64,000 nucleotides of DNA from Pelagibacteraceae bacterium AG-430-P08 (GTDB taxonomy: Bacteria; Pseudomonadota; Alphaproteobacteria; Pelagibacterales; Pelagibacteraceae). Location of the stretch: the NCBI GenBank assembly GCA_003212925.1, contig QCOL01000002.1, positions 1-64,000 of the forward strand, given 5' to 3'. Under the pieces are notes generated by a model that was given only the letters and a program-made list of their open reading frames with translations, was not told the origin of the DNA and searched no databases. Shown here in pieces: positions 1 through 64,000 of the stretch. A program made the position numbers and the translations under genes. Within the stretch, counting starts at the first letter, position 1; every line of letters starts with the position of its first letter.

Positions 1-212
1 CAATCTGTTATTTTGATAAAATAATTTCAAGTGTCATAGGAAAAATTGAGGGTTATATTTCAAACGATATTAGGGGAAAAAATGGTTTTGGATATGATCC
101 AATCTTTATTCCAAAAAGAAGGAAACAAACTTTTGGTGAAATGAAGTTTTCTAATAAATGTAAAATCGACCATAGATCAATCGCATTTAAAAAAATTAAA
201 AGATTTCTGTAA
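1..212 (+). CDS. rdgB: Non-canonical purine NTP pyrophosphatase RdgB/HAM1, C-terminal fragment (5' truncated by window)
   Basis: Open frame from window start reading ...IEGYISNDIRGKNGFGYDPIFIPKRRKQTFGEMKFSNKCKIDHRSIAFKKIKRFL*; GFGYDPIF motif of HAM1 family. Confidence 0.85.
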   Translation, partial: ICYFDKIISSVIGKIEGYISNDIRGKNGFGYDPIFIPKRRKQTFGEMKFSNKCKIDHRSIAFKKIKRFL

Positions 213-1350
213 GTTTACCATTATTAATTTCATAAAAATTTAATTGGTGATTGATCTTATTATCTTTAATTTCAAAAACTCCTATTTTCCCTTTAAATGT
301 ATTTTGAGTTTTAAACGATTTGTTTATTTCTAAAGCCTCATTTTTAAGTGACAAATAATATATTAATCCAACTAAATCATAACTCAGTAATGATAGATAG
401 CTTGGCTTATAACTAAATTTTTTAAAAAATTTATTAGTAAACTCATCCAAATTTTTTTTGTTAATTGAAGGATAGTAAATTGGTTGTAAATTTTGTTCTT
501 TTAACAAACTTTCATCAAACCATTGGTTTAAAGTAATTATATATTTATTTTTTGGCGATACGTCGGTATACAGTAATGAAGTTATAACACTTTTTAAGCT
601 CTCATCAAAATCTGCAATTATAACTGAATCAAATTTCACATTTCCAAGAGTGTATTTTTTCTCAAGATTTTCTATAATTTTTTCCTTATTTGGATCATCA
701 GTATTTTCAACGCGTGATATTTCATCTAATAAGTTTTGTTTTCTTATTCCATAGTTTGTGATTTTTTCTATTTGTTTGGTTAGCTTTGTAGGATCAATAT
801 CATAATTGTATTGTTTAAAAATTTTTATTTTTGACTCTTTAATTCCCTTTTTGATCTCTAAGTCATAATTTAAATTAGGAATTAAAAAAATCGTTTTTTT
901 TATTTCACTTTTTTCTAAAAATTTTTTGATTGTATTTAGTTGTGATGATGAGTTAATGCCGCTGCTTATGATATTTTTATGAAGATCTAAAGTTTTATTC
1001 GTTAAAGATAAAAAAGTAACATTTTTTACCTCATCTAAAAATAATAAGTTTTTATGAAAAACCGGACCGATTACCAATGATATTCCCATTTTCTCAAATT
1101 CTAGAGCTGAACGTAAAGTCACATCGGGATCTGACCTGGTGTCTTTAGGATATATTTCTATGTTATTCTTTTTAATATCAATTAAGGCCATCCTGATGGA
1201 ATTTAGTATTTGTTTTCCTAAAGACGCATCTTCCCCTGATAGTGGAGCCAGCACTCCTATTTTAATTTTTATTTCTTCAGAATATGAGATGGATGTTTCA
1301 AATAACAAAACAAAAAATACAGAGAAAAGAATTTTAAAAAATTTATTCAT
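196..1350 (-). CDS. Periplasmic-binding-protein-fold protein, penicillin-binding-protein activator (LpoA/YraM)-like
   Basis: ORF with signal peptide and IKIGVLAPLSGEDASLGKQILNSIRMAL; divergent from rsmI as in many proteobacteria. Confidence 0.7.
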   Translation of the reverse strand: MNKFFKILFSVFFVLLFETSISYSEEIKIKIGVLAPLSGEDASLGKQILNSIRMALIDIKKNNIEIYPKDTRSDPDVTLRSALEFEKMGISLVIGPVFHKNLLFLDEVKNVTFLSLTNKTLDLHKNIISSGINSSSQLNTIKKFLEKSEIKKTIFLIPNLNYDLEIKKGIKESKIKIFKQYNYDIDPTKLTKQIEKITNYGIRKQNLLDEISRVENTDDPNKEKIIENLEKKYTLGNVKFDSVIIADFDESLKSVITSLLYTDVSPKNKYIITLNQWFDESLLKEQNLQPIYYPSINKKNLDEFTNKFFKKFSYKPSYLSLLSYDLVGLIYYLSLKNEALEINKSFKTQNTFKGKIGVFEIKDNKINHQLNFYEINNGKLTEIF

Positions 1351-1384
1351 TTAATGATTTATATAATTTTAGTATTGTATAATT

Positions 1385-2248
1385 ATGACTTTAAACCCTA
1401 AATTTCAAAATAAAGAAATTAAAAAAGGCCTATATATAATACCCACTCCAATCGGAAATTTAGGCGATATTACTTACCGAGCAATAGAAATTTTAAAAAA
1501 ATCTGATTTTATTCTATGTGAGGATACAAGAATTTCAAGAAAAGTGATGGAAAAATTTGAGGTAAAATCGAAATTATTATCCAATCACAAATTCAATGAG
1601 AAGAAAAATTTATCTTTAATTATAAATCATTTAAGAAATGATAAAATCATATCTCTAGTTTCTGATGCTGGCACTCCTGGAATATCAGATCCTGGAGCCA
1701 TCTTAGTAAGAGAATGTGTTAAGGAGAAAATAAATATTTTTCCATTACCAGGCCCTTCTGCAGTAAGTACTGCTGTATCAATTAGTGGCTTTTCTGAAAA
1801 ATATTTTTTTTATGGTTTTTTTCCGTCAAAATTAAAGGATATTAAAAATGACTTAAATTTACTTTCCCAATTGAACTCTAGCATTGTTTTTTTTATTTCA
1901 TCAAAAAAAATGAACAAAACCGTTCCATTTCTAAAAGAAAGTTTTTCAGATAGAGAAATTTTGATTTGTAGAGAAATGACAAAAATTTATGAGGAATATT
2001 TAAGATATAAAGTTGAAGATTTAAAAACATTAGATAAAAACTTAAGAGGTGAATTAACTCTTGTTATATCTGAAAAAAAAAGAATAAAAAAAAGTTCTCT
2101 TTTATTAAGTGAATCAGATAAGAATAATATAAGAAAAATGATTAAAAAATTAAGTATCAAAGAAATCGTAAATCTTATTTCTCAAAATAATGATGTTCCC
2201 AAAAAAAAAATTTATAATTTTTGTTTAAAGATAAAAAATGAAGTTTAA
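1385..2248 (+). CDS. rsmI: 16S rRNA (cytidine(1402)-2'-O)-methyltransferase
   Basis: GLYIIPTPIGNLGDITYRAIEILKKSDFILCEDTR and VSDAGTPGISDPGAILVRE motifs. Confidence 0.95.
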   Translation: MTLNPKFQNKEIKKGLYIIPTPIGNLGDITYRAIEILKKSDFILCEDTRISRKVMEKFEVKSKLLSNHKFNEKKNLSLIINHLRNDKIISLVSDAGTPGISDPGAILVRECVKEKINIFPLPGPSAVSTAVSISGFSEKYFFYGFFPSKLKDIKNDLNLLSQLNSSIVFFISSKKMNKTVPFLKESFSDREILICREMTKIYEEYLRYKVEDLKTLDKNLRGELTLVISEKKRIKKSSLLLSESDKNNIRKMIKKLSIKEIVNLISQNNDVPKKKIYNFCLKIKNEV

Positions 2249-2831
2249 AATTTTAACATTAATATTCATAACATTATTTTTATCAGGATGTGTTGGTGTT
2301 TCTTCAAAGGGGATTTTTGGTACAGGAGTATCGGTCGCTCTAGATCCCAGGTCTTTGGGTACGCAGATTGATGATTCTATAATGCAAAAAAATTTATCAG
2401 CAAGAATATTATTATTGGATAAAAAATATTTTTTATCTATAAAATCAAAAGTCTTGGATGGAAGAATATTCTTAACAGGTAAAGTTGATAACCCTGAGGA
2501 AAAACTTAAAATTACAAAATTGGCTTGGGAAACTGAAGGGGCCAGATCTGTAAGAAATGATATAAAGATTAAAGAGAAATTTAACTTTCAGCAATCTGCA
2601 AAAGATGTTTTAATTACTTCACAATTAAGAACTGCTTTAATTATTAATAAACAGATAAAGGCAACTAATTATCAAATCGATACATATAAAAAAAAAATTT
2701 ACATTTACGGTATAGCTTTAACGTCAGATGAAAAATCACTTGTTATAGAGGAAGCTAAAGAAATATTAGATGTAGAGGACATTGTAGCAAGTATTTTGAT
2801 TGTCGATGATTTAAGAATTCAAAAAAATTAA
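2238..2831 (+). CDS. BON-domain lipoprotein
   Basis: Lipobox LSGC; two BON-like repeats; overlaps rsmI stop. Confidence 0.8.
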   Translation: MKFKILTLIFITLFLSGCVGVSSKGIFGTGVSVALDPRSLGTQIDDSIMQKNLSARILLLDKKYFLSIKSKVLDGRIFLTGKVDNPEEKLKITKLAWETEGARSVRNDIKIKEKFNFQQSAKDVLITSQLRTALIINKQIKATNYQIDTYKKKIYIYGIALTSDEKSLVIEEAKEILDVEDIVASILIVDDLRIQKN

Positions 2832-5113
2832 TTTTTTTTATAATCAATTACATCTGAAGAATACGCTGCAATTGATGCTAGATTAATTATTTCTGAGGTA
2901 GAAGTTCTTAGAGGAGCAATCTCTATCGGAAGACCTAAGCCAATTAATAATGGTCCAATAACTTTTGCTCTACTCATTGATTTTATCATTTTATAAGAAA
3001 TAGCTGCACTATGTTGGCTAGGCATTATCAAAACATTCGAATTTCCTACAATTTCTGAAAAAGGATAAAGCTCTTTATATAACTCTTCTAATGCAACATC
3101 TGGCTGCATTTCTCCGTCAAATTTAAAATCAACTTTATCTTTTTTTAAAATTTCAACTGCATCGCTCAGCCTTTTTGTTCTGTCAGTAGCTGGTTCTCCA
3201 AAAGTGGAATGAGATAAGAAAGCAACTTTAGGATCAAATCCAAATAATCTAACTACTCTAGCTGCCGATTTCGCCATTTCTGCTAGCTGATTTGCATCAG
3301 GATATTCAATTACAGAGGTATCGCATATGAAAATTGTTTTTCCTCTATTCACTATTAAATTTAGGCCAAACATTATTTCCCCAGCTCTAGGATCTACAAC
3401 TTGAGTTATTTTTTCTAAAGATGAAGAATATCTTCTGGTATTTCCAGTTACCATCGCATCAGCATCCTTACATGCTACCATACAAGATGCCCAAATAACC
3501 CTATCATTTCTGATTAAACGATCACAATCTCGCTCAAGCATGCCTTTATTTCTTTGAAGTTTTCCAAAAAGATATTTTACATACTTTTCTCTTTTTTCAG
3601 CATCTTTTGAATTGGTAATTTCTATATCAAAATTTTCACTGTAACCTATCTTCTTTAATTGATTTTTAATTAGATCCTCTTTTCCAACTAATATTGGTGT
3701 TCCTAAATTAGAGTTTTTAAATGCTATTGCTGCTTTAAGCATGTTTTCATCCTCACCGTCTGCAAAAATTACTTTTTTTGGTTTTTTCTTAATATAGTTA
3801 TTTATACCTTGCATGATCGTAACCGTTGGATCTAATCTCTGTCTTAACTGATCTTTGTAATTATCAAAATCTTCTATATCTATTCTCGCAACACCAGAGT
3901 CTATTGCCGCTTTAGCTACTGCAGCAGGAATTACACTTATAAGTCTTGGATCAAATGTTGAGGGAATTATATAGTCTTTTCCATAATGTGGTCTCTCACC
4001 TCCCATTGCAGCAACAACTTCATCAGGAACTTCCTCTTTAGCTAGGTTTGCAATCGCGTGAGCAGCAGCAATTTTCATTTCCTCATTTATAGTTTTAGAT
4101 CTTACATCTAATGCGCCTCTAAATATATATGGAAAACCAATAAGATTATTCACTTGGTTTGGATAGTCTGATCTTCCAGTGGCTATAATTGCATCACCTC
4201 TTACCTCAGCAACTTCCTCAGGCTTAATCTCTGGATCAGGATTTGCGCATGCAAATATAATGGGTTCCTTAGCCATTTTCTTAACCATATCTTTTGTCAA
4301 AGCTCCTTTTGCTGATAAACCTAAAAATACGTCAGTATTACTGATCGCATCTGATAAGGTTCGATTTTTAGTTTCAATAGCATGAGCTGATTTCCACTGA
4401 TTCAAATTTTCTCTTCCAATATAGATTACCCCTGTTCTGTCAACCATTGTAATGTTTTTTTTTGGAACACCACTTTTCTTAAATAAATTAGCACAAGCCA
4501 TCGCTGATGCACCTGCGCCGTTGACAACAATTTTTACTTCATCAATTTTTTTTTTGGTAATATCCAGTGCGTTGATTAATGCAGCTGTAGTTATGATTGC
4601 CGTACCATGTTGATCGTCATGAAAGACAGGAATATCTAAAATTTCTTTAAGTTTTTCTTCGATAATAAAACAATCTGGAGCAGCAATATCCTCAAGATTA
4701 ATACCTCCAAAACTTGGAGCGAAATTTTTAACACTATTAATTATTTCATTGTGATCTTGTGAGTCAATTTCAAGATCAATCGAGTCAATATCGGCAAACC
4801 TTTTAAATAATACTGCTTTTCCTTCCATAACAGGTTTCGAGGCTAAAGCTCCTAAGTTACCCATACCTAAAATAGCAGAACCGTTACTAATTACTGCCAC
4901 AAGATTTCCCTTACTTGTATAATCAAATGCAGTTTCTGGATTTTCGCTTATGGCTTTTACTGGTGCTGCCACACCTGGTGAATAAGCTAATGCGAGATCT
5001 CTTTTTGTTGTCATATTTTTTGAGGATGAAATTTCGATCTTACCTGGTTTATTATGACGATGATAATCTAAAGCTTCTTTATCTGTATAATGATCAATTT
5101 TTGTTTTTTTCAT
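2828..5113 (-). CDS. maeB: NADP-dependent malic enzyme with C-terminal phosphotransacetylase-like domain
   Basis: 761 aa; [24 protein letters not shown]-terminal PTA-like domain. Confidence 0.93.
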
Positions 5114-5163
5114 TTCGCTTAATTAGGTGTACAAATGAGGTAAATTTAAGACTAATATGATTT

Positions 5164-6693
5164 ATGAATTTAGTTAAGTCAACAGGGACTTTTGGTTTCT
5201 ATACTATTATTAGCAGATTACTTGGATATTTGAGAGATGTTTTGATAGCAATTTTTCTTGGAACAAGTTTTTTAGCTGATGCTTTTTTTGTAGCATTTAG
5301 AATACCTAACACATTCAGAAGACTTTTCGCTGAGGGAACTTTTAATTCAGCCTTTGTTCCCAGCTATACCTCTGAATTAGTTAAAGATAAAGTTAGATCA
5401 AATAAATTTGCTAATGACGTTTTTAATTTATTATTTTTAGCTTTATTTTTTTTAGTTCTCATCATTGAAATTTTCATGCCAATTTTTGTGGGATTGATAG
5501 CACCAGGTTTTATTGAAGACACTAAAAAATTTGAATTAGCAACTATTTTAACAAGAATTACTTTCCCCTTCTTATTGTTTGTAAGTCTATCTTCTTTTTT
5601 TGGTGCAATTTTAAACTCACATAACAAATTTGCAGCTGCATCCGCAGCACCTATAGTTTTAAATATAGTTTTAATTATTATTTTATTTTTTGGAAAATAT
5701 TTAGGAGATAAATTAATTTACTATCTTGCATACGGAATATCTTTTGCGGGTTTATTGCAATTATTTTTTTTATATAGATTTGTAAAAAAATATTACATAA
5801 TAAAATTTGAGTTCAAATTCAAAATTAACAATAAAGTAAAATTTTTTTTTAAAAAGTTATTACCAAGTATTTTTTCCTCAGGAGTTACCCAAATAAATAT
5901 TTTAGTTGGAACAATTATAGCTTCTTTCCAGGCAGGTGCTGTATCATACCTGTATTATGCAGATAGAATATACCAAATTAATTTGGCAATAGCTGGAATA
6001 GCTATTGGTGTTGTTGTCTTGCCTCAGCTCTCAAAACATGTTCACCAAAGAAAAAAGAGGAAAATATTATTAATTCAAAATAAAGCATTAGAATTAAGTA
6101 TGTTTTTAAGTATACCTGCCTCAGTAGCACTAGTTATAGGATCTGAACAAATTATTTCGGCTCTATTTGGGTATGGTTCTTTTAAGGAAAACTCAGTTTT
6201 TAATTCCTCGAATGCTCTTTACTATTTTGGTTTAGGTCTCCCAGCATTTGCATTAATAAAAGTTTTTTCAACATTTTTTTTTGCAAATCATGATACTAAA
6301 ACTCCATTTTATATTTCGTTAGTTTCTGTTTTGCTAAATATTTTGATAAGTGTTTACTTTTTTAAGGATATTGGTTTTATAATTATTCCTATAGCAACGA
6401 CAATATCTTCATGGTTTAATTCCTTAATATTATTTATTTATTTGAAAAATAATAATTTATTTGAATTCAATAAATTTTTTTTTAAACAATTTGTTAAGAT
6501 AATTTTTGCATCAATTATGATGGGTATTTTCTTTCAATATCTAATCTTAATATTTGAAAATCAATTAAGTTATGCCTATTTTTTCAAGTCTGCTTATTTA
6601 TTGTTATGTGTTTTATTTGCAGTAATTTTTTATTTTGCACTGTCATATTTTATCAAAGCTTTTAATTATCAAGATATTAAATTAAAGTATTAG
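5164..6693 (+). CDS. murJ: Lipid II flippase MurJ/MviN
   Basis: RLLGYLRDVLIAIFLGTSFLADAFFVAFRIPNTFRRLFAEGTFNSAFVP. Confidence 0.95.
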   Translation: MNLVKSTGTFGFYTIISRLLGYLRDVLIAIFLGTSFLADAFFVAFRIPNTFRRLFAEGTFNSAFVPSYTSELVKDKVRSNKFANDVFNLLFLALFFLVLIIEIFMPIFVGLIAPGFIEDTKKFELATILTRITFPFLLFVSLSSFFGAILNSHNKFAAASAAPIVLNIVLIIILFFGKYLGDKLIYYLAYGISFAGLLQLFFLYRFVKKYYIIKFEFKFKINNKVKFFFKKLLPSIFSSGVTQINILVGTIIASFQAGAVSYLYYADRIYQINLAIAGIAIGVVVLPQLSKHVHQRKKRKILLIQNKALELSMFLSIPASVALVIGSEQIISALFGYGSFKENSVFNSSNALYYFGLGLPAFALIKVFSTFFFANHDTKTPFYISLVSVLLNILISVYFFKDIGFIIIPIATTISSWFNSLILFIYLKNNNLFEFNKFFFKQFVKIIFASIMMGIFFQYLILIFENQLSYAYFFKSAYLLLCVLFAVIFYFALSYFIKAFNYQDIKLKY

Positions 6694-6696
6694 AAT

Positions 6697-7698
6697 ATGA
6701 AAAAAAAAATTTTCTCCGGTGTACAACCTACTGGAAATCTTCATTTAGGAAATTATTTAGGAGCCATAAAAAATTTTGTTGATTTAAGCAATGATACTCA
6801 AAATGAGTGTATTTTTTGTGTAGTTGACCTTCATGCAATAACTGTTAGCCAAAATCCAAAAGATCTAAAATCAAATATACATGAGACAGTCGCCACATTT
6901 GTTGCAAGTGGAATAGATCCTAAAAAAAGTATAATTTTTAATCAGTCTCAGGTTAGCGCTCACTCAGAAGCAGCGTGGATTTTAAGCTGTATTGCGAGAA
7001 TGGGATGGTTAAATAGGATGACTCAATTTAAGGAAAAAGCTGGGAAAGATAAAGAGAAAGCAAGTATCGGTCTTTATTCATATCCCGTTTTAATGGCAGC
7101 TGACATATTATTATATGACTCAACTCATGTGCCCGTTGGAGATGATCAAAAACAACATTTAGAGCTATGTCGTGATATAGCTCAGAAATTTAACAATGAC
7201 TACAACATCGAAAATTTTTTTATAGTTCCCGAACCTTTGATTAAAAAGGAATTTTCTAGAATTATGAGCCTTAAAGATGGTCTCAAAAAGATGAGTAAAT
7301 CTGAGGTATCAGACCTGAGCAGAATAAATTTAACTGATGATAAAGATCTAATAATAAGTAAAATTAAAAAAGCAAAAACTGATACTCTACCTTTACCTTC
7401 TAAAATTGAAGAATTAGAAAAAAGACCTGAGGCTAAAAATCTAATCGGTATTTATTCAAGTTTGATGAATAACACACTTCAAGAAACGGTTGATGAATTT
7501 GCTGGGAAAAATTTTTCAGAATTTAAAGAAAAATTATCAGATTTAGTTGTTAACGAAATCAATCCAATCTCATTAAAAATTAAAGAGTTATTAGATGACA
7601 AAGTTTTTTTGGAAAAAATACTTAAAGACGGATACGAGAAAGCCAATGAAATTGCCTCAAAAAAAATTAAAAAAATTCATGAAATTGTAGGTTTTTGA
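6697..7698 (+). CDS. trpS: Tryptophanyl-tRNA synthetase
   Basis: [18 protein letters not shown] and KMSKS motifs. Confidence 0.97.
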
Positions 7699-7752
7699 GT
7701 ATATTTTCATAAAGCAGTACCATTTTTTTTAATATTGCTTATATATAATTTT

Positions 7753-8292
7753 ATGTTCGTTCAGACTGAGATAACACCAAATCCTAATTCGCTAAAATTC
7801 ATACCAGGCAAGGTTGTTTCTAGCGCGGGATCATTTGAAGTAACTAAAAATGACAACGTAAATAATGAGTTAATTAAAAATATTCTTTCAGTGAATGGTG
7901 TTGAAGGTATTTTTTTAAGTAAAGATTTTATTTCAGTCAATAAACACAATGAAAATTCTTGGGATGATATAAAGCATATTGTAATCTCACATATAAATGA
8001 ATTTTATGCGTCAGGAAAAGAATTTGTCATTAATAAACATTTAAATGAACAAAATGAAAACTTTGATGAAATTGAGAAACGAATAATACAGTTGCTTGAG
8101 GAGAAAATTCGTCCAGCAATAGCCAGAGATGGAGGAGATATTAAATTTAAAGAGTTTAAAGATGGGGTAGTTAAAGTTCAACTACAAGGTAGCTGCTCCG
8201 GCTGTCCTAGTTCTACAATGACTTTAAAACAAGGTGTTCAAAATCTTTTATGTCATTATTTACCAGAGGTAAAAAAAGTTGAGGCTATTTAA
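7753..8292 (+). CDS. NifU-like Fe-S scaffold (NfuA type)
   Basis: MFVQTEITPNPNSLKFIPG N-terminal domain and C-terminal CSGCPSS motif; likely start at 7753, not 7735. Confidence 0.92.
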   Translation: MFVQTEITPNPNSLKFIPGKVVSSAGSFEVTKNDNVNNELIKNILSVNGVEGIFLSKDFISVNKHNENSWDDIKHIVISHINEFYASGKEFVINKHLNEQNENFDEIEKRIIQLLEEKIRPAIARDGGDIKFKEFKDGVVKVQLQGSCSGCPSSTMTLKQGVQNLLCHYLPEVKKVEAI

Positions 8293-8295
8293 CAG

Positions 8296-9378
8296 ATGCG
8301 AAAAATCTTTAAAAAAAATAAAATTAAAACTTTAAAAATTTTCGACGATAATGGTTTAAGTTCACTTCCAAGAATTATCTTGAGTAGTGTTCTTGTCATA
8401 TTATTTTTTTATTCATTACCAATTGTTATTAACTTTACTAACAACAAGATTGAAAGCTCAGCAGGAGTACAAAATAATTCAAAAGCAATACTTGCATACA
8501 CTCTTAATAAAAAATCCTCAAATTCATCAAATTCTCAATCACCCAATGAGGAGGATTTATTAATTGATATTTATAGTTTAAATGACCAGGAGACAGATAC
8601 TGTAAGATTAGACGCTTCAACGATAAAACAGCTTTTTGAAGATACTGATTATAAACTTGATGATGTAAGAAAAAAAAAGTTAGTGAAACCGATAGCTTTA
8701 ACTTTGCTTCCTGCAGAAATAAAAATGATAGAGAGTGTAAAAAAGAGAAAAGAATTTTTTATACAAATAGTATTGCCATTAATTTTAGAGGAAAATAAAA
8801 ATATTAAATTAGATAGAAAAAGATTATTTAGTATAATCAATAAAAGCAATAATTCGAGCTCAGAAAAAAAATGGCTAGAAAAAAAATATAAACAATACGG
8901 TATACCCTCAAGAGATTTATCAATACTCAAAAGAAGAATGGACATAGTTCCAGTTTCATTAGCGCTTGCTCAAGCTGCTAAGGAAACAGGATGGGGAACG
9001 TCAAGATTTGCACAACAAGGAAATGCATTATTCGGACAGTGGACTTGGTCAGGTGAGGGATTAAAACCAAAAGACGCTGAAAAGAATGAAGGTCACAAGG
9101 TAATGAAGTTTAATGTTTTGCAAGCTTCAGTGAGAGCTTACCAAAGAAATATAAATACACATTCAAGTTATGAAGAATTTAGATTAGCAAGAGCAAAATT
9201 AAGAGATCTGGGTGAACCATTAGACAGTATGATTTTGTCAAACTATTTAGATAAATATGCTGAAACAGGAAATGAGTATGTAAAGGTTTTGCAAAAGATT
9301 ATACAGCAAAATAATTTAAAAGATTTTGATGATGCAAAACTATTACCTTCAAGTATTGAACTAGAAAGTTTAATTTAA
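8296..9378 (+). CDS. Bax-like glucosaminidase-domain protein
   Basis: SLALAQAAKETGWGTSRFAQQGNALFGQWTW, typical of Bax/FlgJ-like glucosaminidases; N-terminal TM. Confidence 0.8.
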   Translation: MRKIFKKNKIKTLKIFDDNGLSSLPRIILSSVLVILFFYSLPIVINFTNNKIESSAGVQNNSKAILAYTLNKKSSNSSNSQSPNEEDLLIDIYSLNDQETDTVRLDASTIKQLFEDTDYKLDDVRKKKLVKPIALTLLPAEIKMIESVKKRKEFFIQIVLPLILEENKNIKLDRKRLFSIINKSNNSSSEKKWLEKKYKQYGIPSRDLSILKRRMDIVPVSLALAQAAKETGWGTSRFAQQGNALFGQWTWSGEGLKPKDAEKNEGHKVMKFNVLQASVRAYQRNINTHSSYEEFRLARAKLRDLGEPLDSMILSNYLDKYAETGNEYVKVLQKIIQQNNLKDFDDAKLLPSSIELESLI

Positions 9379-9384
9379 AAGTAA

Positions 9385-10440
9385 TTATCTAATAATAAAT
9401 TGTGTTCCAAACCATCTCCATTTACCATTGTCGTTTACAGAACAATTAATTCGTCCTCTTCTAGGTAAAAATGATTCTCTAAATTCTATTGTGAGTTCTT
9501 TTTCTACAAGTTTAATATTTGATTTCATCCATTTATCTCCCTCGTTGGAATAGCAGTTAATATTTTCAATATTTTTTTGATCATCAAAAAATGTTACTTT
9601 AAATTTTGGTGGATTATTTTCTTTTGATAATTTTTTTTCTTCAGGTTCTAATTTTTTATATTCAAGGGGATAATAGCTTATTATTGATTTAAATCTTTTA
9701 ATTTCTCCATATTTTTCATTAATTGGAAATCTTGGTAGTTCAAATTTATTTTTATTTATATCGATAATTCCAGAATGTTGTCCAAATGCAATTTTAAAAT
9801 TTTGAGATATATAATCTTTCATAAACCCTGAATATTCTCCAAATGGGTAAGAAAATAAAGTTGGTATATAACCTAGTTTTTCTTTAAAAATTAGATTTGA
9901 TGTTTTTATGTCATTTAAAAAAACTTCCTCTGATTTATCAATTAAATAATCATGAGAGTGTGAGTGATGCCCAATAACCCCAAATTCACTACTTTCGATC
10001 TCTTTAATTTGATCCCAGTTCATATATCCATTGTTGCCAACAGGTTCGGTGGATACAAATAATATAAATGGAATTTGATTTTTTTTTAGGTAAGGCCAGG
10101 CATTCTCATAAAAGGATTGAAATGCATCATCAACAGTAAGTAGTATCTTTTTTTCTTTTTTTGGAATATCAAAATTATCTACAAAATCTTTTGGATGATA
10201 AAAAGTTAAGTTAGCATCTAAAATAAGATCAACATGTTCCTTAAAAATATCCATCGATATATTTGTTGATGGGTATTTAAATTCATCAAATCGATGGTAC
10301 ATAATAGATAGTACACCTTCATCATTGGAAAAATACCTAACATTATTTTCTTGTGCGTTTGAGTTAAAAGTCAATATAATTAAAAAAATGAGAAAATTAA
10401 TTATAGATGCTGTAAAGAATAATATTTTTTTTATGATCAT
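9385..10440 (-). CDS. Polysaccharide deacetylase family protein (secreted)
   Basis: Signal peptide; LSIMYHRFDE, ILLTVDDAFQSFYENAWPYLKK, IGHHSHSH motifs. Confidence 0.88.
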   Translation of the reverse strand: MIIKKILFFTASIINFLIFLIILTFNSNAQENNVRYFSNDEGVLSIMYHRFDEFKYPSTNISMDIFKEHVDLILDANLTFYHPKDFVDNFDIPKKEKKILLTVDDAFQSFYENAWPYLKKNQIPFILFVSTEPVGNNGYMNWDQIKEIESSEFGVIGHHSHSHDYLIDKSEEVFLNDIKTSNLIFKEKLGYIPTLFSYPFGEYSGFMKDYISQNFKIAFGQHSGIIDINKNKFELPRFPINEKYGEIKRFKSIISYYPLEYKKLEPEEKKLSKENNPPKFKVTFFDDQKNIENINCYSNEGDKWMKSNIKLVEKELTIEFRESFLPRRGRINCSVNDNGKWRWFGTQFIIR

Positions 10441-10774
10441 TAATAATAATAATACTTATAGTGTTACTCATGAAAATAGCAAAAATAATTATGAGAAACT
10501 GATTGTTTTACTTACTGATTTTTTAAAAAATAATAATTTAGAGATTAGTGATATCGGATCAATTTATATAAATAGAGGCCCAGGTAGTTTTGCAGGTATT
10601 CGAAATTCTTTATCAACAATTAAAGCAATTCATATGATTAAAAAAATTGATTATTATTGCTTTAGTTTTAAGGACTTTGAGAATGAAATTGATGTTAAAT
10701 ATGAGAATATACCGCATCTTTGCAGTAAATTTAACCTCAAAAAAAATTTGATTAAACCTTATTATATAAGTTAA
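10388..10774 (+). CDS. tsaB: tRNA threonylcarbamoyladenosine biosynthesis protein TsaB (short form)
   Basis: MRKLIIDAVKNN... and IYINRGPGSFAGIRNSLSTIKA; start placed at 10388. Confidence 0.8.
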   Translation: MRKLIIDAVKNNIFFMIINNNNTYSVTHENSKNNYEKLIVLLTDFLKNNNLEISDIGSIYINRGPGSFAGIRNSLSTIKAIHMIKKIDYYCFSFKDFENEIDVKYENIPHLCSKFNLKKNLIKPYYIS

Positions 10775-10782
10775 AATTAGTT

Positions 10783-11223
10783 ATGTCAGATACAGTAGAC
10801 ACAATTGAACAAAAGTGTTTAGCTAAAGGTGTTAAACTTACTGAACAAAGAAGAATTATTGCAAAAATAATTTCGGAGTCAAAGTCTGAGTATGGAGAAT
10901 CTGATCACCCAGATGTAGATGAGCTTTATAACCGTGTTTCGAAAGTTGATCCAAAAATTAGTATCGCTACAGTTTATAGGACAGTGAAATTATTCGAAGA
11001 AGCAGGGATTTTAACGAAACACGATTTTAAAGGTGGAAAGGCAAGATATGAGGCAATGATCGAAAGCCATCATGATCATTTGATAGATATTAAAACAGGC
11101 GAGATCATAGAATTTGTGGATGATGAGATAGAAAAACTTCAAAAAAAAGTTGCAGAAAAATACGGTTACAAATTAGTAGATCATAAATTAGAATTATATG
11201 GGGTTAAAAAAAAGCCTCAATAA
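10783..11223 (+). CDS. fur: Fur-family transcriptional regulator
   Basis: Fur winged helix ISIATVYRTVKLFEEAGIL and SHHDHLI metal site. Confidence 0.9.
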   Translation: MSDTVDTIEQKCLAKGVKLTEQRRIIAKIISESKSEYGESDHPDVDELYNRVSKVDPKISIATVYRTVKLFEEAGILTKHDFKGGKARYEAMIESHHDHLIDIKTGEIIEFVDDEIEKLQKKVAEKYGYKLVDHKLELYGVKKKPQ

Positions 11224-12552
11224 ATGAATCAAAAAATTTTCATCAAAACTTTTGGGTGTCAAATGAATGAGTATGACTCTAATAGAATATTAGATACCGT
11301 TAAAAAAATTGGTTATGAAAAGACAGAAAAATACGAGGATACTAATTGTTATTTGTTAAACACATGTCACATAAGGGACAAAGCTAAAGAAAAAGTTTAT
11401 TCTGAAATAGGCAGAGTAAAAAAAATCTTTAGAAATAAAAAAAAACCATTAGTGATTATTGCAGGTTGTGTTGCGCAAGCAGAAAATCAAGAGATGCTGA
11501 AAAGAGAGCCTTTCATTGATTTAGTAATAGGTCCACAGGCTTATCATAAAATTAACGATACAATTTTAAATTACTTTGAAAAAAAAAGAAAACTTGAAGA
11601 AACAGAGTTTGAGGCAGTTTCAAAATTTGAATATTTGAGTAAAATAAAAACTAAAGCAAAAAAAGTTTCATCTTTTTTAACTATTCAAGAAGGCTGTGAT
11701 AAGTTCTGTCATTTTTGTGTAGTCCCTTACACCAGAGGGCCAGAGTATTCAAGACCACCTAGTCAAATTTTAGATGAGGCAAAATATTTAGTCGATAACG
11801 GTGTAAGGGAAATAACTTTACTTGGTCAAAACGTAAATGCTTACGAAAGTAATGGTTTTCGTTTGTCAGATTTAATCTTAAGTATTGAAAAAATAAATGG
11901 AATAAAAAGATTAAGATATACAACATCTCATCCAAAAGATATGACTGATGACCTGATTGAGATTTATAAAACTTCAAGGAAACTAATGCCTCTTGTGCAT
12001 TTGCCAGTGCAAAGTGGATCAAATAAAATATTAAAATTAATGAATAGAAATCATTCTGTCGAGAATTATATTGAAACATTTAATAAGCTAAAAGAAATTA
12101 ACTCAAAGATAGAATTCTCAAGCGATTTTATAATAGCTTATCCTGGGGAAGAAAATCAGGACTTTGAAGATACTTTAAATTTAATCAGAAAAGTAAAATT
12201 TATAAATTCTTATTCATATATTTTTAGCCCCAGACCTGGAACCGTTTCTGCAAATTTAGATTTAATTGATAAGAAAACTTCATTCAAAAGATTAGAAAGA
12301 ATTCAAAATGAATTATTTGTAAATCAGATTCAAAAGAATAAATCTTTAGAAAACAGCATTGTGGAAGTGCTCGTTGAAAATTTTACAGAAGATAAAACTA
12401 AAACATTTGGAAGATCTAAGCACATGACATCAGTAATTTTTGATGGTAAAGCAAGCGATATCGGTAAAATCGTGCCAGTCAAAATTCATAAAAGTAATAG
12501 AACTACTTTATTTGGTGAAATTGAAGATAATTCAAATCAGAAAGTTGCATAA
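11224..12552 (+). CDS. miaB: tRNA-2-methylthio-N6-dimethylallyladenosine synthase
   Basis: FIKTFGCQMNEYDS, QEGCDKFCHFCVVPYTRG radical SAM motif. Confidence 0.96.
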   Translation: MNQKIFIKTFGCQMNEYDSNRILDTVKKIGYEKTEKYEDTNCYLLNTCHIRDKAKEKVYSEIGRVKKIFRNKKKPLVIIAGCVAQAENQEMLKREPFIDLVIGPQAYHKINDTILNYFEKKRKLEETEFEAVSKFEYLSKIKTKAKKVSSFLTIQEGCDKFCHFCVVPYTRGPEYSRPPSQILDEAKYLVDNGVREITLLGQNVNAYESNGFRLSDLILSIEKINGIKRLRYTTSHPKDMTDDLIEIYKTSRKLMPLVHLPVQSGSNKILKLMNRNHSVENYIETFNKLKEINSKIEFSSDFIIAYPGEENQDFEDTLNLIRKVKFINSYSYIFSPRPGTVSANLDLIDKKTSFKRLERIQNELFVNQIQKNKSLENSIVEVLVENFTEDKTKTFGRSKHMTSVIFDGKASDIGKIVPVKIHKSNRTTLFGEIEDNSNQKVA

Positions 12553-12554
12553 AT

Positions 12555-13556
12555 TTGAGTGGAATAACAAAAAAAAATATTGATCAGGCTTTAAAATTTG
12601 TTTACTCAGACAACAACTCTCTAAGCGTTATATTTCATGATAACGATTTATTAATGGGTGTTGTTGGTGAATTTAACAAAAATTTACAGGAACTTGAAAA
12701 AATTACAAAATGTAGTTTATATTCAAGAGGAAATTCTATCCTTATAAAATCAGATCCTGAAACAAATGAAAAAGTAAAAAATGCAATCCAATTTTTAGTC
12801 AATCAATTCATTAATAATGGAAATATCGAAAATAAAGATATACTTTCCTCTGTAGACAAATTTATGATTAATGAAAAAATAAAAAATAATAACATAACTG
12901 AAATAATTAAAACTCCTAAAAAATCTATAATTCCTAGATCTGAAAAACAAAAGAATTATGTTAGAGCTTTAAGACATAGTGATATTATAATCTCTGCTGG
13001 ACCAGCAGGAACAGGTAAGACTTTTTTGGCTGTTGCAGTCGGTTTAACTATGCTTTTAGAGAAAAAAATTGAGAGAATAATTTTATCAAGGCCTGCAGTT
13101 GAAGCAGGGGAACGTTTAGGATTTTTGCCTGGTGACATGAAAGAGAAAGTAGACCCTTATTTAAGACCTTTATACGACTCTTTATATGATCTTTTTGATT
13201 TTGAAAAGATTCAAAGAATGATTGAAATTGGAGATATAGAAATAGCACCATTGGCCTTCATGAGAGGTCGAACTCTTAAAAATTCATTTGCCATTTTAGA
13301 TGAAGCACAAAATGCAACAGATACTCAGATTAAAATGTTTCTTACTCGTATTGGTGAAAATTCAAAAATCGTAGTTAATGGAGATCCAACCCAAATTGAT
13401 CTACCTAACAAAAATATGTCGGGATTACTTCGATCAAAAGAATTACTTGGACATTTGAAAGAGATATCAATTGTTGATTTTGATCACTCAGATGTTGTTA
13501 GACATCCACTTGTATCAAAAATAGTAAAAGCATACTCAAATAATGATAAAAGTTAG
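12555..13556 (+). CDS. PhoH-like ATPase
   Basis: GPAGTGKTFLAVA Walker A, FAILDEAQNAT. Confidence 0.93.
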   Translation: MSGITKKNIDQALKFVYSDNNSLSVIFHDNDLLMGVVGEFNKNLQELEKITKCSLYSRGNSILIKSDPETNEKVKNAIQFLVNQFINNGNIENKDILSSVDKFMINEKIKNNNITEIIKTPKKSIIPRSEKQKNYVRALRHSDIIISAGPAGTGKTFLAVAVGLTMLLEKKIERIILSRPAVEAGERLGFLPGDMKEKVDPYLRPLYDSLYDLFDFEKIQRMIEIGDIEIAPLAFMRGRTLKNSFAILDEAQNATDTQIKMFLTRIGENSKIVVNGDPTQIDLPNKNMSGLLRSKELLGHLKEISIVDFDHSDVVRHPLVSKIVKAYSNNDKS

Positions 13557-14004
13557 TGTCTTCTCAGAAGAGAAGGCTTGGGCAAAAAAACTTAAAAATA
13601 AAGAGCTTTTTTTTAAAAAAATATGTAAGGCTTTTCCAAAAAAATATAAATTTCCAAATAAAAAAATATCATTTAGTTTATTACTTTCTAATAATAAGAA
13701 AATTAAAAAATTAAATAAACATTTTAGAAATAAAAATAAATCTACTGATATTTTATCTTTTCGATTTAATAAAAAGATTAAAATTTTAAAAAATACGTAT
13801 TTGGGAGATATAATAATTAGTTATAATTATTTAAATAAGCCTAAATCTCAAGATTTAGGTTCGTTTAAACAAAAAGTTATTAAAATATTTATTCATGGTT
13901 TTCTTCATCTATTAGGTTTTAATCATGTGAAAAATAAAGATTATTTTAAAATGTTAAGAGAAGAAAATTTTATATATAAACATGTAAAATCAAAAATAAA
14001 TTAA
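13543..14004 (+). CDS. ybeY: rRNA maturation RNase YbeY
   Basis: NKSTDILSF and HGFLHLLGFNH metal site. Confidence 0.93.
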   Translation: MIKVSVFSEEKAWAKKLKNKELFFKKICKAFPKKYKFPNKKISFSLLLSNNKKIKKLNKHFRNKNKSTDILSFRFNKKIKILKNTYLGDIIISYNYLNKPKSQDLGSFKQKVIKIFIHGFLHLLGFNHVKNKDYFKMLREENFIYKHVKSKIN

Positions 14005-14005
14005 T

Positions 14006-15550
14006 TTGAAAAAAAAAATTTATATTGAATCAATTATTTTAATTTTACTAGGTTCCTTTTCATCTTTAAGTTTACCTCCATTTAATTATATTTTAATTAA
14101 TTTTCTAACTTTTAGTTTTTTTTATATTCTTTTGGTTAAAGTCTTTAAAGTCACTAAAAACAAAAAGTTATTTTTTCTTTATGGCTGGTTATTTGGACTT
14201 GGATATTTTACAAGTAATCTTTATTGGATTTCGATTTCATTGACTTTTGACGAAAGTTTTAAATTTTTGATTCCTTTGACTATAATCTTAGTTCCAGCAT
14301 TTTTAGCTTTATTTTATGGTTTAGCCTCATTTTTATTTTTAATTTTGAAACCAAAGAAAAATTTGAGCGCCTTTTTCCTTTTTTCTCTTATATTTGGAAC
14401 GATTGAATTTGTGAGAGGAACAATCCTGACTGGGTTTCCATGGAATTTAATTGCTTACAGTTTTTCTAATCATATTGAAATTTTAAATATTACCTCAATT
14501 ATTGGTACTTATGGCTTTAATCTTTTTTGCATCTCTCTTTTCGCTAGTACTTCATTTTTAATTTTAAGAGATAGTAAAAAAGAAATTATTGTTTGTATTT
14601 TGTTTTTCATAATCACTTTATCTTTTTATTTTTTTGGATCTCAACGATTAGAAAAATTTAATAATCTCGAAGCCATTAAGTTAGATTACAAAATACGGGT
14701 TATAAGCTCAAACGTTAGTATTGATAGATTTTATAAAGATATTGACCCTATTTCAGTAATTGATGATCTAATTAAAATAAGTTCACCAAAAAATAATGAA
14801 AAAATGATTTTTATTTGGCCCGAAGGTATTTTGCCAGACATTTCAAAAGATCAACTCAGGGAATATAAATTTCTTTTTGAGAATGAATTTAATGAAAATC
14901 ACATATTATTAATTGGGATTAATGAAATAAAAGAAAAAAGTCAAATTATAAGATATTTTAATTCACTTACAATTTATGATCACAACCTTGAAATATTAGA
15001 TTCATACAACAAAGTTAATCTGGTACCTTTTGGTGAATTTTTACCTTTTGAAAAAATTCTAGGCCTCATTGGATTAAAGACAATAACTAATAATTATCAA
15101 TCTTACTCAAAAGGAGAAAAAAGAAATGTTTTAGATGTCAAAAAACTCAATTTTTCAGTAAGGTTATTACCACTTATTTGTTACGAAATAATTTATACAG
15201 GTAAAATTTTTAATAAAACAGATTTTGATTTTATTGTAAATATTTCTGAGGATGGTTGGTTTGGTCAATCTATAGGTCCCTATCAACATTTTGTACATAG
15301 CATTTATAGAGGAATTGAAAGTGGTAAATATGTTTTAAGGTCCGCTAACAATGGCATCGCGGCAATTGTTAATCCTTTAGGTGTTGTTGAAAAAAAAGTT
15401 GATTTAAATCAATCAGGTTATGTGGATTTTATTGAGTCAAAAAAAATAACACCAACAATATTTTCAAAATATGGTAATAAAATTTTTGGATTAATGATTT
15501 TATTGTATATTTTATTAATATTTTCATTTAATAGAATAAAAAATGAGTAA
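14006..15550 (+). CDS. lnt: Apolipoprotein N-acyltransferase (TTG start)
   Basis: Multi-TM N-terminus plus nitrilase domain; [24 protein letters not shown] motifs. Confidence 0.93.
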
Positions 15551-16709
15551 TTTAAAAAATTATCTTTTCACAAGTGAGTCAGTTTCAGAGGGACATCCCG
15601 ATAAAGTTTCTGATAGAATCTCAGACATGGTCGTTGATACTTTTATCTCAAAAGATCCATATTCCAGAGTAGCATGTGAAACTTTAACAACAACAAATAA
15701 AGTTGTTCTCGCAGGTGAAGTAAGGGGCCCAGAAATTAAAAAGGATGAATTAATTGAGAAGGTTAGAAATTGTATAAAAGATATAGGTTATGATCAGGAA
15801 GGTTTTACTTGGAGGGAGGCCACAAAAATTGAAAGTCATTTACATTCCCAATCTGTTGATATTGCAATGGGTGTAGATTCATCTAGTAATAAAGATGAAG
15901 GAGCTGGTGATCAAGGAATTATGTTTGGTTACGCTTGTAATGAAACAAATGTATTAATGCCAGCACCGATTCATTACTCCCATAAAATTTTAAGATTAAT
16001 GGCAGAAGATAGAAAATCCGGAAAATTAAAAAATATTGAACCAGACTCTAAAAGCCAAGTAACTTTTGAGTATATTGATGGAAAGCCAGCAAAGGTAAAG
16101 TCAGTTGTTATTTCCTCACAGCATTCTGCTGATGTAAATCAGACCCAAGTCAAAGATTTGTTGAGACCGTATATGTTAAAGTCTATACCAAAAAATTTAC
16201 TTGATGGTTTTAACGAAGATGAATTTTATGTTAATCCAACAGGTAATTTTGTTATTGGTGGTCCAGATGGAGACTGTGGCTTGACTGGAAGAAAAATTAT
16301 AGTTGATACCTATGGAGGAGCTGCACCACATGGCGGTGGTGCATTTTCAGGTAAAGATCCCACAAAAGTTGATCGATCAGCAGCGTATGCAGCTAGATAT
16401 ATCGCTAAAAATATCGTTGGCTCAAAAATTTCGGAAAGATGTTTAATCCAGTTAGCATATGCAATTGGTGTTTCAAAACCGTTATCTATCTATGTCGACT
16501 TATTTGATAATGATTTAGATAAAAACAAATTTGTAGTAGATAAAATTAGAAAAAATTTCGATTTGAGTCCAAGAGGAATAAGAGAAATGTTAAATTTAAA
16601 TAAACCAATTTATGAAAAAACAGCGTCCTATGGTCATTTTGGTAGAGCACCTGAGGATAATGGATTTTTTTCATGGGAAAAAACTGATAAAATAGGCATT
16701 TTTTCTTAA
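15543..16709 (+). CDS. metK: S-adenosylmethionine synthetase
   Basis: [32 protein letters not shown]. Confidence 0.97.
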
Positions 16710-16768
16710 TAGTTTGAGTTGAATTAGAGAAAAACTTTATTATATTCCTCTAACATTGTTGAATTTAC

Positions 16769-16795
16769 AAAATGGGCACATGCCCATTTTTTTTT
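16769..16795 (+). terminator. Intrinsic terminator/attenuator hairpin immediately upstream of nusA
   Basis: AAAATGGGC-ACAT-GCCCATTTT perfect 9-bp stem followed by T tract, then ggagc SD-like and ATG at 16809. Confidence 0.75.
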
Positions 16796-16808
16796 GGAGC
16801 ATATAAAA

Positions 16809-18362
16809 ATGTTAAACAAAAGAGCTGATAAACTTGAATTACTAAGAATTGCGGAGGCAGTTGCATTAGAAAAATCTATTGATAAAGAACTTATAATAAA
16901 TTCAATGGAAACTGGTATTGCAAAGGCAGCAAAATCTAAATTCGGTCAAGATAATGAAATAAAAGTTTCAATTAATAGAGATAACGGAGATATAGAGATT
17001 TTTAGAAAATTAATTGTCACTGAAAATCCAGAAAATTCAAATACTGAAATAAAGTTAGAGGATGCTATTAGTCTTAATGAGGTAAACAAAGAAAAATCAA
17101 TTGGAGATGAAGTTTTGCAACCATTACCAACCTTTGATTTTGGTAGAATAGCTGCACAAATTGCTAAACAAGTAATAAATACAAGTGTTAGGGAAGCAGA
17201 ACGTGATAAACAATTTAATGATTATATCGATAAAAAAGATTCAATATTAAGTGGTATTGTAAAAAGATTGGAATTTGGAAATGTAATTGTTGATTTAGGT
17301 AGAACAGAAGCAATTATACAAAAAAATGAACTTATACCTAGAGAAATTATTAAAGCAGGCGATAGAATTAAGGCCTATTGTTTTGATGTAAGAAGAGAGC
17401 AAAGAGGACAGCAGATTTTTTTATCTAGAGCTCATCCAAAATTTATGGAAAAACTTTTTATTCAAGAGGTTCCAGAAATCTATGATGGACTTATAGAAAT
17501 AAAATCTTCTTCCAGAGATCCAGGAAGTAGAGCAAAAATTTGTGTAAAAGCTGTCGAAGCTTCCCTAGATCCAGTGGGTGCTTGTGTTGGTATGAGGGGT
17601 TCGAGGGTGCAAGCAGTCGTAAATGAACTTCAAGGTGAAAAAATCGATATAGTAAATTGGTCAGAAGATCCTGCTATTTTGGTATCTAACTCACTTTCAC
17701 CAGCGGATGTTTTAAGAGTAAATGTAGACGCAGAAAGAAAAAAATTAGATGTAATATTAACAGAAGAAAACTTAAGTAAAGCTATTGGTAGAAGAGGTCA
17801 GAATGTTAGGTTGGCAACAAAACTTCTAAATTATGAGATTAATATAATGACAGACAAAGAGGACTCAGAAAGAAGACAATTAGAATTTAAAGAAAAAACA
17901 GAGAACTTTGTAAAAAATTTAGAACTAGATGAAACACTAGGACAATTATTAGTTGCTGAAGGATTCTCAACTATTGATGATATAAAAGATAGTTCAGTAG
18001 AAAATTTACTGAAGATAGAGGGTATTGAAGAAGACACTGCAAAAGCCCTTATAGAAAGAGCAAAAGAATTTCATGAAAAAGATCAAGAGGATATATCAAA
18101 AAGAATCAAAGAACTTGGGCTTGATGAGTCGTTAATTAATTTAAAAGGTTTAACTCCCGGCATGTTGGTTACACTAGGTGAAAAAAAAATCCTTAAGCTG
18201 GAGGATTTTGCTGATTTAGCTTCAGATGAATTAACAGGGGGATATGATGTTATAAAAGGTGCTAAAATTAAAATTGAAGGTTATCTTGAAGATTTTGCAT
18301 TAACAAAAGACGAAGCAGATAGTTTAATAATGTCCGCCAGAAGTATTATATATAAAGATTGA
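16809..18362 (+). CDS. nusA: Transcription termination/antitermination factor NusA
   Basis: S1/KH domains: VGACVGMRGSRVQAVVNELQGEKIDIV, SKAIGRRGQNVRLA; ATG at 16809 is better than the TTG at 16794 used by the track. Confidence 0.95.
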   Translation: MLNKRADKLELLRIAEAVALEKSIDKELIINSMETGIAKAAKSKFGQDNEIKVSINRDNGDIEIFRKLIVTENPENSNTEIKLEDAISLNEVNKEKSIGDEVLQPLPTFDFGRIAAQIAKQVINTSVREAERDKQFNDYIDKKDSILSGIVKRLEFGNVIVDLGRTEAIIQKNELIPREIIKAGDRIKAYCFDVRREQRGQQIFLSRAHPKFMEKLFIQEVPEIYDGLIEIKSSSRDPGSRAKICVKAVEASLDPVGACVGMRGSRVQAVVNELQGEKIDIVNWSEDPAILVSNSLSPADVLRVNVDAERKKLDVILTEENLSKAIGRRGQNVRLATKLLNYEINIMTDKEDSERRQLEFKEKTENFVKNLELDETLGQLLVAEGFSTIDDIKDSSVENLLKIEGIEEDTAKALIERAKEFHEKDQEDISKRIKELGLDESLINLKGLTPGMLVTLGEKKILKLEDFADLASDELTGGYDVIKGAKIKIEGYLEDFALTKDEADSLIMSARSIIYKD

Positions 18363-18372
18363 GAGATGAGTT

Positions 18373-20544
18373 ATGGAGAACAAAAAAATAAAACTAACAA
18401 TATCAGGGAAACCCAAAAAGCCTTTAAATAATTTTGAGTCTCCTAAGCCACATTCAAGAAAGCCAGTCTCGTCTAGCAAACCCCAAAATAGATTTAATAA
18501 GAAAGGGAGTTCTTTTAGACCAAATAAGCCTTTATTTTCGTCAAAAAAACAATCAATACCGAATGACTTTGAAAAAAGAAAACTTGCAGAACAAAGGGCT
18601 ACTAGAAGATTAAAAGATGAAGGAAGTTTAAAAGATAAAAAAGTTAAACTAGGAACTAAAAAGAGAGAGATAAAATTAACCGTTTCCAGAGCGCTGAGTG
18701 ACGAGATAGAGGCAAGGGAAAGAAGTTTAGCATCAGTTAAGAGAGCAAGAGAAAAAGAGAATAAAAATCTAAACAAAAATATTAATAAAGAGGATTTAAA
18801 GCCGGTAAAAAGAGATGTGGACATTCCTGAGGCAATTACAGTTAGAGAATTAGCAAATAGAATGGCAGAACAATCAAGCAATGTGATCAAATATCTTTTT
18901 GGAATGGGTGTAACTGTTACAATAAATCAGACGTTAGCTGCTGATACAGCAGAGTTTTTAGTTAAAGAATTTGGCCATAATCCGATTAGAGAGGAAAAAG
19001 CTGAGGAAATAATTCAAAAGAAAAAAGCATCAAAGACTGAAAATTTAAGAAACAGACCTCCAATTATTACTGTAATGGGTCATGTAGATCATGGTAAAAC
19101 TTCATTATTAGATGTTTTAAGAAGCGCGAATGTTGTTTCCGGCGAGTTTGGTGGAATAACTCAACACATAGGAGCATATCAAATTGAAGGTCAGGGAAAT
19201 AAATTAACATTCATTGATACTCCAGGTCATGCTGCATTTACAGAAATGAGAGCAAGAGGATCAAAACTGACTGACGTAGTGGTCTTAGTAGTTGCTGCAG
19301 ATGATGGTGTTAAACCTCAGACTATTGAGTCAATTAAACATGCTAAAGCTGCAAACGTACCGATTGTTGTTGCAATTAATAAGTGTGATCTTCCTGAGGC
19401 TGATCCTCAAAAGATTAAAAATCAATTGCTGGAACATGAATTAATCGCAGAAGATTTATCAGGTGATACTTTAATGGTAGAAATTTCAACAAAAACAAAA
19501 AAGAATTTAGACAAATTAATTGAGTCAATAATACTTCAGGCTGAAATTTTAGATCTTAAAACAGATTATGAGTCCAAAGCTACTGGTATAGTTTTAGAGT
19601 CAAAAATTGATACTGGTAGAGGTCCAGTTGTTAGCATAGTTGTTACAAGTGGAACACTCAAAAAAGGAGATTTTTTTGTAAGTGGTTTAAAATGGGGAAA
19701 AATAAGAGCAATAATAAATGATAAAGGTCAAAATATAAATGAAGCATTTCCATCTACACCTGTTGAAGTTTTAGGGATAAATGGTGCATCAAAAGCGGGA
19801 GATGATTTCATAGTGTTTGAAAATGAAAAAGAGGTAAAAACGTTAAGTGAGACCCGAGCTCAAGAAAAAAAAGAAGGTCAAAATCCACTTACATTTGCAA
19901 CACAAGAATCTGCGTTTTCTAATAATTCATCAAAAGAGCTAAATATGATAATTAAGTCTGACGTGCATGGTTCATCTGAAGCAATTAAAAATGCAATTAG
20001 TCAAATAAAACACGATGAGGTTAAGGCAAAAATAATTTTAGCTGACATTGGAATGGTAACAGAAACTGATGTAACATTAGCTAAGGCCTCTGATGCACTT
20101 TTAATAGCTTTTAATGTTAAACCTAGTAAAGAAGCAAAAAAGCTTGCAGAAAACGAAAATATAAAAATTTCTTCTTATAATATTATTTATGAGGTATTAG
20201 ACTTTATAAAACAAAGAATGTCGGGTTTGTTAACACCTGATGTTGAAGAAAAAATTACTGGAATAGCTCAAATTTTGGAAATTTTTAAAGTCTCTGGAGC
20301 AGGAAAGGTAGCTGGTTCAAAAGTTACTGAGGGTGAAATAAGTAGCTCATCAGATGTAAGGATTATTAGAGATGGAGCAATTATATACACAGGAAAAGTT
20401 TCAACGATATTTAGAGAAAAAAACCAAGTAAAGCAGGTTAGTGGTGGTCAAGAATGTGGAATAACAGTGAAAGATTATATGGATTTTCAAAAAAATGATA
20501 CTATTGAAGCTTTTAGTGTCACATCTACAGAGAGGTCAATTTAA
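18373..20544 (+). CDS. infB: Translation initiation factor IF-2
   Basis: ITVMGHVDHGKTSLLD, DTPGHAAFTEMRARG, NKCDLP. Confidence 0.97.
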   Translation: MENKKIKLTISGKPKKPLNNFESPKPHSRKPVSSSKPQNRFNKKGSSFRPNKPLFSSKKQSIPNDFEKRKLAEQRATRRLKDEGSLKDKKVKLGTKKREIKLTVSRALSDEIEARERSLASVKRAREKENKNLNKNINKEDLKPVKRDVDIPEAITVRELANRMAEQSSNVIKYLFGMGVTVTINQTLAADTAEFLVKEFGHNPIREEKAEEIIQKKKASKTENLRNRPPIITVMGHVDHGKTSLLDVLRSANVVSGEFGGITQHIGAYQIEGQGNKLTFIDTPGHAAFTEMRARGSKLTDVVVLVVAADDGVKPQTIESIKHAKAANVPIVVAINKCDLPEADPQKIKNQLLEHELIAEDLSGDTLMVEISTKTKKNLDKLIESIILQAEILDLKTDYESKATGIVLESKIDTGRGPVVSIVVTSGTLKKGDFFVSGLKWGKIRAIINDKGQNINEAFPSTPVEVLGINGASKAGDDFIVFENEKEVKTLSETRAQEKKEGQNPLTFATQESAFSNNSSKELNMIIKSDVHGSSEAIKNAISQIKHDEVKAKIILADIGMVTETDVTLAKASDALLIAFNVKPSKEAKKLAENENIKISSYNIIYEVLDFIKQRMSGLLTPDVEEKITGIAQILEIFKVSGAGKVAGSKVTEGEISSSSDVRIIRDGAIIYTGKVSTIFREKNQVKQVSGGQECGITVKDYMDFQKNDTIEAFSVTSTERSI

Positions 20545-20912
20545 TGGCAGATAGAATAGGAAAAACAGTATCCCAAAGACAGCTGAGAGTAGGAGAGATG
20601 ATTAAACAGTCTTTAAGCATGATTTTTATTAGAAATGAGGCTAAGGTGCCGAATTTAGAAACTAATACTATAACAGTGACAGAGGTTAGAATGAGCTCAG
20701 ATTTGAAAATTGCTAAAGCATATGTTCTTCCATTGGGAGGAAAGAATGCTGAGGAAACGATTCAAGTTTTAAAGGAGTATTCATTTTTAATTAGAAAAAT
20801 TTTATCACAGAAGGTAGTTATGAAATTTTTACCAAAATTGCTTTTTAGAAAAGACGAGTCTTTTGAATATGCAGAAAAAATAGAGAACTTAATTAAACAA
20901 ACTAATAAATAG
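20544..20912 (+). CDS. rbfA: Ribosome-binding factor A
   Basis: Size and context infB-rbfA-rpsO; VTEVRMSSDLKIAKAYVLP. Confidence 0.9.
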   Translation: MADRIGKTVSQRQLRVGEMIKQSLSMIFIRNEAKVPNLETNTITVTEVRMSSDLKIAKAYVLPLGGKNAEETIQVLKEYSFLIRKILSQKVVMKFLPKLLFRKDESFEYAEKIENLIKQTNK

Positions 20913-20924
20913 AAAGAAAATAGT

Positions 20925-21173
20925 ATGAATAAGAAGATACAAGAATTAGCAATTCATGATAAGGATACAGGCTCATCTGAAATACAGATTGCTTTGCTTA
21001 CAGAAAAAATTGAAAATCTCTCTAAACATATAAAACAATTCAAAAAAGATAAACACTCATCTGTTGGATTGTTGAGAGCAGTCAATAGAAGAAAAAAATT
21101 GTTAGAATACCTTAAGAAGAACAAAATGGATTCTTACAAAAATGTACTGTCGAAATTGAATTTAAGAAAATAG
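20925..21173 (+). CDS. rpsO: 30S ribosomal protein S15
   Basis: DTGSSEIQIALLTEKIENLSKHIKQFKKDKHSSVGLLRAVNRRKKLLEYLKK. Confidence 0.97.
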   Translation: MNKKIQELAIHDKDTGSSEIQIALLTEKIENLSKHIKQFKKDKHSSVGLLRAVNRRKKLLEYLKKNKMDSYKNVLSKLNLRK

Positions 21174-21230
21174 AAGTCAAGATAGATAGAACGGAATGGA
21201 ACGAAAAGAACGAAACGAAATGGAAATGAA

Positions 21231-23303
21231 ATGTTTAAAGTACACAAAAAGGAAATTGAAGTAGCAGGAAAGAAGTTAAGTTTAGAAACAGGTAAAGTAG
21301 CAAGACAGGCAGACGGCGCAATAATCGCAACATGTGGTGAGACAGTCGTATTAGCAACAGTGGTGGGAGCAAAAAAAGTAAACCCTGATGTGGATTATTT
21401 TCCATTATCTGTAAATTACCAAGAAAAATATTATGCAGCTGGAAAAATCCCAGGTGGATATTTTAAAAGAGAAGCAAGACCAACTGAGAGTGAAACATTA
21501 ATCTCAAGATTAATTGATAGACCAATTAGACCTTTGTTTCCTGACGAATTTAAAAATGAAGTTCAGTTATTACCAACAGTAATTTCATACGATAAAGAAA
21601 ATGAACCAGATATTTTATCAATCACTGCTTCATCAGCAGCATTAGCTATATCAGGAATGCCATTTATGGGTCCGGTAGGAGCTTCAAGAGTTGGTTTTAT
21701 TGACGGTAAATATGTTTTAAACCCATCTAAAGCAGAATTAGAAAAATCAAAATTAGATTTAGTAGTAGCAGGTACTAAGGATGCTGTGCTTATGGTTGAA
21801 TCTGAGGCAAGTGGTTTAACGGAAGAAGAAATGCTAAATGCAGTAAAATTTGGACATGAGGGATTCGTTCCGGTAATTGAGATGATTGAGGAACTTGCAA
21901 AAGAATGTAGAAAGCCTGAGTGGACAGTTGAAAAAAAAGATCTATCTGAAGTTAAGAAAAAAATTGAAGAAACATTTACAGAAGATCTTAAAAAAGCTTT
22001 TGCCACAAAAGACAAACAAGATAGATCAAATCAAATTTCAGAGATTACTGATAAAGCTAAAAAACTTTATGAGGAAAATGAAAATTATTCCGATTTGGAT
22101 GTCAACTCACAGCTTAAAAATTTAGAGAAATCAATTGTAAGAACTGATATTTTAAAAAATAAAAACAGAATTGATGGTAGAGGTTTATCAGATGTAAGAT
22201 CAATTTCCTGTGAAGTTGGTGTTTTACCAAGAGCTCATGGTTCTGCATTGTTTACTAGAGGGGAGACCCAAGCGATTGTAGTTGCAACTTTAGGAACTTC
22301 GGATGACGAACAAAGAATTGAGAGTTTAGATGGATTACAAAGAGAACGATTTATGTTGCACTATAACTTCCCCCCTTTTTCAGTTGGAGAAACTGGAAGA
22401 ATTGGAACAGGTAGAAGAGAAATTGGTCATGGTAAATTAGCTTGGAGAGCAATTAATTCTTCTTTACCAACAAAAGAAGCATTTCCATATACATTTAGAG
22501 TAGTTTCAGAAATTACAGAGTCCAATGGCTCCTCTTCCATGGCTACCGTATGCGGAACATCATTGGCATTAATGGATGCTGGAGTGCCAATCAAAGAGCC
22601 AGTTGCTGGTATTGCAATGGGATTAATCAAAGAGGGTGAAGATTTTACTGTCCTATCAGACATTTTAGGTGATGAGGATCATTTAGGTGATATGGATTTT
22701 AAAGTAGCTGGAACTAAAGATGGAATAACTTCTCTTCAAATGGATATCAAAATTACAGGTATTACATTTGAAATTATGGAGCAGGCATTAAGTCAAGCTA
22801 AAGATGGAAGAGTTCATATTTTAGGTGAAATGAATAAAGCATTGTCAGCTTCACGAGCTGATGTTGGAAAACATACTCCTAAAATGGAAAAAATAAATGT
22901 TGATAAAAAAGATATTGCTGCTGTTATTGGAAAAGGTGGAGCAACAATTAGAGAAATAGTTGAGAAATCTGGTGCCAAAGTTGATGTAAATGATGAGGGA
23001 GTAGTAACTGTTGCGGCTCCAGACGAAGAGTCAAGAAACATTGCAATGCAAATGATTAAAGATATTACAGCAAAAGCTGAACTTAATAAGATTTATTCAG
23101 GCAAGGTTATGAAGATCATGGAGTTCGGCGCATTTGTTAATTTCTTAGGAAAACAAGATGGACTTGTTCATATTTCAGAGTTGGCAGATAAAAGAGTAGC
23201 TAAAGTTAATGATGTTGTTAAAGAGGGCGATGAAGTAAGAGTTAAAGTAATTGGTTTCGATAGAGGTAAAGTTAAATTATCTATAAAACAAGCTGCTGAG
23301 TAG
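21231..23303 (+). CDS. pnp: Polyribonucleotide nucleotidyltransferase
   Basis: Two RNase PH domains, KH and S1 domains. Confidence 0.97.
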
Positions 23304-23313
23304 ATAAAAAATT

Positions 23314-23433
23314 ATGGAGATATTTATTTTTTTAGTTTGTTTAGTATTTGTGATTTATTATCTGTTTAGGCCTACTTCCAAACAGGAAAAAGATCGATTC
23401 AATGATAAAAGTAATTGGCGGGGTGGGTTTTAA
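23314..23433 (+). CDS. Small membrane protein, 39 aa: MEIFIFLVCLVFVIYYLFRPTSKQEKDRFNDKSNWRGGF (not in ORF track)
   Basis: ATG 10 nt after pnp stop; hydrophobic N-terminal helix then charged tail; ends 8 nt before convergent fabI. Confidence 0.6.
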   Translation: MEIFIFLVCLVFVIYYLFRPTSKQEKDRFNDKSNWRGGF

Positions 23434-23441
23434 TAAAAAAT

Positions 23442-24227
23442 TTAACTTATATTTTTAGGATCTGGCATTCCAACCTTATTATATCCGGCATCTACATAGT
23501 GGATTTCACCTGTTACACCATTCGCAAGTTCACTAAGCAAATATAATGCTGAATTTCCAACATCATGGATATCTACATTTCTCTTAAGGAAAGAGTGGTC
23601 TTCATTCCATTTATATAGGAATTTCGCATCTCCAATAGCAGAGGCTGCTAACGTTTTAATAGGTCCCGCGCTTATTGCATTTACTCTCATGCCTTTAGCA
23701 CCCAAATCTCTAGCTAGGTATTTAACACTAGCCTCTAAAGCTGACTTGCAAACACCCATAACATTATAATTTGGAATTGCCTTAGTAGACTCGTAAGTTA
23801 AAGTTAATAAACTTCCACCTTGCTTCATCACCTTTGAAGCTTCTTTTGCGACTTCAGTAAAAGAAAAACACGAAATTAACATACTTCTTAAAAAGTTTTC
23901 TCTAGTAGTATTTAGATATTCACCTGACAATTCTGACTTATCAGAAAAAGCAACTGCATGAACTACAAAATCAATTTCCCCCCATTGAGATTTGATATCT
24001 TCAAATAATTTTACAACTTCTTCTTTTTTTTCAACATCACAACTAAATGTTACTTTTGAATTTAATTTTTCTGCTAAAGGTATTACTCTTTTTTTAAGAG
24101 CGTCACCTAAATATGTAAATGCTAATTCAGCACCTGCTTCAGCTAATTTTTGAGAGATTCCCCAGGCAATAGATCTTTCATTGGCGACACCCATTATCAA
24201 TCCTTTTTTACCTTTCATTAAACTCAT
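23442..24227 (-). CDS. fabI: Enoyl-ACP reductase (NADH)
   Basis: GKKGLIMGVANERSIAWGISQKLAEAGAEL. Confidence 0.95.
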   Translation of the reverse strand: MSLMKGKKGLIMGVANERSIAWGISQKLAEAGAELAFTYLGDALKKRVIPLAEKLNSKVTFSCDVEKKEEVVKLFEDIKSQWGEIDFVVHAVAFSDKSELSGEYLNTTRENFLRSMLISCFSFTEVAKEASKVMKQGGSLLTLTYESTKAIPNYNVMGVCKSALEASVKYLARDLGAKGMRVNAISAGPIKTLAASAIGDAKFLYKWNEDHSFLKRNVDIHDVGNSALYLLSELANGVTGEIHYVDAGYNKVGMPDPKNIS

Positions 24228-24229
24228 AA

Positions 24230-25441
24230 TTAAATCTTTTCAAAAATTAAAGCAGCATTAGTCCCACCAAAACCAAAACTATTTGACATAACTGTGTTTA
24301 AAGTTGTTCCAGTTTCTGTTTCTGCAACTATTGGGAATTTTTTAGCTTCCTCATCCATCTCGTTTATATTAGCTGAGCCAGCAATGAAATTATTTTTCAT
24401 CATAATCAAACAATAAATAGCCTCATGAACAGAAGCGGCGCCCAACGGATGACCTGATAAAGATTTTGTTGAACTTATTTTTGGAATATTGTCTCCAAAA
24501 GTATTTTTGACTGCATTTAGTTCTGTAATATCTCCGACCGGTGTAGATGTCCCATGGGTATTTATATAATCAATTTTATTTTTTGCTGTAGCCATTGCCA
24601 TATGCATACATCTTACAGCTCCTTCACCTGATGGTGCTACCATATCATATCCATCGGAGGTAGCTCCGTAACCGGTTAATTCTGAGTAAATTTTAGCTCC
24701 TCTAGCTTTAGCGTGTTCATATTCTTCAAGCACCAAAACCCCACCACCGCCAGCTATTACAAATCCGTCTCTAGTTTTGTCATAGGCTCTTGAAGCCTTT
24801 TCTGGTGTATCATTATATTTTGATGATAAAGCAGTCATAGCATCAAACATAGCAGTCATTGCCCAATGAATTTCTTCACTACCACCAGCAAATACAACAT
24901 CTTGTTTGCCCATTTGAATTAATTCCATAGAGTTTCCAATACAGTGTCCACTAGTTGCACAAGCAGAACTCATTGTGTAGTTTATTCCTTTAATTTTAAA
25001 AGGCACTGCAAGTGTTGCAGAAGCAGTACTAGCCATTGTTCTTGGAACAATAAATGGGCCCATTAATTTTGGAGTTTTAGCCCTAGTTTTATCTGCAGCC
25101 AAAATTACATTTTCGATAGAAGGACCTCCCGAACCCATTACAATTCCAGTTTTGAAATTACTAACCTCGTTTTCCTCTAAACCTGAGTCCTTAATTGCCT
25201 CTTTCATTGCAATATAATTATAAGCTGAGCCCGAACCCATAAATCTTATAGTTTTTCTATCAACATGATCTTCGAGTTTAATGTTAGGTTTTCCATGAAC
25301 GTGGCTTTTAAGATTATGTTCTTTATATTCTTCAGCAAAAGTAATTCCTGATTTTGAGTTTAAAAGAGATTGGTGGACTTCTTCTTGATTATTACCCAAA
25401 CAAGAAACAATACCTAATCCTGTAATTACCACTCTTCTCAT
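24230..25441 (-). CDS. fabB: Beta-ketoacyl-ACP synthase I
   Basis: [40 protein letters not shown]. Confidence 0.95.
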
Positions 25442-25941
25442 TATTTAAATAATCCTACTTTTAAACTATCTGCTGAATAAATTTTTTTTCCATCAGCCAA
25501 TACCACTCCATTAGCTAGACCAACAGTTGTTCCACCTGGAGACATAATTTTTTTCATATCAATTTCATACGTTACCAGTTTAATGTTTTGTAATACTTCG
25601 CCTGTGAACTTTACCGTTCCAACTCCTAATGCCCTTCCTTTTCCAGGATTTCCTATCCAGCCTAGATAAAACCCAACTAATTGCCACATAGCATCTAATC
25701 CTAAACATCCTGGCATAACAGGATCTTCTTTAAAGTGACAATCAAAAAACCAAAGATCATTTTTAATATCTAACTCAGCTTTTAATAAACCTTTTTTAAA
25801 AGCTCCCTTGTCGTCATTTATTTCTGTAATTCTATCAAACATAAGCATTGGTGGAAGAGGTAATTTGGCGTTACCAGGACCAAATAGTTTCCCTTCACCG
25901 CAATTTATTAGTTCATCGTATGAGTAAGAGTTTTTTTTCAT
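25441..25941 (-). CDS. fabA: 3-hydroxydecanoyl-ACP dehydratase/isomerase
   Basis: [37 protein letters not shown]. Confidence 0.96.
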
Positions 25942-26000
25942 AAAATTGAATACTCTTATTTACTTGATTTTATAACTATATAATATAATTATAATGCTTG

Positions 26001-26017
26001 TTTAGAATAATTTTAAC
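26001..26017. promoter_or_regulatory. Irr-box (ICE)-like site upstream of irr
   Basis: TTTAGAA-TAA-TTTTAAC, resembles TTTAGAA-N3-TTCTAAA dyad with two mismatches in second half. Confidence 0.4.
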
Positions 26018-26035
26018 TAACAATTTGCTTAAAAA

Positions 26036-26434
26036 GTGAAATATATAGATAAATTAAGAAATTCTGGATTAAGACCCACCAAACAAAGGCTTCAGATATG
26101 CGAGGTTCTGTTTAATACTGAAAGAACATTTCATTTTACAATAAATGAGTTAGAGCAAAAAATTAAAGATAAAATAGATAACAAAATATCTTTAGCAACA
26201 ATCTATAATACAGTTCATGCTTTTGAAAAAAAAGGATATTTAAAGCAAATCCCTGTAAATTCAAACCAAACTTATTTTGACACAAACATCACTGATCATC
26301 ATCATTTTTATAATTTGAAAGATGGAAAGTTGATTGACCTAGAAAACTCCGATGTAGGACCTATAAACATTAAAAGAAAAATTGATGGGAAGAAAATCAA
26401 ATCCATTGAAGTTCTTGTCAAACTCGAAGATTAA
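26036..26434 (+). CDS. irr: Fur-family iron response regulator Irr (GTG start)
   Basis: Fur fold; TDHHHFYNLKDGKLIDL; divergent from fabA-fabB as in alphaproteobacteria. Confidence 0.88.
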   Translation: MKYIDKLRNSGLRPTKQRLQICEVLFNTERTFHFTINELEQKIKDKIDNKISLATIYNTVHAFEKKGYLKQIPVNSNQTYFDTNITDHHHFYNLKDGKLIDLENSDVGPINIKRKIDGKKIKSIEVLVKLED

Positions 26435-26467
26435 TTTATCAATTTATTAAGCGTCATTATTAACCAA

Positions 26468-26496
26468 TTGACAGCTATTTAGAACCATTATAAAGT
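26468..26496 (+). promoter_or_regulatory. katG promoter with Irr-box-like dyad in spacer
   Basis: TTGACA (26468-26473), 17-bp spacer, TAAAGT (26491-26496); TTTAGAA-CCA-TTATAAA dyad at 26478-26494. Confidence 0.5.
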
Positions 26497-26532
26497 GGAA
26501 TTCATACCAAATTAAACATGGGGATAGAATAA

Positions 26533-28682
<2,150 letters not shown>

Positions 28683-28705
28683 ATTTGAAAAAAAGATAAA
28701 GTTAT

Positions 28706-29302
28706 ATGGCAACAGCAAATTTTGAGGATTTTTACGAAGTTCCGAATCTAAATTTTGATATTTCAAAGTTAAAAGATGACTTAGATAAAATTTTGAAATT
28801 AAAAAAATTTAATACACCAGGTGTTACACATTTTGGTGCAATTCCATTAAACCAAATTCCAAACGATAAGAGCTCGATTGAAGGGAATAATATTAGAGGA
28901 AAATATTGGACAATTGCAGATGAAACTGGAAAAGAGGTTTCAAGAGATGTTGAAATAGATGAGTCTAAATATACACAATTAATACCCGAATTTGAAAATA
29001 CATACTTTGCAGAAGTTTACAAAGTTCTAAGCAAGAGATTTAAGTTGGGAAGGGTAAGGCTTTTATTAAAAGAGCCCAGATCAACTTTGAGTTGGCATAA
29101 AGATCCAGAATGCAGACTTCATGTGCCTATAATAACAAACAAAGGGTGTTCAATGGTCATAGAAAATGTTGCTAAACATTTACCTGCAGATGGGAAAGTT
29201 TGGATTACAAACAACACAAAATATCATAATTTTTTTAATGGAGGTGAACAGGCTAGAATACATCTAGTAGCATGTGTTCTTGAAAGTCCTTTCAAAAGCT
29301 GA
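28706..29302 (+). CDS. Aspartyl/asparaginyl beta-hydroxylase-like Fe(II)/2OG oxygenase
   Basis: WHKDPECRLHVPI (HxD), YHNFFNGGEQARIHLV distal H/R. Confidence 0.7.
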   Translation: MATANFEDFYEVPNLNFDISKLKDDLDKILKLKKFNTPGVTHFGAIPLNQIPNDKSSIEGNNIRGKYWTIADETGKEVSRDVEIDESKYTQLIPEFENTYFAEVYKVLSKRFKLGRVRLLLKEPRSTLSWHKDPECRLHVPIITNKGCSMVIENVAKHLPADGKVWITNNTKYHNFFNGGEQARIHLVACVLESPFKS

Positions 29303-29541
29303 TGGAAATAACCAAAGGTATTTTTCAAGCATCTCAAAATATTTATCAAAATAATAAAGGCTCTTTAATTAGAACTGTAGTTTATACAATTGGACACTTT
29401 GCAATAGCTATTACAGTTTTAATGATAGTAGCAGATGTTTCTTTTAAGATTGCTCTAACCGATGCCATTGTTGAACCAGTTGCAAATTCAATTTGGTATT
29501 TTATTTTAGATAAATGGTGGACAAGTAAGTCAAAAAAATAA
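29302..29541 (+). CDS. DUF2061-like small membrane protein
   Basis: SLIRTVVYTIGHFAIAITVLMIVADVSFKIALTDAIVEPVANSIWYFILDKWW; stop/start overlap with preceding gene. Confidence 0.7.
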   Translation: MEITKGIFQASQNIYQNNKGSLIRTVVYTIGHFAIAITVLMIVADVSFKIALTDAIVEPVANSIWYFILDKWWTSKSKK

Positions 29542-29660
29542 GAAGATTAAATACTTTTAAAAAAAAGCAATTAGTAATCATTCTCAAAAAAATTATGCTA
29601 ATAATAATCATTCGCATGAATAACAATTGAAATAAGTTTATTTATGATTATTTTTTTCTT

Positions 29661-29840
29661 ATGCAAACAGAAAATTATAATTGTAAAAAATGTGGACTAA
29701 CAATTTCTTCAACTTGCTCAAAGTGTGATAAAATTGTTGACGTTGAAGTCCTTGATGATGGTTGTATTGTTCAGAAAACAAAATGTTTAGACTGCGCAAA
29801 TGCTCCAGTAATTAAGGATGTTTGTGAGCAACAAAAATAG
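29661..29840 (+). CDS. 59-aa Cys-rich zinc-ribbon-like protein: MQTENYNCKKCGLTISSTCSKCDKIVDVEVLDDGCIVQKTKCLDCANAPVIKDVCEQQK (not in ORF track)
   Basis: ATG..TAG 180 nt; CKKC, CSKC and CLDC pairs; stands alone between flanking genes. Confidence 0.65.
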   Translation: MQTENYNCKKCGLTISSTCSKCDKIVDVEVLDDGCIVQKTKCLDCANAPVIKDVCEQQK

Positions 29841-29871
29841 TTTACGATAAAATTAAATAAGATTTATAGGA

Positions 29872-30312
29872 TTAGTTAAGTCCCCAAGAATTTTCTATTT
29901 TGACCCAGCCTTTAAAATTATCAGTTTTTATCTTACACCAATTATTTTTACAATTTTGAATCAACAAAACTCTACCCTTTTCTATTTTTGCTAAAGGCTT
30001 TGAAAAATTTGTTGGTTTACTAAATAAGATTTTATCTGTTTTAGGTATAATGGAATTTACTTTTTTGAGTTGAGAGACGTGTATCCATCCGCTATTATTT
30101 TTGAGATCAATAATCCTCCTAAAATTTTCTTTCTTATCAATCTGCTTTATAGGTAAATTAATTTTATTATAAATAAATTTAATAGGATACTCAAATCCTG
30201 GACCATATCTAACATTAACTTTACTTTTTTTTAATGAGAGAAAAGTGTCATCTGCAAAAACGTTAAATGGAAAAAAAAACAAGATTAAAATTAAAAAATT
30301 TAATTGTTTCAT
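29872..30312 (-). CDS. Secreted bacterial SH3-domain protein
   Basis: Signal peptide, KKSKVNVRYGPGFEYPIKFIYNK, SGWIHVSQL, KGWVKIENSWG. Confidence 0.8.
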   Translation of the reverse strand: MKQLNFLILILFFFPFNVFADDTFLSLKKSKVNVRYGPGFEYPIKFIYNKINLPIKQIDKKENFRRIIDLKNNSGWIHVSQLKKVNSIIPKTDKILFSKPTNFSKPLAKIEKGRVLLIQNCKNNWCKIKTDNFKGWVKIENSWGLN

Positions 30313-30326
30313 TATTTAGTGACACC

Positions 30327-31064
30327 CTATTTCTTATTAAATTTAACTTTTCTAAAATTAAGATTTAAAAGATCTATAATTAATATTTGATTTTTCAAGT
30401 TTCGCCCAATTTTTACAATCATTTTCAAAGCTTCATTTGCTTGGGTTGTACCAACAATTGATGCAGTTGTGCCTAAAACTCCCTCAAATTCACAATTTAG
30501 GTCATCATCTAAAATCTCAGTTTCCTGGTAGAAACTTTTTAAAGAAGCTGTTTTTTTATCATTAAAATCAAATGTAAATACATGACCATCAAATTTACTA
30601 ATTGCTCCTGTTATTAATTTTTTTTTTAATTTTTTACAATAATCATTTATTAAAAATTTAGTTTTAAAATTATCTGTCCCATCGATTATAATTTCATAAT
30701 TTTTAATAATATTTTTGATATTATTCCTATCGAGTCGTGATTTGTAAGTTTTAATTTTGGTAGATGGATTTATTTCTCTTAGTTTTTTTGCAGCTACACT
30801 AACTTTTGATTTTTTAATATCTTTAGAAGTAAATAAGCTTTGTCTATGAATATTAGAAAGATTTACGATATCGTTATCAATAAGACCAATATACCCAATA
30901 CCAGCTCTTACTAGATTTTCTGCAGCAGGACAACCTAAACCTCCAATACCAACGATTAAAATTTTAGAGGATAAAATTTTTTTTTGACCTTTCGCACCTA
31001 TATTTTTTAAAACTAATTGTCTTGAGAATCTTTCAATTTGAGATTTGTTAAGACTTTCTCTCAT
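30327..31064 (-). CDS. ThiF/MoeB/HesA family adenylyltransferase
   Basis: ERFSRQLVLKNIGAKGQKKILSSKILIVGIGGLGCPAAENLVRAGIG. Confidence 0.9.
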   Translation of the reverse strand: MRESLNKSQIERFSRQLVLKNIGAKGQKKILSSKILIVGIGGLGCPAAENLVRAGIGYIGLIDNDIVNLSNIHRQSLFTSKDIKKSKVSVAAKKLREINPSTKIKTYKSRLDRNNIKNIIKNYEIIIDGTDNFKTKFLINDYCKKLKKKLITGAISKFDGHVFTFDFNDKKTASLKSFYQETEILDDDLNCEFEGVLGTTASIVGTTQANEALKMIVKIGRNLKNQILIIDLLNLNFRKVKFNKK

Positions 31065-31498
31065 TTACCAGTTGAACCAAACCCCCCTGTCCCCCTTACT
31101 GACTCAGGAAGTTTATCCTTTTCTTCTAAATCCATTTTTATAACCGGAGTTAAAATCATTTGTGCAATTCTATCGTTATTATTGATCTTAAAGTTTTTGT
31201 TACCATGATTAAATAAAATAACTTTTATTTCTCCTCTATAATCACTGTCAATTGTACCAGGTGTATTTAAAACACTGATATTATTTTTTGCCGCTAATCC
31301 TGATCTTGGTCTAATTTGAATTTCATATTCCTTTGGGAATGCAACTGATAATCCAGTTGGTATTAGGCATGACTCTCCTGGCTTTAATTCAATTGATTTA
31401 TCTATATATGCCATTAGGTCCATACCAGATGCACCATTAGTTTTATATGATGGTAATTTTACAGAAGGTTTTAATTTTTTTACTAAAACTTTAATCAT
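31061..31498 (-). CDS. dut: dUTP diphosphatase
   Basis: NGASGMDLMAYI, PRSGLAAKNNISVLNTPGTIDSDYRGEIKV, GTGGFGSTGK. Confidence 0.97.
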   Translation of the reverse strand: MIKVLVKKLKPSVKLPSYKTNGASGMDLMAYIDKSIELKPGESCLIPTGLSVAFPKEYEIQIRPRSGLAAKNNISVLNTPGTIDSDYRGEIKVILFNHGNKNFKINNNDRIAQMILTPVIKMDLEEKDKLPESVRGTGGFGSTGK

Positions 31499-32697
31499 CA
31501 GTTTAAATGATTAATGATTTTTTCAACTAATTCATCTGAAATTTCTGATTTAGATTTATATTTAAGTCTCTCTATTTTTTTATCTTTATAAAGAATTGAT
31601 ACCTCATTAAAATCTGAGTCAAAACCAATTGATTTATTTGATACATCATTTGCAACTATCCAGTCACAGTTTTTTTCACTTAATTTTTTATAAGCATAGT
31701 TTTCTAAATCATTTGTTTCAGCTGCAAAGCCCACCACAAGTTCTGGTCTTAAGGAGTTATGATTAGAGATACAATCAAGAATATCTACATTTTTCTCTAA
31801 TTCTAAACTAATTTCATCCTGTTTCTTTATTTTTGTTCTAGAAGCCTCTTTCACTTTATAGTCACACACTGCAGCGGAAAATATTGCAACATCAGCTGGC
31901 AAACTTTTAAGTGTCGATTGAAACATTTCTTCAGCAGTTTCAACCTTGATCAAATTGATATTATTATTTATTTCTAAATTTGTTGGTCCTGAAATTAAAG
32001 TTGTTTCAAAACCCTTTTTTGATAATGATTTTGCAATTTCATATCCTTGTTTACCACTTGATTTATTAGATATATATCTTACCGGATCAATGTACTCTTT
32101 TGTTGGTCCCGCGGTCACAATTGCCTTGAATTTATTTTTTTGTTTTAAACTTTTTAAATAAATTTTAAGCTTATTTATTATCTCTTTTGGTTCTGACATT
32201 TTACCTTCACCATATTCTCCACATGCCATATCTCCAATTTCAGGGCCAATTAATTCATAGTTATAAGTTTTAAGTTTTGTAATACTTTGTTTAGTAGATT
32301 GATGTTCCCACATTCTTACATTCATTGCAGGAGCAATAAAAATTTTTTTATTTGATGCAAGAGCAACAGTTGAAGCTAAATCGTCTGAATTTCCATTAGC
32401 AAGTTTTGATATTGTATTTGCTGTTGCAGGTGCAATTAAAATAAGGTCTGCCCATCTTGAAAGACTAATGTGATCCATTTCTACTTCATTTTCTATACTA
32501 AAAAGATCCTGATAAACTTTAGATTGAGATAATGAAGTAATTGAAAGAGGTGTTACAAATTCAGCACCACTTTTAGTGAGAATTGTTTTAATAATTACAC
32601 CATCCTTTTTTAAAAGTCTGATTAATTCAAGACTTTTATATGCAGCTATACCTCCACAAATTATTAGTAAGATTTTTTTATTGTTCAAGTTACTCAT
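31498..32697 (-). CDS. coaBC: Phosphopantothenoylcysteine decarboxylase/phosphopantothenate-cysteine ligase
   Basis: KKILLIICGGIAAYKSLELIRLL, PAMNVRMW, VTAGPTKEYIDPVRYISNKSSGKQG. Confidence 0.96.
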   Translation of the reverse strand: MSNLNNKKILLIICGGIAAYKSLELIRLLKKDGVIIKTILTKSGAEFVTPLSITSLSQSKVYQDLFSIENEVEMDHISLSRWADLILIAPATANTISKLANGNSDDLASTVALASNKKIFIAPAMNVRMWEHQSTKQSITKLKTYNYELIGPEIGDMACGEYGEGKMSEPKEIINKLKIYLKSLKQKNKFKAIVTAGPTKEYIDPVRYISNKSSGKQGYEIAKSLSKKGFETTLISGPTNLEINNNINLIKVETAEEMFQSTLKSLPADVAIFSAAVCDYKVKEASRTKIKKQDEISLELEKNVDILDCISNHNSLRPELVVGFAAETNDLENYAYKKLSEKNCDWIVANDVSNKSIGFDSDFNEVSILYKDKKIERLKYKSKSEISDELVEKIINHLN

Positions 32698-32705
32698 GAA
32701 GTGAA

Positions 32706-34283
32706 TTAAAATACCAATAGACCAAAAATTACAAGGACTAAAAAGCCAATAATAGATTGATTTCTAAAAGCAGTCATTTCTGATTTTTTTGTATTCAAAG
32801 CGGTATAAGAGTTTGAATTTTGTGGAATTTGACCACTAGCTAAATATGTTAGAGCTTGGTTAGCTTTATCCATTATTTCTGGAAATTCTGGTAATCTTTT
32901 AATAACTTCCGAAGTACTTTGAATTGTCTCATTAATTGTGGTCATAGGATCTTTTGTTTCTCTTAACCAATTTTCTAGAACAGGTTTAGATGTAGTCCAA
33001 ATGTTTGTATTTGGATTTAATTTTCTAGCGACACCTTCCACAACAACCATTGTTTTTTGTAACATCAGAAGTTGAGGTTGTGTTTGCATGTTAAATTTTT
33101 CTGTAACATCAAATAATTGTTTTAATAATTTGCCACCAGAAATATCTTTAACTGTTTGGCCAAAAATCGGTTCACCAATTGATCTTAGAGCTTGAGCAAG
33201 GTCATCTATCGGAACCTCTTTAGGAACCAGTCCAGCAACTAAATGCACCTCTGCTACTTTACGATAATCTCTTTGGATAAAACCAAATAGTATTTCTGCC
33301 AAAAATCTTTTACTCATTTTGTCAAGTCTGCCCATTATTCCAAAATCAATTGGAACTATATGACCATTGTTATCTATAAATATATTTCCTTGATGCATAT
33401 CAGCATGAAAAAACCCATCTCGCACCGCATGTCTTAGAAAATTTTGGATTATATCGTTTGCAATTTTTTCAGTATTCAAATTTCTTTTTTTTAATTGATC
33501 AGTTTCTCTAATAGAAACTCCATCAACCCAATCTAATGTCATTACATTTTCGCTTGTAAAATTCCAATAAATTTCAGGAACTCTAAATCCAACATCATTT
33601 TTGGTGTTTTCAGCGTACTCATTAGCTGCGGCTGCTTCAAATCTTAAATCCATTTCTAAATTTGTTATTTCTTTAAGCAAGAAAACTACTTCAACCAATT
33701 TCAATCTTTTTGTCTTTTTGATAAGCGACTCTACTAAAAAAGCAAAAAGCATAATTGCATCAATCTCATCATTGAAAATTTTTTTTATGTTTGGGCGTAA
33801 AATTTTTATAGCAACATCTTTGATAGTCCCATTATCGTTGATTTGAGCCTTATGAACTTGAGCTATTGAGGCTGCTGCAACCGGCTCACTTAAATTGATT
33901 ATTGAATTATATGTCTCATTTCCTAAATCATTTTTTAAGATTTCTTTAGCTTGTATAAGTGAAAAAGGTGGCAACTTATCCTGAAGATTTTCAAGTTGTT
34001 TTGAGAGGCTTTCTCCAATTATATCTGGTCGCGTAGCTAAGAATTGCCCCAGCTTTATAAAAGTTGTACCCATAGATTCCAAAGTATCTGATAAGCGTTC
34101 GCCTTCACTTTTATTTGAGTCCTTTTTTTTTGGTGAAAAAGATATTGATAAAAATTTAAATAATAATGTGATTGCTAATGGTGGTTTTTGAAATTTTGAA
34201 ATTATCTTTAATATATCCGAACTAGCTATTTTTCGTCCAAGTTTAAGTAAAGTTATAAATTTTTTTATCATTAAACTTTCCAA
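32706..34283 (-). CDS. ubiB: Ubiquinone biosynthesis kinase-like UbiB
   Basis: LGQFLATRPDIIG, AAASIAQVHKA, FFHADMHQGNIFI. Confidence 0.95.
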   Translation of the reverse strand: MESLMIKKFITLLKLGRKIASSDILKIISKFQKPPLAITLLFKFLSISFSPKKKDSNKSEGERLSDTLESMGTTFIKLGQFLATRPDIIGESLSKQLENLQDKLPPFSLIQAKEILKNDLGNETYNSIINLSEPVAAASIAQVHKAQINDNGTIKDVAIKILRPNIKKIFNDEIDAIMLFAFLVESLIKKTKRLKLVEVVFLLKEITNLEMDLRFEAAAANEYAENTKNDVGFRVPEIYWNFTSENVMTLDWVDGVSIRETDQLKKRNLNTEKIANDIIQNFLRHAVRDGFFHADMHQGNIFIDNNGHIVPIDFGIMGRLDKMSKRFLAEILFGFIQRDYRKVAEVHLVAGLVPKEVPIDDLAQALRSIGEPIFGQTVKDISGGKLLKQLFDVTEKFNMQTQPQLLMLQKTMVVVEGVARKLNPNTNIWTTSKPVLENWLRETKDPMTTINETIQSTSEVIKRLPEFPEIMDKANQALTYLASGQIPQNSNSYTALNTKKSEMTAFRNQSIIGFLVLVIFGLLVF

Positions 34284-34975
34284 CCACTATGTATAGATAT
34301 TATTCCATTAGAGAAATTCCTATAATTGCATTTTTTAAATTTATTCATTTTCATATAATCTAAAAGTTCCTCTTGATTGATAAAATTATCAATACTTTCA
34401 ATAAGATAATCATATGGCTCTCTTTGTCCGACAACGTATTTACCAATTAAAGGAATTAATTTTGAATATTTTTTGTAGATTAATTCCAAGTTTTTATTTT
34501 GTATTTTGGAAAATTCTAAACAAAAAAATCTTCCACCTTTTTTTAAAACTCTATATGCTTCTGATAGGGATCTATTTAAATCTTTAGTATTTCTTAGGCC
34601 AAAACTAATTGTATAAAAATCAAATGTATTGCTTTCAATGGGAAGTTTTTCTGCATTAGAGATTATCCATTTTACATTTTTGTAATTTTTAAGCTTTTCC
34701 TTTCCTTTAGCCACCATTCCTTTATTTGGATCAATACAAACAATATGATTATTAATATCTGTGTTATCTAAATAAAGTTTTCCTATATCTCCAGTACCAC
34801 AAGCAACATCAACCAAGCTTTTATCTTTTGATGGCCCTATCATATTAATTAAACTTTTTTTCCAAAGCCTATGTATTCCGAACGACATAAAATCATTCAT
34901 TAAATCATATTTATCAAAAACTTGATCAAATACGCCTTGAACACGTCCTCTTTTATTTTGAAGATATTGTTGCAT
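34271..34975 (-). CDS. ubiE: Ubiquinone/menaquinone methyltransferase UbiE
   Basis: VFDQVFDKYDLMNDFMSFGIHRLWKK, VACGTGDI. Confidence 0.95.
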   Translation of the reverse strand: MQQYLQNKRGRVQGVFDQVFDKYDLMNDFMSFGIHRLWKKSLINMIGPSKDKSLVDVACGTGDIGKLYLDNTDINNHIVCIDPNKGMVAKGKEKLKNYKNVKWIISNAEKLPIESNTFDFYTISFGLRNTKDLNRSLSEAYRVLKKGGRFFCLEFSKIQNKNLELIYKKYSKLIPLIGKYVVGQREPYDYLIESIDNFINQEELLDYMKMNKFKKCNYRNFSNGIISIHSGWKV

Positions 34976-35008
34976 TTTTAATTAATTATTTATTTAATAT
35001 AATAGTAA

Positions 35009-35872
35009 ATGCCAGAATTACCAGAAGTAGAAATAGTCCGACAATCTTTATTAAAAAATATAAAAGGTAAAAAAATCAACAAAGTTTTGGTTAGAAACAG
35101 AAACTTAAGATTTAAATTGGAAACTTCTTTTGAAAAGAAGCTAAAAAATAAATTCATTTTAAATATTAAAAGATTCTCGAAATATTTGATCATTGAGCTG
35201 GCAAATAAAAGTTTTTGTATAGTTCATTTAGGAATGTCAGGAACAATTCACATTCTTAAAAATAAAAGAGGCAATCTTCCCACCAACACTAGTTTTTATA
35301 ATTCACCAAATTTACCTAAAAATCACAACCATGTTGAATTTTTTTTTAAGAATATGAAGTTAGTTTATAATGATCCAAGAAGATTTGGTTACTTTCAATT
35401 TTTAAATAATTCTAATAGTCTGAAAAAAAAGTTTAAGAATTTTGGCCCAGAGCCTTTTGATAAAAAATTTAACCCGAATTATCTGGTTAATTATTTTAAA
35501 AAAAAGGATAAGAATATAAAAAATTTTTTGTTAGATCAAAATTTTGTATCCGGAATAGGAAATATTTATGCAAGTGAAATCTTATATCTATCTAAAATTA
35601 ATCCCTCTCTGTCAGCTAAATATCTCAAAAAAAATCAATGCATTAATATAGTTATAAATTCAAGAAAAATTTTAAAAAATGCTATAAAAAAAGGTGGCTC
35701 AACCATAAGAGACTTTAAAAATACCAGAGGTGACCAAGGTAATTTTCAAAAAGAGTTTAAGGTTTATGGTAGAGATAAACAAAATTGTAAAAGATTTAGT
35801 TGTTCAGGAAAAATTAATAAAATAACTCAATCAAATAGATCGACATTCTTGTGTGAAATGTGTCAAAAATAA
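35009..35872 (+). CDS. mutM: Formamidopyrimidine-DNA glycosylase
   Basis: MPELPEVEIVRQSL; GIGNIYASEILYLSKINP; truncated-looking zinc finger at C-terminus. Confidence 0.95.
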   Translation: MPELPEVEIVRQSLLKNIKGKKINKVLVRNRNLRFKLETSFEKKLKNKFILNIKRFSKYLIIELANKSFCIVHLGMSGTIHILKNKRGNLPTNTSFYNSPNLPKNHNHVEFFFKNMKLVYNDPRRFGYFQFLNNSNSLKKKFKNFGPEPFDKKFNPNYLVNYFKKKDKNIKNFLLDQNFVSGIGNIYASEILYLSKINPSLSAKYLKKNQCINIVINSRKILKNAIKKGGSTIRDFKNTRGDQGNFQKEFKVYGRDKQNCKRFSCSGKINKITQSNRSTFLCEMCQK

Positions 35873-35923
35873 TAAATATAATATTGACCAGGCCCATTTA
35901 AGCAGCTATACCCCTGCAAAACT

Positions 35924-36184
35924 ATGGCCAATACAAAATCAGCAATAAAAAGAATAAGACGAATATCAAAGCAAACAGCGGTCAACAAAGCTAGAAAAAG
36001 TAGATATAAAAATGCTTTAAAAAAAATGAACGCATTGATAGAAAATAAAAAAAAACCCGAGGCATTAAAATTCTTACCCAAGTTGAATTCTGAACTAATG
36101 AAAGTTGCAAAAACCGGAATTGTAAAAAAACAAAATGTCTCAAGAAATGTTTCTAGAATCACAAGAAAAATTGCTTCATTGTAA
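35924..36184 (+). CDS. rpsT: 30S ribosomal protein S20
   Basis: MANTKSAIKRIRRISKQTAVNKARKSRYK. Confidence 0.96.
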   Translation: MANTKSAIKRIRRISKQTAVNKARKSRYKNALKKMNALIENKKKPEALKFLPKLNSELMKVAKTGIVKKQNVSRNVSRITRKIASL

Positions 36185-36458
36185 TTGTTCTATACCTCAA
36201 GTTGATTCAACTCAAAGCATACGCATCATGTATTAGATATGGATGTTAATTTACAATATTTAGAATTAGTAAAAAAATAATATATTTTATTCAATTAAAA
36301 ATTTTATTTTTTTTCGATGCATAAAAATTGTTTTTGTCAAAGAAATTTTTAAAAAAAAATTTTACACAATCATAGATTTTATTTTTTTTTATCAAAAAGA
36401 AATAATTTGTTGCAATAATTTTATTATAGATCTAACTGGAGTCTCTCCAAAAAAAAAA

Positions 36459-37865
36459 ATGATTAACACATTTACTAATAAAAACTTAGAAAGATTGGGT
36501 TTAGATTGGGAACTTATTCAGTCTGAATTGAGATTAAAATTAGGAACAGAAATTTATGAAAGTTGGATTAAAAAAATCAACTTAGTAGAAGAATTTAATA
36601 ATTATATTTTGTTGTCTGTGCCAACTAGATTTATTAGAGATTGGATTACATCAAGATATTTAGATCAAATATTACAAAATATAAAAAAACATAAAAAAGA
36701 AATTATAAGAATAGAATTTAAGATAATTGAAAATAGAGATAAAAAAACTAAAAGCTCAATTAATCTTAGCCAAACAGTTAAAGATGAAAAAGTTTCTTTT
36801 ATAAAAGATACTCATCTTCAATATACTCGAATAGATCCAAATAAAAGATTTGAAAATTTTTTAACTGGATCAAGTAATAAAATAGCATTTGAAGCCTCAT
36901 TAAAAGTTTCTGAAAATTTTTCATACTATAATCCGCTTTATATCTATGGGGGTGTGGGACTTGGAAAAACACACCTTTTAAATTCTATTGGTCATCAAAT
37001 GAATAAGAATAAAAAAGTTATGTTTATTTCTGCTGAACGTTTTATGTACCAATTTGTTAAGTCAATAAAATCTAATGAAATGGTTAAATTTAAAGAATAT
37101 TTTAGAAATACAGATGTGTTGTTAATAGATGATATTCAATTTATGAATGGAAAAGAGGCTATGCAAGAGGAGTTTTTTCACACTTTCAACGCACTTTTAG
37201 AAAAAGGGTCGCAGATAATTGTTTCTGCAGACAGACCTCCAAATAAGTTAATGAGAATTCAAGAAAGGATTAAATCCCGCTTCTCTGGAGGGTTAGTAGT
37301 TGATATTCAAAAACCCGAATATGATCTTAGAAAAAAAATTTTAAATCATAAAATCAATGAACTTACTACTTTGTACTCAGAGAAATTAAATATTTCAGAT
37401 GAGATTCAAGATTTTATAAGCACAAAGATAAAAACAAATATTAGAGAATTAATTGGAGCAATAAATCGTATTGCATCCTTTTCAAGAATTTATAATAAAT
37501 TGCCAACTTTAGCTGAAACAAAAATTGTTTTAAAAGACTTGTTAAACTTGAATGAGAATAGTGTGAATATTGATATAATCCAAACAGTTGTTTGTAAGTT
37601 CTTTAAAATCAGTAAAAATGAAATGTTATCCTCTAGAAGATCCAGATATTTAGTTAGACCTAGACAAACAGCAATTTATTTAACAAAAATTTTAACTACA
37701 AAATCTTTACCTGAAATTGGACGAGAATTTTCAAATCGAGATCATACGACAATAATCCATTCTGTAAAAACTATTGAAAAGTTAAAGGAAAATAATCCGG
37801 AGATGAATAATAACATCAATAAATTAAAAAATATAATTTTGTATAACAAGCAAGATGAAATTTAA
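36459..37865 (+). CDS. dnaA: Chromosomal replication initiator DnaA
   Basis: YIYGGVGLGKTHLLNSIGH, DVLLIDDIQFMNGKEAMQEEFFHTFN, GREFSNRDHTTIIHSV. Confidence 0.97.
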   Translation: MINTFTNKNLERLGLDWELIQSELRLKLGTEIYESWIKKINLVEEFNNYILLSVPTRFIRDWITSRYLDQILQNIKKHKKEIIRIEFKIIENRDKKTKSSINLSQTVKDEKVSFIKDTHLQYTRIDPNKRFENFLTGSSNKIAFEASLKVSENFSYYNPLYIYGGVGLGKTHLLNSIGHQMNKNKKVMFISAERFMYQFVKSIKSNEMVKFKEYFRNTDVLLIDDIQFMNGKEAMQEEFFHTFNALLEKGSQIIVSADRPPNKLMRIQERIKSRFSGGLVVDIQKPEYDLRKKILNHKINELTTLYSEKLNISDEIQDFISTKIKTNIRELIGAINRIASFSRIYNKLPTLAETKIVLKDLLNLNENSVNIDIIQTVVCKFFKISKNEMLSSRRSRYLVRPRQTAIYLTKILTTKSLPEIGREFSNRDHTTIIHSVKTIEKLKENNPEMNNNINKLKNIILYNKQDEI

Positions 37866-38967
37866 CGTCAATCAAAAAGATCTTCAAGAGGCGTTAAGTT
37901 ACTGCCAGGGAGTTATTGAGAAAAGAAGCACTCTTCCCATATTATCAAATGTTTTATTAGACGTCGGAAATTCAAAATTAACTATAACTGCAACAGATTT
38001 GGATTTGATATTTGTTCATCAAATAAATAACGTTGAGATTTTAGAAAATGGCAAAACAACCACAACTTCATCTATAATGTTTGATATTGTGAGAAAATTC
38101 TCCTCTGACAAAAAGATAAATTTAACAATGAATAGTGATAGTAAACTTCAATTAGAGTCTGATAAATCAATATTTAATTTAAATTGTATTAATTCGTCAG
38201 AGTTTCCTTTAACTGATGAAAACTTTATTCAAAATGAGTTCATAATAAACTCAAAACATTTTTTAAAACTCTTAAATAAATGTAAATTTTCAGTGTCAAG
38301 TGATGAAACCAGACATTATTTGAGCGGAATATACTTCCATAAAACGGAGATTGAAGACAAAATCTACCTTACCGCTGTAGCGACTGATAGCCATAGAATG
38401 TCTATATCGAAAATTAGATTAAACGAAAAAATTAACTTTGATCCAATCATTTTACCAAAAAAAACAATTTATCAACTTTGCAATCTACTTGAAAATTATG
38501 ATGGAGATTTGAAAATATCAAATCTGAAATCAAAAATTAAATTTGAGTTAAGTAATAGTATTTTAATTTCAAAGTTAATTGATGGAAAATTTCCAAATTA
38601 CATTCAAGTAATTCCAAAGAATAATCAAAAAAAACTAGAGACAGATTTAAAAGAGTTCTTAGGATCTATCGATAGAGTAGCTTCGGTCTCACTTGATAAA
38701 AAAGACGGTGTAAAGTTTCACTTATCTAAGGATAATCTAAATCTCTCAGTTAACAATACTAACTCTGGAGATGGTAAAGAGACATTGAATGTTAAATTTG
38801 ATCATGATTTAGAAATAAGTTTTAATTCAAGATATTTAATTGATGTTGCATCCCAGCTTGAGGGAGAAAAAATAGAGCTATACTTTAACGATACTGGATC
38901 TCCAGCACTAATTAAAGATCCAAGCGATTTTGATAGTATTTATGTTGTAATGCCGATGAAGGGTTAA
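37855..38967 (+). CDS. dnaN: DNA polymerase III beta subunit (sliding clamp)
   Basis: MKFNVNQKDLQEALSYCQGVIEKRSTLPILSNVLL; overlaps dnaA. Confidence 0.96.
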   Translation: MKFNVNQKDLQEALSYCQGVIEKRSTLPILSNVLLDVGNSKLTITATDLDLIFVHQINNVEILENGKTTTTSSIMFDIVRKFSSDKKINLTMNSDSKLQLESDKSIFNLNCINSSEFPLTDENFIQNEFIINSKHFLKLLNKCKFSVSSDETRHYLSGIYFHKTEIEDKIYLTAVATDSHRMSISKIRLNEKINFDPIILPKKTIYQLCNLLENYDGDLKISNLKSKIKFELSNSILISKLIDGKFPNYIQVIPKNNQKKLETDLKEFLGSIDRVASVSLDKKDGVKFHLSKDNLNLSVNNTNSGDGKETLNVKFDHDLEISFNSRYLIDVASQLEGEKIELYFNDTGSPALIKDPSDFDSIYVVMPMKG

Positions 38968-39665
38968 TTTATAAGATCTAATTCTGAGTAAATTTTGTTT
39001 TCTAAAGTTTTAAGAAATTCCTCTTTTTCCAAGTTTTTATTTATCTTAGGCATGATTGATACTGTAATAGTTTTATTATAGGCTTTTTTTCCTAATTTAG
39101 GCCAAACATGTCCGGAATTTATTGCAATAGGTTGACATGGAATATTAAGTTTCTCATAAATTCTAGATGCGCCTTTTTTAAAAGGCGGCCTCTCATTAGG
39201 CAAAACCCTAGTTCCTTGAGGAAAAATTATTAAAGGTCTATCCGTTTTTTTAGCCACATTTGAAATTTCATCATAAAAACCAAGATTATCTTTTGTAATC
39301 TGCCCTCTCTTAATTGATATAGAACCAATTTTTTTTAGATACCATCCAAATATAGGTATTAGTAATAATTCTTTTTTAAGGATAAATACTGGTGAGTTAA
39401 ATAAAGTTTGAAGAAAGAAAGTTTCAAACATTGATTGATGTGATGCTGCTATAAAAAATTTTTCGTTCTTAATAATATTTTCATATCCTTTTATTATAAC
39501 TTTTGTTGAGAGAAAAAATTTTAAGCAAAAACCAGTCCAATGGCCCATTAACTTGCCACCAAATAAAACTACTTTTTTTGGTAAGAAAAATGAGGGTAAA
39601 AAAAATATTGAAATAATAATAATTCCAGTAAAAAAAAATAATGAAAATAAAAAGTTTCTTAACAT
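38964..39665 (-). CDS. 1-acyl-sn-glycerol-3-phosphate acyltransferase (PlsC family)
   Basis: AASHQSMFETFF (HX4D-like), IFPQGTR. Confidence 0.88.
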   Translation of the reverse strand: MLRNFLFSLFFFTGIIIISIFFLPSFFLPKKVVLFGGKLMGHWTGFCLKFFLSTKVIIKGYENIIKNEKFFIAASHQSMFETFFLQTLFNSPVFILKKELLLIPIFGWYLKKIGSISIKRGQITKDNLGFYDEISNVAKKTDRPLIIFPQGTRVLPNERPPFKKGASRIYEKLNIPCQPIAINSGHVWPKLGKKAYNKTITVSIMPKINKNLEKEEFLKTLENKIYSELDLIN

Positions 39666-39676
39666 TTTATCTAAAA

Positions 39677-40891
39677 CTAGATTATTTCTGCGTGTTTTTG
39701 TCTTTTTCTAATTACATTAATTTTTGAACCTTTAATTAATAATTCTATTGATTTAGGTCTAAGATTGTAATTAGAGCTTAACGACATACCATAAGCGCCA
39801 ACATCACATATAGCTATTAAATCTTTCTCTTTTAATTTTTGAAATTTTTTCAAGGTTATAAATTTATCGGTGCTTTCACAAATTGGACCAACAAATTCAT
39901 AAGCTTTATTTGACATTTTATCAGATTTTATTACTGGCAATGTTCTATGAAATGCCCCATATAGTGCGGGTCTCATTAAATCATTCATAGCAGCATCTAA
40001 AATTATAAATTTCTTTCTTCCACTATCTTTAATATAAATGACTCTACATATTAATATACCGGTGTTGCCAATTATGGATCTACCAGGTTCAAATATAATT
40101 TTTACTTTATGTTTTTTAAGAAAATCATTTATAGCAGCGTTATACTTTTTGTAATTAAGTGTCTTATTTTTATTAGAATAGCTAATACCCATACCTCCAC
40201 CTAAATCTACAAACTCAAATTGATGATTACTTTTATCCAAGATGTAGCTAACAGCCTTAAGCATTTTTCCATAAGGTTTATGATCTAAAATTTGACTTCC
40301 TATATGAACACTCAAACATTTTAAGTCTATATTTTTTGAATTTTTACAAAAATCTACAATTTTATGAAATGTATTTTTATTTACTCCAAATTTGTTCTCT
40401 TTTTTTCCAGTGGAAATTTGATTAAGTGTTTTTGCATCTGTGTTAGGATTAAGTCTAATTCCGACTCTAACTTTTTTGTTTTTTAATTTAGCAATTCTAT
40501 TTATTTCAATTATTTCACTCAATGACTCAGCATTTATAAGCAGTATCTTTTTATTTATTGCAAAATTTAATTCACTAGAAGTTTTCCCAACTCCGGAAAA
40601 TACTATTTTATTTGGTTTAATGCCTGCTTTTAAGGCTATCATAAGTTCACCTAAAGAAACTACATCAGCTCCTAAACCAAATTTTTTAATTTCTCTAATT
40701 AAATTAACGTTGGTATTAGATTTAACTGCAAAACAAATTAAAGGTGAAAAAGATTTAAAATTTTCCTTAAATTTATTTACATTTTCTTTTAATTTTGAGT
40801 ATGAATAACAATAAGAAGGTGTTCCAAATTTTTTGGCTATTCGTTGAAAATTGACTTTCTCTATCGTCAGTCTTTTTTTTATATATTTCAT
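39677..40891 (-). CDS. lysA: Diaminopimelate decarboxylase
   Basis: PSYCYSYSKLKENVNKF, FAVKSNTNVNLI, FVDLGGGMGISY, CESTDKF. Confidence 0.96.
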   Translation of the reverse strand: MKYIKKRLTIEKVNFQRIAKKFGTPSYCYSYSKLKENVNKFKENFKSFSPLICFAVKSNTNVNLIREIKKFGLGADVVSLGELMIALKAGIKPNKIVFSGVGKTSSELNFAINKKILLINAESLSEIIEINRIAKLKNKKVRVGIRLNPNTDAKTLNQISTGKKENKFGVNKNTFHKIVDFCKNSKNIDLKCLSVHIGSQILDHKPYGKMLKAVSYILDKSNHQFEFVDLGGGMGISYSNKNKTLNYKKYNAAINDFLKKHKVKIIFEPGRSIIGNTGILICRVIYIKDSGRKKFIILDAAMNDLMRPALYGAFHRTLPVIKSDKMSNKAYEFVGPICESTDKFITLKKFQKLKEKDLIAICDVGAYGMSLSSNYNLRPKSIELLIKGSKINVIRKRQKHAEII

Positions 40892-41022
40892 ACAACTTTG
40901 TTAATTATAACTGTTGATACTTTAATTTCTTTTATTGAGGATTTATATTCAGGATCACCCTTCTTCCCACAAGAAACTAAAATACAGCAAACTAAAATAA
41001 CAAATGTAATTTTTTTAATCAT
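40888..41022 (-). CDS. lptM: LptM/YifL-like small lipoprotein, 44 aa: MIKKITFVILVCCILVSCGKKGDPEYKSSIKEIKVSTVIINKVV (not in ORF track)
   Basis: Lipobox plus CGKKGDP motif; ATGA overlaps with argH (upstream) and lysA (downstream). Confidence 0.85.
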   Translation of the reverse strand: MIKKITFVILVCCILVSCGKKGDPEYKSSIKEIKVSTVIINKVV

Positions 41023-42410
41023 CTAGGCTTTTTATATTTTCTTATCATTTTTTTGATATTATCAAAAGATGTTCCGCCATAAGATTTTTTAGAATTAACA
41101 GAATTCTTTAAATCAAACACTTTTATTACATCATTTGTTAATGTTGGTTCTATTTTTTTTAAGTCTTGTAAGGATAATTCATTCAGTTTTTTCTTTTTTT
41201 TTTCAGCTAAATTCACTAGCAAAGCTGTTTTTTGGTAAGCTTTTCGAAAAGACATTGAGTTATTTCTAACAAGATAATCAGCTAAATCTGTTGCAGTAAT
41301 GTATCCAGAGTATGCTAATTCAAGCATTCTTTTTTTATTAGGACTTACATTTTTAAGTATTTCATTAAATATTTTTAAACTTTCAAAAAGCACATCATAA
41401 GACTTAAAAATGATTTCTTTATCATCTTGAAGGTCTTTGAAGTACGAAAGAGGCAACCCTTTTAATATAGTGAACATTGAAAATAAATTACCAAAAGTAG
41501 TTCCTGATTTACCTCTTAAGTATTCTAAAAGATCTGGATTTTTTTTTTGTGGCATTATTGAGGAACCGGTTACTATTTTATCTGAAAGTTTAATTAGTTT
41601 GAAACCATCAGAATTCCAGATAATCAATTCTTCAGCTATTCTTGATAAATGTAATGAACAAACAGAAACACTGTAAAGAAAATCTAAAACAAAATCTCTA
41701 TCTGCCACAGTATCGATTGAATTATTTGTTGGTCTTTCAAAACCAAGTTTTTTTGTTGTATAATTTCTGTCAATATTAAACGAAGTTCCAGTTAATGCAG
41801 CAACACCTAATGGGTTTTCATTTAAACTGTCTAGATTACTCTTAAATCTGTCTTTATCTCTTTTAAACATCTCTACATATGCCATTAGATAATGTGCAAA
41901 TGAAACTGCTTGTGCATTTTTCAAATGAGTAAAACCTGGCATGATAGTTTCTATATTTTTTTCAGCTAAATTAATTGAACTGTTAATTACGTTATTTAAA
42001 ATTATGCTTATTTTATGATTTGCAGATTTAATCCAGATTTTAAAGTCGGTAATTACTTGGTCATTTCTAGATCTAGCTGTGTGAACATAACCAGCTTCAT
42101 CACCAATTATTTCAAATAATCGTTTTTCAATATTTATATGAATGTCCTCATATTTTTTATTAAATTCAAATTTTTTATTAGATATTTCTTTTTCAATTTT
42201 ATTTAGTCCATAAATTATTTTATTTTTTGTTCTAAAAGAAATAATTTTTTGTTTAAACAACATTTCTACATGAGCAATGGAACCATTTATGTCCTCTTTA
42301 TAAAGCCTTTTATCCACATCAATAGAGTTACCTATTTTTTGAGAGAGATTAGATGAATTATTTTTAATTCTTGTATTCCATATTGTCTGGTTGTTTTTAT
42401 TTTTCACCAT
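41019..42410 (-). CDS. argH: Argininosuccinate lyase
   Basis: VHTARSRNDQV, TGSSIMPQKKNPDLLE. Confidence 0.96.
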   Translation of the reverse strand: MVKNKNNQTIWNTRIKNNSSNLSQKIGNSIDVDKRLYKEDINGSIAHVEMLFKQKIISFRTKNKIIYGLNKIEKEISNKKFEFNKKYEDIHINIEKRLFEIIGDEAGYVHTARSRNDQVITDFKIWIKSANHKISIILNNVINSSINLAEKNIETIMPGFTHLKNAQAVSFAHYLMAYVEMFKRDKDRFKSNLDSLNENPLGVAALTGTSFNIDRNYTTKKLGFERPTNNSIDTVADRDFVLDFLYSVSVCSLHLSRIAEELIIWNSDGFKLIKLSDKIVTGSSIMPQKKNPDLLEYLRGKSGTTFGNLFSMFTILKGLPLSYFKDLQDDKEIIFKSYDVLFESLKIFNEILKNVSPNKKRMLELAYSGYITATDLADYLVRNNSMSFRKAYQKTALLVNLAEKKKKKLNELSLQDLKKIEPTLTNDVIKVFDLKNSVNSKKSYGGTSFDNIKKMIRKYKKPR

Positions 42411-42434
42411 GATAATTAATTATATCTTTTTAAA

Positions 42435-42944
42435 ATGAGATTATTAATAATATTTATTTTAATGCTATCAAATTCTTTTGCTAGTGATGCAACAGTCATA
42501 AAAAATTTAGTTATAAATAAAGAGTTAAAAAATTACGGTGATATAACATTTTTAGACATCAAAAATAAAGAATTAAACTTAAACGATTATAAGGGAAATC
42601 TAGTTTTATTGAATTTTTGGGCGACTTGGTGTGCTCCATGCAAAGATGAAATGCCATCTTTGGATTTATTAACTGAAAATCCTAATTTGGATAATCTTAA
42701 GATATTTCCTATAAACATCGGTAAGGATACTAATCAAAAATCTTTAACTTTCTTTGAAGATTTGAAAATAAAAAATTTAGAAATATATTTTGACTCTCCA
42801 AATACATTGGCTAAGAAATTTAAATTGAGAGGTCTTCCTACAACTATTATTTTTAATAAAGAGGGACTAGAGTTTGCGAGGATAATTGGATCAATCGACT
42901 TCATTGATGAAAAATTTATAAAGTGGTTAAGTGATTATAATTAA
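42435..42944 (+). CDS. TlpA-like thioredoxin-fold protein
   Basis: VLLNFWATWCAPCKDEMPSL; signal peptide; divergent from argH. Confidence 0.92.
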   Translation: MRLLIIFILMLSNSFASDATVIKNLVINKELKNYGDITFLDIKNKELNLNDYKGNLVLLNFWATWCAPCKDEMPSLDLLTENPNLDNLKIFPINIGKDTNQKSLTFFEDLKIKNLEIYFDSPNTLAKKFKLRGLPTTIIFNKEGLEFARIIGSIDFIDEKFIKWLSDYN

Positions 42945-43144
42945 TTTTTAAAAAAATATGCAAAAGCCACTAAGGCTATAATTGCTATAAATTGTAGCAA
43001 GACTCTTAATTGCATTAATTTATTAGAGTACTTTTTACTTGTTTCTCCACCTTTAAATAAAGTTCCTATACCAAGAATTAGAACTAGACCAACTGCCACC
43101 AGTAAGATTATTGATAAAATTTTTACTAATATTTCAGAAATCAT
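42941..43144 (-). CDS. HIG1-domain-like twin transmembrane protein
   Basis: MISEILVKILSIILLVAVGLVLILGIGTLFKGGETSKKYSNKLMQLRVLLQFIAIIALVAFAYFFKN; the track's longer start (43297) reads antisense to the downstream esterase. Confidence 0.7.
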   Translation of the reverse strand: MISEILVKILSIILLVAVGLVLILGIGTLFKGGETSKKYSNKLMQLRVLLQFIAIIALVAFAYFFKN

Positions 43145-43193
43145 TAATTTATAGTAGGCTGTTTTATAGATAAAAAAACATAAATCAATTGCT

Positions 43194-43847
43194 ATGACAT
43201 TTTGCCTTGATACAACCATTATAAAACCAGAAAAAGATGTGAAAATTGAAAACGCAGTCATTTTACTACATGGGTATGGGGGCGATGGTAAAGACATAAG
43301 TATGCTTTCATTAAATTGGAAAAGACACCTTGCAAATACGATTTTTCTCTGTCCGAATGGTCATGAACCTTGTTCAATAAATCCATCTGGGTATCAATGG
43401 TTTGATCTTACAAAAGATGATCCAAAATATATCTTAGAGGAGTCAATTAAGGCTGAAAAAAAACTCAATCAATTCATAGATGAAATAAAGATTAAATATA
43501 ATCTAGAAAATAATAAGATTTGTTTATCTGGTTTTAGTCAAGGATGTATGATGTCAATTAATCTTGGACTTACATCTAAAAACAAGTTTAGTTGTGTAGT
43601 AGGTTTTTCTGGTAAGATTATAAATCAAGAAGACCTCAAGCAAAGAAAGAAAACTTCAACAAGTATCCTACTAATTCATGGTGACGCTGACCAAGTTGTC
43701 TCACCTAATTATATGTTAGAGGCAAAAGATTTTTTTATTAGATCAAATATAGAAATAGAGACCCATTTAATCAAAAATTGTGATCATCATATTCCTATAG
43801 AGGCTTCTAGTATAGCTTTAAATTATATTTTAAAAAAAATAAAATGA
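43194..43847 (+). CDS. Phospholipase/carboxylesterase (alpha/beta hydrolase)
   Basis: AVILLHGYGGDG, LSGFSQGCMMSINLGL, HGDADQVV. Confidence 0.9.
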   Translation: MTFCLDTTIIKPEKDVKIENAVILLHGYGGDGKDISMLSLNWKRHLANTIFLCPNGHEPCSINPSGYQWFDLTKDDPKYILEESIKAEKKLNQFIDEIKIKYNLENNKICLSGFSQGCMMSINLGLTSKNKFSCVVGFSGKIINQEDLKQRKKTSTSILLIHGDADQVVSPNYMLEAKDFFIRSNIEIETHLIKNCDHHIPIEASSIALNYILKKIK

Positions 43848-43892
43848 GTACTAAATATTGAAATCATTTTTTATTTAAGTTAAAATTAATCT

Positions 43893-44462
43893 GTGAATAA
43901 TTTTATTGAACAAGATGTGTCATTAGAAAAATGCCCTGCATTAGTTTTAAATGCAGATTATAGACCTTTGAGCTATTACCCTTTATCGTTATGGTCTTGG
44001 CAAGACACAGTAAAGTCAGTTTTTTTAGATAGAGTAATTATAGTAAGTAATTATGATAGAATTGTAAGAAGTCCATCTTTTAAAATGCAGCTTCCAAGTG
44101 TTATTGCTCTTAAAGATTATATAGTTCCACAATCTCAACCAAGTTTTACAAGATTTAATGTCTTTCTAAGGGATAAATTTTCCTGTCAATACTGCGGAAG
44201 TGGGGAGGAATTAACTTTTGACCATCTTTTACCAAGATCAAAAGGTGGAGAAACACACTGGGATAATGTTGTAACAGCATGTTCTGCATGTAATGTTAAA
44301 AAAGGTGGAAAATTATTAAAATCTTCAGGAATGAAACTCAATCAGTATCCTTATCAACCATCAACAGAAGACTTACATAGAAATGGTAAAAATTTTCCCC
44401 CAAATTATTTACATAAAAGTTGGATGGACTATTTATATTGGGATGTTGAGTTGGAAGCCTAA
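43893..44462 (+). CDS. HNH endonuclease family protein (GTG start)
   Basis: CQYCGSGEELTFDHLLPRSKGGETHWDNVVTACSACNVKKG. Confidence 0.9.
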   Translation: MNNFIEQDVSLEKCPALVLNADYRPLSYYPLSLWSWQDTVKSVFLDRVIIVSNYDRIVRSPSFKMQLPSVIALKDYIVPQSQPSFTRFNVFLRDKFSCQYCGSGEELTFDHLLPRSKGGETHWDNVVTACSACNVKKGGKLLKSSGMKLNQYPYQPSTEDLHRNGKNFPPNYLHKSWMDYLYWDVELEA

Positions 44463-44464
44463 AA

Positions 44465-44995
44465 TTAAATTTTCTCAGAAATATTTATTGCTAATTTAGA
44501 TCCAGTTTTGATAATTTTGTCCATTATAGCGTAAAAACCTTTTTTTGTTGCACCCTCCTCATAAGCAATGTCCTTATGATCTAATTCATCTTGTCTAAAT
44601 TTTGTTATTTTCTTTTTTAATTCTTCCTCCTCAGGACCTAGCTGATTAATTTGATCTAAATAATGTTTATCAATAATTTCTTCAACAGATGCGGTACACA
44701 GCATTGCAGCTTTTTTACCTAATAATGTAGAGCCAAATCCCAATCCAACTCCTAATAAATCCCATAAAGGTAAAAATTTTGTTGGTTCAATGTTTCTTTT
44801 TTTTATTTCGTTTTCAAAAAATTGACAATGTTCAATCTCATGCTTTTTCATATCCTCAATCTTTTTTTTTAAATCATCATTTTTAACAATAGTATTTAGA
44901 GCTAATAATTGACCTTCATATATTTTCACAGCACCTCTCTCACCAGCGTGGTCAACCCTAATAAACTCCTGTACTCTTTTATTTGTTTTTTTCAT
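44465..44995 (-). CDS. coq7: Demethoxyubiquinone hydroxylase (Coq7 family)
   Basis: IRVDHAGERGAVKIYEGQ, EIEHCQFFE, DELDHKDIAYEEGA. Confidence 0.93.
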   Translation of the reverse strand: MKKTNKRVQEFIRVDHAGERGAVKIYEGQLLALNTIVKNDDLKKKIEDMKKHEIEHCQFFENEIKKRNIEPTKFLPLWDLLGVGLGFGSTLLGKKAAMLCTASVEEIIDKHYLDQINQLGPEEEELKKKITKFRQDELDHKDIAYEEGATKKGFYAIMDKIIKTGSKLAINISEKI

Positions 44996-45464
44996 AATTA
45001 TTAAAAATTTTTAAAAGTGTTGTAATAAAAAATAAACTAATAACAATATTAATACTTGTAAGTGATAATCCAAAAATTCTAAATGTCACATCTCTACAGC
45101 TTATTGTTTTCTCACTTAATTGTTTAAGTAAATCTTCTTTAGTGATACTTTCTTTCATAGTCTTTATTCCACAAACAGATGACTCCTGAAAAAACCCCTG
45201 TTCAATTCCAAAATGGTAGAATGAAATTGCAAAAGAGAAGGCAAAAGTAAGAATTAATAATAAAACAAAGAATTTTTGATTCTTTTTAATTAAAAAGATC
45301 GACATTATTATTATAATACTTAATCCATAAGGAATTCTCTCTATCAAACATAAATTACAAGGCTGATGTCCAAGAACATATTCTATAAAAAAAGCAGAAA
45401 TTAAAGCAATAAAGCTAAATAAAAAAATTATCTTTAAATATAATTCAGCTTTTAAATTAAACAT
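44979..45464 (-). CDS. dsbB: DsbB-like disulfide bond formation protein
   Basis: EYVLGHQPCNLCLIERIPYG, four TM helices. Confidence 0.88.
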   Translation of the reverse strand: MFNLKAELYLKIIFLFSFIALISAFFIEYVLGHQPCNLCLIERIPYGLSIIIIMSIFLIKKNQKFFVLLLILTFAFSFAISFYHFGIEQGFFQESSVCGIKTMKESITKEDLLKQLSEKTISCRDVTFRIFGLSLTSINIVISLFFITTLLKIFNNYEKNK

Positions 45465-46062
45465 TAGATTTAAAAATTAGATAAACTATTAATCCAACAA
45501 TAACAATTAATATTCCAATTATAGTAAACCATTTTGACCCATGTTTATCCATAAATTCATTAAATGAATCTCCAAATTTATAAGAGAGATATGACACTAA
45601 AAAAAATCTTAATCCTCTAGAAATTAAGCTTATTAAAACAAAAATTAAAAAGTTAAAACCTATGAGACCACTCGCAATCGTAAAAACTTTATAAGGAAGA
45701 GGTGTAAAACCTGCTAAAAAAAGTATTACTAGCCAAGCATAAAAACCATCATTTCTAATTAAGCTTTCTTTAATATTATTAAGTTTATTCTCGTAACCAT
45801 AAAAATTCATGATTTGTTGTCCAAACTCGAAAAAGAATGCTCCAATTACATAACCGAGTATGCCACCTAAAACTGAAAATATTGTTGTTATAAAAAAAAT
45901 TTTTTTAAAATCAGTTTTTTTGGAGATTACCATTGGAATAATCATAATATCGGGAGGAATAGGAAAAAATGAGCTTTCAACAAATGACACAATCGCTAAA
46001 TAGTATTTAGAACTTTTGTGACCTGCCAAATCTAAACATTTTTTGTAAAGATTTTTAAACAT
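45457..46062 (-). CDS. DedA/YqaA family membrane protein
   Basis: FVESSFFPIPPDIMIIPMV, PLPYKVFTIASGL. Confidence 0.88.
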   Translation of the reverse strand: MFKNLYKKCLDLAGHKSSKYYLAIVSFVESSFFPIPPDIMIIPMVISKKTDFKKIFFITTIFSVLGGILGYVIGAFFFEFGQQIMNFYGYENKLNNIKESLIRNDGFYAWLVILFLAGFTPLPYKVFTIASGLIGFNFLIFVLISLISRGLRFFLVSYLSYKFGDSFNEFMDKHGSKWFTIIGILIVIVGLIVYLIFKSNV

Positions 46063-46120
46063 TTTTTGGTTTTAATATAATTTTAGTTCTTATACTATTT
46101 AATATATTATTTAACAATCG

Positions 46121-46205
46121 GGGCGAATGGCGGAACTGGTAGACGCGCACGACTCAAAATCGTGTTTCGCAAGAAGTGAGAGTTCGATTCTCTCTTCGCC
46201 CACCA
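46121..46205 (+). tRNA. tRNA-Leu(CAA), CCA encoded
   Basis: GGGCGAA...TTCGCCC-A-CCA; anticodon stem CACGA-CTCAAAA-TCGTG; long variable arm; GTTCGATTC. Confidence 0.95.
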
Positions 46206-46209
46206 AATT

Positions 46210-47910
46210 ATGCAATTAAGTAAAATAAACAGTTTAGTAGAACTTTTTTTTACAAAGTACGAAGAAATAAAATCAGTTGCTGATAAGCCGTTTTTAAAAT
46301 GGTTAAAAGAAAATGAAAAGGATTTTTTAACTTGGCAACAAGTTGCATCAAAAATTCGAATTTTATCAGAATACTTAAAAAAAAACTTAGCTTACGGAGA
46401 CCGATGTATCCTATTATCTGAAAATCGACCTGAATGGCTTATCTCAGACATATCGATTATGAACGCAGGTGGGGTCACGGTTCCATTATTTACAACTTAT
46501 TCAGAGAAAGATTATGAATACATCATTAATGATTGTAAGCCAAAAATTTGTATCGTCTCTAATGAAACTCAATTAAAAAAGATACAAAAATTTATCTCAG
46601 ATGAAATAAAAGTTTTATCTATTGAAAAAATAAATGAAAGAGTCGAGAATATAGAAAATATATTCGATGAATATTTAAAAAAAAAGAAATCAGGCACTGA
46701 TTTAATTTTTAATCAAGATCTAGAAAGAAAAGATCTTGCTTGTATAATTTATACATCAGGAACAACTGGTAATCCAAAAGGAGTAATGCTTAGTCATGGA
46801 GGAATTTTATCAAATTGTGAAGGAGCTCAAGAAATATTAAATCAATTAGTTCAAAATAGTGAACCTACTTTTTTAACATGGTTACCATTATCTCATTCAT
46901 ATGAACATGCGGTTCAATTTGTTCAAATCTCGCTTGGTGCAAAAATTTATTATGCTGAAAGTTTAGAGAAGTTATTATCTAATATGTCTATTGCAAAACC
47001 TACTATTATGACAGCAGTCCCAAGATTTTATCAAAATTTGTACAGTAAAATTTCAATGAATTTTTCAAAACAAAAAGGTTTTAAGAAAAAACTGATATTA
47101 TCTACTATTTCACTTGGAACTAAAAAATTGAATATTGAGAATTTAACATTGAAAGAGAAATTAATTAATTTTCTTTGTGAAAAACTGGTAAGAAAAAAGA
47201 TTAAAAATCAGTTTGGTGGAGAACTAAAGGCCTTTGTATCTGGGGGTGGTGCTTTAGACCAAAAAATTGGAGAATTTTTAAATGCTATAGGATTACCTAC
47301 TCTGCAAGGTTATGGTCTTACCGAAGCCTCACCTGTGGTAAGTTGTAATATTCCTGGAAAAATCAGAATCGACACAGTTGGCCCTCCTTTTAAAACAAAT
47401 CAAATAAATATTGCTGAGGATGGTGAAATTTTAGTCAAAGGTGAAAATGTGATGCTTGGTTATTGGAACATGGAAAAAGAGACAGCTGATGTCATAAAAA
47501 ATGGCTGGTTGCATACTGGTGATATTGGAGAGATCACAGAAGATGGAAATTTAAAAATTACTGATAGAAAGAAAGAAATAATAGTTAGTCTTGGTGGAGA
47601 CAACATTTCACCATCTAAAATTGAAAATTTATTATGTTTAAATGAAAAAATTAAACAAAGTTTTGTTTATGGAGATAAAAAAACTTATTTAGTTGCATTA
47701 ATTGTTTCTGAAAGCAATGAAAATAAAAAAGAAATTGAAATTTTTTTAGAAAACTTAAATAAAACTTTATCTTTAGTTGAAAAAGTTAAAAAATTTAAAT
47801 TAATTAAAGAAGAATTTACAATTAAAAATGGAATGTTAACACCAACATTAAAACTTAAAAGAAAAAACATTTTGGAAAAATATAAAGATGATTTAGAAAA
47901 ACTTTATTAA
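46210..47910 (+). CDS. AMP-dependent long-chain acyl-CoA synthetase
   Basis: CIIYTSGTTGNPKGVMLSHGG, TLQGYGLTEASPVV. Confidence 0.92.
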   Translation: MQLSKINSLVELFFTKYEEIKSVADKPFLKWLKENEKDFLTWQQVASKIRILSEYLKKNLAYGDRCILLSENRPEWLISDISIMNAGGVTVPLFTTYSEKDYEYIINDCKPKICIVSNETQLKKIQKFISDEIKVLSIEKINERVENIENIFDEYLKKKKSGTDLIFNQDLERKDLACIIYTSGTTGNPKGVMLSHGGILSNCEGAQEILNQLVQNSEPTFLTWLPLSHSYEHAVQFVQISLGAKIYYAESLEKLLSNMSIAKPTIMTAVPRFYQNLYSKISMNFSKQKGFKKKLILSTISLGTKKLNIENLTLKEKLINFLCEKLVRKKIKNQFGGELKAFVSGGGALDQKIGEFLNAIGLPTLQGYGLTEASPVVSCNIPGKIRIDTVGPPFKTNQINIAEDGEILVKGENVMLGYWNMEKETADVIKNGWLHTGDIGEITEDGNLKITDRKKEIIVSLGGDNISPSKIENLLCLNEKIKQSFVYGDKKTYLVALIVSESNENKKEIEIFLENLNKTLSLVEKVKKFKLIKEEFTIKNGMLTPTLKLKRKNILEKYKDDLEKLY

Positions 47911-48028
47911 TTAAATAAAAATATTCGATTATAAAGCGCATAAATACTAACTTTTTTACACTTTAGATTATTAAAAATTTTTTATTCTTAATTTTTATTT
48001 TCTTAAAATTAAAACTTTAATTAAAGAA

Positions 48029-48057
48029 TTGACATAACGTATATAAAAAAATAAAAA
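48029..48057 (+). promoter_or_regulatory. Sigma70-like promoter for the 25-aa microprotein gene
   Basis: TTGACA (48029-48034), 17-bp spacer, TAAAAA (48052-48057). Confidence 0.5.
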
Positions 48058-48108
48058 TAAGTTAATTACGAATCATTTTGATTCGTTTAACAAAAAAGGG
48101 AGCTAAAG

Positions 48109-48186
48109 ATGCCTAAGAGAAGAAAAAAAGCAAAGAAGGCTAAGAAAAAAGCTAAGAAAAAAGCTAAAAAAAGAAGAAGAAGATAA
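48109..48186 (+). CDS. 25-aa Lys/Ala/Arg microprotein MPKRRKKAKKAKKKAKKKAKKRRRR (not in ORF track)
   Basis: SD-like aaaaaaGGGAG 5-10 nt upstream; own promoter-like signal and rho-independent terminator; only K, R, A plus initial MP. Confidence 0.75.
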   Translation: MPKRRKKAKKAKKKAKKKAKKRRRR

Positions 48187-48204
48187 TAACTTAGTATTCT
48201 TTAT

Positions 48205-48247
48205 AAAAAACGCTTCTCATAACTTTTTGTGTGAGAGGCGTTTTTTT
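48205..48247. terminator. Bidirectional intrinsic terminator between microprotein gene and carD
   Basis: AAAAAACGCTTCTCA-taactttttgtg-TGAGAGGCGTTTTTTT; one G-T wobble; A tract/T tract on both sides. Confidence 0.9.
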
Positions 48248-49106
48248 ATTCTTCAACTTGTTCCTCAACGTCTGAGATTGGTTCTTCAATTGGTAAATCG
48301 TTATTGTTTGAAGTTTTTGGAGTTTTATTTTCCTCCTTTATTTCTTTGTTAATATTTCTTTTTAAAGCTTTGTCTAATTTTTTTTGTGTGTCATCTTTTG
48401 ATAAATTCATAACTAATTGAAATTCTGAGATAACTCTTTCGTAAGCTTTTTCAAAAAGTTGTCTTTCACTATAAGACTGATCGATCATTACATCATCACC
48501 TTTATTTAAATCTCTTACAACTTCTGCAAGTTCATAGATTTTACCAGATGAAATTTTTGCTTCATATTCCTGTGCTCTCCTACTCCACATCGATCTTTTA
48601 ATTTTAGGTTTACTTTTAAGAATAGATATACTTTTGTTTACTTGATTAATTGTAGATAATGGACGTAAATGAGATTGTTTATTGACTGGTACCATTCCAT
48701 TTGCTTTATCTTTTTCAAATTTTATGATGTATGTTTCTACATCTATTCCACCAATATTAATTTTTTTGAATTCTGTAATTTGTCCTACCCCATGTTTTGG
48801 ATATACAACGTAGTCTTTTATTTTATATTCTCTTTTTTCTGTGCTTTGTTTTTTAACCTTTTTAATTTCAGGCTTTAATTCGTTATTTTTAGGTATTCTT
48901 AAATTTTCTGTCTTAGTCTCAATTTTTTTCTCATTTTTTTTTACTAATTTTTTTGAAGATTTTAAGGTTAATTTTGGAAGTTTTTTATTTTTTTTAATTT
49001 TTTTTGTCTTTGGTTTTTTTACTTTTATTACTTTTCTTACTTTTTTTGTTTTGGATTTTGTTTTAAAGGTTTTCTTTAAAATATTTTTCAAACTTATTTT
49101 GCTCAT
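48246..49106 (-). CDS. carD: CarD-family transcriptional regulator with Lys-rich N-terminal extension
   Basis: [46 protein letters not shown], plausible start MSKISLKN at 49106. Confidence 0.9.
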
Positions 49107-49389
49107 TTTTATATTTTTCATGATCCGAAGGTGGATCTTTTTTCTCACTTATATTGGGCCAGATTTCAGAGTATTGACTATTGATTTCTAACCACTTTTC
49201 GCTTCCAGGCTCCGTATCAGCTTTAATTGCATCTACTGGGCACTCTGGTTCACAAACGCCACAATCTATACACTCATCGGGTTTAATTACAAGCATATTT
49301 TTTCCTTCATAAAAACAATCCACAGGACAAACTTCAACACAATCCATTAATTTACATTTGATACACTTATCATTTACTATGTAAGTCAT
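49063..49389 (-). CDS. fdxA: Ferredoxin FdxA-type (3Fe-4S/4Fe-4S)
   Basis: [45 protein letters not shown]. Confidence 0.95.
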
Positions 49390-49796
49390 TTAATTATTTC
49401 TTTTTTAATTTTTTCTTTAATATCGCCCATCAATTTACTGTCAATATATAATAGTCCGCCTAGTCTTCTCATTAAGCTTGTCTCATAAATATCTGCTTCA
49501 TTATTTGAGTAAATTATTCTCCAAAGTGTCTCAACTATTTTAATTTTATCATTTTCTTTCATATTTTTAACCTCTTTTGTAAACTCTAAAATTTGATTTG
49601 AATTTTCTTCAATTTTTTTTGCATCAGAGAATATTTTTTCTAAATTCTCATTGTTTGCACCTATTTTTAAAAGAGCTTGTTTTATAATTATTTCCTCACT
49701 TTTTGAAAAGTTTTCATCAATTTTAGCTGCGTGAATTAAAAGTGCAGCTACTTTAGATAGATCATTATTTTCATTTTTATCCTTTTTAAAAAACAT
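49386..49796 (-). CDS. TerB-like (tellurite resistance TerB domain) protein
   Basis: [64 protein letters not shown]. Confidence 0.8.
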
Positions 49797-49800
49797 ATTT

Positions 49801-52278
49801 TTAATTAAGATTTAAATTTTTTAGAATACCAAAAGGATTTTCTTTGATATTTTCTTTATTTTGAAACTTTTCCCTCTTTTTTTGAATGTATTTAAAGAAA
49901 ACTTCATCGTTTTTTTCAAAAATCTTATAACTCATAGCTTTAAGCAGTTTTTTAAAGTCATCTTTATTACACCCCAATAAATTTAACATTTCTGGAGTCA
50001 TCTTTATTTCCTTCATATCCTTTTTATCTGAGTTTATTATTTGTACAAATAATCTCTCTAAAATATCTATTCTAATATAGAAATTATCAAATTTTTCAAA
50101 TCCGCAAAGTAACATAAAGTTTTTATTTTGAATTTTGTTACCATTTAAAAAATTTAAACCAAAAGTTGGTGGTTTTAAATTAAAGTATTTTTGATTATGA
50201 TTTTTCCACAAAAGGGTTCTTAATGAAACAGGCTCGGGTTTTATCAATTTAAATAAAAAGACATGGTATCTGCCAAATTTTACACCAAGATCTCTTAAAA
50301 TTTTTCTTTCATTTTGGTCTAATTTTTTTAAGTACTCATAAACCTTATCTCTCTTAATAACACCATTATTTTCATAAAGTTGAAAAGCTAAGGCTTTTAT
50401 AGACGAGTTATTATCCTTTAGATCTTTTAAATCATAGAGACTTTTTAAAACTGTTGAAATTTTATCTTTTAGCCATTTTTCTAAAAAAGTAATTAATTTA
50501 CTTTTTTGATTTTGTTCTAACATGTCATCCACTAATAATTCTATGTTAGGGCTCAAATAATCTTTACCAGGAATTAGTCTACCAATTGATGCATTATTCC
50601 AATAAATCTTAGAATCATTTTTTAACTCAACTAAACCTGTATCGATTATGATTTGGATTCTATTCTCAAGTTCAGGTCCTATAGTTTTTCTCGCAGCTTT
50701 TTTTAGTGATTTTATATCAGTCTCCAAAGCACCTTGTTTAAGATCTAGTTCTAATTTAAGTCCATTTATTTTACCTATGAATTGATCATCTATCATGACA
50801 TTATTATTTTTTAAAATTTTAGTATCAAATTCCATATCTTGTTTTAAACCTCTAGCAAGCACACTTGCTCTTTTGTCAATAAATGTTTTTGTGAGTTCTT
50901 CATGAAGTCTATCTGAAAGTTTATCCTCTAAGAATTTAGTTTTTTCAATCCAGTAATTTTGATTTTCAACCCAATTGTTTTTATTTGAAACATATGACCA
51001 AGTTCTCACATTTGCAATTCTATTCGCTAAAGAATCTACATTTCCGTCTAATTTATCAAGTTTCATAAGTTGTAAATGCATAAAATTATCTGATATTTTT
51101 GCTTTATCACTGTTTAAAAAATTAAATACTTTTTCAACGACATCGATGTGATTACCGTAGGTTTTCTTAACAAAGTCTGGAATTTGACAGCATTCCCATA
51201 GCAACGTCAGTGTATCTTTTACATTTGGCAAATTATATAAGTCTAATTTCTTTAGGAAATATTTTAAAACCTTCTCATCTTCACACTCATGAATCTTTCT
51301 AAGCCAATCTTTATTTGGCCTCTCCTCAAGCGATTTTAATAATGAGTTGGGATTGTTAAAATTTAAATCTGAATTCCTCCAAAATAATGTTCTTATATTT
51401 TCAAATTTATGATTTTCTAAAAGTTCAACTTCTTCAGCTGTAATTTCTTTGCAATCACCTGTGATACCGAAATTACCATCATTGAGATATCTACCCGCTC
51501 TTCCAGCAATTTGACCTATCTCGGATAGACTGAGTTTCCTTAATTTTTTTCCATCAAATTTTTTTAGATTTGAAAAATACACTTGATCTAAATCCATATT
51601 TATACCCATTCCAATTGCATCAGTTGCCACTAAAAAATCAACATCACCTGATTGGTATAAGTCTACTTGTGCATTCCTTGTTTTCGGACTTAAAGATCCC
51701 ATAACAATTGCGGCTCCACCTTTTTGTCTTCGTATTAATTCTGCTATTGCATAAACTTCTTCTGTTGAAAAAGCTATAATTGCTGTCTTTCTATTAATAC
51801 GAGAAATTTTTTTGTGACCTGAGTAAGTGAGTTTAGATAATCTTTTTCTATCTATGAATTCTATATCATCATTTAATTTTGAAACTATTCCTTTGATTGT
51901 ATTAGATCCCATAAACATTGTAAGTTTACTTCCTCTCATATTAAGCAATCTATCTGTAAAAATATGACCTCGTTCATGGTCCGCACACATTTGAATCTCA
52001 TCAACACCTACAAATTCTAAATCTTTATCTATTGGCATTGACTCTACTGTGCACAAAAAATATTTTGCATTTGAAGGTATAATTTTTTCTTCACCAGTTA
52101 TTAAAGCAACTTCATCATATCTAGTTTTTTTAATAACTTTGTCATAGACCTCTCTAGCTAAAAGTCTTAATGGAAAACCTATCATCCCAGTATCAAAAGA
52201 GAGCATTGTTTCTATAGCTAAATGGGTTTTGCCAGTATTTGTCGGACCAAGCACTGCTGTGATTTTATTTTTATTCAT
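49801..52278 (-). CDS. SUV3-like superfamily 2 helicase
   Basis: AVLGPTNTGKTHLAIETML, VDEIQMCAD, QIAGRAGRY. Confidence 0.9.
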   Translation of the reverse strand: MNKNKITAVLGPTNTGKTHLAIETMLSFDTGMIGFPLRLLAREVYDKVIKKTRYDEVALITGEEKIIPSNAKYFLCTVESMPIDKDLEFVGVDEIQMCADHERGHIFTDRLLNMRGSKLTMFMGSNTIKGIVSKLNDDIEFIDRKRLSKLTYSGHKKISRINRKTAIIAFSTEEVYAIAELIRRQKGGAAIVMGSLSPKTRNAQVDLYQSGDVDFLVATDAIGMGINMDLDQVYFSNLKKFDGKKLRKLSLSEIGQIAGRAGRYLNDGNFGITGDCKEITAEEVELLENHKFENIRTLFWRNSDLNFNNPNSLLKSLEERPNKDWLRKIHECEDEKVLKYFLKKLDLYNLPNVKDTLTLLWECCQIPDFVKKTYGNHIDVVEKVFNFLNSDKAKISDNFMHLQLMKLDKLDGNVDSLANRIANVRTWSYVSNKNNWVENQNYWIEKTKFLEDKLSDRLHEELTKTFIDKRASVLARGLKQDMEFDTKILKNNNVMIDDQFIGKINGLKLELDLKQGALETDIKSLKKAARKTIGPELENRIQIIIDTGLVELKNDSKIYWNNASIGRLIPGKDYLSPNIELLVDDMLEQNQKSKLITFLEKWLKDKISTVLKSLYDLKDLKDNNSSIKALAFQLYENNGVIKRDKVYEYLKKLDQNERKILRDLGVKFGRYHVFLFKLIKPEPVSLRTLLWKNHNQKYFNLKPPTFGLNFLNGNKIQNKNFMLLCGFEKFDNFYIRIDILERLFVQIINSDKKDMKEIKMTPEMLNLLGCNKDDFKKLLKAMSYKIFEKNDEVFFKYIQKKREKFQNKENIKENPFGILKNLNLN

Positions 52279-52452
52279 TTCTATCTTTGGTATGTTTAAT
52301 ATACTACCTACAAGATGTAGTTACTCGTAAAGAACAAAAATAGACTAAAACATGACCGAATCATTCTATTGAAAGTTCTCATTTCAAATTCTTAAAAAGT
52401 TAAGTTTAACATAATATGATTTATTGTCCAAATTACCATCAAACACAAAGGC

Positions 52453-52857
52453 TTAAGACTTTATCTTAAGAATTTTCCAAACTCCAGAAGCAGATGTGAT
52501 TATTTTGTTATTACATTTTAATTCACAAAATAAAAATACCAAAGTTTTTGTTTTTTTTAAAATTTTTACATGCCCTATAATCTCATCACCAATTTTCGAA
52601 GCACCGATATATTTTAGATCTAATGAAATTGTTACACATGGTGCATTTTGAACACTACGGTGTGCTGCTGTTCCAGCTCCAGCATCTATTAAAGCGGCCA
52701 AATATCCTCCATGAGTTATACCTGCTGCATTCAAATGGTTTTCATTAATAACTGATTTGAATTCATATTCGTTTTCAGAGATATTTCTAAACATAACACC
52801 ACCATTATGTTTCATAAACCCATGCTTTAAACTTATTTGTTCAAATGAATTAGACAT
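52453..52857 (-). CDS. PaaI-like hotdog thioesterase
   Basis: HLNAAGITHGGYLAALIDAGAGTAAH. Confidence 0.88.
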   Translation of the reverse strand: MSNSFEQISLKHGFMKHNGGVMFRNISENEYEFKSVINENHLNAAGITHGGYLAALIDAGAGTAAHRSVQNAPCVTISLDLKYIGASKIGDEIIGHVKILKKTKTLVFLFCELKCNNKIITSASGVWKILKIKS

Positions 52858-52863
52858 TATTTT

Positions 52864-52947
52864 TTATAGTATAAATGTTAAAATTAATAAAATTATAAAT
52901 ATTATTATAAAAAAATAAATAACTGATTTTTGTAATGAAATTCTCAT
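52864..52947 (-). CDS. Putative 27-aa transmembrane peptide MRISLQKSVIYFFIIIFIILLILTFIL (not in ORF track)
   Basis: ATGA overlap with the preceding Gfo/Idh stop; almost entirely hydrophobic. Confidence 0.35.
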   Translation of the reverse strand: MRISLQKSVIYFFIIIFIILLILTFIL

Positions 52948-53660
52948 ATTTTTTTAATTATTCTATCGATTAATTTATTAGCAAATAGACTTTTATTTTT
53001 ATTATTTTCAAAATCAACTTTTTCATTAAGAACATCTTTAATCATTTTAGAAAGTATATCTTTTTTAGTTAAGAGATTAATTGAATTAAAGCTATGAATC
53101 CTTTTTTCAGAATTTAAACTATAGTAAAAATGAAAAGTTTTTTTTTCAAAATCAATTTTAAACTCTAAACAATCTTTAATATTAATTATTTTAATATTTG
53201 AAATTTTTTCATTTTTTACTTTTTCATACAAATAATAAAAATCATGATAAGCAAATCTAAATAATAAATCCTTTGGATTACCAAAACTTTTTTTTTGTCT
53301 TGTGATATAATTATATTTTTTAATTTTTATTCTCTTTTTTAAAAAAGATTGTATTTCATCGACGTATAATAAGATTTTATTTTTCTTAGCTTTTTGAAAT
53401 AATTTTAGTGATTCGTTATAAGTTTTTGTTAGTGGTTTTTCACAAAATATGTTTACTTTTTTTTTTATACATTTATTAACTATATTGAAGTGAGTGTGAT
53501 CAGGGGTAGCAATAAAAATCCAATCTATTTTATCTAATTTGTTTAAATATTTTGATTTACTATTAGCTATAAAATGTAATTTTGAAATGGAACTAATTTT
53601 TTTTTGAATTATTTTTCCCCATTTTCCGTTACCCACCAAACCAGTTGATTTAGAATGCAT
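52944..53660 (-). CDS. Gfo/Idh/MocA-like oxidoreductase (short)
   Basis: GLVGNGKWGKIIQKK Rossmann motif; IFIATPDHTHFNIVNKCIKKKVNIFCEKPLTKT. Confidence 0.82.
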   Translation of the reverse strand: MHSKSTGLVGNGKWGKIIQKKISSISKLHFIANSKSKYLNKLDKIDWIFIATPDHTHFNIVNKCIKKKVNIFCEKPLTKTYNESLKLFQKAKKNKILLYVDEIQSFLKKRIKIKKYNYITRQKKSFGNPKDLLFRFAYHDFYYLYEKVKNEKISNIKIINIKDCLEFKIDFEKKTFHFYYSLNSEKRIHSFNSINLLTKKDILSKMIKDVLNEKVDFENNKNKSLFANKLIDRIIKKI

Positions 53661-55170
53661 CCTTGTACCAGCTATTTCCTAGATTAACTTTTTGAGCATA
53701 ATATCTAAGAGCAACAGGTCCTTCCTCAAATGGAATACCAAAATTTTTATCATCCTCTGCTTGGTTTATTAATGAAGTCATTACATGATCAAATGGATCC
53801 ATAAATCTTATATCATTTGTCTCACTTTTAATGCCATCACTATTATTCAAAAAGTTTTCTATAACTTGTCTAAAAGAGGTTTTATAATCAACTCTGCCAA
53901 TAATAAATTTCTCATTTCCATTTCTATTTAAAAAACCTGCCTCTCTGTATAAAAAAACATCACCATATAAATCAACACAAACTGATAATTGTGTATGACC
54001 ATATTTTCTCATCTCATTATCAGTTATTTTTGTAAGTTTTTTTCCTAAAATACCCAAACTAATTGGATGAAGTGCATAACCATAGTCAATATGTAGATTT
54101 TGTAATCTCTTATCATTTTCAAAATTCTTAAATAATTTTATTAACTCTTTTCTATCTTGTTCAGTTAGTAAACCATCTAGGTGGTATTTTTTATCGCGAT
54201 CTCTAATGTCTGATATTCCAGTCACTGTATCAAAGTCATCTCTTAAAGATAAAAAATCAATTCCCGGACCATTTTTAACTTCATTGTTTACCTCATCAAT
54301 AAAATTTATAAGTTTAGGGAGGTTTTTATAGTTTTCTTTAAGAATGATATAATTTATGCCAAATTTTATTTTAGAATTTTCTTCATTTCTTTTTATCAAA
54401 AAATTAATACAATTTTTTTTGACCATTTTGTAAGATTTTTTTATAGTAGTAATAAACTCATATGACTCTTCATCAATGCCGTATAAAGAAATTCTTATAG
54501 AGTCAAGCTTCATTATTTTTGGATTTTTTTTAACAAAATTTTCAGTTAGTCCATGTCCATTAGTAATTAGTGGGACCCTTAGTCCATGATCGGAAGCAAA
54601 TTCAACAATATCACCAATACCAGGGTTAGTAAGTGGTTCTAATCCACCAGAAATAGAAATAGCTGTATTTTTTGGGTCAAGTTCAGAAAGGATTTTGCTA
54701 AATATTTTGTTTCCATTTTCTATTGCATTGGAAGGATATTTTTCTGCTTGGTTTCTTCCACAAAATCCACAATAATACTGACAAGATACACCTGGATATA
54801 AAGCAATTCTCATAGGATATTTAAATTCATTTTTTAAGGCACTTTCTAACTGAGCACAAAAGGGAGATATAGATTGCCAGTATTTCTTTGCAGTACCTGA
54901 TTTAGTGATTAAATTTTGTAAATGTTCACTTTCTCTAATAATTTTATTTAAAATTCTTAATGTTGAAATATCAATATCTAACTTTGATTTAATTTCTCTT
55001 TGTTTTAACCATGGATTGTTTGCAAATAGGTAGATTATTTGCGAAATATGCCTAAAAAAATTTGAGTTATTTACAAAATCTTTATTAAATTTTTTGATTT
55101 CATCTAAAATTAATTGACCAGAATCTCCTTTTGGTAGTTGGAATTCTGATTTAATTAGCCAATTGCTCAT
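53650..55170 (-). CDS. Radical SAM protein, DesII-like (nucleotide-sugar lyase/deaminase) candidate
   Basis: CQYYCGFC (CxxxCxxC), SISGGLEPLTNPGIGDIVEFASDHGLRVPLITNG, LHIDYGYALHP, GDVFLYREAGF, N-terminal helical domain. Confidence 0.75.
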   Translation of the reverse strand: MSNWLIKSEFQLPKGDSGQLILDEIKKFNKDFVNNSNFFRHISQIIYLFANNPWLKQREIKSKLDIDISTLRILNKIIRESEHLQNLITKSGTAKKYWQSISPFCAQLESALKNEFKYPMRIALYPGVSCQYYCGFCGRNQAEKYPSNAIENGNKIFSKILSELDPKNTAISISGGLEPLTNPGIGDIVEFASDHGLRVPLITNGHGLTENFVKKNPKIMKLDSIRISLYGIDEESYEFITTIKKSYKMVKKNCINFLIKRNEENSKIKFGINYIILKENYKNLPKLINFIDEVNNEVKNGPGIDFLSLRDDFDTVTGISDIRDRDKKYHLDGLLTEQDRKELIKLFKNFENDKRLQNLHIDYGYALHPISLGILGKKLTKITDNEMRKYGHTQLSVCVDLYGDVFLYREAGFLNRNGNEKFIIGRVDYKTSFRQVIENFLNNSDGIKSETNDIRFMDPFDHVMTSLINQAEDDKNFGIPFEEGPVALRYYAQKVNLGNSWYKDAF

Positions 55171-55247
55171 GTCAATATTCTTATTTTGAAGTTCTGTAAT
55201 TTATTGTAAATATAATATTAATATTAAATCAATAATATAATAAATTT

Positions 55248-56354
55248 GTGAAAAAAAAAATCATTTTTTATCATCCCAATTTTGATGATGGTGGTGTCGA
55301 AAAAACTAATTTGAAGATCTCCGAAAAATTATCTAAGAGATATGATATTTTTTTTCTATCTCATTCTTTTTCAAATAAATTTAATAAAGAAATTAAAAGA
55401 ATAGGTATTAAGAAAATCTTGATCCCTTCAAAAAGAGCAATATTTGCGTTTATGAAAATTGTTAAATTTTATAAAAAAACAAAGCCTGATTTAATTTTTT
55501 CAATCCAAACTCATGCTAACGTTATAAGTTTGTTATTAAATATGTTTTTTTTTCAGAATAAGTTAAAAGTTATTTGCTGTGAAAGAATATCGATAAAAAG
55601 ATATAAATGGAATTTAAAAGGAAGGTTAATCATTTTTTTAGCAAAATTAATTTATAGATATTCAAAGTTAGTAATATGTAATTCAAGAGAACTCTCAAAA
55701 GAATTTAAAGCTTTATCTAAAAACTTAAAAGTTGTTCATATTTATAATCCAACTTTAAATTCTAATTTTAATTTGTTGTCAAAAAAATTTAAAATAAAAA
55801 ATAAACCGTTCATAAAAAAAAAAAAACCTATTTTATTTTCTTTAGGAAGACTTGATTATAATAAAAATAATATAATGTTGCTTAGAGCATATAATGAAAT
55901 TAAGGATAAAATAAGATGCAGCATTGTATTAATGGGAGATGGAAATGAAAAAAACATGTTGCTTAATTATGCTAAAAAAAATAATTTTGAAAAGAACCTT
56001 TTTATTTTTAGTTTTAAAAAAAATCCATATCCTTATTTATTGAAATCAGATATTTTAATTCTAACCTCAAGAACTGAGGGTTTGCCAAATGTATTAATCG
56101 AAGCCTTAGCTTTAAAAAAATTTGTTATATCAACTAAATGCCCAACCGGGCCAAAAGAAATATTGTTAAATGGTAAGGCGGGTTTTTTAGTGAACAATGA
56201 TGATTATGTAGATTTAGCAAATAAAATTAGAATTTACTTTAAAAAACCAGAAATTATTAAAAAAAAGAAAAAGTATATTAAAAAAAGTTTGTTACAATTT
56301 TCTCCTGTTAAAAGTTTAAACAAATACCAAGAAATCGTAGATAATATAATATAA
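55248..56354 (+). CDS. Glycosyltransferase group 1 (GT4-like), GTG start
   Basis: DDGGVEKTNLKISEKL; LFSLGRLDYNKNNIMLLRAYNEI; LTSRTEGLPNVLIEALALKKFVISTKCPTGPKEIL. Confidence 0.9.
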   Translation: MKKKIIFYHPNFDDGGVEKTNLKISEKLSKRYDIFFLSHSFSNKFNKEIKRIGIKKILIPSKRAIFAFMKIVKFYKKTKPDLIFSIQTHANVISLLLNMFFFQNKLKVICCERISIKRYKWNLKGRLIIFLAKLIYRYSKLVICNSRELSKEFKALSKNLKVVHIYNPTLNSNFNLLSKKFKIKNKPFIKKKKPILFSLGRLDYNKNNIMLLRAYNEIKDKIRCSIVLMGDGNEKNMLLNYAKKNNFEKNLFIFSFKKNPYPYLLKSDILILTSRTEGLPNVLIEALALKKFVISTKCPTGPKEILLNGKAGFLVNNDDYVDLANKIRIYFKKPEIIKKKKKYIKKSLLQFSPVKSLNKYQEIVDNII

Positions 56355-56357
56355 TTT

Positions 56358-56434
56358 TGGTGGACCACCCAGAACTCGAATCTGGAATCTCCCGGTTCGT
56401 AGCCGAGCGCCTTATCCAATTAGACCAGTGGTCC
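56358..56434 (-). tRNA. tRNA-Arg(ACG), CCA encoded
   Basis: Reverse complement GGACCAC...GTGGTCC-A-CCA; anticodon arm CTCGG-CTACGAA-CCGGG. Confidence 0.95.
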
Positions 56435-56507
56435 ATTTAAATAATATATTCCATATATCAAAGTTTTTGGTGTAATTTAACTTATAAAATATTATTTAAA
56501 TCACTTT

Positions 56508-57683
56508 ATGAGCAAAAACTTTAACGATGTTGTAATTATTTCAGCACTAAGAACTCCGATTGGAGCTTATAAAGGGTCCCTTAAAGATTTAAGTGCTGAT
56601 AAGTTAGGGTCAATTGTCATTAGGGAAATTTTAAGAAAAACAATAATTAATAAAGACGAAATTGATGAGGTAATAATGGGCCAAGTGCTCACTGCAGGTG
56701 GAGGCCAAAATCCTGCAAGGCAAGCTACAATAAACGCTGGCATAGATATATCTAAACCTGCTCACATTATTAATCAGGTGTGTGGCTCTGGACTTAGAGC
56801 TGTAATTTCAGGTTATCAATCCATCAGATTAGGAGAAGCAAAGAATGTAATTTCGGGAGGTCAAGAAAATATGTCATTAGCCCCACATTTAATTTTTTAT
56901 CGTGATAACAAAAAAATTTCTGAGAAAAATTTGATAAATACAATGATCAATGATGGGTTAATAGATGCATTTAATAATTATCATATGGGTGTAACAGCTG
57001 AGAATGTTGCAAAGAAATTTAATATTTCAAGAGTCGAACAAGATGATTTTGCAATAAATTCTCAAAAAAAAACAGAAGATGCAATTAGAGAAAATAGATT
57101 TGAAGAAGAACTTATAAAAATAAACCAACTTGGAATTAATCTTGACAAAGATGAGCACCCTAGAAAAGGGCTTACTAAATCTGATTTAGAAAAATTAGAA
57201 ACAGTTTTTTTAAAAGATGGTACTGTCACCCCTGGAAACTCATCAGGAATTAACGATGGAGCCGCTGCTTTATTATTAACAACTTTAGACGAAGCAAAAA
57301 AAAAATCAATTGAACCATTAGCCAAGATAGTTTCATGGGCTTCTGTTGGAGTTGAACCGTCTTTGATGGGTCTTGGACCAATTGAGGCTGTTCGTAAAGC
57401 AGTCAAAAAAGCAAAATGGAATTTAAATGACATAGATCTATTTGAAATTAATGAAGCTTTTGCGGCTCAAAGCATTGCAGTAATACGTGAATTAAATATT
57501 GATAAGTATAAAGTTAATGTGAATGGAGGAGCTATTGCTTTGGGACATCCAATAGGAGCATCAGGTGCCAGAATATTAGTTACTCTTATTCATGAGATGA
57601 TAAAACAGAAAAAGAATAAAGGTTGCGCTACACTATGTGTAGGCGGTGGAATGGGTATAGCTATATGTGTTGAGAGAATTTAG
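56508..57683 (+). CDS. Acetyl-CoA acetyltransferase (thiolase)
   Basis: VIISALRTPIGAYKGSL, NQVCGSGLRAV, NVNGGAIALGHPIGASGARIL, GCATLCVGGGMGIA. Confidence 0.94.
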   Translation: MSKNFNDVVIISALRTPIGAYKGSLKDLSADKLGSIVIREILRKTIINKDEIDEVIMGQVLTAGGGQNPARQATINAGIDISKPAHIINQVCGSGLRAVISGYQSIRLGEAKNVISGGQENMSLAPHLIFYRDNKKISEKNLINTMINDGLIDAFNNYHMGVTAENVAKKFNISRVEQDDFAINSQKKTEDAIRENRFEEELIKINQLGINLDKDEHPRKGLTKSDLEKLETVFLKDGTVTPGNSSGINDGAAALLLTTLDEAKKKSIEPLAKIVSWASVGVEPSLMGLGPIEAVRKAVKKAKWNLNDIDLFEINEAFAAQSIAVIRELNIDKYKVNVNGGAIALGHPIGASGARILVTLIHEMIKQKKNKGCATLCVGGGMGIAICVERI

Positions 57684-57811
57684 GAATTAAACTTTTTAAA
57701 CTTCTCTTCAAGCAAAATTTTTTGTATCCAAATTTTAGCATCAATGTAAGTGCTTTCTTTTGGTTGCAGGAGTGTATTTAATAACTTTTTTATCATTTTT
57801 AAAGGATACAT
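57680..57811 (-). CDS. Possible 43-aa protein MYPLKMIKKLLNTLLQPKESTYIDAKIWIQKILLEEKFKKFNS (not in ORF track)
   Basis: Open frame filling the gap after the thiolase gene, convergent with it (4-nt overlap). Confidence 0.3.
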   Translation of the reverse strand: MYPLKMIKKLLNTLLQPKESTYIDAKIWIQKILLEEKFKKFNS

Positions 57812-57895
57812 CAGAAGAGTGTCAAAAAATTGAGCAGAATGTGTTAAAAATAGCAATTAAGTAAAATTTTATAGTGTATAAGATCTTAATATCAA

Positions 57896-60800
57896 ATGAG
57901 TGAAAAACTATTAGTTCCTGATATAGGTGACTTTGAAAATGTAGAGGTCATTGAATTGCTTGTTAAAGAAGGCCAAAAAATTGCCAAGAACGATCCAGTA
58001 GTCACTATTGAAAGTGACAAATCGAGTGTTGAAATACCCTCAACGTTATCAGGAATAATTGAGACAATAAAAGTTAGAGTAGGTGACAAAGTTTCAAAAG
58101 GTGATTTAATTCTAAGTATTTCAGGATCAAATGAAGAACATTCTACAATAAAAACTATTCCAAAAGAAACTGAAAACTTGATTCAAGAGGCAGAAAAATC
58201 ATTAGAAAAAAAACAAGAGCAAATTATTCATACAAATAATATTGAGAGAAAAAAGCCAGAAATAATTCAAGTAGTTAATGAAAGCGATATTGATCCATTA
58301 GAAACTAATGAATGGTTAGAATCACTCACAGCAGTAATTGAAAAAGATGGAAATCAAAGAGCCCATTATTTAATAAAGGAATTAATTAATAAAGCTTATA
58401 TGGAAGGTGCAAATATTCCCTACACACAAAACACACCCTATATAAATACAATTCCAGTAAATGAAGAGAAAAAATCAAATGGTGATCAAAATATTGAAAG
58501 AAGAATTCGGTCACTGATAAGATGGAATTCAGCAGCAATGGTAGTTCGCGCAAATAAAAAATTTCCTGAACTTGGTGGACACATTGGAACATTTGCATCT
58601 GCAGCTACACTTTATGATGTAGGTATGAATCATTTTTGGAGAGCAAAAAATAATAAATTTGGGGGAGACTTAATTTATTTTCAAGGACATAGCGCTCCAG
58701 GTATGTACGCAAGAGCATTCCTTGAAGGTAGACTTAATGAAAAACAATTAGATAGTTTTAGACAAGAAGTTAATCCAGGAGGTTTATCATCTTATCCACA
58801 TCCTTGGTTGATGCCAAACTTTTGGCAATTTCCCACAGTCTCAATGGGTTTAGGACCAATGTTAGCTATCTATCAAGCAAGATATATGAAATATTTGATT
58901 AACAGAGGTCTCATCAAAGATGAAGGACGGAAAGTATGGGCTTTTTTAGGAGACGGGGAAATGGATGAACCAGAGTCTTTAGGAGCAATTGGTTTAGCAG
59001 CTAGAGAAAAATTAGATAATTTAATTTTTGTCATCAATTGTAACCTTCAAAGATTGGACGGACCTGTGAGGGGTAATGGAAAAATCATACAAGAATTAGA
59101 GGGTATTTTCAGAGGAGCTGGATGGAATGTTATCAAAGTAATTTGGGGTTCTTATTGGGACCCGTTATTGGCTAACGATAAAACTGGTCATTTAATTAAA
59201 GTAATGAATGAAACAGTTGATGGTGAATATCAAGCGATGAAAGCAAGAGACGGAGCTTATGTCAGAGAAAAGTTTTTTGGTAAATATCTTGAAACTAAAG
59301 AGTTAATCTCAAGCCTTTCAGATAAAGATATATGGAGATTGAATAGAGGTGGACATGATCCTCACAAAGTTTTTGCAGCTTATGATAAAGCTTCAAAAAA
59401 TATCGGAAGCCCAACTGTTGTGATTGCCAAAACTATAAAAGGTTATGGAATGGGCAAAAGTGGCGAGAGTGTAAACACAACACATCAAACCAAAAAATTA
59501 GATATAGACGATTTGATGTATTACAGAGACAGGTTTGATGTTCCTCTTACTGATAAACAAGTGCAAAATATTGAATATTATAAGCCAGACCAAAACTCAC
59601 CTGAAATAAGATATATTAAAGAAAGAAGGCTTCAATTAGGAGGATTTATCCCAGAGAGAACTACTTATGCAAAACCCATTAAAGCTCCTCCGAAAAACAT
59701 TTTTGATAACATGAAAGAATCAACAGGTAAAAAAGAGATGTCTACAACGATGGCATTAGTAAGAATGCTTACTAATCTTCTGAGGGATAAAAATGTTGCC
59801 TCAAGATTAGTACCAATTATTCCCGATGAGGCGAGAACATTTGGTATGGAGGGTTTTTTTCAAAAAATTGGTATTTATGCTCACGAAGGTCAAAAATATG
59901 AACCTGAGGACTCAGCACAATTAAGTTCATATAGAGAGGAAAAAAGTGGACAAGTTTTGGAGGAAGGAATTAACGAGGCAGGCGCAATGTCTTCATGGAT
60001 TGCTGCAGGCACTTCTTACACAAATCATGATATTGAAATGATCCCTATATATCTTTTTTACTCAATGTTTGGTTTTCAGAGAATAGGTGACTTTGCTTGG
60101 GCAGGAGCAGACAGTCAATCAAGAGGGTTTTTAATTGGTGCTACTGCTGGGAGAACAACATTAGCGGGAGAAGGTTTACAGCACCAAGATGGACATAGTC
60201 ATTTAATGGCATCAACTATTCCAAACTGTAAGTCCTATGATCCAACATTTCATTATGAACTAGCAACAATCTTTAGAGAAGGATTGAAAAGAATGCATGA
60301 GAAGAAAGAAAATATTTTTTATTACATTACAACAATGAACGAAAATTATCCTCATCCTGCTATGCCAACTGAAAAATCATGTGAAGAAGGCATTTTAAAA
60401 GGAATGTATAAAATTAAAGAATTTAACAAATATAAAAAAACCAAAATTCAATTTCTAGGATCAGGCACAATTTTAAGAGAAATGATAGCTGGTGCGGAGA
60501 TACTACAAAAAGAATATCAAATTGATAGTGAAGTTTGGAGTGTAACTAGCTTTAACGAATTAAGGAGAGATGGCCTGGAGGTTGAAAGGTATAATTTATT
60601 AAATCCTGAAAAAGAACCGAAAAAATCATATGTTGAAAGCTGTTTAGGCAAAACTGAAGGTCCAATTTTGGCTGCATCAGATTATATGAGGATGAATTCA
60701 GACCAAATTAGACCTTATATTAACAAAAGCTTTTATTCGTTAGGAACAGATGGATTTGGTCGAAGTGATACTAGAAAAAATTTGAGGAAGTTCTTTGAGG

Positions 60801-60934
60801 TTGATAAAGAACATGTTGTTGCATATGGATTAAGTGTTTTAGCTAAAGAACAATTAATTGCATCTAAATACGCTCAAGAGGCAATAAAGAAGTATCAAAT
60901 TGATAAAGATAAACCAATGCCGACAAAATTATAA
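57896..60934 (+). CDS. aceE: Pyruvate dehydrogenase E1, homodimeric type, with N-terminal lipoyl domain
   Basis: Residues about 1-78 lipoyl domain (TIESDKSSVEIPS); remainder AceE-like (RRIRSLIRWNSAAMVVRANK, ELGGHIGTFASAATLYDVGMNHFWR, GDGEMDEPES). Confidence 0.93.
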   Translation: MSEKLLVPDIGDFENVEVIELLVKEGQKIAKNDPVVTIESDKSSVEIPSTLSGIIETIKVRVGDKVSKGDLILSISGSNEEHSTIKTIPKETENLIQEAEKSLEKKQEQIIHTNNIERKKPEIIQVVNESDIDPLETNEWLESLTAVIEKDGNQRAHYLIKELINKAYMEGANIPYTQNTPYINTIPVNEEKKSNGDQNIERRIRSLIRWNSAAMVVRANKKFPELGGHIGTFASAATLYDVGMNHFWRAKNNKFGGDLIYFQGHSAPGMYARAFLEGRLNEKQLDSFRQEVNPGGLSSYPHPWLMPNFWQFPTVSMGLGPMLAIYQARYMKYLINRGLIKDEGRKVWAFLGDGEMDEPESLGAIGLAAREKLDNLIFVINCNLQRLDGPVRGNGKIIQELEGIFRGAGWNVIKVIWGSYWDPLLANDKTGHLIKVMNETVDGEYQAMKARDGAYVREKFFGKYLETKELISSLSDKDIWRLNRGGHDPHKVFAAYDKASKNIGSPTVVIAKTIKGYGMGKSGESVNTTHQTKKLDIDDLMYYRDRFDVPLTDKQVQNIEYYKPDQNSPEIRYIKERRLQLGGFIPERTTYAKPIKAPPKNIFDNMKESTGKKEMSTTMALVRMLTNLLRDKNVASRLVPIIPDEARTFGMEGFFQKIGIYAHEGQKYEPEDSAQLSSYREEKSGQVLEEGINEAGAMSSWIAAGTSYTNHDIEMIPIYLFYSMFGFQRIGDFAWAGADSQSRGFLIGATAGRTTLAGEGLQHQDGHSHLMASTIPNCKSYDPTFHYELATIFREGLKRMHEKKENIFYYITTMNENYPHPAMPTEKSCEEGILKGMYKIKEFNKYKKTKIQFLGSGTILREMIAGAEILQKEYQIDSEVWSVTSFNELRRDGLEVERYNLLNPEKEPKKSYVESCLGKTEGPILAASDYMRMNSDQIRPYINKSFYSLGTDGFGRSDTRKNLRKFFEVDKEHVVAYGLSVLAKEQLIASKYAQEAIKKYQIDKDKPMPTKL

Positions 60935-62229
60935 TGTCAAAAAAAGATGTAAAAGTTCCAAATATTGGTGAATTCAAAGATGTGGAAGTCATCGAAGTTT
61001 TAATTAAAAAAGGTCAAAAAATAAAAAAGAATGATCCACTAATAACTATAGAAAGTGATAAATCAAGTGTGGAAATACCATCCTCTGATGATGGAACCAT
61101 AATTTCTTTGAATGTTAAAATTGGAGACAAGGTATCAGAAGGTGATAAAATTATTGAAATTGAAAGTGAGAAAGAAATAAAAGAAACAAGTGCTCAAGAA
61201 TTACCAAAAAGTCAATTACCAAAAAGTCAATTACCAAAAAGTCAATTACCAAAAGAAATAAAAAAAGACTATCTAAAAAAAACCAATGAGTCTGAAAATA
61301 TAATAGTTAAAGATCTTTCTACAAAAGCTTCTGCTTCACCAAAAGTTAGAAAATTTGCGAGAGAACTTGGAGTTAATATCAACAAAGTCCCAGGTAGTGA
61401 AAGGCAAGGTAGGGTTACCGAGAGTGATGTGAAGCTATTTGTTGCAACTAAATCTGATAAAAGTTTCAAGGATCAAAATACAACTGAACAAAAAATTGAA
61501 CTAGAGTATTCCCATTCAGATTTTGGAGAAGTAGATATTAAAGACATTCCCAGAGTGAAAAAGTTGTCGTCTAAATACTTAATGAACTCTTGGACAAAAA
61601 TTCCTCATGTAACCAATCATGATGAAGCTGATATAACTGAATTAGAAGAATTTAGAACTTCTCTTACGGACGTATATACTGGTGAAAAAAAAAAAATTAC
61701 ACCATTAGCTTTCATCGTAAAAGCATTAACAACATCATTAAAAAAATTTCCAAATTTTAATACCTCAATCGATCAAATTGAAAACGGTAAAATGACTGTT
61801 AAAAAGTATTATCATGTTGGCATAGCAGTGGATACACCACATGGTTTGATGGTTCCTAAATTAAGAAATGCAGATAATAAAAATATTTCTTTAATAAGCA
61901 CGGAATTAAAAAAAATCAGTCAGCAATGTAGAGATCTTAAAATTGATAAAAAAGAGTTATTCGGAGGTTCTATGACGATAACTAGCCTAGGGGGGATTGG
62001 AGGATCTTTTTTTACCCCAATTATAAATTATCCTGAAGTTGCTATTTTAGGAGTAGGAAGAGCAGAAAAAAAACAAGTATTCATGGATGGAAAATTTGTA
62101 ACACGTACTATGTTGCCGCTTTCCCTATCTTATGATCATAGAATTATTGATGGTGCGGAGGCAGCTCGATTTAATAATGATTTAAAAAAAAATCTTGGTA
62201 AAAATTTTGCTTATAAGTTAGCCGTTTAA
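60934..62229 (+). CDS. aceF: Pyruvate dehydrogenase E2, dihydrolipoamide acetyltransferase, single lipoyl domain
   Basis: N-terminal lipoyl, E3-binding domain ASPKVRKFARELGVNINKVPGSERQGRVTESDV, catalytic SYDHRIIDGAEAARF. Confidence 0.94.
   Translation: MSKKDVKVPNIGEFKDVEVIEVLIKKGQKIKKNDPLITIESDKSSVEIPSSDDGTIISLNVKIGDKVSEGDKIIEIESEKEIKETSAQELPKSQLPKSQLPKSQLPKEIKKDYLKKTNESENIIVKDLSTKASASPKVRKFARELGVNINKVPGSERQGRVTESDVKLFVATKSDKSFKDQNTTEQKIELEYSHSDFGEVDIKDIPRVKKLSSKYLMNSWTKIPHVTNHDEADITELEEFRTSLTDVYTGEKKKITPLAFIVKALTTSLKKFPNFNTSIDQIENGKMTVKKYYHVGIAVDTPHGLMVPKLRNADNKNISLISTELKKISQQCRDLKIDKKELFGGSMTITSLGGIGGSFFTPIINYPEVAILGVGRAEKKQVFMDGKFVTRTMLPLSLSYDHRIIDGAEAARFNNDLKKNLGKNFAYKLAV
61201..61254 (+). 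repeat. 15-bp tandem repeat (TTACCAAAAAGTCAA x3 plus partial copy) in aceF linker, encoding (LPKSQ)n
   Basis: Direct reading: ELPKSQLPKSQLPKSQLPKEIKK. Confidence 0.95.
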
Positions 62230-62237
62230 TAAAAATT

Positions 62238-63134
62238 ATGTCAAAAAGTGTTTCATTGTTAAGTGCTTTGCTGTGTACATTTATTTGGGGAACTACATTT
62301 ATTGCTCAAGACACTGGCATGGATGATATTGGTCCGTTTACATTTAATGCTGTAAGGTTTTTTGTGGGGTTTTTGGCAATTCTTCCTTTAGTATTTTTAT
62401 TTGAGACTAAAAAATTTAAACTAGAATTTAAAACTGGTTTTAGATATTTTGCTATTCTATCTTTTTTAATTGGATTATCATTATTTTTAGGCTCGGCATT
62501 GCAGCAAGTAGCTTTGCTTTATACAGATGTAGCTAATGCAGCTTTTTTTACGATTTTTTATGTTCCGATGGTACCAATTATTATTTTTATATTTAAGAGA
62601 GATTCATTGCATTGGAGTGTATGGCCTTCAGTCATTTTATGTTTAATTGGCGGGTATCTTTTAACCAATTTTTATGATGCTACAGTTAGACTTGGAGACA
62701 CATTGGTCATTCTTGGAGCATTATTCTGGAGTACTCACATCATATTTACTGGAATGATTGTTAAAAAATATAATTTGCCCTTAACATTAGGTGCAATTCA
62801 AACTTTATTAGTGGCTTTATTTTCCTTTATCATTGGTTTGATTTATGAAGAATTTGTAATTGAAAATATTCTAAACGAGATAGACTCTATACTCTATGCA
62901 GGAATTTTATCAGGTGGTTTTGCATTCGTTTTACAAATTTACGCTCAAAAAAACATAACACCTGCACCAGCAGCTATAATTTTTTCATTAGAAGGTGTAT
63001 TTGCAACTATCGCAGCGTGGTTTTTATTAAGTCAAATTTTAGATTTCAATAATATATTAGGGTGCTTGTTAATATTGTGTGGTGTTTTAATTTCTCAATT
63101 ATTACCCTTGATGAGGAAAATAAATTATCAATAA
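62238..63134 (+). CDS. EamA/DMT-family transporter
   Basis: About 10 TM helices; LLCTFIWGTTFIAQ, FNAVRFFVGFLAILPLV. Confidence 0.88.
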   Translation: MSKSVSLLSALLCTFIWGTTFIAQDTGMDDIGPFTFNAVRFFVGFLAILPLVFLFETKKFKLEFKTGFRYFAILSFLIGLSLFLGSALQQVALLYTDVANAAFFTIFYVPMVPIIIFIFKRDSLHWSVWPSVILCLIGGYLLTNFYDATVRLGDTLVILGALFWSTHIIFTGMIVKKYNLPLTLGAIQTLLVALFSFIIGLIYEEFVIENILNEIDSILYAGILSGGFAFVLQIYAQKNITPAPAAIIFSLEGVFATIAAWFLLSQILDFNNILGCLLILCGVLISQLLPLMRKINYQ

Positions 63135-63881
63135 TAAAACTAAAGCAATAATAATTCTATAAATTACGAATACGGTTAAAGAAAAACTCCTTACATATCT
63201 TATAAAATATTTGACTGTGATAAATGAGAAGATAAAAGAAAGAGTAACTGCAATTAATAATAAATAATTGAATTCATTAGATTGTTGTACGGCATCTTGA
63301 AGACCTAAAAAACTTGCCCCTGCTAACGCAGGTATAGACAATAAAAAGGCAATTTTACTTGAGTCAACTCTATTAAATTTTAAAAATCGAGCTGCTGTTA
63401 AAGTTATTCCTGCTCTACTTACACCAGGTATGAGTGCTAAAATTTGAAATAAACCTATGAATAATATTGATTTTATATTTAGGTTCGTTGATATATTTTG
63501 ATCAGTATCTCTTTTATCTGATAAAAATAGGACTAAACCAAAAAATAGAGTTGTCCATGCAATAATTTCTATATTTCTTAAAAGATTAATTATTTCGATC
63601 GAATATATAATATATCCAAAAATTATAAGAGGCATTGATCCAACTAAAATCAAAACCAATAGTTTTTGATTGTTTCTTAAATTTAGTAAATCTTTTTTAA
63701 AGTAATAGATTATTGCAAATAAAGAACCCAAGTGCAGACCAATATCAATGAATAAAGAGCTTGAGCTAAAATCATAAAAATTTGATATTAAGATCAGATG
63801 GGCTGAAGAGCTAATAGGTAAAAATTCAGAAATACCCTGGACCGCAGAAAGAATTAGTATTTCTATAAAATCTTGAAGCAT
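63102..63881 (-). CDS. uppP: Undecaprenyl-diphosphatase UppP/BacA
   Basis: AVQGISEFLPISSSAHLIL, LIPGVSRAGITLTAARFL. Confidence 0.94.
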   Translation of the reverse strand: MLQDFIEILILSAVQGISEFLPISSSAHLILISNFYDFSSSSLFIDIGLHLGSLFAIIYYFKKDLLNLRNNQKLLVLILVGSMPLIIFGYIIYSIEIINLLRNIEIIAWTTLFFGLVLFLSDKRDTDQNISTNLNIKSILFIGLFQILALIPGVSRAGITLTAARFLKFNRVDSSKIAFLLSIPALAGASFLGLQDAVQQSNEFNYLLLIAVTLSFIFSFITVKYFIRYVRSFSLTVFVIYRIIIALVLLLIIYFPHQG

Positions 63882-64000
63882 AAAGATGTCGTAACTTAAA
63901 AAATATTCATTTTAAACAATTCGATTTAATCATAATAGGTATGCAAAAAATAAATTTCTCATATTTTATGCTAAATAAAGTTAATTATAGGTCATAATTA

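Follow-up and report, generated by a model that had tools for sequence, protein, structure and literature searches.

Positions 48029 to 48247 of the 64,000-nucleotide stretch analyzed here (the window, as a whole) are best explained as a dedicated single-gene transcription unit, which encodes a 25-residue peptide and faces carD. When the sequence was re-read, the promoter, spacer, hairpin, Shine-Dalgarno (SD) sequence, ORF, and terminator all lay where a first-pass annotation had put them. The features are as follows.

48029–48034, + strand: −35 element TTGACA, from sequence; TTGAC(A) is kept in the leaders of all genera read.
48052–48057, + strand: −10-like element TAAAAA, from sequence; weak by consensus, with a 17-nt spacer from the −35 element.
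48068–48086, + strand: 5′-leader hairpin ACGAATC-ATTTT-GATTCGT near the 5′ end of the predicted mRNA, from sequence and folds.
48069–48075, − strand: TGATTCG (CGAATCA when read on +); a GANTC site for CcrM with the extension associated with GcrA, at a predicted position of about +5 to +11.
48079–48085, + strand: second TGATTCG, the other hairpin arm, present in the genus and altered or lost in several other genera.
48098–48102, + strand: SD sequence GGGAG, from sequence; GGGAGCTAAAG before the ATG is invariant in the genus.
48109–48186, + strand: ORF for the 25-aa peptide MPKRRKKAKKAKKKAKKKAKKRRRR, with ATG at 48109 and the stop TAA (48184–48186) included; from orthologs and pN/pS.
About 48205–48246, both directions: intrinsic terminator AAAAACGCTTCTCA ... 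TGAGAGGCGTTTTT between the convergent genes, from sequence.
48246–49148, − strand: carD, the convergent neighbor, with RID and CarD_C domains (Pfam PF02559 and PF21095) and its stop at 48246–48248.

Transcription is predicted from the promoter spacing to start near 48064–48065, and comparison of leaders indicates that the A-rich −10 core is conserved within the genus. A GC-stem terminator is also found downstream of the gene in relatives when loci are compared. The window sequence holds no further same-strand gene between the 25-aa ORF and the terminator, which rules out a reading of the ORF as a leader peptide. Lys and Arg make up a fraction of 0.76 of the peptide, and among ORFs of 18 to 130 aa in the 64-kb window it is the only one with at least 50% Lys + Arg; in a complete 1.34-Mb relative (G012), the ortholog is the most basic of nine such ORFs. 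On the other side of the terminator, the SAR11 CarD protein carries an N-terminal Lys-rich extension of about 100 residues ahead of the RID domain, which varies among genera.

Because a low-complexity peptide is not reliably searchable, orthologs were located with carD as the anchor, which was matched in 81 of 101 genomes. The ORF was found beside carD, in convergent orientation, at all Pelagibacterales loci examined on contigs that extend far enough, and in all ten genera of the order examined; at the loci without it, the contig stops 37 to 155 nt from the carD stop. Tabulation of 120 same-genus loci, which are not all independent since they derive from two collections with some genomes in both, gave 40 distinct peptides of 21 to 35 aa, nearly all with an MPK[KR]RKKA- or MAKRRKKA-like start and an Arg/Lys end. 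Other genera of the same family encode forms of 21 to 58 aa (e.g., MAKKRKKAAKKKVAKKPAKRKVAKKKPAAKKRKPAAKKKAPAKKRKPAKKKTAKKRKR), and a second, sister family encodes forms of 40 to 99 aa that resemble histone H1 tails (MEELKVIFAKARKKAKKKAAPKKKRKAAKRKPAKKK...), nearly all of which start with ME[ED]LK[VI]IFA and continue into KKAKKKAAPKK-type repeats. Composition across the order is K 50 to 55%, A 19 to 25%, and R 9 to 17% (K 50%, A 25%, R 9%, and P 7% in the sister family), Pro-containing repeats occur in the sister family and g140, and the net charge per residue is +0.5 to +0.8 in all forms. The 25-mer thus represents the small extreme of a family of polycations with elastic length. In the sister family, carD and the peptide gene remain together and the far-side neighbor gene differs (locus L218). 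Conservation of the ORF, SD, and terminator in relatives, on which the first-pass annotation had let its proposal stand or fall, extends across the order. No similar gene lies downstream of carD in 30 loci of other Alphaproteobacteria. Near carD at one of these loci (L177 of G108, from position 752) there is a Lys/Ala-rich, H1-like ORF, which may be a CarD N-terminal extension or a separate gene.

Purifying selection was evident in the 25-aa length group, in which 38 loci comprise seven distinct DNA sequences and the peptide is identical save for Pro or Ala at position 2 (pN/pS = 0.05 over the seven ORF sequences); the remaining changes are synonymous. Groups of other lengths gave pN/pS values of 0.16 to 0.51, with K, R, A, and T interchanging, values whose reading is limited because equal length does not ensure homologous positions. 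The traits retained by selection are high charge, Lys–Ala spacing, and a basic, Arg-rich end, and the number of residues ranges from 21 to 99. There is at best slight avoidance of extended A-runs among Lys codons, with P = 0.05 for the longest A-run and AAG used for 5 of 13 Lys codons versus 12% in G012 (P = 0.015). The predicted transcript is short, about 180 nt, and has a structured 5′ end and a terminator, features that would suit a unit acting chiefly as a small RNA with an incidental or secondary ORF. However, the almost exclusively synonymous change in the 25-aa group, a frame kept through length changes from 21 to 99 codons, and the conserved SD and start codon make such an RNA a very improbable account of the unit.

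The leader hairpin owes its significance to conservation rather than rarity, since a GAATC..GATTC pair is expected 0.55 times per 64-kb window and is by itself no surprise; the hairpin CGAATCN2–8GATTCG occurs at one place in the organism's own genome. A stem formed in all 100 distinct leader windows folded, with each window exceeding its mononucleotide shuffles in stability (mean z −3.3). Stem sequences are [AG]CGAATC/GATTCGT within the genus, TCACTTAAA/TTTAAGTGA in g140, ATCACATA/TATGTGAT in g5, and GAATCAC/GTGATTC, GAATCAA/TTGATTC, or GAATCA/TGATTC in the sister family, and in g141/g142 a G·U pair stands in place of G–C. Two-sided changes were seen at pair 8 (C–G or A–T), pair 9 (T–A or A–T), and pair 12 (A–T or G–C), counted on individually folded leaders, which is a weaker test than formal covariation on a gapped alignment. 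Pairing is shifted inward in g5, g140, and one g139 leader, so that the first bases of CGAATCA are unpaired; in g140 and g5 these bases, CGA(A), are nonetheless unchanged, which argues for two overlapping constraints, one on the RNA stem and one on the sequence CGAATCA. The view of the hairpin as nothing but a DNA palindrome (operator) was set aside as incomplete, given the G·U pair of g141/g142 and the inward movement of the pairing, and the hairpin alone was rejected as an explanation of the invariant bases, since they are in part unpaired in the three kinds of shifted leader. Beyond the presence of the hairpin, which the first-pass annotation had right but took as plain architecture, the leader thus has a near-invariant CcrM/GcrA-type site and a stem with compensatory changes in other genera; that the hairpin is rebuilt between genera while CGAATCA stays nearly invariant is new. 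The hairpin probably stabilizes the mRNA or has a regulatory role. Predicted folds of the g5, g140, and sister-family leaders include an extra pairing of CTCC-type with GGAG-type sequence that could cover the ribosome-binding site. Apart from two tRNAs, no Rfam family matched the window at the gathering score, so the leader is unmatched, and PMC2704228 does not list the locus in its main table of SAR11 intergenic regions that may carry RNAs.

CGAATC is present in every readable leader, is followed by A in 151 of 152, and lies 38 to 42 nt (mode 40) after TTGAC(A) in all tabulated leaders but two, one of which is cut by a contig end and the other a wrong ORF pick. Its complement TGATTCG (more broadly, YGAKTCK) corresponds to the extended form of GANTC through which GcrA is proposed to activate transcription in Caulobacter, and Brevundimonas shows little preference for the extended motif (PMC7987155). 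A CcrM homolog has been reported in SAR11 (PMC3973325), and of 41 genomes 36 have GcrA and 35 have the CcrM RAMA domain, the organism's own genome included in both counts. As in CcrM/GcrA-controlled promoters, then, an extended motif is conserved at orthologous promoters of an organism with both regulators, with the caution that the site here comes after the predicted start, at about +5 to +11, and is reversed in orientation; in the genus, a second TGATTCG in the other orientation completes a palindrome.

Genome-wide motif counts, like the codon counts above, were made on the complete relative G012. There, GANTC is rarer than most comparable pentamers, and 6.2% of its copies are non-coding, the highest share of 24 compared. 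TGATTCG has 10 copies, of which six are non-coding in a genome that is 3.6% non-coding, and without the present locus the figure is five of nine (P about 9e-5 versus the GANTC average). GGATTCG is likewise enriched in non-coding DNA of G012 (7 of 13). The non-coding TGATTCG copies include ones upstream of genes that we take, from their protein sequences, to be recA and clpX. TGATTCG precedes clpX in 24 of 24 SAR11 genomes from both families and recA in 14 of 16 readable regions, the other two having TGAGTCG. TGATTCG is very probably functional in SAR11 promoters, its recurrence upstream of clpX and recA suggests a conserved GcrA/CcrM regulon, and the 25-aa peptide gene is a likely target of such control. 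Alternatively, instead of a CcrM/GcrA site, CGAATCA and the hairpin may be the target that the peptide, or some other RNA-binding protein, recognizes in autoregulation. Conservation of the stem as RNA, with compensatory changes and G·U pairs, is consistent with this alternative, as is the single genomic occurrence of the exact hairpin, typical of autoregulation through a single-gene element; however, these seven bases are the extended GcrA motif of the literature and are found again ahead of clpX and recA, where this hairpin is absent, and we consider autoregulation in place of CcrM/GcrA control a possible but doubtful explanation. The two kinds of control can coexist. From the presence of TGATTCG ahead of the peptide gene, clpX, and recA follows a specific and testable prediction, that an organism with very few regulators has a CcrM/GcrA program.

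At E values of 1 or below, family searches with the 25-, 35-, 85-, and 91-aa forms matched nothing in Pfam or NCBIfam, and no histone-like model there recognized even the long form; composition filters may hide low-complexity matches, and models of this sort deal badly with such sequence. In the absence of a curated profile match, the peptide was not filed as a member of the histone-H1-like proteins (Hc1/Hc2, linker histone), whose compositional character it shares, being Lys/Ala(/Pro)-rich, of low complexity, and variable in length through repeats. A solved-structure search with the 85-aa form gave ribosomal L29 at E 0.5, a chance match of composition. Papers on SAR11 H1-like or nucleoid proteins and on microproteins, in a search bounded short of subscription literature and SAR11 genome annotation, contained no description of the gene.

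A peptide of 25 residues that is 76% Lys + Arg leaves no room for a fold carrying a specific activity. The product would be disordered and would bind, neutralize, and condense DNA, and RNA too perhaps, thereby contributing to nucleoid packaging in very small cells. Elastic length and the H1-like repeats of the sister family fit a nucleic-acid-neutralizing, condensing polycation, and the likeness to a histone H1 tail proposed by the first-pass annotation gained strength from the sister-family ortholog, a protein of 40 to 99 aa built on AAPKKK/AKRKPAKKK. Transcription would proceed from a sigma70-type promoter, with the CcrM/GcrA site lying within the initial transcribed bases, and synthesis would probably follow the methylation state of newly replicated DNA. 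We infer translation, DNA binding and compaction, activation by GcrA, and control by the leader from sequence features, and we judge it somewhat probable that the unit encodes a minimal histone-H1-tail-like polycation that condenses DNA with cell-cycle timing.

By sequence, several targets are plausible, since a peptide so rich in Lys and Arg would be expected to attach to RNA and ribosomes besides DNA. DNA is the favored candidate because of the likeness to Hc2, the length range, and the promoter site shared with recA. Two other targets were weighed. The peptide could be a small ribosome-associated protein like eL41 (25 aa) or bTHX, seated as a basic peptide in an rRNA groove: its size and basicity are those of eL41, poly-Lys/Arg binds rRNA well, and lineage-specific small basic ribosomal proteins exist. 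Against a ribosomal role, lengths of 21 to 99 aa arising by repeat-like expansion are unlike the fixed length (about 25 aa in eL41) of proteins held in ribosomal pockets, no match was obtained to Pfam PF05162 (eL41), which a control eL41 sequence matched at 3.9e-12, and the family has, at another site, a 27-aa peptide of constant length that is a better candidate of ribosomal type; a ribosomal role is thus rated as unlikely. That second conserved basic microprotein, MGYPKKHRGRRKMGSKKRRARKKNKKK (G000:C4:2602-2682, corresponding to L302:1501-1584, and G012:C1:445857-445937), was found in 12 of 12 genomes of this family tested, at 81 to 100% identity, and in neither of two sister-family genomes tested; it has no Pfam match and looks more like a small ribosomal protein. 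The peptide at the carD locus could also act as a general or RNA-condensing polycation, in effect a polyamine made from a gene, whose partners would be RNA, polyphosphate, or membranes and which would have no particular tie to the chromosome. Such a role would accord with a sequence that is charge only and elastic in length, in which no feature singles out DNA, but the control region shares its site with clpX and recA, suggesting cell-cycle timing, and the long form resembles DNA-binding H1 tails; we hold this rather improbable as well.

Returning to the DNA-condensing polycation, a bolder version, advanced tentatively, is that the SAR11 order encodes its own minimal histone, fold-free, tail-only, and of as few as 21 residues. 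Its synthesis would share with recA and clpX a timing set by GcrA and by CcrM methylation that depends on replication, and a structured leader RNA would tune it. Were this so, few known proteins that package chromosomal DNA would be smaller. SAR11 cells are among the most abundant in the sea, with streamlined genomes and a nitrogen-scarce habitat. That a nitrogen-costly Lys/Arg-rich peptide is kept in every genus examined argues that it matters, and since its 25-aa gene falls below usual length cut-offs, it is possibly absent from SAR11 annotation and proteomics and from nucleoid models.

Among known systems, the SAR11 peptide is most readily compared to the bacterial H1-like proteins Hc2/HctB, Hc1, and Bordetella BpH1, with which it shares a Lys/Ala-rich composition (with Pro in the long form), a repeat-built sequence, elastic length, and the same proposed mechanism. 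Chlamydial Hc2 binds DNA and is between 165 and 237 aa long (PMC2848022). The SAR11 peptide differs from these proteins in being far shorter (21 to 99 aa) and tail only, in having its own conserved leader and promoter site, and in being limited, in the searches made, to Pelagibacterales at the carD locus. The C-terminal tail of eukaryotic linker histone H1 resembles it in composition and expected disorder, including the Lys, Ala, and Pro of the sister family (AAPKKK, AKRKPAKKK); however, the SAR11 peptide has no globular winged-helix domain and has Arg-rich ends, and the likeness is one of composition, with homology not demonstrable. Ribosomal eL41 is likewise 25 aa and extremely basic, whereas the SAR11 peptide lacks sequence match and fixed length, has Ala spacing, and contains no Trp, Met, or Leu in the manner of eL41. 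As in CcrM/GcrA-controlled promoters of Alphaproteobacteria, TGATTCG (YGAKTCK) stands next to a sigma70-type promoter and SAR11 has both regulators, but here the putative site lies in the first transcribed bases, inside an RNA hairpin. What we rate as new, relative to all of these, is an H1-like tail protein apparently cut to its minimum and provided with its own conserved control region.
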